Notes under the pieces: model-generated
Database searches by the model: none
What the model was told of the DNA's origin: nothing
The model's input: the letters and a program-made list of their open reading frames with translations, nothing else
Assembly (NCBI GenBank): GCA_029982755.1
Contig: JARRBR010000012.1
Location: forward strand, 1 to 41,056
Length of the DNA stretch: 41,056 bases
Origin: Rhodocyclaceae bacterium
Lineage (GTDB): Bacteria > Pseudomonadota > Gammaproteobacteria > Burkholderiales > Rhodocyclaceae
Reading direction: 5' to 3'
Made by a program: the position numbers and the translations under genes
Shown: one piece after another, positions 1 through 41,056 of the stretch
How the letters are laid out: the number at the start of each line of letters is the position of its first letter
Numbering within the stretch: the first letter of the stretch is position 1

Positions 1-10
1 AGACACGCTC

Positions 11-1183
11 ATGCTGCCACAGCTGTATCGCCACGCCTGGATGGACGGCGAGATCGACGCCTTTCGCGAGCAGGTGCGCCGCTACGTTGCCGCCGAATTC
101 ACGCCCCGGCTCGATGAATGGCGCCGTCAGGGCTACATCCCGCGCGAGGTCTGGCGTCCATTCGGCGAGATGAGCTTTCTGCTGCCCGAGATGCCCGAGA
201 CCTATGGAGGCGCCGGCGCCAGCCTTGCCTACCAGTTGGTGGTGCAGGACGAGCTAGCCAAGGCCGAGATGCCAGTCAATATCGCGGTGCACACCATCGC
301 GTCGCACTACATCCTGGACTTCGGCACCGAAGCGCAAAAGCAGCGCTGGCTGCCCAAGGTGACGAACGGCGAGATGCTGGCCGCAATCGCGATGACCGAG
401 CCGGGCGCCGCCATCGCGATGACCGAGCCGGGCTGCGGCTCGGATCTGAAGGCCATCTCCACCCGTGCCCGGCGCGACGGCGACCACTACGTGATCGACG
501 GCGCCAAGACCTTCATCACCAACGGTTTCACCGGCAATCTGCTGATCGTCGCGGCGCGCACTAGCGGTGCGGGCAGCAAGGGGGTGTCGCTGTTCGTGCT
601 GGAAACCGAGAATCTGCCCGGCTTTCGCGTCGGCCGACTGCTGGAGAAAATCGGCATGCAGGCCTCAGACACGGTGGAGCTGTTCTTCGACGGCGTGCGC
701 GTGCCGGCCGACCAACTGCTGGGCGAGGTCGAAGGCCAGGGCTTTGGACAGCTGATGGGCGCGTTGCCCTACGAGCGCATGCTCATTGCCGTGCCGGCGG
801 CCGCCACTATCGAGCAGGCACTGGCCGTCACAGTGGAGTACACCAAGCAGCGCAAGGCCTTCGGCGCCCCGCTGTTCGACATGCAGCTCACGCGTCAGAA
901 GCTAGCCGAGGTGGCCACCATCGCCCACGTGGTGCGCAGCTTCGTCAATGACTGCACCCAGCGCCTGCTGGACGGCACGCTCGACAACGAGGCCGCCTAC
1001 ATGGCCAAGTGGTGGTGCACCGAGCAGCAGTGCCGCGTGGTGGACGAGTGCCTGCAGCTGTTCGGCGGCTACGGCTACATGGCCGAGTATCCGATCGCGC
1101 GCATGTATGCCGCCTCGCGCGTGCAAAAGATCTATGGCGGCGCCAACGAGGTCCTGAAAGACCTGGTTTCGAGGAGGCTGTGA
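11..1183 (+). CDS. Acyl-CoA dehydrogenase with duplicated FAD-site signature
   Basis: FAD-dependent enzyme that introduces the alpha,beta double bond into an acyl-CoA, the first oxidation of beta-oxidation. The 390-residue protein has the family layout: helical N-domain, the MTEPG...GSDL signature (about 128-147), a beta-domain with FITNG, and a helical C-domain ending in QKIYGGANEV. The C-terminal position used as base by medium-chain enzymes is Gly. A Glu at about residue 255 (ALPYERM) is where long-chain and isovaleryl-type enzymes carry the base, so I infer that type. Oddly, nine residues (AIAMTEPGA/C) occur twice in tandem inside the signature; without them the length would be the usual 381. 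ATG at 11 is taken as the start, but the frame is open to the window edge, so an upstream start is possible. First visible gene of a six-gene operon; its stop lies 2 bp before the next ATG. Confidence 0.93.
   Translation: MLPQLYRHAWMDGEIDAFREQVRRYVAAEFTPRLDEWRRQGYIPREVWRPFGEMSFLLPEMPETYGGAGASLAYQLVVQDELAKAEMPVNIAVHTIASHYILDFGTEAQKQRWLPKVTNGEMLAAIAMTEPGAAIAMTEPGCGSDLKAISTRARRDGDHYVIDGAKTFITNGFTGNLLIVAARTSGAGSKGVSLFVLETENLPGFRVGRLLEKIGMQASDTVELFFDGVRVPADQLLGEVEGQGFGQLMGALPYERMLIAVPAAATIEQALAVTVEYTKQRKAFGAPLFDMQLTRQKLAEVATIAHVVRSFVNDCTQRLLDGTLDNEAAYMAKWWCTEQQCRVVDECLQLFGGYGYMAEYPIARMYAASRVQKIYGGANEVLKDLVSRRL
383..436 (+). repeat. 27-bp in-frame tandem duplication within the acyl-CoA dehydrogenase gene
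   Basis: Units 383-409 and 410-436 match at 24 of 27 positions and encode AIAMTEPGA followed by AIAMTEPGC (residues 125-133 and 134-142). Family members normally have one copy, followed directly by GSDL. The frame is preserved. The three mismatches argue against a purely recent copying or assembly error. Confidence 0.9.
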
Positions 1184-1185
1184 AC

Positions 1186-2235
1186 ATGCCGCACACACTC
1201 CAAATGCCGCTACACGGCATCCGTGTGGTGGAGTTCGAGGGCATCGGACCGGGTCCGCTGGCTGCAAGGATGCTGTCCGACATGGGAGCCGAGGTGATCG
1301 CGCTGGTGCGCGCGGAGCCGCCGGCCGCAGCGCAGCGGCTCGGTGGGACGGTGGAAAATCCACTGCGCCGCGGCAAGCAGATTGAGGTCGTCGATTTGAA
1401 GTCGCCTGAAGGCAAAGCGCGCGCACTGGAGCTGATTGCCCAGGCCGACGCCCTGATCGAAGGCTTTCGCCCCGGTGTGATGGAACGGCTGGGCTTCGGC
1501 CCCGCTGAATGCGCGGCGCGCAATCCACGGCTGGTTTACGGCCGGATGACGGGCTGGGGCCAGGACGGCCCGCTCGCCCAGGCCGCAGGCCACGACCTGA
1601 ACTACGTCGCGCTGACAGGCCTGCTGTCGCTGTCGGCGCACAGGGGGCAGGCGCCCATCGTGCCGCCCTCGGTACTCGGGGATGGGGCCGGGGCGCTGGG
1701 CATGGCCTTCGGCGTCGCCTGCGCGCTGGTCGATGCGCGCGCCACCGGCCACGGCCGGGTCGTGGACGCCGCGATCATTGACATCGTGGCCATGCTGGGC
1801 ACGCTGGTGCATTGGATTCGCGCCAATGGGCAAATTGACGGCGCGCAGCCGAGCCCGTTTCACGATTCGCCGTTCTATGACGTATACGCTTGCGCTGACG
1901 GCGGCTTCATCAGCCTCGCAGCAGTGGAGCCAGCGTTCCACGCGCTTCTGCTGTCGAAGCTGGGCCTTGCTGACGTGAACCCCGCCGAGCAGTACGACGC
2001 GGCGACGTGGCCAGCGCTGAAAGAGCGGATCGCAGCCTTTATCCGCAGCCAACCCAGGGCGCACTGGTGCGCGCTGCTCGAAGGCAGCGACGCCTGCTTT
2101 GCGCCCGTGCTCAGCCTCGCCGAGGCGGTGCGGCATCCGCATAACGCAGCACGGGGCATTTACCAGATCACCCCATCCGGCGCCATCGAAGCGGCCCCGG
2201 CCCCACGGTTCCAGGCACTCGACACAACTACCTAG
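1186..2235 (+). CDS. Alpha-methylacyl-CoA racemase (CaiB/BaiF family)
   Basis: Family III CoA-transferase fold protein of 349 residues, closest to alpha-methylacyl-CoA racemase, which interconverts (2R)- and (2S)-methylacyl-CoA so that branched acids can enter the S-specific acyl-CoA dehydrogenase. The N-terminus LHGIRVVEFEGIGPGP is typical. The three residues known to be catalytic in characterised racemases have clear counterparts: His136 (AAGHDLNY), Asp166 (SVLGDGAG) and Glu248 (AAVEPAF). The start is set by a strong GAGGAGG at 1171-1177 just upstream of ATG 1186; longer reading upstream would run inside the dehydrogenase gene. Its stop TAG overlaps the ribosome-binding site of the next gene. 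Other CaiB-type CoA transferases are possible, but the His/Asp/Glu set favours the racemase. Confidence 0.9.
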   Translation: MPHTLQMPLHGIRVVEFEGIGPGPLAARMLSDMGAEVIALVRAEPPAAAQRLGGTVENPLRRGKQIEVVDLKSPEGKARALELIAQADALIEGFRPGVMERLGFGPAECAARNPRLVYGRMTGWGQDGPLAQAAGHDLNYVALTGLLSLSAHRGQAPIVPPSVLGDGAGALGMAFGVACALVDARATGHGRVVDAAIIDIVAMLGTLVHWIRANGQIDGAQPSPFHDSPFYDVYACADGGFISLAAVEPAFHALLLSKLGLADVNPAEQYDAATWPALKERIAAFIRSQPRAHWCALLEGSDACFAPVLSLAEAVRHPHNAARGIYQITPSGAIEAAPAPRFQALDTTT

Positions 2236-2246
2236 GAGACAAGCAC

Positions 2247-3923
2247 ATGACCGACACCATCCAGCCCACCAAGCCTGTCCGCGGCTGCCCGTCCACCACG
2301 GGCAACGAGCGCCAACTGAACACCACAACGCTGATCCGGCACGCTGCGCGCACCCACGGGGACCAGGAGATCGTCTACCGCACACCCGATGGCGGCTGGG
2401 ATCGCTACACCTATGCCGATTGCTACGCGCGCGTCTGCCGCAGCGCCAATGCACTGCGCGCTCTCGGCGTCGAGCCGGGCGACCGGGTCGGCATCCTGGA
2501 CTGGAACAGCCGACGCCACTTCGAGCTGTACTGGTCCATTCCCGGCCTGGCCGCGGTCATGCTGCAGATGAACTTGCGCCTGGGCGCCGAGGATCTGGGT
2601 TACGTGGTTGGCCACAGCGAGGTGTCCTACGTTTGCGTGGACGAAACATTGCTGCCCATTGCCGAATCCATCGCGGCGAATTCGCCCCAGATCAAGGGCT
2701 GGATCGTCATGACCGACAAGCCGCTGGACCAGATCAAGACCACGCTGAAACCGCTGCTGCACTACGAAGACCTGCTGGCCGCCGCCGACACGAAGATCGA
2801 CTGGCCCGAGATCGACGAAACCTCGGCCTACAGCGCCTGCTACACCACCGGCACCACGGGCAAGCCCAAGGGCGTGTACTACTCGCACCGCGGCATCTAC
2901 CTGCACTCCACGGCCATGGCCACCAATCTGGGCATGACGCTGGACGACTGCGTCATGCTCATCACGCCCATGTTCCACGGGCAATGCTGGGGCCTGCCGC
3001 AGGCCGCCACGCTGCTCGCCGACAAGATCGTGCTGCCGGGCCGCTACGTTGCCGAAGACACCAAGCCGCTGGTCGATGCCATGATCGCCGAGGGCGTGAC
3101 CATCGCCAATGGCGCACCGGCCATCTTCCAGCCCATGCTGCAGTACATCGAGACGATGCCGGTCAAGCCGGACTTCAGCCGCATGCGCATGCTGTCTGGC
3201 GCCACGGAGCCGCCGCTGTCGATGATGATCGGTTTCTACGACCTCACGGGTGCTGAGGTGGTGCACGCCTACGGCGCCACCGAAGCCACGACGCTGGTGA
3301 CGATGAACCGCCTCAAGTCCACGCTCAAGAAGCGCTTGACCGAGGAAGAGAAGTGGAACCTCAAGCGCAAGCAGGGTCTGGTGCTGACCGGGGTGGATAT
3401 TCGCATCCTCGATGCCGACGACAAGGACTTGCCGCACGACGGAAAGTCAGCGGGCGAGATTTGCCTGCGCGGCCCCTGGATAACGGCCAGATACCACGAC
3501 ATGCCTGATTCCGCAGACCGTTTCCTGGAAGGCGGATGGTGGCGCTCGGGCGATGTCGGCACGGTGGACGAGAACGGTTACCTCAAAGTTACCGACCGCA
3601 TCAAGGACGTGATCAAGAGCGGTGGTGAATGGATTTCTTCCATCGACATGGAAAACCTGCTCATGGGCCACCCGGCCGTGCGCGACGCCGCGGTGGTCGG
3701 CATTCCCCATGCGAAGTGGCAGGAACGGCCGCTGGCCCTGGTGGTGCTGAGGCCCGGCCAGCAGGCGACTCAGGAGCAATTGCAGGAACACCTGACCAGC
3801 GCCTTCGCCAAGTGGCAGTTGCCAGATCAGGTCCTGTTCGTCGAAGCCATCCCCAAGACCAGCGTCGGCAAGCTCGACAAGAAGCGCATCCGCGCCGAGC
3901 ATGCGGGCCGCTACGCCGAGTGA
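2247..3923 (+). CDS. Acyl-CoA synthetase (AMP-forming, class I adenylate-forming enzyme)
   Basis: Activates a carboxylic acid to its CoA thioester through an acyl-adenylate, using ATP and CoA. The 558-residue length suits the medium/long-chain ligases of the AlkK type. Visible motifs are the P-loop [11 protein letters not shown] (about 198-208), the YGATE motif in the middle, [17 protein letters not shown] with IKSGGEWIS after the hinge, and the C-terminal catalytic Lys in [10 protein letters not shown] (about 540). ATG 2247 follows AGGAGA at 2234-2239. Sitting between the racemase and the thiolase, it is the likely entry enzyme of the pathway. The exact acid cannot be read from the sequence; a branched or phenyl-substituted chain is an inference from the neighbouring racemase. 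Confidence 0.93.
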
Positions 3924-3951
3924 GCCAACCTTTTTGCACCAGGAGAAGAAC

Positions 3952-5130
3952 ATGAATGACCATGAACCCGTCATCGTCGGTGCGTTGCGCACCCCCGTGG
4001 GCAAGCGCGGCGGGCGCCTGCAGAAATGGCACCCCGTCGATCTGCTGGGCGAGACGCTGCGCCAGCTGGTCGAGCGCTCCGGCATCAACCCCGCCGATCT
4101 GGACGATGTGATCGTCGGCTGCGTGCTGCAATGGGACCAACAGCACGGCAACCTGGGCCGTCATGCCGTATTGGCGGCGGGGCTGCCCGAATCCGTCCCG
4201 GCGGTGACGGTTGACCGGCAATGCGGCTCCGGCCAGCAGGCGGTGAGCTTTGCCGTGCATGGCATCCAGGCGGGCGCTTACCAACTGGTCATCGGCGCCG
4301 GGGTGGAATCGATGTCGCAGGCCCCCATGCCGCCGTCATTCAAACCCGGCGCGCCGCTGGGCTCGCAATACAGCCCGCGCGAACTGGCGCGCTACCAGGA
4401 CAACCCGCTGCTGGCGCAAGGCGCTTCGTCGGAGTTGATGAACAAGCGCTTCGGCCTCACGCGCGAGGCCCTGGACGCTTTCGCCGTGCGCAGCCATCGG
4501 CGCGCCACCGAGGCTTTGCAGGCTGGCCGAGTCCAAGACCAACTGGTGCGACTGAACGAAGACCCAGCCGACCCAGACAGCCCGCTCGTCACTGCCGACG
4601 AAGGCGTGCGTGCCGACCCGAACCCCGAGAAGATGGCCACGCTCAAGCCCGTGTTTGCCGCCGACGGTGCCACCACGGCCGCCAACTCGTCGCAGATCAG
4701 CGATGGCGCCGCCGCGCTACTGATCGCCAGCCGCGCCTATGCCAAGCAGCATTGCCTGAAGCCGCGCGCGCGCTTCGTCAGCACCGCTGTGGCCGCCGCC
4801 GATCCGGTTATCCAGTTCACCGCGGTTCTCGATGCCACCCGCAAGGCCCTCAATGAATCCGGCCTCACCATCGGCGACATCGACTTGTTCGAGGTCAATG
4901 AGGCCTTCGCTGGCGTGCCGCTCATGTTCCAGCAGGAATTCGGCATCCCAGACGACCGCCTCAACGTCAATGGCGGCTCGGTGGCGATCGGCCATCCACT
5001 GGGCTCAACGGGTGCGCGGATGCTCACCGACCTGCTGTGCGAACTCGAACGTCGGGGCGGCCGTTATGGCCTGCAAACCATCTGCGAGGCTTCGGGTACG
5101 GCCAATACCACCATCATCGAACGACTTTAA
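3952..5130 (+). CDS. Acetyl-CoA C-acyltransferase (thiolase)
   Basis: Cleaves a 3-ketoacyl-CoA with CoA to acetyl- or propionyl-CoA and a shortened acyl-CoA, the last beta-oxidation step. The 392-residue protein has the nucleophilic Cys91 (DRQCGSGQQA), the NEAF motif, His348 (AIGHPLGSTGARM) and the second catalytic Cys378. The usual glycine-rich C-terminal loop after that Cys (CxGGGMA type) is here CEASGTAN, a noticeable variation that could affect the oxyanion pocket. ATG 3952 is preceded by AGGAGAAGAA (3941-3950) with good spacing; a frame opening upstream at 3901 would overlap the ligase. A methyl-branched substrate would release propionyl-CoA here. Confidence 0.93.
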   Translation: MNDHEPVIVGALRTPVGKRGGRLQKWHPVDLLGETLRQLVERSGINPADLDDVIVGCVLQWDQQHGNLGRHAVLAAGLPESVPAVTVDRQCGSGQQAVSFAVHGIQAGAYQLVIGAGVESMSQAPMPPSFKPGAPLGSQYSPRELARYQDNPLLAQGASSELMNKRFGLTREALDAFAVRSHRRATEALQAGRVQDQLVRLNEDPADPDSPLVTADEGVRADPNPEKMATLKPVFAADGATTAANSSQISDGAAALLIASRAYAKQHCLKPRARFVSTAVAAADPVIQFTAVLDATRKALNESGLTIGDIDLFEVNEAFAGVPLMFQQEFGIPDDRLNVNGGSVAIGHPLGSTGARMLTDLLCELERRGGRYGLQTICEASGTANTTIIERL

Positions 5131-5144
5131 CGAGAGAGGCCATC

Positions 5145-5921
5145 GTGAGTGAAGTGCTTGTCAACCGTGAAGGTGCCATCGTCACCTTGACTATCAACCG
5201 CCCGCGCGCGAAAAACAGCTTGAACCGCGCGGTATTTGATGGACTCCATGCCCAGCTTGCGCAACTGCGCTACGACGATTCTGTCCGAGCGGTCATCCTT
5301 ACCGGAGCCGAAGGCGTGTTCTGCGCCGGAGCCGACATCACGGCGTTTGACGATCTGCGCGCAGAACCGCTGCTGGGCCAACGCGCGGCTGCGGGGTCTC
5401 CCGTCTGGTCCGAGTTGGGGAGCTTTCCCAAACCCTTGATCGCCGCGGTGGAACGGATCGCGCTGGGTGGCGGCATGGAACTGGCGTTGGCCTGCGACAT
5501 CGTGATCGCCGGTGAGTCGGCCAAGTTCGGCCTACCAGAAGTGAAACTAGGTGCCATTCCCGGTGCCGGGGGCACCCAATTTCTGCCCAGAGCTGTGGGT
5601 AAATCAAAAGCCATGGCACTGCTTTTGACCGGCGATCTCATCGATGCGCGCAAGGCCTGCGATGTCGGCATCGTCGCTGAAGTGACGTCAGACGGTCAGG
5701 CACTACCTGCGGCACTGGCCATGGCTGGTCGGATTGCTGCCAATTCACCACTAGCGGTGGCACTGGCGAAAAACGCGGCTCTGTGTAGTTTCGAAACCCC
5801 GCTCGCGCAGGGCTTGGAGCATGAAAAGCGCAACTTCTTCGTCGCCTTGCGTTCGGCCGACAACCGCGAAGGGCAGGAGGCGTTCTTGAGCAAGCGCGCC
5901 CCCAAGTTCACCGGCAAGTGA
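5145..5921 (+). CDS. Enoyl-CoA hydratase
   Basis: Crotonase-fold enzyme that adds water across the trans-2 double bond of an enoyl-CoA. The 258-residue protein carries the oxyanion-hole segment FCAGADI and both catalytic glutamates of true hydratases: Glu112 in GGGMELALACD and Glu132 in FGLPEVKLG. The start is GTG 5145, chosen because the crotonase N-terminus (SEVLVNREGAIVTLTINRP) begins there and AGAGAGG lies just upstream. An in-frame upstream ATG would sit inside the thiolase gene. Only 14 bp separate it from the thiolase stop, so co-transcription is very likely. Confidence 0.93.
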   Translation: MSEVLVNREGAIVTLTINRPRAKNSLNRAVFDGLHAQLAQLRYDDSVRAVILTGAEGVFCAGADITAFDDLRAEPLLGQRAAAGSPVWSELGSFPKPLIAAVERIALGGGMELALACDIVIAGESAKFGLPEVKLGAIPGAGGTQFLPRAVGKSKAMALLLTGDLIDARKACDVGIVAEVTSDGQALPAALAMAGRIAANSPLAVALAKNAALCSFETPLAQGLEHEKRNFFVALRSADNREGQEAFLSKRAPKFTGK

Positions 5922-5953
5922 GCGTCAGCCAATCATCAACAAAGGAAACAGCC

Positions 5954-6736
5954 ATGCAACTGAATTCCGACATCGCCGCCGTTATCACTGGAGGAGCCTC
6001 CGGCCTAGGCGCTGCCACGGCCCGGCGCCTGGCTAGCCATGGCGTCAAGGTAGTTATCTTCGATATGAACGAAAACGCTGGCCAAGGGCTGGCGAGTGAA
6101 CTCGGTGGCATTTACTGCAACGTAGACGTAACTTCCGAGGAGCAGGTAGACGCGGCCTTTGCCAAGGCCCGCGCTGCCGTGGGGCAGGAACGCATTCTGG
6201 TCAACTGCGCCGGCACTGCTGATGCGGTCAAGACTGTCAGCCGCGACAAGAAGACCGGCGAAATACGCCAATCCTCGGTGGATCGCTTCAATCGCATCAT
6301 TCAGATCAACTTGGTGGGCACCTTTCGCTGCATTGCCAAGTCGATCGCGGGCATGTTGACGCTTGAGCCACTGGCCGATGGCGACCGTGGTGTAGTTGTC
6401 AATACCGCTTCGGCTGCCGCGCAGGACGGACAGGTCGGCCAAGCCAGCTATGCAGCCAGCAAGGCGGCCATCGTGGGCATGACGTTGCCCATCGCGCGCG
6501 ACCTGATGGACGAAGGGATCCGAGTCAACACCATCCTGCCGGGACTGTTTGGTACGCCCTTGATGCAAAGTCTGCCGGATAATGTCAAGCAGGCGTTGGC
6601 GGCATCTGTACCGTTTCCCAAACGCTTGGGCGAATCCGATGAATTCGCGCAGACCGTCGAGTTCCTCGTCACTTGCGGTTACATGAACGCCGAGTCCATC
6701 CGCGTGGATGGCGCCATTCGCATGGCACCGCGCTGA
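5954..6736 (+). CDS. Short-chain dehydrogenase, 3-hydroxyacyl-CoA dehydrogenase type II-like
   Basis: NAD-dependent oxidoreductase of the classical SDR family, 260 residues. It shows the cofactor motif TGGASGLG (about 12-19), the NCAG stretch, the active-site Ser in NTASAAA, and Tyr166/Lys170 (YAASK). The overall pattern, including the long NRIIQINLVGTFR region and the end VDGAIRMAPR, resembles HSD10-type 3-hydroxyacyl-CoA dehydrogenases, which act on short and methyl-branched substrates. It would oxidise the hydratase product to the 3-ketoacyl-CoA used by the thiolase. ATG 5954 follows AAAGGAAA at 5941-5948. It is the last gene of the operon, so a full set of core beta-oxidation activities plus racemase is present. 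Substrate assignment is inferred. Confidence 0.9.
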   Translation: MQLNSDIAAVITGGASGLGAATARRLASHGVKVVIFDMNENAGQGLASELGGIYCNVDVTSEEQVDAAFAKARAAVGQERILVNCAGTADAVKTVSRDKKTGEIRQSSVDRFNRIIQINLVGTFRCIAKSIAGMLTLEPLADGDRGVVVNTASAAAQDGQVGQASYAASKAAIVGMTLPIARDLMDEGIRVNTILPGLFGTPLMQSLPDNVKQALAASVPFPKRLGESDEFAQTVEFLVTCGYMNAESIRVDGAIRMAPR

Positions 6737-6742
6737 AGCGTG

Positions 6743-6765
6743 CGCAGCTTCTTCAAGGAGCTGCG
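6743..6765 (+). terminator. Candidate stem-loop after the beta-oxidation operon
   Basis: CGCAGCT (6743-6749) and AGCTGCG (6759-6765) form a perfect 7-bp stem with a 9-nt loop, 6 bp after the last gene of the operon. Only two T residues follow, so it is a weak intrinsic terminator at best. It overlaps the start of the degenerate gene relic described next. Confidence 0.4.
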
Positions 6766-6784
6766 TTGCCTAAGTGATGTCAGG

Positions 6785-6877
6785 CCATATCCGCCTCAGA
6801 CTGAGAACCTGCATCATGAAATCGAGATGGTGGTGGCCTTGGGCAAGGGGGGGGCCTTCAATATGATTTTCGACTGA
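6785..6877 (+). pseudogene. Relic of a fumarylacetoacetate-hydrolase-family gene
   Basis: Read from 6785, this strand encodes PYPPQTENLHHEIEMVVALG followed by KGG, which matches the conserved metal-binding N-terminal segment of the FAH family (fumarylpyruvate and fumarylacetoacetate hydrolases; the HHEIE glutamates are metal ligands). The match stops after KGG and the frame ends at TGA 6875-6877. The sequence just upstream (RSFFKELRCLSDVR) is only vaguely like the family. No start codon, N-terminus or C-terminal two thirds remain. It is a deletion remnant, probably left by rearrangement at the end of the beta-oxidation operon. Confidence 0.65.
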
Positions 6878-7135
6878 ACGGCAGGTGTCCGGGCACATTG
6901 CCGCCCGACATTGACCGAGCCCATGACGGCAGCAGTGGCCGACGACTTGTCTGACGCCGAAGAGAGACCGCCGACCGGAACAGGATCAGTAACCTGCCGT
7001 TCGCGTTCGGCGAAATTTCTCAGCCGCTACGTCTCTTGATGGCCGGCTGCTGCTATTGGAAACCGCATCCGCATAGGTGCCGTTCATCGCGAGTCGAGAC
7101 AGATGGTGAGCGTCAGATCAGGCCGACATCCAGCC
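6878..7135. other. Non-coding stretch without recognisable gene
   Basis: Together with the FAH relic and stem-loop, this makes about 400 bp without an intact gene. Short open frames exist, but their translations are rich in Arg, Pro and His and look like chance frames. I recognise no RNA gene, promoter or transposon end. It lies between the beta-oxidation operon and the 3-prime remnant of the interrupted cyclotransferase gene, so it probably contains a rearrangement junction. Confidence 0.5.
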
Positions 7136-7214
7136 TCACCCCGCGCCACCCCCATCTCCCGCGTCCCCCGCTGGCAGCGCATACACGTACGCATCGACCA
7201 CCTCGCCGTTGTCC
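7136..7214 (-). pseudogene. C-terminal fragment of the IS-interrupted gamma-glutamylcyclotransferase-like gene
   Basis: On the minus strand, the bases flanking the left end of the IS66 element read DNGEVVDAYVYALPAGD and reach a TGA at 7136-7138. This continues exactly in frame from the N-terminal fragment on the other side of the element once one 8-bp target copy is removed. The rebuilt gene has 119 codons plus stop, a normal length for the small GGCT/AIG2-like fold. The DAYVYAL strand is typical of that family's C-terminus. Confidence 0.85.
7207..7214. repeat. Target-site duplication, left copy (CGTTGTCC)
   Basis: Eight bases directly outside the left IS66 end are identical to 9902-9909 outside the right end. 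Eight bp is the duplication length known for IS66-family elements. The perfect match implies a single transposition without later recombination or much decay. Confidence 0.95.
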
Positions 7215-7243
7215 GTAAGCGTCCGACGAGCGCCGTCTTGCCT
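7215..7243 (+). repeat. IS66 terminal inverted repeat (tnpC side)
   Basis: Begins GTAAGCGTCCGACGAGCG and matches the inward-read sequence of the opposite end at 25 of 29 positions, including the first 11 without mismatch and the inner block CGCCGTCTT. Confidence 0.92.
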
Positions 7244-7248
7244 GAGTT

Positions 7249-7506
7249 TCAGCAGTCCGGGTTGATCTCGTCGGTGAACTCGCCCGCATCCCATGCGCGG
7301 GCGATGGCGGCATCGAGGCGGGTCAGAAGCTGGTAGAGGGATTCCCCGTCGCGGCGCTGTAGCATCGCCAAGCAATCACTCTCATCACTCGCGACGGCGG
7401 CACACTCAACCGGGCCGACAGCGCCGAGCGAGATGTGGCCACCATTCGAGATCAGCCAGTCCACGTTCTTCAGCACTGCCAGCGGATCGGCGGCGGGATG
7501 CTTCAT
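7249..7506 (-). CDS. Small accessory ORF of the IS66 element
   Basis: Protein of 85 residues starting MKHPAADPLAVLKNVDWLI. The ATG overlaps the tnpC stop as ATGA (7503-7506 region), which suggests translational coupling. It ends only 6 bp inside the left inverted repeat, so it belongs to the element. The sequence is soluble, fairly acidic and predicted largely helical (LQRRDGESLYQLLTRLDAAIARAW). I recognise no catalytic motif. Some IS66 elements carry a fourth ORF here, but its function is not something I can assign from sequence; a role in transposition or its control is only a guess. Confidence 0.8.
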   Translation of the reverse strand: MKHPAADPLAVLKNVDWLISNGGHISLGAVGPVECAAVASDESDCLAMLQRRDGESLYQLLTRLDAAIARAWDAGEFTDEINPDC

Positions 7507-9026
7507 CAGGCGGCCTTCTGTTCGGGAGCCGGCACCTTCAGCTCGACCTTCCACGGCAAGAGCTCATCGACACGATTGACCGGATGCTCGGCGATGCTGC
7601 CGATCACATGACGCAGATAGGCCTCAGGATCGAGGCCGTTGAGCTTGGCCGTGCCGATCAGGCTGTAGATTGCCGCTGCGCGCTCGCCCCCGGCGTCGGA
7701 ACCCGCGAAGAGGAAATTCTTCCGACCCAGGGCGACCGTGCGCAGCGCCCGTTCGGCGGCGTTGTTGTCGATCTCGATGCGCCCGTCGTTGCTGTAGCGC
7801 ACGAGCGCGTCCCAGCGGGCGAGCGCATAGCGGATCGCCTCGGCTAATGCCGATTTCTGCGAGAGTTGTTTGAGCGTGGCGTCGAGCCAGGCGCGTAGCG
7901 CGACCAGCACGGGGCCGGCGCGCGCCTGCCGTTCCGCCCGGCGCAGTTCGGGCGGTTTGCCGCGAATCGACTCTTCCACCGTGTACAGCATGCCGATCTG
8001 CTTGAGCGCCTCGGCCGCCAGGGGCGAGGCCTGCGCCTTGTGCAGGTCGTAGAACTTGCGCCGCACATGCGCCCAGCAGGCGGCTTCCTGGATGGCCCCG
8101 CCCAGATAGAGCGGCGCGAATCCGGCAAAGGCATCGGCCTGCAGCACGCCCTTGAAGTGCGCGAGGTGGCGTTGCGGATGTTCACCCCGGCGATTGGGCG
8201 AGTAGGCGAACCACACGGCCGGCGGCGTCGCGTCGCCTGCGGGGCGGTCGTCACGCACGTAGGTCCACAGCCGACCGGTCCGCGTCTGGCCCTCGCCCGG
8301 CGAGAGCACCGGCACGGGCGTGTCGTCGGCGTGCAGTTTGGTGGCCGAGAGCACATGCTTGCGCAGCGCTTGGACCAACGGACGCAGCAGCGCATTGCAT
8401 TGCCCCACCCAGTCAGCGAGCGTCGAGCGCTCGAGCTCGACGCCCTCGCGAGCGTAGATGGCGCTCTGGCGGTACAGCGGCAGGTGATCGCAATACTTGG
8501 CGACCAGCACATGGGCCAGCAGCCCGGCGCCGGCCAGCCCCCGGGCGATCGGTCGCGCGGGCGCGTTCGCCTGCGCGATCGTGTCGCAGCGGCTGCAGGC
8601 GAACTTCGGGCGCACATGACGGATCACGCGGAAGCTCGCCGGCACGTACTCGAGCATCTCACTAACGGTCTCGCCCAGCTTCTTGAGCGTGCCACCGCAG
8701 GCTGGGCAGTCGCACGCCGAAGGCAAATGCTCCTCGATGTCGCGGGGCAGATGCTCGGGGAGCGGTTTGCGGGGCGGGGGCGCCTCGTTCGTATCGGCCG
8801 GTGCTGCCGCTTCGGTCGGGGTTTCCGCACGCAGGGTTTCGAGCTCTTCGAGCGAGAGCTCGAGCTGGCCGAGCATCTCGTTCATCTGCTCCGAGCTGCG
8901 GCCGAACTGCATGCGGCGCAGCTTGGCGATCAGCAGCTTCAGGTGCTCGATCTCGGCGGCCTGTTCACTCACCTTCGCCCGCAGGGCGATGACTTCGTCA
9001 GGGGCGGAAACAGGCGTGTTCGGCAT
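7506..9026 (-). CDS. tnpC: IS66 transposase TnpC
   Basis: DDE transposase of the element, 506 residues. The N-terminus has a leucine-zipper-like helix (ALRAKVSEQAAEIEHLKLLI), then the IS66 zinc-finger cysteines (CDCPACGG and CSRC), then the catalytic domain with Asp in KLHADDTPVPV, Asp in LQADAFAGF and Glu in the DNNAAERALR region, followed by the short C-terminal IS66 domain. The start is taken at ATG 9026 (MPNTPVSAPDEV); an open frame extends further upstream but overlaps tnpB and has no family-like sequence. There is no frameshift or premature stop. Confidence 0.95.
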   Translation of the reverse strand: MPNTPVSAPDEVIALRAKVSEQAAEIEHLKLLIAKLRRMQFGRSSEQMNEMLGQLELSLEELETLRAETPTEAAAPADTNEAPPPRKPLPEHLPRDIEEHLPSACDCPACGGTLKKLGETVSEMLEYVPASFRVIRHVRPKFACSRCDTIAQANAPARPIARGLAGAGLLAHVLVAKYCDHLPLYRQSAIYAREGVELERSTLADWVGQCNALLRPLVQALRKHVLSATKLHADDTPVPVLSPGEGQTRTGRLWTYVRDDRPAGDATPPAVWFAYSPNRRGEHPQRHLAHFKGVLQADAFAGFAPLYLGGAIQEAACWAHVRRKFYDLHKAQASPLAAEALKQIGMLYTVEESIRGKPPELRRAERQARAGPVLVALRAWLDATLKQLSQKSALAEAIRYALARWDALVRYSNDGRIEIDNNAAERALRTVALGRKNFLFAGSDAGGERAAAIYSLIGTAKLNGLDPEAYLRHVIGSIAEHPVNRVDELLPWKVELKVPAPEQKAA

Positions 9027-9082
9027 GGCGACATGATACCGAAGCAGGCGGCCAAATGCCGTTAAAAGTCGCCTATCTTCCG

Positions 9083-9427
9083 CTATGCAGCCCGATTCGG
9101 TGCCGTTCTGACTGGACGCCGCCAGTCGATGCCCTCGAGCAGCATCGACAACTGGGCCGGCGTCAGCGGCACGGCCCCGTCCGTCACCTGGGGCCAGACG
9201 AACTTGCCCTGTTCGAGCCGCTTGGCGAACAGACACAACCCATCGCCATCCCACCACAGCACCTTGATCCGATCCCCGCGCCGGCCCCGGAACACGAAGA
9301 TCTGACCGCTGAAGGGGTCGGTCTGGAGTTGCGTCTGAACGAGCGCGGCGAGCCCATCGAAGCCGCGCCGCATGTCGGTGATGCCGGCCGCGATCCAGAT
9401 CCGCGTGCCAGAAGGCGGGACGATCAC
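9083..9427 (-). CDS. tnpB: IS66 accessory protein TnpB
   Basis: Protein of 114 residues of the IS66 Orf2 family, known to be required along with TnpA for transposition of IS66-type elements. The hallmarks GITDMRRGFDGLAALV, FVFRGRRGDRIKVLWWDGDG and LTPAQLSMLLEGIDW are present. The start is GTG 9427, overlapping the tnpA stop as GTGA, an arrangement that suggests translational coupling. A 56-bp gap separates it from tnpC. Confidence 0.95.
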   Translation of the reverse strand: MIVPPSGTRIWIAAGITDMRRGFDGLAALVQTQLQTDPFSGQIFVFRGRRGDRIKVLWWDGDGLCLFAKRLEQGKFVWPQVTDGAVPLTPAQLSMLLEGIDWRRPVRTAPNRAA

Positions 9428-9804
9428 CGCACCAGCACCGCGAGAACCTGCGCGAGCACCTGGGCGTCGGGACGTCCTTCGATGGTCAGCCGTGCGCCCT
9501 TGCGCTCAATCGTCAGCCGACCGAACGCGGCCTCTTGGGTATCGAGCATCTCGAGCGCGTCCTCGCTGTCGGTATCGGTGAGGATGATGGGCACGAACGT
9601 AGCCGCTCCCAAGCGGCCTTCCTGGTAGGCCTTGCGCCACGCGAAGATCTGGTTGGCGTTGATGTCATGCAGGCGTGCGAGCCGCGACACGGAGGCGCCC
9701 GGCTGCAGGGACTGCTCGACGACGGCGCGCTTGAACTCGATCGTGTGGCGGCGGTACGGCCCGCGCGTGCCGCGCTGCGGGCGTTGATCCAAATTTCTGT
9801 CCAT
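9424..9804 (-). CDS. tnpA: IS66 accessory protein TnpA
   Basis: First gene of the element, an IS3/IS66 Orf1-like protein of about 126 residues with an N-terminal helix-turn-helix: RRHTIEFKRAVVEQSLQPGASVSRLARLHDINANQIFAWRKAY (about 17-59, abbreviated motif reading) is typical. It probably binds the element ends. The start is ATG 9804; an alternative GTG at 9822 would add six residues, and neither has a clear ribosome-binding site. The C-terminal part (about 75-126) is less conserved. Confidence 0.92.
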   Translation of the reverse strand: MDRNLDQRPQRGTRGPYRRHTIEFKRAVVEQSLQPGASVSRLARLHDINANQIFAWRKAYQEGRLGAATFVPIILTDTDSEDALEMLDTQEAAFGRLTIERKGARLTIEGRPDAQVLAQVLAVLVR

Positions 9805-9872
9805 GAATGGAATCGTGGGCACAAATTTGGGTGCCCCCTCCGAGGGGCGATCCTCAGCGACGGCTACGCTGA

Positions 9873-9901
9873 AGGGAAGACGGCGGTGGGCGGACGCTTA
9901 C
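9873..9901 (-). repeat. IS66 terminal inverted repeat (tnpA side)
   Basis: Read inward on the minus strand, it begins GTAAGCGTCCGCCCACCG and pairs with the left end at 25 of 29 positions. The tnpA promoter is expected between this repeat and 9804, but I see no convincing hexamers. Confidence 0.92.
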
Positions 9902-9909
9902 CGTTGTCC
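9902..9909. repeat. Target-site duplication, right copy (CGTTGTCC)
   Basis: Identical to 7207-7214 on the other side of the IS66 element. Removing one copy plus the element restores the cyclotransferase reading frame (Leu-Asp-Asn-Gly-Glu-Val). Confidence 0.95.
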
Positions 9910-10280
9910 AGTGTCGCCTTGGTGAGCACGCGCACGTAGTCCGCGCCCTCGAATTCGTCCAGCGTCTTCCAGTGCGCTGCGAGGTTCTCGGACTGGAAAA
10001 CGTGGCCTTCGATGTCCTGTCCGTCTTCGCTCGGCACCATCGCCGGGAAGCCGGATTGCGCGAAGCCCCAGCCGGCCTTGATCAGCTTGCCCTTGACGCG
10101 CGCGGCCTGCCAGGCGCCGCCGATCTTCTGCATCACGTGTTCATTTGGGCGGCCGGGACCGAGGGTGCCGTAGACGAACAGTCGTTCCATGGGATTACCT
10201 TGCGTGGGTGCCGACGATTGAGCGCCGGGTGACCGGGGGTGTGCGGCTTGGGACTACAGGTCGGGCGCGCCGCGGCGCGC

Positions 10281-10907
10281 CTAACGCGTGACGATCAGCC
10301 GCAGCCCGAGCGCGACGAAGATGGACCCGGCGACCCGGTCCAGCCACAGGCCCACGCGCGGTTTGCGTTGGAGCCACTGGCCGATGGCGCCGGCGAAGTA
10401 GCCGAGCAGGCCGAAGAGCAGGGCGGCCTGCAGCGTGAAGACCAGGCCCAGCAGCGCCATCTGCAGGCCGACGTTGCCGTTGGCCGGAACGACGAACTGC
10501 GGCAGGAAGGCTATGAAGAACAGCGCGACCTTGGGGTTGATGGCGTTGGCGACCACGCCCTTGAAGAACAGCTTCGACAACGGCTGGTCGGCGATGCCCG
10601 CGTGGCCGACCTGCGCGCCGCCGGTGCTGCGCAGGGCCTGGATGCCCAGCCACAGCAGGTAGAGCCCGCCGACGACCCTGAGCGCGGTGAAGGCGAGCGG
10701 CGAGGCGGCGATCAGCGCGCTGACGCCGATCACCGTCAGCGCGGTGTGGCTCAGGCAGCCGAGCGCGCAGCCCAGGCCGAAGGCGATGCCCCGGCTGCGG
10801 CCCCTGGCCATGCCCATCGCCAGCACCATCAGGTTGTCCGGGCCGGGCGAGACGGTGACGATGACCGCGGCGAGCAGGAAGGCGAGGAGCTGGTCCGGGA
10901 CGAGCAT
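10281..10907 (-). CDS. LysE/RhtB-family amino-acid exporter
   Basis: Inner-membrane efflux protein of 208 residues, the standard length. The N-terminal signature VTVSPGPDNLMVLAMGMARG with its Pro-Gly-Pro is diagnostic. Six hydrophobic segments can be read, including ALTVIGVSALIAASPLAF and ALFFIAFLPQFV, and NAINPKVALFF in the middle is also typical. The family exports amino acids such as homoserine, threonine, lysine or leucine; which one cannot be told here. It lies 90 bp downstream of the interrupted cyclotransferase gene's start and 21 bp from the DUF475 gene, on the same strand as the latter. Confidence 0.92.
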   Translation of the reverse strand: MLVPDQLLAFLLAAVIVTVSPGPDNLMVLAMGMARGRSRGIAFGLGCALGCLSHTALTVIGVSALIAASPLAFTALRVVGGLYLLWLGIQALRSTGGAQVGHAGIADQPLSKLFFKGVVANAINPKVALFFIAFLPQFVVPANGNVGLQMALLGLVFTLQAALLFGLLGYFAGAIGQWLQRKPRVGLWLDRVAGSIFVALGLRLIVTR

Positions 10908-10928
10908 GGCGGTGGGTGCGTGCCGGGT

Positions 10929-11945
10929 TCAGCGGGCCAGGGCGGTGCGGTTATGGCGGATCGAGCTCCACAACGACGCAGCAATCAGCACCGCACCGAT
11001 CAGGCCGGTGATGGTCTCGGGGATGTGCACATGCACGCCGATGAACATGATCGCCGCCAGCGCGCCGATCGCCCAGAAGGCGCCGTGCTCCAGATAGCGG
11101 TAGGCTTCCAGCGTGCCGCGATAGACCAGCATCAGCGTGAACGAGCGCACGAACATGGCGCCGACGCCGAGGCCGATGGCGATGATCGGCAGGCTGTTGG
11201 TGAGCGCGAAGGCGCCGATCACGCCGTCGAAGCTGAACGAGGCGTCGAGCAGTTCGAGGTACATGAAGCCGGCGAAGCCGGTCTTGGCCACCACCTGGCC
11301 GCCTTCGCCTTCCTCGCCGCCCATGATGGCGCCGATGCCGTCGGCGAGGATGTAGACGATCAGCCCCCACACGCCGGCGACGATGAACTCCATGCGCCGC
11401 TCGGCGCCGTCGAGCCAGGCCGAACTCGCCAGGATGGCGAGCAGCGTGAACATGATCTGCGCCGCTTCCAGGCGGCCGAGCTGGGTCAGCGGGGCCTCGA
11501 TCGGGGCGAGCCAGTGGGTGTCCTTGTTCACGTCGATGAAGAACTTGAGGAACACCATCATCAGGAAGGCGCCGCCGAAGGCCGCGATCTCGTGGTGCGC
11601 CGAGGTGAGGATGCGCGCGTACTCGTCGGGGTTGAACAGCGCCAGATCGACGACCGCCACCGGCCCCAGGTTGGCGACCACGCCGACGATGGCGAGCGGG
11701 AACACGATGCGCATGCCGAACACCGCGATCAGGATGCCCCACAGCAGGAAGCGCTGGCGCCACTTCTCGTCCATGTGGCGCAGCACGGTGGCATTGACCA
11801 CCGCGTTGTCGAAGGACAGCGAGGTTTCCAGCACGGCCAGCACGGCGACGATGAAGACGGCCGACCAGCCGCCGACCAGGTAGCCGCCGATGAGGCCGAA
11901 CACAGTGAAGCCGATCGACCAGGTGAAGTACTTGAGGTTCTGCAT
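10929..11945 (-). CDS. DUF475 family integral membrane protein (TerC-like superfamily)
   Basis: Polytopic membrane protein of 338 residues with about eight to nine hydrophobic segments. The acidic motifs LETSLSFDNAVVNA near the N-terminus and LLDASFSFDGVIGAFALT in the second half form the paired (E/D)xxFSxDxx repeats of the TerC/DUF475 superfamily, whose members are linked to metal-ion export or tellurite resistance. The paired acidic motifs inside the membrane would suit binding of a divalent cation, but no substrate is established for DUF475. It may be co-transcribed with the LysE gene downstream. Confidence 0.88.
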   Translation of the reverse strand: MQNLKYFTWSIGFTVFGLIGGYLVGGWSAVFIVAVLAVLETSLSFDNAVVNATVLRHMDEKWRQRFLLWGILIAVFGMRIVFPLAIVGVVANLGPVAVVDLALFNPDEYARILTSAHHEIAAFGGAFLMMVFLKFFIDVNKDTHWLAPIEAPLTQLGRLEAAQIMFTLLAILASSAWLDGAERRMEFIVAGVWGLIVYILADGIGAIMGGEEGEGGQVVAKTGFAGFMYLELLDASFSFDGVIGAFALTNSLPIIAIGLGVGAMFVRSFTLMLVYRGTLEAYRYLEHGAFWAIGALAAIMFIGVHVHIPETITGLIGAVLIAASLWSSIRHNRTALAR

Positions 11946-12033
11946 GGGGAGCGAGCGCGAAAAAGGTGCGCAATGTTAGCGCTTTCGCTCCCGCTCTGCT
12001 CCCCGGCTGCGGGCCGGTTCTCCCTCCGGCCGC

Positions 12034-12768
12034 CTACGCGTCCTCGCCCAGATAGGCCGCGCGCACCTTCGGATCCTGCAGCAGTGCACCGCCGGTGCCG
12101 GTGAGCGTGATCCGCCCCGACTCCATGACGTAGCCGCGCTGGGCGAACTCAAGCGCGAGGTTGGCGTTCTGCTCGACGAGCAGGATGGTGACGCCCTCGC
12201 GCGCCACCGACTGCACGACCTCGAAGATCTTCTCCACTACCAGCGGCGCCAGGCCCATCGAGGGTTCGTCGAGCAGCAGCAGGCGCGGGCGCGACAGCAG
12301 GGCCCGGCCGATCGCCACCATCTGCTGCTCGCCGCCCGACAGCGTGCCGGCGACCTGGGGCAGGCGTTCCTTGACGCGCGGCAACATCGTGTAGACCCGC
12401 TCGAGGTCGGCCTCGATGGCGGCGGCGTCGTTGCGGCTGTAGGCGCCCATGCGCAGGTTCTCTTCCACCGTCAGGCGGGTGAAGATGCCGCGCCCCTCGG
12501 GCACCAGCGCGATGCCGGCGCGCAGGCGACGGTGTGCGGGCAGGGCGTTGATACGCTCGCCGCGGTACTCGATGTCGCCGCCGGCGATCGGCAGCACGCC
12601 GGCGATGGCGTTGAGCGTGGTGGTCTTGCCGGCGCCGTTGGCGCCGATCAGGCACACGGTCTCGCCGGCACGGAGTTCGAGGTCGATGCCCTTGACCGCC
12701 TGGATGCCGCCGTAGGCGATCTTCAGTCCCTGCAGGCGCAGCAGCGGCGAGCCTTGTTCAGTGTGCAT
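12034..12768 (-). CDS. livF: Branched-chain amino acid ABC transporter, ATPase LivF
   Basis: Second ATPase of a Liv (HAAT) uptake system, 244 residues, cytoplasmic. Walker A GANGAGKT, signature LSGGEQQ, Walker B LLLLDEP and the switch His region (VEQNANLAL, with Gln-Asn instead of a clear His as often in LivF) are present. ATG 12768 is preferred because GGAGG lies 6 nt upstream; it overlaps the end of livG by 11 bp. An open extension of nine residues upstream is less likely. Last gene of livHMGF. Confidence 0.95.
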   Translation of the reverse strand: MHTEQGSPLLRLQGLKIAYGGIQAVKGIDLELRAGETVCLIGANGAGKTTTLNAIAGVLPIAGGDIEYRGERINALPAHRRLRAGIALVPEGRGIFTRLTVEENLRMGAYSRNDAAAIEADLERVYTMLPRVKERLPQVAGTLSGGEQQMVAIGRALLSRPRLLLLDEPSMGLAPLVVEKIFEVVQSVAREGVTILLVEQNANLALEFAQRGYVMESGRITLTGTGGALLQDPKVRAAYLGEDA

Positions 12769-13531
12769 GCTTGCCTCCGCCCAGGTAGGCGGCAATCACC
12801 GCGTCGTCCTTCTGCACCACGGCGGGCACGTCCTCGGCGATCTTCCGCCCGAAGTCGAGCACCGCGACGCGGTCGCACAGGCCCATCACCAGCTTCACGT
12901 CGTGCTCGATCAGCATCACGGTGATGCCGTCATTGCGGATCTGCTGGATGAGCTGCTTGAGCTGCCCGGTCTCGGTGGCGTTCATGCCGGCGGCGGGTTC
13001 GTCGAGCGCCAGCAGCTGCGGTTCGGTGGCGAGCGCGCGCGCGATCTCGAGCCGGCGCTGGTCGCCGTAGGACAGGTTCTTCGACACCACGTCGGCGAAG
13101 CGCTCGATGCCGACGTAGCGCAGCAGCTCGTAGGCGCGCTCCGTGGTCAGGCGCTCTTCCTCGCGGGTGAAGCGGTTCTGCGTCAGCACGCCCCACACGC
13201 CGGCCTTTGTGCGGATGTGGTGGCCGGCCATGACGTTCTCGAGCGCGGTGAGGTCGCGGAACAGGCGGATGTTCTGGAAGGTGCGGGCGATGCCGCGGCC
13301 GACGACCTTGTGCGGCTTGCCGGTGGGCAGCAGGCTGCCGTTGAACACGAACTCGCCGCCGTCGGGCGTGTAGGCGCCGGTGAGCACGTTGAAGAAGGTG
13401 GTCTTGCCGGCGCCGTTGGGGCCGATCAGGCCATAGACCTCGCCCTTGCGGATGGTCAGCGACACGTCGGACAGGGCCTGGAGGCCGCCGAAGCGCTTGC
13501 CGATGTTGCGGGCCTCGAGCAGGGTGATCAC
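12758..13531 (-). CDS. livG: Branched-chain amino acid ABC transporter, ATPase LivG
   Basis: ATP-binding subunit of 257 residues with Walker A GPNGAGKTT, the LivG-specific GIARTFQNIRLF segment, signature LSYGDQRR, Walker B LLALDEP and switch His in LIEHD. It starts with GTG 13531, overlapping the livM stop as GTGA (13528-13531), consistent with coupled translation. Works as a heterodimer with LivF under the LivH/LivM permeases. Confidence 0.95.
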   Translation of the reverse strand: MITLLEARNIGKRFGGLQALSDVSLTIRKGEVYGLIGPNGAGKTTFFNVLTGAYTPDGGEFVFNGSLLPTGKPHKVVGRGIARTFQNIRLFRDLTALENVMAGHHIRTKAGVWGVLTQNRFTREEERLTTERAYELLRYVGIERFADVVSKNLSYGDQRRLEIARALATEPQLLALDEPAAGMNATETGQLKQLIQQIRNDGITVMLIEHDVKLVMGLCDRVAVLDFGRKIAEDVPAVVQKDDAVIAAYLGGGKHAH

Positions 13532-14637
13532 TTCGCGCCCTCCCGCTTCAGCGTGGCGCTCAGGTGCTTGTCGTGGCAGTAGCGCGCGCGCGCCGGGATC
13601 ATGCCGGCCGGGCGCAGCAGCATCATCAGGATCATCGCCAGCGACAGCAGCAGCATGCGCAGCACCTCGGGGTCGAGCAGCACGTGGCCGAACAGCGTCT
13701 GCTGCAGCGGCACCGCGACGTCGCGCAGTACCTCGGGCAGCAGGGCGAGGACGAAGGCGCCGACCACCGCGCCGGCGATGTTGCCCATGCCGCCGAACAC
13801 CACCATGGTCAGCACCGCGATCGACTCCATCAGGCTGAAGCTCTCCGGGCTGACGAAGCCCTGGAAGGCGCCGAACAGGCAGCCCGCCACGCCGCCGAAG
13901 GTGGCGCCGAGCGCGAACGCGAGCAGCTTCATGTCGCGGGTATTGATGCCGATCGCCTTGGCTGCGAGCTCGTCGTCACGCATCGCGGCCCACGCGCGGC
14001 CGATGCGCGAGATCTGCAGGCGCTGGATGAAGACGATCGAGGCGACCACCGCGGCCAGGAAGAAGTAGTAGTAGAGAAACAGCGAGTTGATGGTGAAGTC
14101 CTCGCCGATGCGGATGTTGCGCGACAGGTCCCAGCCGAACAGGCTGATCGGGTCGATCATGTTGATGCCCTGCGGGCCGTTGGTGATGTTCACCGGGTGG
14201 TTCAGGTTGAGCATGAAGATGCGCACGATCTCGCCGAAGCCGAGGGTCACGATGGCCAGGTAGTCGCCGCGTAATCGCAATACCGGAAAGCCGAGCATAA
14301 CGCCGGCCAGCGCGGCGAAGGCGGCACCGAGCGGCAGGATCACCCAGAACGGCAGGTGGATGTCGAAGTGCGGCGAGGCCAGGAAGGCGAAAGTGTAGGC
14401 GCCCACCGCGTAGAACGCGATGTAGCCGAGGTCGAGCAGGCCGGCGAAGCCGACGACCAGATTGAGACCGAGCGCCAGCATCATGTAAAGCAGCGCGAAG
14501 TCGAGGATGCGCACCCAGCTGCGGCCGAACTGCCAGGCGATGAAGGGCGCGGCGATGGCGATGATGATGATGAGCCAGCGCGCGGCGGTGGGGTTGCGCT
14601 TGCCCAGCCAGGGGACGGCGGCGACGAGTTCGTTCAT
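13528..14637 (-). CDS. livM: Branched-chain amino acid ABC transporter, permease LivM
   Basis: Inner-membrane permease of 369 residues with about nine to ten transmembrane segments. The family core is clear: LDLGYIAFYAVGAYTFA, FPVLRLRGDYLAIVTLGFGEIVR (read in parts), and VFGGMGNIAGAVVGAF near the C-terminus. It pairs with LivH to form the channel. The last 25 residues (ARARYCHDKHLSATLKREGAK in part) form a charged cytoplasmic tail. There is a 13-bp gap to livH and a 4-bp overlap with livG. Confidence 0.94.
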   Translation of the reverse strand: MNELVAAVPWLGKRNPTAARWLIIIIAIAAPFIAWQFGRSWVRILDFALLYMMLALGLNLVVGFAGLLDLGYIAFYAVGAYTFAFLASPHFDIHLPFWVILPLGAAFAALAGVMLGFPVLRLRGDYLAIVTLGFGEIVRIFMLNLNHPVNITNGPQGINMIDPISLFGWDLSRNIRIGEDFTINSLFLYYYFFLAAVVASIVFIQRLQISRIGRAWAAMRDDELAAKAIGINTRDMKLLAFALGATFGGVAGCLFGAFQGFVSPESFSLMESIAVLTMVVFGGMGNIAGAVVGAFVLALLPEVLRDVAVPLQQTLFGHVLLDPEVLRMLLLSLAMILMMLLRPAGMIPARARYCHDKHLSATLKREGAK

Positions 14638-14650
14638 GGTGCGTGCTCGC

Positions 14651-15583
14651 TCAGGCCCGGTCCGACACGCGTTCGCCGAGCAGGCCGGTGGGGCGGAAGA
14701 TCAGCACCAGGCCGAGGATGATGAAGGCGAAGATGTCCTGGTAGGACGAATTGAGGAAGCCGAAGGTGAGGTGCTCGATGTAACCGGCGCCGAAGGATTC
14801 GACCAGGCCGAGCACGACGCCGCCCAGCATGGCGCCGCCGAGGTTGCCGATACCGCCCAGCACCGCCGCGGTGAAGGCCTTGAGGCCGGGCATGAAGCCC
14901 ATGCCGTAGTGGGCGATGCCGTAGTTGCTGGCGAACATCACGCCGGCTACTGCAGCGAGCGCGGCGCCGATGACGAAGGTGAGCGCGATCACCGCGTTGG
15001 TGTCCACCCCCATCAGGCTGGCGACGCGGTGGTTCTCGGCGGTGGCGCGCATCGCGCGGCCGATCCGGGTGCGATTGACGAGCAACAGCAGGCCGCTCAT
15101 CAGCAGCGCCGACACCACCACGATGGTGATCTGCACCGGGGTCACGAACACGCCGGGGATCGGCTGCAGCGGGGTGGTCGGGATCAGCTGCGGGAAGGTG
15201 TGGTAGTTGCGGCCCCAGATGATCATCGCGAGGGTCTGCAGCAGGAAGGACACGCCGATCGCGGTGATCAGCGGTGCCAGGCGCGGCGCGTTGCGCAGCC
15301 GCCGGTAGGCGAGCCGTTCCATCGTGAAGCCGAGCAGCATGCAGATCACCATCGCCACGGCGAGCGCGATCGCCAGCATCACCAGCGGGGACATGCCGGG
15401 CGCGATGCCCATCAGGAACATCATGGTCTGCAGCGCGACCAGCGCGCCCACCATCAGCACGTCGCCGTGGGCGAAGTTGATCAGGCCGAGGATGCCGTAG
15501 ACCATCGTGTAGCCGAGCGCGATCAGCGCGTAGACGCTGCCGATCACCAGCCCGTTGATGAATTGCTGGATCAGGGTTTCCAT
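14651..15583 (-). CDS. livH: Branched-chain amino acid ABC transporter, permease LivH
   Basis: Permease of 310 residues with about eight transmembrane segments. It begins METLIQQFINGLVIGSVYAL, followed by GLINFAHGDVLMVGA, both standard for LivH; GIGNLGGAMLGGVVLGLVE lies near the C-terminus. Separated from livK by 137 bp that contain strong stem-loops, as is common where the binding protein must be made in excess. Confidence 0.95.
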   Translation of the reverse strand: METLIQQFINGLVIGSVYALIALGYTMVYGILGLINFAHGDVLMVGALVALQTMMFLMGIAPGMSPLVMLAIALAVAMVICMLLGFTMERLAYRRLRNAPRLAPLITAIGVSFLLQTLAMIIWGRNYHTFPQLIPTTPLQPIPGVFVTPVQITIVVVSALLMSGLLLLVNRTRIGRAMRATAENHRVASLMGVDTNAVIALTFVIGAALAAVAGVMFASNYGIAHYGMGFMPGLKAFTAAVLGGIGNLGGAMLGGVVLGLVESFGAGYIEHLTFGFLNSSYQDIFAFIILGLVLIFRPTGLLGERVSDRA

Positions 15584-15624
15584 GCTGCCTTCTTGTTTTC
15601 GGGGGCCGCGGGAGCGTGGCGCGG

Positions 15625-15709
15625 CGGACGCGGGACCATTCCCGGGTCCGCCGGTGTGGGCAAGGCGCCTGCTGGCGCCGCCCGCGCGTTCCGCTCACGG
15701 GGCGCGGGC
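15625..15709 (-). promoter_or_regulatory. Intercistronic stem-loops between livK and livH
   Basis: Two strong inverted repeats. The first pairs 15625-15635 with 15640-15650 (11 bp, one mismatch, 4-nt loop CCAT). The second pairs GCCCGCGC (15680-15687) with GCGCGGGC (15702-15709) around a 14-nt loop. Neither is followed by a long T-run on the minus strand. Likely effect, by analogy with other binding-protein operons: protection of livK mRNA and partial read-through to the permease genes. Confidence 0.55.
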
Positions 15710-15720
15710 GGTCAGGACGC

Positions 15721-16836
15721 TCAGAGCGGGGCCCAGGCGCCGTCCTTGAAGTTGTAGATCGTGACCGCGCCTTCCTTGATGTCGCCGTTGGCGTCGAAGG
15801 AGACGTTGCCGATCACGCCCGGGAAGTTGCTCTTCTTGAGTTCGGGCAGGTACTTGGCGGGCTCGACCGAATCGGCCTTCTGCATCGCGGTGATGATCGC
15901 CATCGCGGCGTCGTAGGCGTAGGGCGAATAGACCTGCACGTCGGCGTTGAAGCGCTTCTTGTAGCGCTCGCGGAAGTCGGCGCCGCCCGGCATCTTCTCC
16001 AGCGGCAGGCCCGGCATCGAGCAGTAGGCGTTCGAGGACATGCCGTCGCCGGCGAGCTTGATCATCTCCGGGCTGCAGCCGCCGTCGCCGGTGAGGAACT
16101 TGGCGCTGATGCCGAGTTGCTTCATCTGGCGCAGCATTGGGCCGGCCTGGGCATCCATGCCGCCGTAGAAGATCACCTCGGGGTTGGTGGCGCGGATCTT
16201 GGTCAGGATGGCGTTGAAGTCGGTGGCCTTGTCAGTGGTGAACTCGCGCGCGACCACCTCGCCGCCGGTCTCCTTCACCGCCTTCGCGGTCTCGTCGGCC
16301 AGGCCCTGGCCGTAGGCGGTGCGGTCGTCGATGATCGCCACGCGCTTGGCGCCGAGCGCGCCGGTGGCGTACTTGCCCAGGCCGGTGCCCTGCTGCACGT
16401 CGTTGGCGATGGTGCGGAACACGCCGCTGAAGTTCTGCAGCGTCAGCTTGGGGTTGGTCGAAGCCGGCGACACCTGCGGAATGCCCGCCTGGTCGTAGAT
16501 GCGCGAGGCCGGGATCGAGGTGCCCGAGTTCAGGTGGCCGATCACGCCCTTGACGCCCGCATCGACCAGACGCTGCGCCACCGTGGTGCCGGTGCGCGGG
16601 TCGGCCTGGTCGTCCTCGCCGACCAGCTCGAACTTGACCTTCTTGCCGCCGATGGTGATGCCCTTGGCGTTGGCCTCCTCGATGGCGAGGCGGGTGCCGT
16701 TCTCGAGATCCTTGCCCAGGTGGGACTGGTTGCCGGTCAGCGGGGCGGCCCCGCCCAGCTTGACGACCATTTCCTGCGCGTGGGCGGTGGTGAGGCCGAT
16801 GCTCATCAGGGCGACTGCGACGACGGTTCTCTTCAT
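15721..16836 (-). CDS. livK: Periplasmic branched-chain amino acid-type binding protein LivK
   Basis: Solute-binding receptor of 371 residues. The start is ATG 16836, which gives a clean signal peptide MKRTVVAVALMSIGLTTAHA cut before QEMVVKLGG; a longer open frame upstream lacks signal-peptide character. Mature features of the Leu/Ile/Val-binding fold include APLTGNQSHLGKDLENG, VGEDDQADPRTG, VKGVIGHLNSGTSIPAS and the YSPYAYDAAMAI region near the C-terminus. First gene of the livKHMGF cluster. Close paralogues can bind amides or aromatic acids, so leucine-type amino acids are the default, not proven. Confidence 0.94.
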   Translation of the reverse strand: MKRTVVAVALMSIGLTTAHAQEMVVKLGGAAPLTGNQSHLGKDLENGTRLAIEEANAKGITIGGKKVKFELVGEDDQADPRTGTTVAQRLVDAGVKGVIGHLNSGTSIPASRIYDQAGIPQVSPASTNPKLTLQNFSGVFRTIANDVQQGTGLGKYATGALGAKRVAIIDDRTAYGQGLADETAKAVKETGGEVVAREFTTDKATDFNAILTKIRATNPEVIFYGGMDAQAGPMLRQMKQLGISAKFLTGDGGCSPEMIKLAGDGMSSNAYCSMPGLPLEKMPGGADFRERYKKRFNADVQVYSPYAYDAAMAIITAMQKADSVEPAKYLPELKKSNFPGVIGNVSFDANGDIKEGAVTIYNFKDGAWAPL

Positions 16837-17028
16837 GCTCTGGATCTCCGGGGTGATCGGGAATGGTGTTTGGGTGAAGCAGAAACGCGCTCGTATTGTG
16901 CCCAAAAAACGATTTGTGAATGCGGGAATTAGCTTTACGAATGACTGATCCTGCCTCAAGGCCTAAGCAAAGGCCGTGCCAGGCAAGCGACCGAATGGGG
17001 AAGACATGCCCCCGGTCATGCCCTTGTC

Positions 17029-17229
17029 GTGGTGTGCAAGAGCAACGAGTTCCGCCAGGACACCGAGAAATACCTCAAGCTGCGCAAGCGCCTGGGAATC
17101 GATCGCGGCCAGTTCATCATCTTCAGCCCGGATCTTGGCGAAGAGCAGGCCGTGGCGCTGAGCAACATGTACGAGCTGACCTTTGCCGACCGGGAGCGTC
17201 TGACGGCGCACCTGCGCAGCCTGCTTTAG
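17029..17229 (+). CDS. Orphan small ORF, possibly the C-terminal remnant of a larger gene
   Basis: I do not recognise the family. From GTG 17029 the frame encodes 66 residues with well-ordered alternating structure: VVCKSNEFRQDTEKYLKL, then RGQFIIFSPDLGEEQAVAL, ending LTAHLRSLL. The amino-acid mix looks like a real protein rather than a chance frame. The frame stays open upstream to a stop at 16942-16944 without any ATG and without a ribosome-binding site, so the fragment probably lost its 5-prime part. It shares its stop bases with the convergent DUF429 gene (4-bp overlap). Either a relic or a small gene with GTG start. Confidence 0.5.
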   Translation: MVCKSNEFRQDTEKYLKLRKRLGIDRGQFIIFSPDLGEEQAVALSNMYELTFADRERLTAHLRSLL

Positions 17230-18068
17230 GGGCCGCCGGCCTCGCAGCCGGTGATCCATCCCTCCAGCGGGTCCATCGCGCTGGGCAGGCCGAAGCGGGG
17301 CGGGCCGTGGCGTGCGGCTGCGGCGGCTTGCAGCAGTGCGAGCGTGGCGTCCAGAAGATCGCCGCTGGCGTCGTCGAGCAGGGCCTGGTGTTGTTCGGGG
17401 GTCACGACAAGGGCCGGCGGGTCGGCTGCGTCTTGCGAAGGGGCCGACCCGGCGGTGAGTGCGTCGATGATCCGCTTGCGCGCCGCACGGCGTTCCGCGT
17501 TCTGCTTGCGGCGCTCGTCGCTCTTGTACGAAGCGGGGGTGATGCGGCGGGCGAGCAGCCCGGGATAAGCCTCGATGGCGACGCGGTCCGGGTCACCGTC
17601 GTGCATGCCGGGTACATTCACGCCAGCCGCCAGCAGGCGCGGCGCCCCTTCCAGGAACATCAGCCCGACCGGCGGATTCACCAGCTTCAGCGGGCTGTGC
17701 GAGCGCGCCGGCAGGTCGGTAGCGCGGTGGGCGTAGCGGCGGCCGACCGGGCGCGATTCGCGGTAGGCATCGAGCGTGGCGCGAAGTGTGGGTTTGCCGA
17801 GCGCGGCGCAGTGGCGCACGAGCGCTGGCCAGGTCTGCGGCCAGTCCAGATCGGTGATCGCCTCGCGCGGCAGGCCGAACGGGAAGTCGAAGGCGCCTAG
17901 CCAGGGCCCCGGCCGCGCGAGCAAGGCCTCGAAGCTCGGCCAGTCGGCGCAGCGCTCGAAGCGGTCGAGCACGACGCACGCGCCGTCCACGCGACCGTGG
18001 GCCACGGTGATCGGCTTGGCACGACGCGGCGCCGAGGTGAAGTCCACACCGAGGAGCGGGCTTGTCAT
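17226..18068 (-). CDS. DUF429 family protein
   Basis: Soluble protein of 280 residues. The N-terminus LLGVDFTSAPRRAKPI and the segment WLGAFDFPFGLPREAI resemble DUF429, which is predicted to have an RNase H-like fold with acidic residues on the first strand (Asp in GVDFT) and in the second motif (FDFPFG). IEAYPGLLARR and a late Asp-rich helix (LDDASGDLLDATLALLQAA) also fit. A nuclease activity is predicted for the family, not demonstrated to my knowledge. It stands 162 bp downstream of the deacetylase-like gene on the same strand. Confidence 0.75.
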   Translation of the reverse strand: MTSPLLGVDFTSAPRRAKPITVAHGRVDGACVVLDRFERCADWPSFEALLARPGPWLGAFDFPFGLPREAITDLDWPQTWPALVRHCAALGKPTLRATLDAYRESRPVGRRYAHRATDLPARSHSPLKLVNPPVGLMFLEGAPRLLAAGVNVPGMHDGDPDRVAIEAYPGLLARRITPASYKSDERRKQNAERRAARKRIIDALTAGSAPSQDAADPPALVVTPEQHQALLDDASGDLLDATLALLQAAAAARHGPPRFGLPSAMDPLEGWITGCEAGGP

Positions 18069-18230
18069 CGCGGGATGCCTGTTTCCAGTGGGTGATGCGC
18101 TGTCGTCATGGTGGCGCGGGCCGGGTCTTGTCTGGCGGGCGGCGCCGGCCGGCGTGCTGCGGGCCGATCCGGTGCGCCGGCCCGCAGCCGGGCACCGTTG
18201 CAGTGCGTGGGGTGGCGAGCGAGTCTTGCC

Positions 18231-19148
18231 TCAGCCCGCATCGGACGCCCGCGCCGCCGTGCAGATCGTGTTGAAGTGGATGATCACCGTATCGTCGATC
18301 GGCTGCGCGTAGCCCCCGGCCATGGCCACGGCGACCGGCACGTCGGCTGCACGACACATGCAGAGCACGTGTTCGTCGCGCCGGCGCAGGCCGTCGATGC
18401 TGAGCGCGAGCCGCCCCAGGCGGTCGCCCGCGTACGGGTCGGCGCCGGCCAGGTAGATCACCAGCTCCGGGCGGGCGCGCGTGAAGACGGTGTCGAGCGC
18501 CGCATCGAGCGCGGCGAGGTAGGCCTCGTCGCCGGTGTCGTCGGGCAGCTCTATGTCGAGGTCGCTCGCCTGCTTGCGGAAGGGGAAGTTCTTCGCGCCG
18601 TGCAGGCTGCAGGTGAAGACCTCGGGTGTGTCGGCGAGGATGGTCGCGGTGCCGTCGCCCTGGTGCACGTCGCAATCGACGATGGCGATGCGGTTCGCGC
18701 GGCCCTCGGCACGCATCGCCAGCGCGGCGATGGCGGCGTCGTTGAACACGCAGAAGCCCGAGCCGAAGTCGCGATGCGCGTGGTGGGTGCCGCCGGCGAG
18801 GTTGGCGGCGCAGGCCGCGCCGCCCTCGCGTGCGAGCGCGCTGCGGCAGGCGGCGAGCGTGGCCCCGGCCGAGCGGCGCGAGCGTTCGACCATGGCCGCA
18901 CTCCATGGAAAACCGATGCGACGCACCTCGGCCGCATCCAGCGTACCGCCGGCCACGCGCTGCAGGTACCCGGCGTCGTGGGCGCGCAGGATCTCCACGT
19001 CGCTGGCGGCAACAGGTACTCGGAAGTCGTCGTCCGCGAACAGGCCGCTGTCGATCAGGCGCGCGCGCAGGCGCGAATACTTCTCCATCGGAAAACGGTG
19101 GCCCTCGGGCAGGGGCAGCACGAAATGGTCAGCGTAGTAGAGCTTCAA
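18231..19148 (-). CDS. Histone deacetylase-like amidohydrolase
   Basis: Zinc-dependent deacetylase-superfamily enzyme of 305 residues, of the bacterial class similar to HDAC11. The active-site set is complete: paired His in GGTHHAHRDFGSGFC, metal ligands in DCDVHQGDG, the third ligand Asp in LAGADPYAGDR, and the catalytic Tyr in AMAGGYAQ. A TTG start at 19148 is chosen because the family N-terminus KLYYADHFVLPLPEGHRFP begins right there; an open extension of 30 Arg-rich residues upstream looks non-coding. Bacterial members act on acetylated polyamines, acetoin-related or protein substrates; the substrate here is unknown. Confidence 0.88.
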   Translation of the reverse strand: MKLYYADHFVLPLPEGHRFPMEKYSRLRARLIDSGLFADDDFRVPVAASDVEILRAHDAGYLQRVAGGTLDAAEVRRIGFPWSAAMVERSRRSAGATLAACRSALAREGGAACAANLAGGTHHAHRDFGSGFCVFNDAAIAALAMRAEGRANRIAIVDCDVHQGDGTATILADTPEVFTCSLHGAKNFPFRKQASDLDIELPDDTGDEAYLAALDAALDTVFTRARPELVIYLAGADPYAGDRLGRLALSIDGLRRRDEHVLCMCRAADVPVAVAMAGGYAQPIDDTVIIHFNTICTAARASDAG

Positions 19149-19288
19149 GGTGGGCGACTTCCGGTTGATCGCGCTCGATGCGGGATGCGGTCGGCGGGCG
19201 CTTCGAGCGCGCGCTGCATGGGACCCTACGGGCGGCATTTGGTGCGCCGAGGATAAACCTCAGCCCGCTTCGCCGTGGCGAACGCTGG

Positions 19289-19324
19289 TTGTCATGGGTT
19301 TATGGTGCAGTGCAATATATTGCA
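19289..19324 (+). promoter_or_regulatory. Candidate promoter with AT-rich palindrome before the J-domain gene
   Basis: TTGTCA (19289-19294) is a five-of-six match to a sigma70 -35 box. About 17-19 nt later lies the perfect 14-bp palindrome TGCAATATATTGCA (19311-19324), which would cover the -10 region. An AT-only core in such GC-rich DNA, placed 36 bp before the proposed start at 19361, looks like a repressor operator. No regulator is identified. Confidence 0.45.
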
Positions 19325-19360
19325 TGTCGCTTCCATCTCAACCCCTGATCGAGTCCGAAA

Positions 19361-20341
19361 TTGAGCTTCCGTCTGTCCCCGGCAAGCATCCGCGCAGCCA
19401 TCGTTCGCGTGTTCGGCGGCAGGGCGGCCACGCCCGCGGTGCCGTCCGCAGTGCCGCCCGCGCTGGCCGCCGATCCGCGGTCCGAAGTCACGGCTGCAGC
19501 GATGGAGACCCCGTCGATGCGTGATCGTGAGGTCACGCCCGGGCCTGAACCTGAGCCTGAGCCGATCGCGCCGGCGGCGGTCATCGTCGCCCCCGATCCG
19601 GACGCGGAACGGCTGCTGGCGCGCTGCGCCCAGCTGGAGGAACAGATGGTCGAGCTCAGCCGGCGTCGGGCCGACATGGAGCAGCAGGTGCGCAGCTACG
19701 AGCAGCACCAGTACGCCGTCCTCGGCGAAGTGGTGGGCGAGTGCCTGCGCCTGCGCCAGGCGTACCTCAGGCTCAAGGCCGAGCGCTCGGGCAGGGCGGC
19801 CGATGCCGAAAGGGCGCGCCAGGCCGACGAGGACTTCGACGCCTACCGTCGCAGCACGGAGCACACCGCCGCGCCCTTGCCCGAGCTCGACGAGGACGAA
19901 CAGGACGAACTGCGCCGGCTGTATCGCGCCGCGGCCATGCGTTGCCATCCGGACCGCGCGGCGGAGAGCGAGCGCGCCGCCGCGCACGACATCTTCCTGC
20001 GCGTGCAGGCCGCCTACCAGGCCCGCGACCTGGAGGGCTTGCGCGGCCTCGCCGCCGAGCTCGCGGGGTGGGCGCAGTCGGCGCCGGGGGCAGTCGCGGC
20101 AGGGCCGGGCACCTTGAAGGCCCCCGCTGGCGGCGGCATCAGGCGCCGCGTTGGCGAGCTCCAGCACAAGGTCGCCGACCTGATCCTCGCCGTGCAGACG
20201 CTGCAGCTCGATCCGGTTTACCGCAAGGCGCGGCAGGTCGAGCACTGGGACACGCATTTTGCCGACGCGCGCGCAAGCTTCGAGGCCGAATGCGAGGCCT
20301 TGCGCGCGGGGATTGCGGGACTGGCCTCCCGTTCGGCTTGA
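19361..20341 (+). CDS. J-domain (DnaJ-like) protein with coiled coil
   Basis: Protein of 326 residues. An N-terminal Ala/Pro-rich segment (about 1-80) is followed by a long coiled coil (about 82-160, ERLLARCAQLEEQMVELSRRR) and a J-domain at about 175-225 with the diagnostic HPD tripeptide at 196-198 (AAMRCHPDRAA). The C-terminal region after residue 260 is another helical stretch. J-domains stimulate Hsp70 ATPase, so it is probably a co-chaperone with an unknown client. The TTG start at 19361 has no good ribosome-binding site; ATG at 19502 is an alternative that keeps the coiled coil and J-domain. It converges on dbpA with 11 bp between stops. Confidence 0.75.
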   Translation: MSFRLSPASIRAAIVRVFGGRAATPAVPSAVPPALAADPRSEVTAAAMETPSMRDREVTPGPEPEPEPIAPAAVIVAPDPDAERLLARCAQLEEQMVELSRRRADMEQQVRSYEQHQYAVLGEVVGECLRLRQAYLRLKAERSGRAADAERARQADEDFDAYRRSTEHTAAPLPELDEDEQDELRRLYRAAAMRCHPDRAAESERAAAHDIFLRVQAAYQARDLEGLRGLAAELAGWAQSAPGAVAAGPGTLKAPAGGGIRRRVGELQHKVADLILAVQTLQLDPVYRKARQVEHWDTHFADARASFEAECEALRAGIAGLASRSA

Positions 20342-20355
20342 GGCCGCAGGCCTCA
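20339..20355. terminator. Hairpin containing both convergent stop codons
   Basis: TGAGGCC (20339-20345) and GGCCTCA (20349-20355) form a perfect 7-bp stem with the loop GCA. The TGA of the J-domain gene is one arm's end and the TGA of dbpA (TCA on the plus strand) is the other. There is no T-tract, so factor-independent termination is uncertain. Confidence 0.5.
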
Positions 20356-21816
20356 CACCTCCAGCGCGCGCACCTTCACCTTCCTGCCCTTGAGCTTGCC
20401 GGCTGCGAGGCGACGCACCGCCTCGCGCGCGATCGCGCGATCGACCGCGACGTAGGTGGTCTGGTCGGTAACGGTGATCTTGCCGACCTGCTCACGCGTG
20501 AACCCGGCCTCGCCCGTCAGCGCGCCGAGCACGTCCGCAGGGCGGATCTTGTCCCTGCGCCCGCCCAGGATCAGCAGCGTGACCATCGGCGCCTGCAGCG
20601 GCTGTCCTTCGTCTTCCACCAGCTCGTCGAGCGCGTGCCATTCGGGCTCGAAGCCCATCATCTGCGCGATGCTCGCGACGCGGCGCCTGTCCGCGCTGCT
20701 GCACAGGTTCAGCGCCCAGCCGTCCTCGTCGCCGCGGCCGGTGCGGCCGATGCGGTGGATGTGGATCTCCGGGTCGGGCGTGACGTCGACGTTGATCACC
20801 GCCTCGAGCTGGGCGATGTCCAGGCCGCGTGCGGCGACGTCGGTGGCGACGAGCACCGAGCAGCTGCGGTTGGCGAACTGGATCAGCACCTGGTCGCGCT
20901 CGCGCTGCTCCATCTCGCCGTTGAGGGTGAGCGCCGCGAAACCTTGTGTGCGCAGCAGCTCGACCAGGTCGCGGCACTGCTGGCGGGTGTTGCAGAAGGC
21001 CAGCGTACTGAGCGGGCGGTAGTGGCGCAGCAGCCGGCCGACCGCATCCAGCCGCGCGGCGTGCTCGACCTCGTAGAAGCGCTGGCGGATCTTGCCGTGC
21101 GCGTGCTGCTCGAGCAGCTTCACCTCCTGCGGCGCGCGCAGGAAGCGCGCTGCCAGCTGCACGATGCCCTCGGGGTAGGTGGCGGAGAACAGCAGGGTCT
21201 GGCGTGCCGACGGGCAGCGGCCGGCGACGTAGGCGATGTCGTCGTGGAAGCCCATGTCCAGCATGCGGTCGGCTTCGTCCAGCACCAGGGTGTTCAGGGC
21301 GTCGAGCACGAGACTGCCGCGCTCGAGGTGATCCATGATGCGCCCGGGCGTGCCGACCACGACATGCGCGCCGTGCGCCAGGCTCTCGCGCTGCGGCCGC
21401 ATCGGCGTGCCGCCGCACAGCGCCAGCACCTTGATGTTGGCTTCGAAGCGTGCCAGGCGGCGGATCTCCTGCGTGACCTGGTCGGCCAATTCGCGGGTCG
21501 GGCACAGCACCATGGCCTGGACCGCGAGCTTGCGCACGTCGAGCCGGGCGAGCAGCGGCAGGGCGAAGGCCGCGGTCTTGCCGCTGCCGGTCCTGGCCTG
21601 GGCGATGAGATCGTGGCCGGCGAGTGCCAGCGGCAGGCTGGCGGCCTGGATCGGGGTCATCGACCGGTAGTCGAGCTGGCGCAGCGTGTCCAGCATGGCC
21701 GCGGAGAGGGGAAGGCGGTCGAAGGGCAGGCCGGCGTCCGCGGGAGCGGTCTGCGCCAAGGTGTTGGTCGGGGTGTGCGCGGGGCGCGAGGAGGCGGTGT
21801 CGGCGAATTCGGTCAT
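20353..21816 (-). CDS. dbpA: ATP-dependent RNA helicase DbpA
   Basis: DEAD-box helicase of 487 residues that acts in 50S ribosome assembly. Motifs in order are the Q-motif region (MTPIQAASLPLAL), I ARTGSGKT, Ia PTRELA, GG, TPGR, II DEAD, III SAT, then ATDVAARGLD and VI HRIGRTGRG. A C-terminal domain of about 75 residues (VTLLILGGRRDKIRPADVLGAL...) is the DbpA-type RNA-binding domain that recognises 23S rRNA hairpin 92. ATG 21816 is used as start. The N-terminal extension (about 1-28) is poorly conserved. Confidence 0.94.
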   Translation of the reverse strand: MTEFADTASSRPAHTPTNTLAQTAPADAGLPFDRLPLSAAMLDTLRQLDYRSMTPIQAASLPLALAGHDLIAQARTGSGKTAAFALPLLARLDVRKLAVQAMVLCPTRELADQVTQEIRRLARFEANIKVLALCGGTPMRPQRESLAHGAHVVVGTPGRIMDHLERGSLVLDALNTLVLDEADRMLDMGFHDDIAYVAGRCPSARQTLLFSATYPEGIVQLAARFLRAPQEVKLLEQHAHGKIRQRFYEVEHAARLDAVGRLLRHYRPLSTLAFCNTRQQCRDLVELLRTQGFAALTLNGEMEQRERDQVLIQFANRSCSVLVATDVAARGLDIAQLEAVINVDVTPDPEIHIHRIGRTGRGDEDGWALNLCSSADRRRVASIAQMMGFEPEWHALDELVEDEGQPLQAPMVTLLILGGRRDKIRPADVLGALTGEAGFTREQVGKITVTDQTTYVAVDRAIAREAVRRLAAGKLKGRKVKVRALEV

Positions 21817-22065
21817 GCGCAATTATCAGGCCGGATCCGGTGCATTCCGCAGAAAACTTGCCGGCGATCGAGCCGGCGGGATGCGGTCGAGCCTGACGGG
21901 GTGGAGGTTCCGCCCGGCCGGGACGTGCCCGGACGGGAACTTCGTCCCCGCGCCGGCTTCAGAACCCCGCGTGGCGCATCGAGTGCGCGCAGCGTGAGCC
22001 GCCGCCTCGCCCGCCTGTAATACACTCGACCTCCCCGACACAGAACACGACAAAACGGTGCAGCC

Positions 22066-23238
22066 ATGAGCCTCATCGAAAGCGTCCGCCCCCTCAAGGA
22101 CAAGCTGACCGCCATCCGCCGCGACATCCACGCCCACCCCGAGCTCGCCTTCGAGGAGCACCGCACCGCCGAGCTGGTGGCGCGCCACCTGGAGTCGCTC
22201 GGCATCGAGACCCATCGCGGCATCGGCGGCACCGGCGTGGTCGGCGTGGTGCGCGGCCGGCGCGGGCTGCGCGCGATCGGGCTGCGCGCCGACATGGACG
22301 CGCTGCCGATCACCGAGCGCAACGAGTTCGCGCACAAGTCCACCGTCCAGGGCTGCATGCACGCCTGTGGCCACGACGGCCACACCACGATGCTGCTCGG
22401 CGCGGCCGAGGCGCTGGTCGCGAAGCCGGACTTCGACGGCACGGTGTACCTGATCTTCCAGCCCGCCGAGGAAGGCGAGGGCGGCGCGCCGGCGATGATC
22501 GCCGACGGCCTGTTCGATCGCTTCCCGATGGAGGCGGTGTTCGGCATGCACAACTGGCCGGGCATGGAGGCGGGCAGTTTCGCGATCCATGCCGGCCCGG
22601 TGATGGCGAGCGCCGACCGCTTCGACATCCGCTTCACCGGCGTCGGTGCGCATGCCGCGATGCCGCACCTGGGCGTGGACCCGGTGGTCGCGGGCGCAGC
22701 CTTCGTGCAGGCGGCGCAGACCCTGGTGAGCCGCGTGCTCGACCCGATCGACGCCGGCGTGGTGTCGGTGACCCAGTTCCATGCCGGCGAGGCCTACAAC
22801 GTGATCCCCGACCGCGCCGAGCTGTGCGGCACGGTGCGCACCTTCTCCGCCGAGGTGCGCGACCGCCTCGAGCGCGGCCTGCGCCAGGTGGCCGAGGGCA
22901 TCGCGCAGAGCCACGGCGTGCAGGTCGAGTTCGAGTTCCGCCGCGGCTATCCCCCGACCATCAACACCGCCGGCGAGGCCGCGCTGTGCGCCGAGGTCGC
23001 GCGTGCGGTGGTCGGTCCGGACCGGGTGGTCACCGACCGCCGGCCGAGCATGGGTGCGGAGGACTTCGCCTATTTCCTGCAGGAAAAGCCCGGCGCCTAC
23101 GTGTGGATCGGCAACGGCCCGGGCGAGGGCGGCTGCATGCTGCACAACCCCAACTACGACTTCAACGACGAGGTGATGCCGGCCGGCGTAGCCTACTGGT
23201 GCGCGCTGGTGCAGCGTCTGCTGGGCAGCCCGAAGTGA
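22066..23238 (+). CDS. M20 family amidohydrolase (hippurate hydrolase-like)
   Basis: Di-metal peptidase of 390 residues, M20D subfamily, which contains hippurate hydrolases, IAA-amino acid hydrolases and N-acetylaminoacyl hydrolases. Metal-binding motifs are HACGHDGHTTMLLGAAEAL (about 100-118), PAEEGEGGA (about 137-145) and the late His in MLHNPNYDFND. The dimerisation domain lies in the middle (SADRFDIRFTGVGAHAAMPHLG). Preceded by 249 bp of intergenic DNA after the divergent dbpA start, and only 10 bp ahead of the permease gene, so possibly co-transcribed with it. The precise N-acyl substrate is unknown. Confidence 0.92.
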   Translation: MSLIESVRPLKDKLTAIRRDIHAHPELAFEEHRTAELVARHLESLGIETHRGIGGTGVVGVVRGRRGLRAIGLRADMDALPITERNEFAHKSTVQGCMHACGHDGHTTMLLGAAEALVAKPDFDGTVYLIFQPAEEGEGGAPAMIADGLFDRFPMEAVFGMHNWPGMEAGSFAIHAGPVMASADRFDIRFTGVGAHAAMPHLGVDPVVAGAAFVQAAQTLVSRVLDPIDAGVVSVTQFHAGEAYNVIPDRAELCGTVRTFSAEVRDRLERGLRQVAEGIAQSHGVQVEFEFRRGYPPTINTAGEAALCAEVARAVVGPDRVVTDRRPSMGAEDFAYFLQEKPGAYVWIGNGPGEGGCMLHNPNYDFNDEVMPAGVAYWCALVQRLLGSPK

Positions 23239-23248
23239 GCGCTGCCCG

Positions 23249-25747
23249 ATGATGCGAACGCTGCGCCTCGCCCTGCGCATGATGCTGCGCGACCTGCGCG
23301 CGGGCGAACTGCACCTGCTCGGGCTGGCGATCGTGATCGCGGTGGCGAGCCTGACCAGCGTCGGCTTCCTCGCCGATCGCGTCGGCCGCGCGCTCGACCG
23401 CGAGGCCAACCAGCTGCTCGGCGGCGACCTGCTGCTGCGTGCCGATCGCCCCTGGCCGGAGGCCTTCGTCGACGAGGCGCGCGTACGCGGCCTGCAGACC
23501 GCGAAGACCGTGCTGTTCACCAGCATGGCGAGCACCGCGGAGGCGGCCGTGCTCGGCGGCGTGAAGGTCGTCGAGGACGCCTACCCGCTGCGCGGCGCGA
23601 TCCGCATCGCGCCGGGGCCGAACCAGCCGGACGCGCCTGCCGGGCGCGCGCCGGCGGCGGGCGAGCTGTGGCTCGACGAACGCCTGTTCGCCGAACTGGG
23701 CGTGAAGGTCGGCGACACAGTCGGCCTGGGCGAGGTCGAGTTTCGCGTCGGCGCCATGGTCAGCTTCGAGTCCGACCGCGGCGCCAACTTCTTCAGCCTG
23801 CTGCCGCGGGCGATCTTCAATCTCGCCGATCTCGAGCGCACCGGACTGATCGCCGAGGGCAGCCGCGCGACCTGGCGCCTGCACGTCGCCGGTACGCCGC
23901 AGGCGGTCGAGGCCTACGAGAAATGGGCGCGCGCCAGGCTCGGCCGCGGCCAGCGCGTCGAGACGGTGGACAACGCCCGCCCCGAGGTGCGCGCCGCGCT
24001 CGACCAGGCGCAGCGCTTCCTGCGCCTGGCGGCGCTGCTGGCGGTGATCCTCGCCGCGGTAGCGGTGGGGCTGTCCGCGCGCCGCTTCATGGCCCGCCAT
24101 CTCGACGGCTGCGCGGTGATGCGCGTGCTGGGCGCGCGCCAGGCGCAGGTGCTCGGCATCGTGGTCGGCGAGTTCCTGGTCTTCGGCCTCGCCGCGGCGG
24201 TGGCCGGCAGCGCGCTCGGCTGGAGCGTGCAGTGGGGCCTGGCGGGCGGGCTGCGCGAGATCCTCGCCACCGAACTGCCCGCGCCCTCGCTGCTGCCGCT
24301 GGCGCACGGGCTGGTGGTGGGCATGGCGCTGCTCGCCGGCTTCGTGCTGCCGCAGCTGCTGCGCCTGGGCAGGGTCAGCACGCTGCGCGTGCTGCGGCGC
24401 GAGTTCGAATTCGCCGAACCGGTGTCGGGCGCGGCCTGGGCGCTCGGCCTCGCGGCGCTGCTCGGGCTGATCTTCTGGATCGCGGCCGACGCGCGCCTGG
24501 GGGCGATGGTGGCGGCGGGCTTCGCGGTCGCGCTGGGCGTGTTCGCACTCGCCGCCTGGGGTGTGCTACGCCTGGCCGGGCGGCTGAAGGGACAGGGCAG
24601 CCTGCGCGGCGGCGGCTGGCGCTACGGCATCGCCGCGCTCGGCCGGCGCATGGGCAGTAGCGTGATCCAGGCCGCGGCGCTCGGCCTGGGCATGACCGCG
24701 CTGCTGCTGCTGACGCTCGTGCGCGCCGACCTGCTCGACAACTGGCGGCGGATGGCGCCGCCGGACGCGCCCAACCGCTTCGTCATCAACATCCAGCCCG
24801 ATCAGCGCGCGGGCATCGCCGCCGCATTCGCGGCCGAGGGCCTGCCGGTACCGGCGATCCAGCCCATGATCCGCGGCCGCATGGTGGCGATCAACGGCGA
24901 GGCGGTCGATCCGGCGGTGTTCGAGGACGAACGCACGCGGCGGCTGGCCGAGCGCGAGTTCAACCTGTCCCATGGCGCGGCGCTGCCTTCGGGCAACGAG
25001 ATCCAGGCCGGACGCTGGCATGGCGAGGCGGCCGAGGCGCAGTTCTCGGTGGAGGCCGGGCTGGCGCAGACCTTCGGCCTGAAGGTGGGCGACCGCGTCG
25101 CCTTCGAGATCGCCGGCCAGCGCGTCGAGGCGCCGATCACCAGCGTGCGCAAGCTCGACTGGGATTCGATGCGGGTCAATTTCTTCTTCATCGCCTCCGA
25201 AGGCGTGCTGGAGAACTACCCGGCGAGCCTGATCACCAGCTTCCACCTGCCGCCCGCGCGCCACGACTTCACCACCCGGCTGGTCGCCGACTTCCCCAAC
25301 CTCACAGTGATCGACATCGCCGCGGTGATCGCCCAGGTGCAGGCGATGACGGACAAGCTGATCGTGATCGTGCAGTTCGTGTTCGGCTTCGCGGTGCTCG
25401 CCGGGCTGGTCGTGCTCTACGCCGCGCTCCAGTCGACGCACGACGAGCGCGACTACGAGCTCGCCATGCTGCGCACGCTGGGCGCGCGCAACCGCCAGGT
25501 GCGCCAGGCGCTGTTCGCCGAGTTCCTGGTGCTGGGCGGAGTCGCCGGCGTGCTGGCTGGCATCGGCGCGAGCGCGATCGGCTGGGTGCTCGCCGAGCAG
25601 GTCTTCCGCATGGCCTACGTGCCGGCGCTGCTGCCGGTGCTCGTGGCGGTGGTGCTGGGCGCGGCCGGCGTCGTGGCGGGCGGCTGGCTGGGCACGCGCG
25701 CGCTGTTGAACCGGCCGCCGCTGGCGAGCCTGCGTGCGCTGGGCTGA
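23249..25747 (+). CDS. FtsX/YbbP-family ABC transporter permease
   Basis: Large inner-membrane protein of 832 residues, close in size to YbbP. One N-terminal transmembrane helix (LLGLAIVIAVASLTSVGFLA) is followed by a periplasmic domain (about 40-250). A block of membrane helices comes next (about 255-480), then a second periplasmic domain (about 490-690). The last three helices include the FtsX-type motif YELAMLRTLGARNRQVRQAL. This is the duplicated MacB/FtsX arrangement. No cognate ATPase (YbbA type) is visible on either side, so it must be encoded elsewhere or be missing. A second Met directly follows the first as alternative start. The family is tied to lipid or envelope functions; no specific substrate can be assigned. 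Confidence 0.88.
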   Translation: MMRTLRLALRMMLRDLRAGELHLLGLAIVIAVASLTSVGFLADRVGRALDREANQLLGGDLLLRADRPWPEAFVDEARVRGLQTAKTVLFTSMASTAEAAVLGGVKVVEDAYPLRGAIRIAPGPNQPDAPAGRAPAAGELWLDERLFAELGVKVGDTVGLGEVEFRVGAMVSFESDRGANFFSLLPRAIFNLADLERTGLIAEGSRATWRLHVAGTPQAVEAYEKWARARLGRGQRVETVDNARPEVRAALDQAQRFLRLAALLAVILAAVAVGLSARRFMARHLDGCAVMRVLGARQAQVLGIVVGEFLVFGLAAAVAGSALGWSVQWGLAGGLREILATELPAPSLLPLAHGLVVGMALLAGFVLPQLLRLGRVSTLRVLRREFEFAEPVSGAAWALGLAALLGLIFWIAADARLGAMVAAGFAVALGVFALAAWGVLRLAGRLKGQGSLRGGGWRYGIAALGRRMGSSVIQAAALGLGMTALLLLTLVRADLLDNWRRMAPPDAPNRFVINIQPDQRAGIAAAFAAEGLPVPAIQPMIRGRMVAINGEAVDPAVFEDERTRRLAEREFNLSHGAALPSGNEIQAGRWHGEAAEAQFSVEAGLAQTFGLKVGDRVAFEIAGQRVEAPITSVRKLDWDSMRVNFFFIASEGVLENYPASLITSFHLPPARHDFTTRLVADFPNLTVIDIAAVIAQVQAMTDKLIVIVQFVFGFAVLAGLVVLYAALQSTHDERDYELAMLRTLGARNRQVRQALFAEFLVLGGVAGVLAGIGASAIGWVLAEQVFRMAYVPALLPVLVAVVLGAAGVVAGGWLGTRALLNRPPLASLRALG

Positions 25748-25756
25748 CGGGTGGAC

Positions 25757-27025
25757 ATGCCGCAACTGAGCCAATCCGAGCTGCTGCTCGCTGGCCTGCT
25801 GGCCGCGGTGCTGGTGCTGCTGACCTGGCTGCTGGTGCGCAGCTACACCAGCGGGCGTGCGCTGACGACACGGCTCACGGCCCAGCTCGGCGACGAACTC
25901 TCCGGATTGATGGAGCAGCAGCTCGCCGCGCAGCACCGCGAGCTGCTGCGCGACCTGCACGACGGCCTCGGCCGCCAGACCGACCGCATCGGCGAGCATG
26001 CGCGCGCCGACCGCGAGCTGCTGCAGCGCGGGCTCACCGCGGCGTCGCTGCAGCTTTCGCGCGGCATGAAGGTGCTGACGCAGAGCGTCGACGGCCGCCT
26101 CGACACCTTGTCCGGCCAGGTCAACCAGCGCCTGGACGAGGGCTTCCGCAAGACCAACGAGACCTTCGCCAGCGTGATGGCGCGGCTGGCCACCATCGAC
26201 GAGGCACAGAAGAAGATCGACGGCCTCACCACCAACGTCGTGAGCCTGCAGGAGTTGCTCGGCGACAAGCGCGCGCGCGGCGCCTTCGGCGAGATTCAGC
26301 TCGAAGCCCTGGTGCAGAACATGCTGCCGCCCGACGCCTACGCCTTCCAGGCCGTGCTGCCCAACGGCACCCGCGTCGACTGCCTGCTCACGCTGCCAGC
26401 CCCCACCGGCCTGGTCGCGGTCGATGCCAAGTTTCCGCTCGAGAACTACCACCGCATGTTCGACGCCGACGCGGCCGAGCTCGACCGCCGCGCCGCGCAG
26501 CAGGCCTTCCGCACCGACGTGAAGCGCCACGTCGACGCCATCGCCTCCAAGTACATCCTGCCCGGCACCACCTCGGATGGCGCGGTAATGTTCCTGCCCG
26601 CCGAGGCGGTGTTCGCCGAGGTGCACGCCTACCACCCCGAGATCGTCGCCTACGCGCAGGCCAAGCGTGTCTGGATCGTGTCGCCGACCACGCTGATGGC
26701 GGTGCTCAACACCGCGCGCGCGGTGCTGAAGGACGTCGAGACGCGCAAGCAGATCCACGTCATCCAGGACGCGCTCGGCAAGCTGGCGAAGGATTTCCGG
26801 CGTTTCGACGAACGCATGGCGGCGCTGGCGCGGCACATCGAGCAGGCCAGCCGCGACGTGCAGGACGTGCACACCTCCAGCCGCAAGATCACCGCGCACT
26901 TCCGCAAGATCGAGTCGGTGCAGCTGGACGAGGACGATGCCGACGCGTCGGGTGGCGCAGCGGAGATCGACGAGGGCGATGCGCGCGCAGGCTTCGCGCT
27001 GCCGGCCACCGACCGCCGGACTTGA
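25757..27025 (+). CDS. rmuC: DNA recombination protein RmuC homologue
   Basis: Protein of 422 residues: one N-terminal membrane helix (LLLAGLLAAVLVLLTWLLV), a long coiled coil (about 30-150) and the RmuC nuclease-like domain with GAFGEIQLEALVQNMLPPDAY, VDAKFPLENYHRMF, and KYILPGTTSDGAVMFLPAEAVF. RmuC limits DNA inversions at short inverted repeats. ATG 25757 is preferred; a GTG six bases earlier (25751) would add two residues. The tail after about 395 is acidic. Follows the permease by 9 bp. Confidence 0.92.
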   Translation: MPQLSQSELLLAGLLAAVLVLLTWLLVRSYTSGRALTTRLTAQLGDELSGLMEQQLAAQHRELLRDLHDGLGRQTDRIGEHARADRELLQRGLTAASLQLSRGMKVLTQSVDGRLDTLSGQVNQRLDEGFRKTNETFASVMARLATIDEAQKKIDGLTTNVVSLQELLGDKRARGAFGEIQLEALVQNMLPPDAYAFQAVLPNGTRVDCLLTLPAPTGLVAVDAKFPLENYHRMFDADAAELDRRAAQQAFRTDVKRHVDAIASKYILPGTTSDGAVMFLPAEAVFAEVHAYHPEIVAYAQAKRVWIVSPTTLMAVLNTARAVLKDVETRKQIHVIQDALGKLAKDFRRFDERMAALARHIEQASRDVQDVHTSSRKITAHFRKIESVQLDEDDADASGGAAEIDEGDARAGFALPATDRRT

Positions 27026-27089
27026 CCGGGAACAGGGACGCGCGCGCCGGACGTCCGTATGGTCCTGAAACCTTGAATTTTTTCACGAG

Positions 27090-27386
27090 ATGCCCGAACC
27101 GATGTCCTCGATTCCCTTCCCCATCCTCTTCATCATGGCGGTGTTCTTCGTCTTCTGGCTGATCCTGCGCAAGTTCCACCGCCTGGAGCAGCAGAAGCGG
27201 TCGCTGCCGGACCTCAACGGCTACCTCTACGCCAACAAGCAGAACGAGGCGCGCTGCCACGCCTGCGATTCGACCGAATTCAAGGACGAGGGGCTGACCC
27301 ACGGCAAGGACGAGCGCCGTATCATCTCCTGCGCCCGTTGCAACACGATGCTGTACCGCTTCAACCCGCCGGAACAATCCACCTGA
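27090..27386 (+). CDS. Small zinc-ribbon membrane protein
   Basis: Protein of 98 residues. One hydrophobic helix (about 9-27, [17 protein letters not shown]) is followed by a soluble part with four cysteines as two CxxC pairs (C56/C59 and C81/C84; CHACDS and CARCNT), a likely zinc ribbon on the cytoplasmic side. A second ATG 12 bp downstream (27102) is an alternative start. I know no function; similar uncharacterised proteins occur in related bacteria. It sits 33 bp ahead of purT and 64 bp after rmuC. Confidence 0.82.
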
Positions 27387-27418
27387 TCCGTACCGACAAG
27401 AACGCTAGGAGACACTCG

Positions 27419-28618
27419 ATGAAGCTCGGAACCCCGCTTTCGCCGGCCGCCCTGCGCGTGATGCTGCTGGGCGCCGGCGAGCTCGGCAAGGAAGTCATCA
27501 TCGCGCTGCAGCGCCTGGGCGTGGAGGTGATCGCGGTCGATCGCTACCCGAACGCGCCGGGCCACCAGGTGGCCCACCGCGCCCACGTGATCCCGATGAC
27601 CGACGGCGCGGCGCTGCGCGCGCTGGTCGAGCAGGAGCGCCCCCACCTGATCGTGCCCGAGATCGAGGCCATCGCCACCGACATGCTGGCCGAGATCGAG
27701 GCCGCGGGGCTGGCCGAGGTCATCCCCACCGCGCGCGCCACCCAGCTCACGATGAACCGTGAAGGCATCCGCCGGCTGGCTGCCGAGGAGCTCGGCCTGC
27801 CGACCTCGCCCTACCGCTTCGCCGATTCGCTCGACGAACTGCAGGCGGCGATCGACGGCGGCATCGGCTATCCCTGCATCGTCAAGCCGGTGATGTCGTC
27901 CTCGGGCAAGGGGCAGTCGATGCTGCGCGGGCCGGAGGACGTGCGGAAGGCCTGGGACTACGCGATGCAGGGCGGCCGGGTGGCGCAGAGCCGCATCATC
28001 GTCGAGGGTTTCGTCGACTTCGAGTACGAGATCACGCTGCTGACGGTGCGCGCGCGCGACGCCAGCGGCGAGGTGCAGACCTATTTCTGCGAGCCGATCG
28101 GTCATGTGCAGGTCGCCGGCGACTACGTCGAATCCTGGCAGCCGCAGGCGATGCGTCCGGCGGCGCTGGCGCGGGCGAGGGAGATCGCCTCGGCGGTCAC
28201 CGGCAACCTGGGCGGGCGCGGCGTGTTCGGGGTGGAGCTGTTCGTGAAGGGCGACGAGGTGTGGTTCTCCGAGGTCAGCCCGCGTCCGCACGACACCGGC
28301 CTGGTCACGCTGTGCTCGCAGCGCTTCTCCGAGTTCGAGCTGCACGCGCGTGCCATTCTCGGCCTGCCGGTGGATACCGCGCTGCGCGAGCCGGGCGCGT
28401 CGGCGGTCATCTACGGCGGGGTCGATGCGCAGGCGCTGCGCTTCGAGGGCGTGGCCGAGGCGCTGGCGGTGCCGCGCAGCGACCTGCGCCTGTTCGGCAA
28501 GCCGGAGTCCTTCGTCAAGCGCCGCATGGGCGTCGCGGTGGCCAATGGCGCTGATGTGGCCGAGGCGCGCGAGCGTGCGAAGCTGGCGGCGAGCCGGGTG
28601 AAGCCGGTCGCGCGCTGA
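27419..28618 (+). CDS. purT: Formate-dependent phosphoribosylglycinamide formyltransferase PurT
   Basis: ATP-grasp enzyme of 399 residues that formylates GAR with formate and ATP in purine biosynthesis, an alternative to folate-dependent PurN. The N-domain carries [21 protein letters not shown]; the ATP-grasp core has [31 protein letters not shown] and GVFGVELFV with [18 protein letters not shown] 27419 is fixed by AGGAGA at 27407-27412; the open frame upstream is not family-like. It converges on the sulfatase-like gene with 26 bp between stops. Confidence 0.95.
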
Positions 28619-28644
28619 GCGCCTGCGCGGGCCGGGCCGGGGCT

Positions 28645-30336
28645 TCAGTCGGTCCGGCCGAAGGCGTCGATGAGGATGGGCGTCAGCGCATGGGTCGGGC
28701 CGAGGGGGTCGGCCGGCGGGTGCAGGCCCGCGACGAAGCCGGCGGACTCGAAGCGTTCGAGCAGCGCAGGGTTGTCGGTGATGACATGGACCGGCACCTC
28801 CCACGGCTGGTCGGGGCCGCTCACGGTGCCGATCGGCTGGTGATCGCCGATCACGATCGTCACCAGGTCTGCGGGCGCGTGGCGGGCGAGATAGTCCGCA
28901 AGCCAGTCGAACTGGTAGCGCATCGAGGCGATGTAGGCGGGCAGGGGGTTCGACCAGCTCGTCGGCACCGCTTCGGCCGCCTGTACCTCCTCGGCGCTGA
29001 AGGCCTCGGGGCCGAGCAGGCTCACCCAGTCGTCACTGTATGGCGGCAGCGCCCGAAAAGGCGCGTGCGTGGTGACGGTCGCAAACACGATTAGCCGCGA
29101 CGGCCGCACGGCGCCGCCTTCGATCGGGGGGCGCGGGCCGGTCGCGCCCGCATCGGAACCGGTGCTGGCGTCATGCGCGGTGCGGAAATCGCCGCCGAAC
29201 TCCTGCGCATGGATCAGCGCCATCGAGGCCTGGTCCGGGATGCGCCAGAAGCCGAAGGGGCGACCGCTGTAGCCGATGCGCGCGGCGTCCGCGTAGCGGT
29301 CGAAGCCGTAAAAGGCACCCTCCGGCCACGCCAGCTGGATGCCCGGCAACCAGCCGACGGTGCGGTAGCCGTTTTCCGCGAAATGGCGCACCAGGGTCGG
29401 CCGGTCGGTGGTGAGCAGCAGCTGGTAATCGGCCGGGTCGCGCATGTCCAGGCCCGACAGCAGGCCGGCATGGGCGAGCCAGGAGGCGCCGCCGAAGGTG
29501 GGCGACACCAGCCGCGCGGAGACCACCTGCCGGCCGCTGGCGGCGATCGCGGCGGCGAGCCGGGCGCGGTGGCCGTCCAGGGCGCGGGCAATCTCGGGGC
29601 GGTCGAGGGTCACGGCGCCATAGGCCTCGGCGAACACGATCAGCACGTCCGCGCCGCGCAGCCCGGCGAGCGTGCCGGCGAAGGTCGGTCCCGGGCCGAG
29701 TCGTTCGGCGCCGGCGGTGCGCGACAGGGCGGTCGACAGCAGCCGGTACTGTTCGACCACCATGGCGCTCACGGGCGCTGCGAAGAGCTGCGCCGGCGGT
29801 CGGCCGCCGACGGCCTGCGCCAGCCACGACACCAGGGTGACGCCCGCGAAGGCCAGCATCAGTCCGCGCTCGGGCCGTCCTTCCGCGCCGCGGGCGAGCA
29901 CGTCGATACAGCGGCGCACGATCAGGTACACGATGCTGAGCACGAGAACGCCGCCGGCCAGCACCAGCAGCACCCGGGTCGTGGCGCCGGCGCTGCCGCC
30001 CATGCGGAGTACGGCGCCCAGATGGGGCACATCCCAGTAGAGATTGATTCGGCGCCCGAGCACGGCGGGCACGGTGACGTCGATGTAATGCAGCACCACC
30101 CACAGCGTTCCGACGACCGCGAGCACGGCCTCCAGCCGGCGCGGCACCCGCCTGCCCACCAGCGCCCAGGTCGCGATCAGGGCCACCGCGGGTGCGAGCT
30201 CGGGCGCGAGGCGCCATTCCACCGCGGGCCACAGCGTCGGCCAGGCATTGCCGTGGGCGAGCAGGACGTTCAGCACGCACAGCGCGAACGCGACGCCGGC
30301 CAGCGAGTCGAGCCGCGAGCGCGGCGCGGGGCTCAT
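28645..30336 (-). CDS. Membrane sulfatase / LTA-synthase-like phosphotransferase
   Basis: Protein of 563 residues from ATG 30336. About five transmembrane helices occupy the first 190 residues, followed by a periplasmic alkaline-phosphatase-superfamily domain. Its motifs are ADVLIVFAEAYGAVTL (first metal site), SPTFGGASWLAHAGLLSG (region of the nucleophile Ser/Thr), VTTHAPFRALPPY and VTIVIGDHQPIG (late metal site). Relatives move phosphoglycerol or phosphoethanolamine from phospholipids to glycans, or hydrolyse sulfate esters. The enzyme type here is inferred. It is divergent from the creatininase-family gene (86 bp apart) and may belong to the adjoining lipid/pterin-like gene group. Confidence 0.8.
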   Translation of the reverse strand: MSPAPRSRLDSLAGVAFALCVLNVLLAHGNAWPTLWPAVEWRLAPELAPAVALIATWALVGRRVPRRLEAVLAVVGTLWVVLHYIDVTVPAVLGRRINLYWDVPHLGAVLRMGGSAGATTRVLLVLAGGVLVLSIVYLIVRRCIDVLARGAEGRPERGLMLAFAGVTLVSWLAQAVGGRPPAQLFAAPVSAMVVEQYRLLSTALSRTAGAERLGPGPTFAGTLAGLRGADVLIVFAEAYGAVTLDRPEIARALDGHRARLAAAIAASGRQVVSARLVSPTFGGASWLAHAGLLSGLDMRDPADYQLLLTTDRPTLVRHFAENGYRTVGWLPGIQLAWPEGAFYGFDRYADAARIGYSGRPFGFWRIPDQASMALIHAQEFGGDFRTAHDASTGSDAGATGPRPPIEGGAVRPSRLIVFATVTTHAPFRALPPYSDDWVSLLGPEAFSAEEVQAAEAVPTSWSNPLPAYIASMRYQFDWLADYLARHAPADLVTIVIGDHQPIGTVSGPDQPWEVPVHVITDNPALLERFESAGFVAGLHPPADPLGPTHALTPILIDAFGRTD

Positions 30337-30350
30337 GCGGCGTCCGCTGC

Positions 30351-30372
30351 GCGCCGCCGCGCGCTGCGGCGC
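30351..30372. repeat. Inverted repeat in the divergent sulfatase/creatininase intergenic region
   Basis: GCGCCGC (30351-30357) and GCGGCGC (30366-30372) pair over an 8-nt loop. TATGAT, a five-of-six -10 match for the plus-strand gene, follows at about 30382-30387, but no clear -35 box precedes it. Confidence 0.35.
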
Positions 30373-30422
30373 AGGCAGGCTATGATCGCTGGCGTCGACA
30401 GCCGCCCGTGGAAACCGCACGC

Positions 30423-31253
30423 ATGATCGCCGCACCTGCACTGCCCTGGTGGCAGGACCTCACGCCGCGCCAGATCGCCCGTCTTGCCGAAGAGGACGGC
30501 GTCGCGGTCCTGCCGCTGGCGGCCATCGAACAGCACGGCGAACATCTGCCGCTGTCCACCGACCTCGACATCGCGCTCGGCCTGCTGCATGCCGCGCTGC
30601 CGAAGCTGCGCCCGGGGTTGCCGGTGTGCGTGCTGCCGCCGCTCGCCGTGGGGCTGAGCCTGGAGCACTGCGCCTTCGCGGGCACGCTGAGCCTGAGCCC
30701 CGAGACCGCGCTCGCGAGCCTGGTGGAACTGGGTGACAGCGTGGCGCGGGCGGGCTTCCGGCGCCTGGTGCTGTTCAACAGCCATGGCGGCAACAAGGCC
30801 CTCGTCGACCTCGCCGCGCTGAAGCTGCGCGTGGCGCACCGCATGCTGGTGGTGCGGGCGAACTACTTCCGTTTCGCCCCCCCGCCCGATGCGCTGCCCG
30901 CGGCCGAACTGCGCCACGGCCTGCATGGTGGCGCGCTGGAGACGGCGATGATGCTGCATCTGGCGCCGCACAAGGTGCGTACCGAGGTGATCGCGGACTT
31001 CGCGTCGATCGGCCGCGACATGGCCGCGCACGGGAGCGTGCTCGGACCGGAAGGCGAGGCGGGTTTCGGGTGGATGGCGCAGGACCTGAACCCGGGCGGC
31101 GCGACCGGGGACGCCCGCCTGGGCGATGCCGTCCTCGGCGCGCGCTTGGTCGATCATTTTGCTGGCGTCCTCGCGCGCGTCATCGAGGATGCGCGCGATT
31201 TCGCGCTTGCAGGACTGGTACCGGCCGAGGACCGTGCAGCACCACCGGGCTGA
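30423..31253 (+). CDS. Creatininase-family amidohydrolase
   Basis: Di-metal amidohydrolase of 276 residues. The signature EQHGEHLPLSTDLDIA (about 36-51) supplies Glu, His and Asp ligands; NSHGGNKALVD (about 119-129) and HGLHGGALETAMMLH (about 160-174) complete the site. The family includes creatininase, the mycofactocin peptidase MftE and archaeal ArfB, which removes a formyl group from the ring-opened GTP product. Next to a GTP cyclohydrolase II-like gene, an ArfB-like deformylase or another C-N hydrolase acting on a pyrimidine is an attractive inference, not proof. ATG 30423 is used; the upstream frame is not family-like. Confidence 0.87.
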   Translation: MIAAPALPWWQDLTPRQIARLAEEDGVAVLPLAAIEQHGEHLPLSTDLDIALGLLHAALPKLRPGLPVCVLPPLAVGLSLEHCAFAGTLSLSPETALASLVELGDSVARAGFRRLVLFNSHGGNKALVDLAALKLRVAHRMLVVRANYFRFAPPPDALPAAELRHGLHGGALETAMMLHLAPHKVRTEVIADFASIGRDMAAHGSVLGPEGEAGFGWMAQDLNPGGATGDARLGDAVLGARLVDHFAGVLARVIEDARDFALAGLVPAEDRAAPPG

Positions 31254-31330
31254 CGTGCCAGCGCGGCCGGTGTCCGCGGGCCGCTCCGCCGGGCTCCCGC
31301 ATCGCCGTGACCGCAGCCCGCTCGGCGCGC

Positions 31331-32488
31331 TCAGAGGTGGCTGGCGGCGCCCGGTGCCGGCAGGCGCTCGGGTTCGACGGATGCCGGCTCGTCCTGCTCC
31401 GACAGCAGCTCGTGCAGCCAGTGGCCATGGCGATTGGCCTTGGTGCGCAGGTAGCGCTGGTTCTGGGTCGTGACCTCGCCGTAGATCGCCTGGCGGGCGA
31501 CGACGTTGATGCCTGCGTGCTGCAGGGCCTCGACCTTGCTCGGGTTGTTGGTGAGCAGCAGAACCTTCTGCACGCCGAGCTGGTCGAGCATCTCGTGGGC
31601 GACGCGGAAGTCGCGTTCGTCCTTGGAGAAGCCGATCACCTGGTCGGCGTCGATGGTGTCCAGGCCTTCGTCCTGCAGGCCATAGGCGCGCAGCTTGTTG
31701 GCGAGTCCGATGCCGCGGCCCTCCTGCGACAGGTAGAGCAGGATGCCGCCACCCTGGGCGTTGATCGCGGCGACGCCGCGGCGCAGCTGCTCGCCGCAGT
31801 CGCAGCGCAGGCTGCCGAAGAGGTCGCCGGTGAGGCAGGACGAGTGCAGGCGCACCGGCACCGCCTCGGGCCAGCGGCTGGCGTCGCCGATGACGATCGC
31901 CACGTGCTCGTGCACGCCGTCGGCCTCGCGGAAGAGCACGAAGCGGCTGTTCTCGGCCTCGGCGAGCGGAACGCGCGCCTCGCTGATGCGGGTGAGGGCG
32001 CCCGGACCGGTCTCGCACAACCGCAGCACTTCGGCGGCGCCGACGGCGAGCAGGTTGCCGCTGGCCACCTCGGCGGCCACGGCCGCGGCTTGCTCGGGGG
32101 CTACGGTGCAGGCGAGCGCGGCGGGGACGAGCTGGGCGCGGCCGAGCAGGCGCAGTGCGGTGCGCTCGACCGCGGTGGCCGGAGTCTCGGTGGTGCCGGC
32201 GGGCAGGGTGGCGCCGCGCATCCAGGCGAGATCGCGCAGGGTGTGGGCCGAAGGCAGCGGCAACAGGGTGAGCGCGCGCGCCTCGGAGGCACCGCGGTGG
32301 CCGAGGGCGGCCATGCGATGCTGGCTGAGCACCAGCCGCGCGGGCGAGCCGGTCAGGGATTGCAGCGCGGCGAGCGCGTCGTCATCGAGGCCCTCGACCG
32401 CCTGGATCACGATGTCACCGGCGGGTTGGCGAAGCAGGACCGGAAGTCCGCGCCGCAGGTCGAAGAGGGCACGCTCGGCTTGGCGCAT
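31331..32488 (-). CDS. ribA: GTP cyclohydrolase II with degenerate RibB-like N-terminal domain
   Basis: Protein of 385 residues. The C-terminal half (about 170-365) is a canonical GTP cyclohydrolase II, which opens GTP at C8 to give formate and a diaminopyrimidine phosphate. Zinc ligands are Cys218, Cys229 and Cys231 (SSCLTGDLFGSLRCDCG), and SQEGRGIGL lies at 254-262. The N-terminal 165 residues resemble the outline of 3,4-dihydroxybutanone phosphate synthase (ALFDLRRGLPVLL), but its acidic active-site motif (DDEDRENEGDL type) is absent, so that half is probably inactive. It is divergent from the RibD-like gene across a 95-bp region with a long inverted repeat. It could serve riboflavin synthesis or a specialised pathway. 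Confidence 0.88.
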   Translation of the reverse strand: MRQAERALFDLRRGLPVLLRQPAGDIVIQAVEGLDDDALAALQSLTGSPARLVLSQHRMAALGHRGASEARALTLLPLPSAHTLRDLAWMRGATLPAGTTETPATAVERTALRLLGRAQLVPAALACTVAPEQAAAVAAEVASGNLLAVGAAEVLRLCETGPGALTRISEARVPLAEAENSRFVLFREADGVHEHVAIVIGDASRWPEAVPVRLHSSCLTGDLFGSLRCDCGEQLRRGVAAINAQGGGILLYLSQEGRGIGLANKLRAYGLQDEGLDTIDADQVIGFSKDERDFRVAHEMLDQLGVQKVLLLTNNPSKVEALQHAGINVVARQAIYGEVTTQNQRYLRTKANRHGHWLHELLSEQDEPASVEPERLPAPGAASHL

Positions 32489-32511
32489 TTGTTTTTCTCC
32501 GTCGGGATGAG

Positions 32512-32567
32512 TACGGTCGCCCGCGTGCGATGCGCGTTCCGTGCGAGCTTCGCGGGTGCGGACCGTA
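32512..32567. promoter_or_regulatory. Extended inverted repeat between divergent ribA and ribD-like genes
   Basis: TACGGTC (32512-32518) pairs with GACCGTA (32561-32567), and CCCGCG (32520-32525) with CGCGGG (32551-32556), making 13 bp of dyad symmetry centred near 32539 in a 95-bp intergenic region. It may be an operator shared by both genes or a structured leader. It does not carry the conserved FMN-riboswitch sequence. Confidence 0.5.
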
Positions 32568-32583
32568 TTTTAAGGAATGATGA

Positions 32584-33534
32584 ATGTCGGGAAGACTTCT
32601 ACCAGATTGGGGCTGGGCCTGCATCCTGCAAGCACGTGAGTGTGATTGGGCCGCGCGCCGCGCGACAAGTTTCATCGTTGGCGGGGTCGAGATCGAAATT
32701 CGGGCCGGCGGCGCCTGGCGCTGCGCCGCCGGGCTGTCCGCGGAGACGGCTGCGCTGCTCGAGCTCTTCCTGCCGCTGGTGGCGCAGGCGGGTCCGCTGG
32801 TGATCGCCCAACTCGGGCAGAGCCTGGACGGCCGCATCGCCACCGAGAGCGGCGCGTCGCACTACATCAACGACGTCGAGGCGCGCACGCATCTGCATCG
32901 CCTGCGTGCAATCGTCGATGCGGTGGTGGTGGGCGTGGGCACGGTGAACGCGGACGACCCGCAGCTGACCGTGCGCCATGTGCGCGGCGCCAGTCCGCTG
33001 CGCGTGGTGCTCGATCCACGGCGGCGGGCGAGGACGCAGGCGCGTTTGTTTCATGACGGCGCGGCGCCCACGCTGCATCTGGTGGCGCCGGAGCGGGAGA
33101 CGCGGGCCGACGGGGGGGCAGGGAGTCCTCCGCTGGTAGCGGATGCGGCGCAGGTGCAGGGCGCGTTGCCGCCCTCGCCGCTGTCTCCCGGCGAGGTCCG
33201 GCAGTGCGTCCTGCCCTGCGCCGACGGGGGTTTCGAGCCTGCGGCGGTGCTGCGCTGGCTGCACGGGACCGGATACCGGCGGGTGCTGGTGGAAGGCGGT
33301 GGCGTGACCGTGTCGCGTTTCCTGCACACGGGCGTGCTCGACCGGCTGCATGTGATGGTGGCACCCCTGCTCATCGGTTCGGGCCGGCCCGGCCTGGTAT
33401 TGCCGCCTATCGATACGCTGAGCGAGGCGATCCGCCCGGCCGCGCGGACCTTTGCCTGTGGCGGGGACATGCTGTTCGACCTCGACTTGCGTGGACGCGC
33501 CGGGCAGGGCGCGGACGGGGCGGGCGCGCACTAG
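32584..33534 (+). CDS. Stand-alone RibD C-terminal-type reductase
   Basis: Protein of 316 residues with the RibD_C (dihydrofolate-reductase-like, NADPH-dependent) fold: QSLDGRIA (79-86), GVGTVNADDPQLTVR (117-131), VLVEGGGVTVSRFL and VAPLLIGSGRPG. In RibD this domain reduces the ribosyl side chain of the deaminated pyrimidine. The cytidine-deaminase domain of bifunctional RibD is absent; instead there are about 70 N-terminal residues (GWACILQARECDWAARR) that I do not recognise. ATG 32584 follows AAGGA at 32572-32576. With the adjacent GTP cyclohydrolase it suggests reduction of a GTP-derived pyrimidine or pterin. Confidence 0.85.
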   Translation: MSGRLLPDWGWACILQARECDWAARRATSFIVGGVEIEIRAGGAWRCAAGLSAETAALLELFLPLVAQAGPLVIAQLGQSLDGRIATESGASHYINDVEARTHLHRLRAIVDAVVVGVGTVNADDPQLTVRHVRGASPLRVVLDPRRRARTQARLFHDGAAPTLHLVAPERETRADGGAGSPPLVADAAQVQGALPPSPLSPGEVRQCVLPCADGGFEPAAVLRWLHGTGYRRVLVEGGGVTVSRFLHTGVLDRLHVMVAPLLIGSGRPGLVLPPIDTLSEAIRPAARTFACGGDMLFDLDLRGRAGQGADGAGAH

Positions 33535-33552
33535 CGCTGCGGTGCGCCCCGT

Positions 33553-34596
33553 TCAGCCATGGGGTGTCGCGTGCCGGACCGGATGACGGAGCAGCAGCGC
33601 GCCGGGCAGGCTGGACAGCAGCACGACCACGCCGTAGCCGATCGAGATCGCCACGCCCTGCGCGGGGTCGAGGCCGGCGGCCGTCCATACCAGGGCGGCC
33701 GTGCCCTCGCGGATGCCCCAGCCTGCCACCGACAGCGGGATCGCCATCGCCAGCAGGACCCAGGGCACCAGCGGCGCGGTCGTCGCGATGGCGGTGTCGA
33801 TGCCGATCATGCGCATGCAGCACAGATAGACGCCGACATAGCTGGCGACGATCAGCAGGGAGGCGAGCAACTGGCGCACGAACACCTCGCGCGCGAGCAG
33901 GGCCTGGTAAAGCGCGTTTCCAAACCGGGCGAAGTGGCGCCGGCCCCGCCATAGCGCGATGCCGACGAGCACCGGCAGCAGCGCAAGCGCGAGGGGCAAG
34001 GATGGACTCGGTCCGCCGGCGGACGCGCTCAGCAGTTTCGCGCTCGCCGCCTGCAGTTCGGGCGAGAAGGGCAGTGTCGCCAGCACGACGGCGAGCAAGG
34101 CGAGCTGACCCGAGGCGCGCTCGATGAGGACCGCATGCCAGGCAGTGATCCCGACCGGCGTTGCGTCGCCCGCTTCGCTCCGCGGACGACGGGCGTGGCG
34201 CCAGGCGCGCGCCGCGTCGCCCATGACGCCGCCGGGCAGGATCTGGTTGAGGAAGGTGGCGACGTAGTACTCGCACAGCGCCTCGCCGAAGCGCAGCTGC
34301 GACCCGAGGCGCGCGGCGGTGAGCCGCCAGCGCCAGGCGGACAGGGCGACCTGGGGAAAGCTCAGGGCCAGCGCCGCCGCCAGCCATGCTGGCTCCGGTG
34401 CGGAGAAGGCCGCGGCGAGGGTTCGCGGTTCGAGCCAGAGCAGGATGGCGGCCAGCAGGCCCAGGCTCGCCACCGGGCGCAGGACGAGCTTAAGCCGGCG
34501 CGCGGCCGGGGGCGCAGCGGTGCCGGGACTCGGGGCGGGCACGTGCGATGAGGAGGAAGGCGGCGAAGGAGCGTGCGCGGGGGTGGGCGAAGGCAT
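33553..34596 (-). CDS. LPG-synthase/flippase-type membrane protein (UPF0104)
   Basis: Polytopic membrane protein of 347 residues with about eight transmembrane helices and a Pro/Ser-rich cytoplasmic N-terminus (1-35). The motifs FLNQILPGGVMGDAARAWRH and VAGWGIREGTAALVW are the conserved halves of the lysylphosphatidylglycerol-synthase transmembrane family, whose members include lipid flippases and glycan-lipid processing proteins. No soluble aminoacyl-transferase domain is present. ATG 34596 is chosen; the long open frame upstream is Arg/Pro-rich and not family-like. Last gene of a minus-strand set starting with the dehydrogenase at 38190; a transport or flipping role for a product made by its neighbours is inferred. 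Confidence 0.82.
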   Translation of the reverse strand: MPSPTPAHAPSPPSSSSHVPAPSPGTAAPPAARRLKLVLRPVASLGLLAAILLWLEPRTLAAAFSAPEPAWLAAALALSFPQVALSAWRWRLTAARLGSQLRFGEALCEYYVATFLNQILPGGVMGDAARAWRHARRPRSEAGDATPVGITAWHAVLIERASGQLALLAVVLATLPFSPELQAASAKLLSASAGGPSPSLPLALALLPVLVGIALWRGRRHFARFGNALYQALLAREVFVRQLLASLLIVASYVGVYLCCMRMIGIDTAIATTAPLVPWVLLAMAIPLSVAGWGIREGTAALVWTAAGLDPAQGVAISIGYGVVVLLSSLPGALLLRHPVRHATPHG

Positions 34597-34616
34597 CGGA
34601 CCTCGAAGGCGTCGGT

Positions 34617-35543
34617 TCAGCGCACGACCCGGGGCGGGGTGGCGAACAGGTCGATGTGGCCGACTTCGAGCGTGCCGCCGCCATGGGGGACACACTCCGC
34701 CGTTCGCCGGGCGTGCCACGCCGTGATGCGCGCAGCTGCGTCCGGCCGCTGGGCACGGGCGGCGTCGCGCCAGCCGTCGATCAGTGCGCGGGCGAGGGCG
34801 GCGTCTGCGGGCTCGGCCAGGCGAAGCCGCCATGGACTTGCCGCGAGCCGGACCTCGAAGCCGCGCTGCTCGAGGCACGCGGCGAGGGCGGGTGCCGCGT
34901 CCGGGCCGAGCGCGGCGCCCAGCCCCTTGTCGCGGCGCTGATGGGCGTTGAAGGCCGCGCGCACGAGATCGTCATCCGCCGCGGTGGGCGGGGCCTCTGC
35001 CGCGGTCGTCGCGGCGCCGGACAGGAAGCGCCAGCTTCCGTCCACGCTCAGCGTCACCAGCAGGGCGCAGCGGGCTGCGGCGCAGGCGTCGGCGAGACGC
35101 TCGAGCCAGGCGGCGTCCACCAGGTCGAGCAGGGCCGACGCACAGACGAGGTCAGCCCCGGCAAGCGTCCCGGCATCGAGCCGGGCAAGATCCTGGGAGC
35201 GCGTGCTTACGCCGACCGCTCCGCCATCGGCAGCGCGCAAGCCGGCGCATGCCGCGCGCGCCCGGGCGAGGAGGCCGCTGTCGTGATCGATCAGGGTCCA
35301 GTCCTGGGGGCCGGGCAGGCGCGGGGCGAGGTGGCGGGGGTTGGCGCCGCTGCCGCTGCCCAGGTCGATGAGGCGCAGGCGCTGCGGCGGGGCAGTCGTC
35401 GCCTGCCGCTGGCGCAGCCACTCGGCGGCCCGCGCCTCCAGTTCGGGCGCGCGGGCCGCGCCGTCTGCAGCCCGGCGCAGCGCGAGCCAGCTCGCGTCGA
35501 AGCAGGCGTCGGGGTGGGGCTGGGCGTGCTCGTTCGGGTTCAT
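34617..35543 (-). CDS. Class I SAM-dependent methyltransferase
   Basis: Soluble protein of 308 residues. The SAM-binding motif I is LRLIDLGSGSGANPRHLAPR (about 58-77), followed by the acidic end of strand 2 (LIDHDSG) and ADLVCASALLDLV as motif IV region. The rest is divergent, with many Ala and Asp residues, and gives no clue to the substrate. It starts 29 bp after the glycosyltransferase stop and ends 20 bp before the flippase-type gene, so it is probably part of one operon. Methylation of a small-molecule ring or sugar is inferred from context only. Confidence 0.8.
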   Translation of the reverse strand: MNPNEHAQPHPDACFDASWLALRRAADGAARAPELEARAAEWLRQRQATTAPPQRLRLIDLGSGSGANPRHLAPRLPGPQDWTLIDHDSGLLARARAACAGLRAADGGAVGVSTRSQDLARLDAGTLAGADLVCASALLDLVDAAWLERLADACAAARCALLVTLSVDGSWRFLSGAATTAAEAPPTAADDDLVRAAFNAHQRRDKGLGAALGPDAAPALAACLEQRGFEVRLAASPWRLRLAEPADAALARALIDGWRDAARAQRPDAAARITAWHARRTAECVPHGGGTLEVGHIDLFATPPRVVR

Positions 35544-35571
35544 CGCATGACTCGTGGGGCGTGCGAAGCGT

Positions 35572-36648
35572 TCACGGGCGCCTCGGGGTGGAGGTCGATG
35601 AATGTTCCGGGTCGCCCAGCGCAGCGGCGAACTCGGCGCCGGCAAGGGGCCAGCCGCGTAGCGAGGCGCGCGCCCTGCGGGCGCCGTCGCGCAGGGCGTG
35701 GCGGCAGTGGCGATCGCTGGTCAGCGCGGCCAGCGCGTCGGCGAGCGCATCGACATCGCCGGGCGGGACGGCGAGTCCGGCACCGGCAGGGAGTGTTTCG
35801 GTCAGGGCGCCGCCGGTGGTCGTGAGCACCGGCAGCCCGGCCGAGATCGCCTCGGTCACCACCATGCCGTAGCCCTCGTAGTGCGAAGGCAGCAGGAACA
35901 GATCTGCGCCGGCATAGGCCGCCCGCAACTGCGCGTCGTCGCATTCGCCATGGAGCCGGATGCGGCCGTCGAGACCGGTTTCGGTGACGAGCGCCGCGAG
36001 CCCGTGGGCGAAGTCCGGCTCGCGCGTGTGGCTGCCGATGAAGTCGCACTGCCAGGGCAGTCCGCGCACGCGGTGCAGGGCGCGTACGAGCAGGTCCTGG
36101 CCCTTGCGCGGGCTGAGGGTGCCGACGCACAGCAGCCGGGGCGGCTCGCCGTCGGCCATGGCCAGCGGCAGCGGCGTCACCCCGGGTTCGACCGTGCGCA
36201 CCCGAGCGGGCTGGACGCCGAAGTCCGCGATCCGGCGCGCGGTGAAGCGGCTGGTCGTGATCACGCGGTCGGCGGCCGCGAGCGCGGCGCGCTCGCTGGC
36301 GAGCAGGCAGTGCCGGCGCGCCACGCTCAACCCGCGCTCGTCGCCGAGCGGGTGGTGCACCAGCGCGACGAGCCCGAGACGGTGGCTGTGACGGACCGCG
36401 ACCTCGGGCAGGCCGCCGAGCGCCAGCCCATCGACGACCACCTGGCGTCCGTTGGGCAGTGCGGCGAGGGTGCGCTCGAGGGCGTCGCGCGCGCTCGTGT
36501 CGGCCTCGGGGAATCGCCCGGGCAGGCCATGCACGTCGACTGTCCACCCGAGCCGGCGCAGCTCGACGACGATGTGGGCGTCGTACAGATAGCCGCCGGT
36601 GCGTTGCCCGGGGTCGCCCGGCACGATGAAGGCGAGGCGCTGCGTCAT
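35572..36648 (-). CDS. Glycosyltransferase family 4 protein
   Basis: GT-B-fold retaining glycosyltransferase of 358 residues. The N-domain begins LAFIVPGDPGQRTGGYLYD with the Gly-Gly acceptor loop; the C-domain has VGTLSPRKGQDLLVRAL, FIGSHTREPDF, and the donor-site motif SHYEGYGMVVTEAISAG (EX7E). The protein is cytoplasmic or membrane-associated. Donor sugar and acceptor are unknown. Within the minus-strand group it follows the PTPS-like gene after 112 bp and precedes the methyltransferase, suggesting the operon's product is a glycoside. Confidence 0.88.
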   Translation of the reverse strand: MTQRLAFIVPGDPGQRTGGYLYDAHIVVELRRLGWTVDVHGLPGRFPEADTSARDALERTLAALPNGRQVVVDGLALGGLPEVAVRHSHRLGLVALVHHPLGDERGLSVARRHCLLASERAALAAADRVITTSRFTARRIADFGVQPARVRTVEPGVTPLPLAMADGEPPRLLCVGTLSPRKGQDLLVRALHRVRGLPWQCDFIGSHTREPDFAHGLAALVTETGLDGRIRLHGECDDAQLRAAYAGADLFLLPSHYEGYGMVVTEAISAGLPVLTTTGGALTETLPAGAGLAVPPGDVDALADALAALTSDRHCRHALRDGARRARASLRGWPLAGAEFAAALGDPEHSSTSTPRRP

Positions 36649-36760
36649 GCGCTCGACGCCGCAGGGCCTGCAAGGTGTCCGCGCACAAGGCGGCAGGTGT
36701 CGTCCCGAGTCGATCCGGCCGATGCGCGCGCCGCGTAGTCCTGGGCTGCCGTCGCCTGCA

Positions 36761-37159
36761 TCACAGCGCGCCCTCGTAGCTCGCCCAGGCGATGTGCGAT
36801 TCGTGCAGGGTCACCTTCAGGCGTGCCAGGCCCTGTGCGCCGCTGCCGAGCCGGCCGGCTCGGATCGCCGCCGCCATGCGGTCGAAGATCACTCGCGCCA
36901 TGAACTCGGTGGTGGTGTTGCGGCCGCGGAACGCCGGCTCCTCGTCCAGGTTGCGGAAGTTGAGGTCGGCGAGCACGGTCTTGAGCGTGTCGCCGGCGAG
37001 GCCGATGTCGACCACCAGGCCGTCGGCGTCGAGCTCGCTGCGCTGGAAGCACGCGTCGACGATGTAGGTGGCGCCGTGCATGCGTTGCGCCGGGCCGAAG
37101 ATGGCGCCCTGGAAGCTGTGGGCGATCATGATGTGGTCGCGAACGGTCAGGCTGTACAT
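36761..37159 (-). CDS. 6-pyruvoyltetrahydropterin synthase/QueD homologue with altered active site
   Basis: Protein of 132 residues aligning over its whole length to the PTPS/QueD fold. Zinc-site His14 (MIAHSF) and His28 remain, but the HGH motif is HGA (Ala30). The catalytic Cys expected four residues before His28 is Ala24, and the catalytic Asp-His pair (LDHxxLN in QueD) is replaced by LNFRNLD. The pterin-anchoring Glu near the end is kept (LHES, Glu120). So pterin or purine-like binding is plausible, but the known chemistry is not. Its ATG overlaps the end of the dehydrogenase gene by 13 bp, implying coupled expression. Family placement is firm; function is unknown. Confidence 0.82.
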
Positions 37160-38190
37160 GAAGCGTCTCCGGATTGTGTGTCGGGGTCGTCCCGCGGGGC
37201 GGTGCCCGGGTAGCGGATGCGTTCGCACAGTGCGCCCGCCGGCTCGAAGGCGAGGCGCTGCATCAGTGCCGGCAGGTCGTGGAAGGGGGTCTCTCCGCTG
37301 AACAGCGCGTCGAGCCGTGGATCGACGAGCTGGGACAGCGCAAGTTCCATGCGCCGGCGATAGGACCAGCGCGGGCTCTTCTGCGGCGGGACGTGGCCGA
37401 CCTGGCTCGATTTGATCTCGAGCCGGCGGGCGTGGAAGGCGCCGCCGAGCGGCACGCTCACCGCGGTGCGCCCGTACCAGCTCATCTCGATCACGGTGGC
37501 CTCCTGCCCGGCGAGGTCGAGCGCGGTGGTGAGCCCGGCCGGATGGCCGCTGGCGTGGAAGACCAGATCGCATTCCCCGCGGGCGGCCGCGGGCAGGCGG
37601 TGGGTGAGGCCGAGGGCGTCGGCGAGCCGGGCACGGCCGGGATCGATGTCGATCAGCTCCACCTCGGCGCCGGGCACGCGCGCGCACAGCCATGCGACCA
37701 GGCTGCCCACCACTCCGGCGCCGACGACCGCGATGCGGTCGCCCATGCCCGGCGCGCCGTCCCAGCATGCGTTGAGCGCGGTCTCCATGTTGGCCGCCAG
37801 CACCGCGCGCGCCGGCGGCAGCCCGGGCGGCAGCGGGATCACGGCGCTCGCGGGCACGACATAGCGCGCCTGGTGCGGGTGCAGGCAGAACACGACGCGA
37901 CCACGCAGTGCGGCCGCTTCCGCGCCGGCCCCGTCCTCGACCACGCCCACGCTGATGTAGCCGTACTTCACCGGCCCGGGGAAGTCGCCCTCCTGGAAGG
38001 GCGCACGCATGCGCTGGTATTCGCTCTCGGGAACCTCGCCGCGAAAGACGAGGCTCTCGGTGCCGCGGCTGACCGCGCCGTAGAGGCTGCGCACGAGCAC
38101 TTCGCCTGCAGCGGGCGGGCGCAGGGCCGCGGGGCGCAGTTCGCCATGGCCGGGGGATACGGTCCAGAAGGCGAGGTCGATGTCGGCCAT
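37147..38190 (-). CDS. MDR-family dehydrogenase without classical zinc ligands
   Basis: Medium-chain dehydrogenase/reductase of 347 residues, annotated in relatives as zinc-binding alcohol dehydrogenase. The cofactor motif [15 protein letters not shown] is intact, with the acidic strand end [16 protein letters not shown] for NAD binding. However, the catalytic zinc positions appear lost: the usual Cys site reads AVSRGTES and the GHE motif reads [20 protein letters not shown] and [11 protein letters not shown] are distinctive for the subgroup. ATG 38190 is chosen; the open frame upstream is Pro/Ser-rich and not family-like. First gene of the minus-strand set; its end overlaps the PTPS-like start. 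Confidence 0.85.
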
Positions 38191-38203
38191 CCTGTGGTCC
38201 TCG

Positions 38204-38298
38204 GATCGAAGCGGGCGCGTGCGGCATGTCGGCGCCGCCGCGCTGTGGCCCGCGCGGCGCTTGTGCGAACCCTTTGCCGCGGCGGATGATCGAAGCGG
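38204..38298. repeat. Two 11-bp direct repeats in the divergent dehydrogenase/CDP-alcohol transferase region
   Basis: GATCGAAGCGG occurs at 38204-38214 and 38288-38298, start to start 84 bp, close to eight helical turns. Both lie upstream of the minus-strand operon. A small hairpin CGGGTC-TGCG-GACCCG follows at 38323-38338. Regulator-binding sites are possible but unproven. Confidence 0.35.
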
Positions 38299-38380
38299 AC
38301 ATGGTAGCAGGGGTGCGGGATCCGGGTCTGCGGACCCGACGTGAGGCGGCGAGGGCTGAGGATTGTTCGAGGAAGGCGGA

Positions 38381-39112
38381 TTGGCTTCGGGGCGCAGGTC
38401 GATGCCGGTCGCGGTGCTGGAGGTGCTGGCCGCGCTCGGCATGCTGCTCGGCCTGGGTGCGCTCGGCGGGATGCTCGGCGCGCTGCCGCTCCAGGCGATG
38501 TGGGCGGCCGCGGGCGTGCTGCTCGCGGTGTGCGCCCTGGTCCTTCACCAATGGCCGGATCTGCGCACCACCCTGGGGCCGGCGAACCGGGTGACGCTGG
38601 GACGGGCGGTGCTGGTGGCGCTGGTGGCTGGTGCGCTCGCGGCGCCGGGGTGGGCGCAGCAGCATGCGACATGGCTTGCGGCGGTGGCGGGGATCGCGCT
38701 CGCGCTCGACGGCGTGGATGGCTGGGTGGCGCGCCGCTGGCGCTGCGCCAGTGCCTTCGGTGCGCGCTTCGACATGGAGCTCGACGCCTTCCTGATCCTG
38801 GTGCTGTGCGCGCATCTGGTCGCCATGGGCAAGGCCGGGAGCTGGGTGCTGGCGATCGGCGCGATGCGCTACGGCTTCGTCGCCGCGATGCGCGTGTGGC
38901 CCTGGCTCGACGGCCCCCTGCCCGAGAGCGGCCGGCGCAAGCTGGTGTGCGTGTTGCAGGTCGCCAGCCTGCTGCTGTGCCTGTTGCCGGTGGCCGATGC
39001 GCCCTCGGCGGCGGCGCTGCTGGCGCTGGCACTCGGCCTGCTGGCGTGGTCGTTCGCGGTCGATGTGCGCTGGCGGTACGTGAACGGCCGCTCGGCGGGA
39101 AGAATCGGTTGA
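38381..39112 (+). CDS. CDP-alcohol phosphatidyltransferase family protein
   Basis: Integral membrane enzyme of about 243 residues with roughly six hydrophobic segments. The family signature D-x2-D-G-x2-A-R-x8-G-x3-D-x3-D is complete in [21 protein letters not shown] followed by DMELD, so a phospho-alcohol transfer from a CDP-linked lipid or alcohol is expected. Substrates are unknown; it is not clearly PgsA or PssA. The start is uncertain: TTG 38381 has AGGAAGG just upstream, TTG 38363 and ATG 38402 are alternatives. Divergent from the dehydrogenase operon, it may provide the lipid part of that group's product. Confidence 0.82.
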
Positions 39113-39170
39113 AATACGGTGCATTGAATCACGCCCGACCAGTGGACGAAGTGCGAAGGAGGAGGACACG

Positions 39171-39794
39171 ATGAACGCAAGAACCGCTTTTCCTGCCCTG
39201 CGCCGGGTGCTGGCCGCGGGCGCATTCCTGGCCGCGGTCGGGGCCGGCCCGGCGTGGGCCGAGCCGCGCACCTACACGATCGATCCGGATCATTTCTCGA
39301 TCGCCTTCCAGGTCGAACATCTGGGCTATGCGGACGTGATCGGCATGTTCCTCAAGGGCAGCGGCAGCTTCGTCTATGACGAGGCGACGCGCACGCTGTC
39401 ATCCGGGCGCGTGGTGGTGGCCGCCGACAGCGTGTTCAGCAACCACAAGGCACGCGACCGGCACGTGCGCGACAGCGATTTCCTCGACGCCGACCGTCAT
39501 CCGGAGATCGTGTTCGAGGCTACCGCCTTCGAGCCGGTGATGGAAAACGACGGGCGGCTGGACGGACGCCTGAGCGGCAAGCTCACGCTGCTCGGCCAGA
39601 CCCATCCGGTGACGCTGGAGGTGTCGCTGAACAAGGCGGCGACCTACCCCTTCGGTCATCGCAAGCACACCCTGGGAATCTCGGCCCGCACCAGCCTGCT
39701 GCGCAGCCAGTGGGGCATGAGCTACGGGGTGGACCGCGGCATGGTGGGCGACGAGGTGCTGCTCAGCTTCGAGCTCGAGGCGACCCGCGACTGA
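39171..39794 (+). CDS. YceI family periplasmic protein
   Basis: Exported protein of 207 residues with a cleavable signal peptide (about 1-30, ending GPAWA before [11 protein letters not shown]). The lipocalin-like YceI fold is marked by [49 protein letters not shown], and [19 protein letters not shown]. Relatives bind isoprenoid or other amphiphilic molecules in the periplasm. A strong ribosome-binding site (GGAGGA) precedes ATG 39171. It converges on moaA. Confidence 0.93.
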
Positions 39795-39805
39795 GCCGCG
39801 AAGAA

Positions 39806-39838
39806 CGCGGTGCCCGGTCCGATGACCTGGGCACCGCG
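39806..39838. terminator. Bidirectional terminator between yceI-like gene and moaA
   Basis: CGCGGTGCCC (39806-39815) and GGGCACCGCG (39829-39838) form a perfect 10-bp stem with a 13-nt loop, 12 bp after the YceI stop and 9 bp from the moaA stop. A short T-rich run (GTCTTT) follows on the plus strand and TTCTT on the minus strand, so it can serve both convergent genes. Confidence 0.7.
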
Positions 39839-39846
39839 GGCGTCTT

Positions 39847-40926
39847 TCAGCCGCCGATGTAGGACATCTCGATCTTGCGCAGCGCTGCGGTGTCGGCGGT
39901 GCGGATCTCCGAATAGCGGTCCTCGCGCGCCTGCCACACCTGGGCGATGGCGGAGTCGAGCGCATCGTCGTCCGCGCCGCCGCGCAGCAGGCTGCGCAGG
40001 TCGTGACCGTGCTGGGCGAACAGGCAGGTGTAGAGCTGGCCCTCGGTCGACAGGCGGATGCGGGTGCAGGTGGAACAGAAGGCCTGGGTGACCGAGGAGA
40101 TCACCCCGATCTCGCCGGCGCCGTCCTTGTAGCGCCAGCGCTCGGCGACCTCGCCCTCGTAGTTGGGATCGATGGGCTCGAGCGGGAACAGGCGGTCGAT
40201 GCGGGCGATGACTTCGCGCGAGGGCAGCACCTCGTCCATCTTCCAGCCGTTGGAGGCGCCGACGTCCATGAACTCGATGAAGCGCAGGATGTGGCCGCTA
40301 TGGCGGAAGTGCCCGGCCATGGCCTCGATGTCGGCATCGTTGGTGCCGCGCTTGACCACCATGTTGACCTTGATCGGGCCCAGGCCCACCGCCCTGGCCG
40401 CCTCGATGCCTTCGAGCACGCGGGCGACCGGGTAGTCGGCGTCGTTCATGCGCCGGAACAGCGCGTCGTCGAGCGCATCCAGGCTGACGGTGACGCGGTG
40501 CAGCCCGGCGTCCTTGAGCCGGCGCGCGAGCTTGGGCAGCAGCACCCCGTTGGTGGTGAGCGTGATCTCGACGCCGTCGAGCGTGGCCAGCATGCCGATC
40601 AGGCGATCGACGTCCTTGCGCAGCAGTGGTTCGCCCCCGGTGATGCGGATCTTGCGCACGCCGCGGGCCACGAACAGGCGCGCCACGCGCACGATCTCCT
40701 CGAAGCTGAGCAGTTCGCGCCGGGGCAGGAAGGCGTAGTCGTCGCCGAAGACCTCGCGCGGCATGCAATAGACGCAGCGGAAGTTGCAGCGGTCGGTGAC
40801 CGAGATGCGCAGGTCGCGCACGCTGCGGCCGCGGCGATCGAACAGCAGCTCGCCGGCGGGCGGGCGCAGCGTCGTATCGGGCGTGGCGATGGCGGACGCA
40901 GCCTGCTGGATCGGGATGACTTTCAT
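39847..40926 (-). CDS. moaA: GTP 3',8-cyclase MoaA
   Basis: Radical SAM enzyme of 359 residues that, with MoaC, turns GTP into cyclic pyranopterin monophosphate for the molybdenum cofactor. The N-terminal [4Fe-4S] motif is CNFRCVYC (Cys47, 51, 54). [11 protein letters not shown] and the C-terminal second cluster ligands ([20 protein letters not shown], three Cys) are present, and the protein ends in the essential SYIGG Gly-Gly tail. ATG 40926 is supported by the family N-terminus after about 25 variable residues and by a good promoter 27 bp upstream. The gene stands alone here, without other moa genes in the window. Confidence 0.96.
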
Positions 40927-40952
40927 GTTCGGCGGCGGGTTCAGGTTGCGGG

Positions 40953-40981
40953 ATTATCGGTACATGGACAGCGCGACGCAA
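40953..40981 (-). promoter_or_regulatory. Sigma70-type promoter of moaA
   Basis: On the minus strand, TTGCGT (40976-40981) and GATAAT (40953-40958, five of six) are separated by exactly 17 bp. Transcription would start near 40946, giving a leader of about 20 nt, too short for a molybdenum-cofactor riboswitch. The remaining sequence up to 41056 shows no gene. Confidence 0.6.
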
Positions 40982-41056
40982 GGCGGGGTTCGCGGCGGCT
41001 GAAGTGAGCGCGGGCCGACGCCGCACGGCGCGCGCGATGCCGCGCCGGCGCGGGCC

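Follow-up and report, generated by a model that had tools for sequence, protein, structure and literature searches.

The cyanobacterial route to pterin glycosides comprises GTP cyclohydrolase I (GCH I), a PTPS-II protein, sepiapterin reductase and a GT4 glycosyltransferase. A further PTPS homologue, S. coelicolor SCO6650, was deposited as an uncharacterized protein (PDB 3d7j) and reportedly has neither zinc nor PTPS activity, and SCO6655 is said to be a GCH III-like paralogue of GTP cyclohydrolase II (GCH II) with Met instead of Tyr. The FGPAQ motif is the signature of the PTPS-IV group, for which AGeNNT reported in 2017 a neighbourhood (cluster-node 62) with PF00925 and PF01872 genes, as in the locus described here (PMC5445326). 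The portions of that account available to us name no MDR, GT4, methyltransferase, creatininase, flippase or CDP-alcohol partner and give no product; PF00925 is labelled there as GTP cyclohydrolase I/FolE2. Within the creatininase family, BrbF has been assayed as an AFRPP formamidase, according to the available parts of its description (PMC9478397).

Here we describe a PTPS-IV locus in the genome of a Rhodocyclaceae bacterium (assembly GCA_029982755.1; Thauera-type, 86% complete). The window, that is, the whole stretch analyzed, covers 41,056 nt of contig JARRBR010000012.1. Based on gene content, conservation, co-occurrence, plasmid carriage and active-site residues, we consider it probable that an accessory, mobile PTPS-IV cluster diverts a ring-opened GTP product to a modified 2-amino-4-oxo pyrimidine or pterin. 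The initial annotation had proposed an undescribed pathway; searches of an open-licence library gave no paper describing the whole gene set, but PTPS-IV with GCH II and RibD_C neighbours has been in print since 2017, as the portions of PMC5445326 available to us show.

Organization of the locus

Gene calls and Pfam searches, together with a fold match for the sulfatase-like gene, recovered all ten genes named in the initial annotation (Table 1). They include its compact minus-strand run of five genes (38190-33553) with a single overlap, the 13 bases shared by MDR and PTPS. The block ends with a YceI gene that was absent from the original list. Several gene starts represent a choice among candidate starts, and that of RibD_C is uncertain, as its Pfam match starts only at residue 71. 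A scan of 33400-39200 found no promoters or terminators.

Table 1. Features of the PTPS-IV locus in the window
Feature	Coordinates	Strand	Evidence and remarks
Alkaline-phosphatase-superfamily (sulfatase-like, EptA/LtaS-like) membrane protein, putative	28645-30336	-	Optional; fold match
Creatininase-family amidohydrolase, candidate AFRPP formamidase	30423-31253	+	Pfam creatininase 3e-61
GCH II, long type, Tyr at GCH II/III position	31331-32488	-	Pfam GTP_cyclohydro2 1.3e-55
Stand-alone RibD_C reductase	32584-33534	+	Pfam RibD_C 4.8e-36
Flippase-like membrane protein	33553-34596	-	Pfam LPG_synthase_TM 3.8e-36; start uncertain
Class I SAM methyltransferase	34617-35543	-	Weak Pfam, below curated cut-offs; fold match
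GT4 glycosyltransferase	35572-36648	-	Pfam Glycos_transf_1 4.7e-30
PTPS-IV (FGPAQ) homologue	36761-37159	-	Pfam PTPS 7.3e-23
MDR (BchC-like) dehydrogenase, first gene of core run	37147-38190	-	Pfam below curated cut-offs
CDP-alcohol phosphatidyltransferase, divergent from MDR	38402-39112	+	Pfam CDP-OH_P_transf 2.3e-17
YceI-family protein	39171-39794	+	Optional; Pfam 2.2e-38
Accessory segment; five cluster-free relatives lack it between GCH II and moaA	32510-39845		Junction comparison

Two of the assignments draw on predicted structures. The sulfatase-like protein has no Pfam or NCBIfam match at E ≤ 0.01; its model (mean pLDDT 90.6) matches MCR-1 (E 9.2e-8), LtaP (1.5e-6) and LtaS (2.7e-6), pointing to a putative alkaline-phosphatase-superfamily membrane enzyme of the EptA/LtaS-like kind. 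The model of the methyltransferase (pLDDT 92) resembles varied SAM methyltransferases in fold, with no clear partner among them.

Recurrence and plasmid carriage of the cluster

The initial annotation had suggested looking for these genes together in other genomes, and they do co-occur, also far outside Betaproteobacteria and on plasmids. PTPS-IV and MDR are found in the identical 32 of 397 Pseudomonadota genomes (own genome counted) and adjoin in every one, a coincidence that rules out a chance neighbourhood. Recurrent-neighbour families were identified de novo, with an overlap filter against antisense ORFs. In 31 evenly drawn cluster loci of Pseudomonadota, chosen apart from the window locus, GT4 is present in 30, the methyltransferase in 29 (counted by domain; missing in L149 and L150), RibD_C in 27 and GCH II in 13, and all 18 loci without GCH II keep MDR, PTPS, GT4 and methyltransferase. 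Other partners are less frequent: the CDP-alcohol gene occurs in 15 loci, the flippase in 14, each time paired with a CDP-alcohol gene (14/14), creatininase in seven, the sulfatase-like gene in six and YceI in four. Among 80 named loci, two have an MDR accompanied by neither PTPS nor GT4 (L113, and L078 on a short contig). In other loci, an MdoH-like GT2 and cytochrome b561 take the place of the membrane genes.

The cluster is also present in Actinomycetota, Gemmatimonadota and Acidobacteriota. Each of the six plasmids read carries MDR next to PTPS, and most have GT4, methyltransferase and RibD genes nearby. A search of 50,697 phage records for the PTPS gave no match at E ≤ 1e-20. The best reading of this pattern is an accessory, horizontally mobile biosynthetic set, and its presence in bacteria so far apart, plasmids included, suggests that the product is a widespread metabolite for which the literature searched gave no identity.

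The same counts bear on the extent of the pathway. MDR, PTPS, GT4, methyltransferase and RibD_C might constitute one soluble pathway in which the sulfatase, YceI, flippase and CDP-alcohol genes play no part; the presence of membrane genes in fewer than half of the evenly drawn loci and their replacement by GT2 and cytochrome b561 genes elsewhere speak for such hitch-hiking. However, the CDP-alcohol and flippase genes each occur in 22 of 23 sampled Actinomycetota loci, sit next to the core on a Microbacterium plasmid of 59 kb and show the strict pairing described above, and we regard hitch-hiking membrane genes as possible but doubtful.

Conserved residues of the soluble enzymes

PDB 3d7j (SCO6650) matches the entire window PTPS (E 6.5e-55), and the two share HGAT and the FGPAQ signature, the Ala of which is kept in 126/126 rows. 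FGPAQ, together with PF00925 and PF01872 genes nearby (in the window and in 13/31 and 27/31 loci, respectively), places the protein in PTPS-IV. All 126 aligned PTPS-IV rows have Ala at the catalytic Cys position and at the third Zn His position. The PTPS-I (QueD) motif CxxxHGH is absent, with Ala at its Cys and second His positions, as are the PTPS-II (biopterin)/PTPS-III (folate) motifs CxxxxxHGH or ExxHGH, where Ala replaces the second HGH His (126/126 in each case); the same genome carries a separate QueD with CxxxHGH intact. His14, His28, Asp72 and Glu120, which we take to be the pterin anchor, are invariant in the same rows. Judged by its residues, the PTPS-IV T-fold would fit a pterin-like ring, without the catalytic Cys or a full zinc site.

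Zinc alcohol dehydrogenases feature Cys and GHE as their catalytic zinc motif. The MDR protein has SRGTE and KYGY instead, with every tallied position conserved in at least 120 of 129 rows. The database names 6-carboxytetrahydropterin synthase and zinc-binding alcohol dehydrogenase are thus unsupported by the residues of the two proteins. The GT4 protein has 55 PDB matches. They include tetrahydrobiopterin glucosyltransferases of two kinds (5zer, 2.6e-6; 9v0l, 3.7e-5), but better-scoring ones are other enzymes (6kih, 5.1e-19); there is a likeness to pterin glucosyltransferases that is weak and generic.

The RibD_C protein has neither the deaminase domain nor the reductase Lys of riboflavin RibD. 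At the position of Lys156 in the genome's own RibD, through which that enzyme presumably selects the deaminated substrate, the window protein has Gln, the 93 RibD_C rows show Gln (81), His (9), Ser (2) or Arg (1), and the RibD reductase Arg and Glu positions are kept in 92/93 and 93/93. Its best PDB match, 6p8c, is named as a reductase of the undeaminated compound. Searches of G420, G430 and three of four Streptomyces-type genomes gave no RibD_C of the cluster type (best match ≤89 bits versus ≥289), and 19 of 23 actinomycete loci likewise showed none; ribosyl reduction is thus not an obligatory step.

These features could also accommodate a glycosylated tetrahydropterin made by a new entry, in which PTPS-IV would reclose 2,5-diamino-6-ribosylamino-4(3H)-pyrimidinone 5'-phosphate (DARoPP) to a pterin by an Amadori step and cyclisation, followed by an MDR resembling sepiapterin reductase and a GT4 resembling pterin glucosyltransferases, with RibD_C as side-chain or pterin reductase. 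Consistent with such a route are the invariant Glu120, the tetrahydrobiopterin glucosyltransferases among the GT4 matches and the existence of the MDR-PTPS-GT4-methyltransferase core without cluster-type RibD_C. Nevertheless, PTPS-IV is missing the catalytic Cys as well as the third Zn ligand, the GT4 matches other enzymes better, and RibD_C retains the reductase Arg and Glu of RibD; we therefore judge this route rather unlikely.

Relation to riboflavin and F420 synthesis

The window GCH II contains the Zn Cys and EGRGIGL motifs. No second intact copy was found in the 86% complete genome, the other PF00925 match being devoid of the Cys and EGR motifs. The initial annotation had raised the possibility that RibA and RibD_C here are the sole riboflavin-pathway copies, which holds for GCH II among the intact copies found but not for RibD_C, as a bifunctional RibD is encoded on another contig. 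Of 12 genomes of the same genus in which MDR had no strong match, five (G011, G014, G018, G022 and G025) have the aligned ends of GCH II and moaA ~160-280 bases apart, with no other cluster family found between or beside them save purT in three; in four further cluster-free relatives, creatininase adjoins GCH II. Being the only intact copy found, and at the same site in five cluster-free relatives, GCH II is not a dedicated pathway gene here, as had been assumed, but a shared housekeeping riboflavin gene in its own genome. The cluster GCH II is one of several copies in all Halomonadaceae-type (8/8) and Streptomyces-type (4/4) genomes tested.

Formyl-retaining, GCH III-like proteins would have Met for Tyr; the window protein has Tyr, and Met is found in 18 actinomycete loci. 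Creatininase accompanies 18/18 Met-type, 2/2 His-type and 38/49 Tyr-type GCH II loci, which are related rather than independent, and its metal-ligand positions are conserved in 65/65 rows. A GCH II of the Tyr type is expected to remove the formyl group unaided, which leaves no obvious task for the creatininase here.

A role of PTPS-IV in making a deazaflavin/F420-type cofactor is disfavoured and, in our estimate, highly improbable. Section 7 of a 2016 review, the part available to us, does assign PTPS-IV to F420 from unpublished work (PMC5041015), but that PTPS-IV may be another, archaeal group. RibD_C and GCH II lie upstream of deazaflavin, all four cluster-bearing Streptomyces-type genomes have cofD, and in a plasmid locus of S. 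fungicidicus a gene for an F420-dependent oxidoreductase lies two genes away from ribA; yet of the 32 Pseudomonadota genomes with the cluster, the 86% complete own genome included, only one has a match at E ≤ 0.001 to cofD, the F420 gene searched for. Extra riboflavin supply, with GCH II, creatininase and RibD_C adding precursors beside unrelated neighbours, would suit the sole intact GCH II at its conserved site and the creatininase next to GCH II in four other cluster-free relatives, but is hardly credible given that ribB, ribH and ribE are absent from the ten window proteins and the recurrent families listed, that RibD_C lacks both the deaminase domain and the Lys, and that MDR, PTPS, GT4 and methyltransferase stay together without GCH II in 18/31 loci.

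A proposed route from ring-opened GTP

For the preferred reading, a PTPS-IV cluster fed by ring-opened GTP, we infer substrate, step order, product and lipid link as follows. GTP would be opened by GCH II, any leftover formyl group would be taken off by the creatininase-family enzyme, and DARoPP would leave the riboflavin route before deamination. RibD_C, where present, would reduce the ribosylamino side chain of the still undeaminated compound, after which PTPS-IV and the MDR lacking the zinc motif could remodel the 2-amino-4-oxo pyrimidine or pterin, with GT4 and the methyltransferase supplying a sugar and a methyl group, respectively. In the window version (about half of Pseudomonadota loci and 22/23 Actinomycetota loci sampled), the flippase-like and CDP-alcohol genes might link the product to lipid or move it at the membrane.

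We tentatively suggest, as a less likely extension, a new class of GTP-derived glycoconjugates: methylated, glycosylated 2-amino-4-oxo pyrimidines or pterins, lipid-joined and flipped in one version, formed by chemistry new to either fold and encoded on plasmids as well as across at least four phyla. To our knowledge, such chemistry has not been described for a PTPS without its catalytic site or an MDR without zinc. The cluster gives 3d7j, a solved structure deposited without function, a fixed partner set and a likely substrate pool. Should the product prove to be a cofactor, pigment or surface lipid, many soil and salt-loving bacteria, as well as Streptomyces, would contain it, and it would be easily overlooked because the genes bear riboflavin and queuosine names.

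Comparison with known systems

The window creatininase is like BrbF at the level of family and conserved metal-ligand positions; BrbF acts on opened GTP and serves riboflavin, according to the available parts of its description (PMC9478397). RibD and the archaeal-type DARoPP reductases (6p8c, 2azn) have the RibD_C domain and the Glu position in common with the window reductase, which differs in having no deaminase domain, in its Gln at the Lys position and in sitting within a cluster. The cyanobacterial pterin glycoside route follows a similar order of GTP opening, PTPS fold, oxidoreductase and GT4, whereas the window has GCH II in place of GCH I, a PTPS-IV without the catalytic Cys or a full zinc site, and an MDR in place of an SDR.

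Organization of the gene cluster

The initial annotation had read ten genes of the window as a candidate GTP-derived pyrimidine or pterin pathway, and all ten were found where it placed them. Five of these, encoding an MDR dehydrogenase, a PTPS homolog, a GT4 glycosyltransferase, a methyltransferase and a flippase-like membrane protein (LPG_synthase_TM), form a single minus-strand run, in which the first two overlap by 13 bases. Genes for a CDP-alcohol phosphatidyltransferase and a YceI protein are divergent from MDR, and on the far side of the run lie those for a stand-alone reductase (RibD_C), GTP cyclohydrolase II (GCH II), a creatininase and a sulfatase-like protein. The latter gave zero matches in a Pfam search; its predicted structure (pLDDT 90.6) resembles MCR and LtaS type enzymes. 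Elsewhere in the window, an ORF of 583 aa resembles an IS66-type transposase, as judged by eye.

Coordinates of cluster genes and of the transposase-like ORF in the window
Feature	Position	Strand
MDR	37147-38190	minus
PTPS	36761-37159	minus
GT4	35572-36648	minus
Methyltransferase	34617-35543	minus
Flippase-like	33553-34596	minus
GCH II	31331-32488	minus
Transposase-like ORF	7506-9257	minus

Conservation and distribution

The proposed gene grouping is borne out by an unbiased test, in which PTPS and MDR profiles were searched against 397 Pseudomonadota genomes, including the window's own. PTPS-type matches at E<=0.001 occur in 59 genomes, 32 of them at E<=2.7e-43 (next best, 8.2e-14), and MDR (E<=1e-20) was found in the identical 32 genomes, adjoining PTPS in every one; in G282, the MDR match is split in two pieces. 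Apart from the window's own locus, the remaining 31 contain GT4 (30), methyltransferase (29) and RibD_C (27), and 24 carry these three together with MDR and PTPS. Further members are CDP-alcohol (15), flippase (14), GCH II (13), MdoH-like GT2 (13), FkbM methyltransferase (10), creatininase (7), cytochrome b561 (7), sulfatase-like (6) and YceI (4) genes. The membrane genes are one variant of the cluster, and MdoH-like GT2 with cytochrome b561 is another.

A scan of named genomes yielded at least 589 confirmed stretches, the best 80 of which, chosen by MDR, belong by title to Pseudomonadota (51), Actinomycetota (23), Gemmatimonadota (4) and Acidobacteriota (2). These 80 loci contain PTPS (78), GT4 (78), methyltransferase (72), CDP-alcohol (71), RibD_C (51), flippase (49), creatininase (44), GCH II (42), YceI (23) and sulfatase-like (22) genes; in both sets of locus counts some contigs are short, and certain genomes are shared between the two sets. 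Two loci (L078 and L113) have MDR without PTPS or GT4, but with CDP-alcohol and sulfatase-like genes. Among the window's genome and 100 relatives, 18 strong MDR matches (own plus 17 others, E<=2.3e-118; next, 9.0e-8) include 15 of the 28 same-genus genomes, one same-family and one same-order genome. The cluster is split in G017 (L204, L048), with the MDR-PTPS-GT4 block ~45 kb from a RibD_C-GCH II-creatininase-sulfatase block.

PTPS is also present on 20 of 72,556 plasmid records, six of which were read. A mobilizable 59 kb Microbacterium plasmid carries CDP-alcohol, MDR, PTPS, GT4, methyltransferase, flippase and RibD genes, and the Agrobacterium pAt locus has sulfatase, flippase, CDP-alcohol, ribA and RibD alongside PTPS. 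The Methylosinus pOB3b1 locus includes mdoH, Streptomyces fungicidicus p1 has creatininase and ribA with no RibD gene listed, and the others are a Thiodictyon plasmid and a Palleronia plasmid with GT4 ~4 kb away. The Palleronia locus (L213) additionally contains genes for an inositol monophosphatase, a PfkB kinase and FkbM, which may hint at the identity of the sugar. The 23 Actinomycetota group together in a quick MDR/PTPS/GT4 tree of 107 rows, for which SH-aLRT was the only support measure.

Dedicated and shared enzymes

RibD_C is an extra copy, because a bifunctional RibD is encoded elsewhere in the genome. GCH II, which the initial annotation also counted in the pathway, is not supported as a dedicated gene in this genome. 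PF00925 has one further match in the genome (contig C113, L002), a RibB fusion whose GCH II-like portion lacks both the Cys and the EGR motifs; in this assembly, 86% complete, no intact GCH II was therefore found besides that of the window. Moreover, a search of 23 same-genus genomes, the window's own among them, located the long GCH II in 21, irrespective of whether the cluster is present. For G020 and G024, the sole match was of RibB type, owing to either gaps in the assembly or genuine absence, and G025 encodes a short RibA in addition. Thirteen same-genus genomes lack a strong MDR match, and the GCH II region was fetched for 12: moaA lies ~160-280 bases away in five (G011, G014, G018, G022, G025), creatininase is retained beside GCH II in four (G001, G006, G013, G016), and neither is found there in three (G003, G021 on a 4 kb contig, G028). 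GCH II is thus a core gene here, with an accessory block placed around it. On a 9.8 kb contig of G016 (L198), creatininase, GCH II and a window-like GT4 persist together, and neither MDR nor PTPS is present there; this may be a cluster in decay.

Elsewhere, a short RibA, with frames 212-256 aa long, accompanies the long cluster GCH II in 8/8 Halomonadaceae-type genomes, and four Streptomyces-type genomes have two to four PF00925 matches each. In seven further Pseudomonadota (G112, G147, G191, G271, G282, G339 and G456), the cluster GCH II is the sole match above 120 bits.

Catalytic residues and proposed pathway

Ala occupies the positions of the QueD catalytic Cys and third zinc His throughout an alignment of 126 PTPS proteins, which includes the window's own and counts some genomes twice; His14, His28, Asp72 and Glu120 are invariant in it. 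This pattern agrees with SCO6650 (PDB 3d7j), which reportedly has no zinc, no PTPS activity and a pterin-type pocket. MDR lacks the zinc motifs. At the position of Lys156 in the genome's RibD, which corresponds to Bacillus subtilis RibG Lys151, the selector of deaminated substrate, the 93 RibD_C rows carry Gln in 81 cases, His in nine, Ser in two and Arg in one; the retained Glu (residue 294 of the genome's RibD) corresponds to RibG Glu290.

By residue, GCH II is of Tyr type at 49 loci, Met type at 18 and His type at two, the latter two types all in Actinomycetota. Creatininase accompanies 38/49, 18/18 and 2/2 of these related loci, respectively. The Met-type enzyme SCO6655 reportedly leaves the formyl group in place, as would suit a partnership with a formamidase. 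The assayed AFRPP formamidase BrbF is a creatininase family member, according to PMC9478397.

The constant core of MDR, PTPS, GT4 and methyltransferase, mostly with RibD_C, would use the GCH II product and may modify a 2-amino-4-oxo pyrimidine or pterin. Cluster-type RibD_C was not found in G420, G430 and three of four Streptomyces-type genomes in which it was sought, and in G116 a distance of ~62 kb separates it from the core, which counts against a fixed ribityl route; the candidate product is therefore either a ribityl pyrimidine or pterin, or a reclosed pterin. Streptomyces-type genomes G488-G490 (L220-L222) encode a different RibD_C protein that has Ser in place of the Lys; the G488 and G489 copies are located within ~1 kb of an additional GCH II gene and might substitute for cluster RibD_C.

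Comparison with described PTPS families

Within an open-licence literature collection, we recognized no description of the whole gene set or of a product. PTPS-IV carries the signature FGPAQ according to PMC5445326, which also describes PF00925 and PF01872 neighbors for a node of 561 sequences. PTPS-IV is assigned to F420, on unpublished work, in PMC5041015; this role is countered by the distribution of cofD, which was found in only one of 32 cluster-bearing Pseudomonadota versus all four Streptomyces-type genomes.
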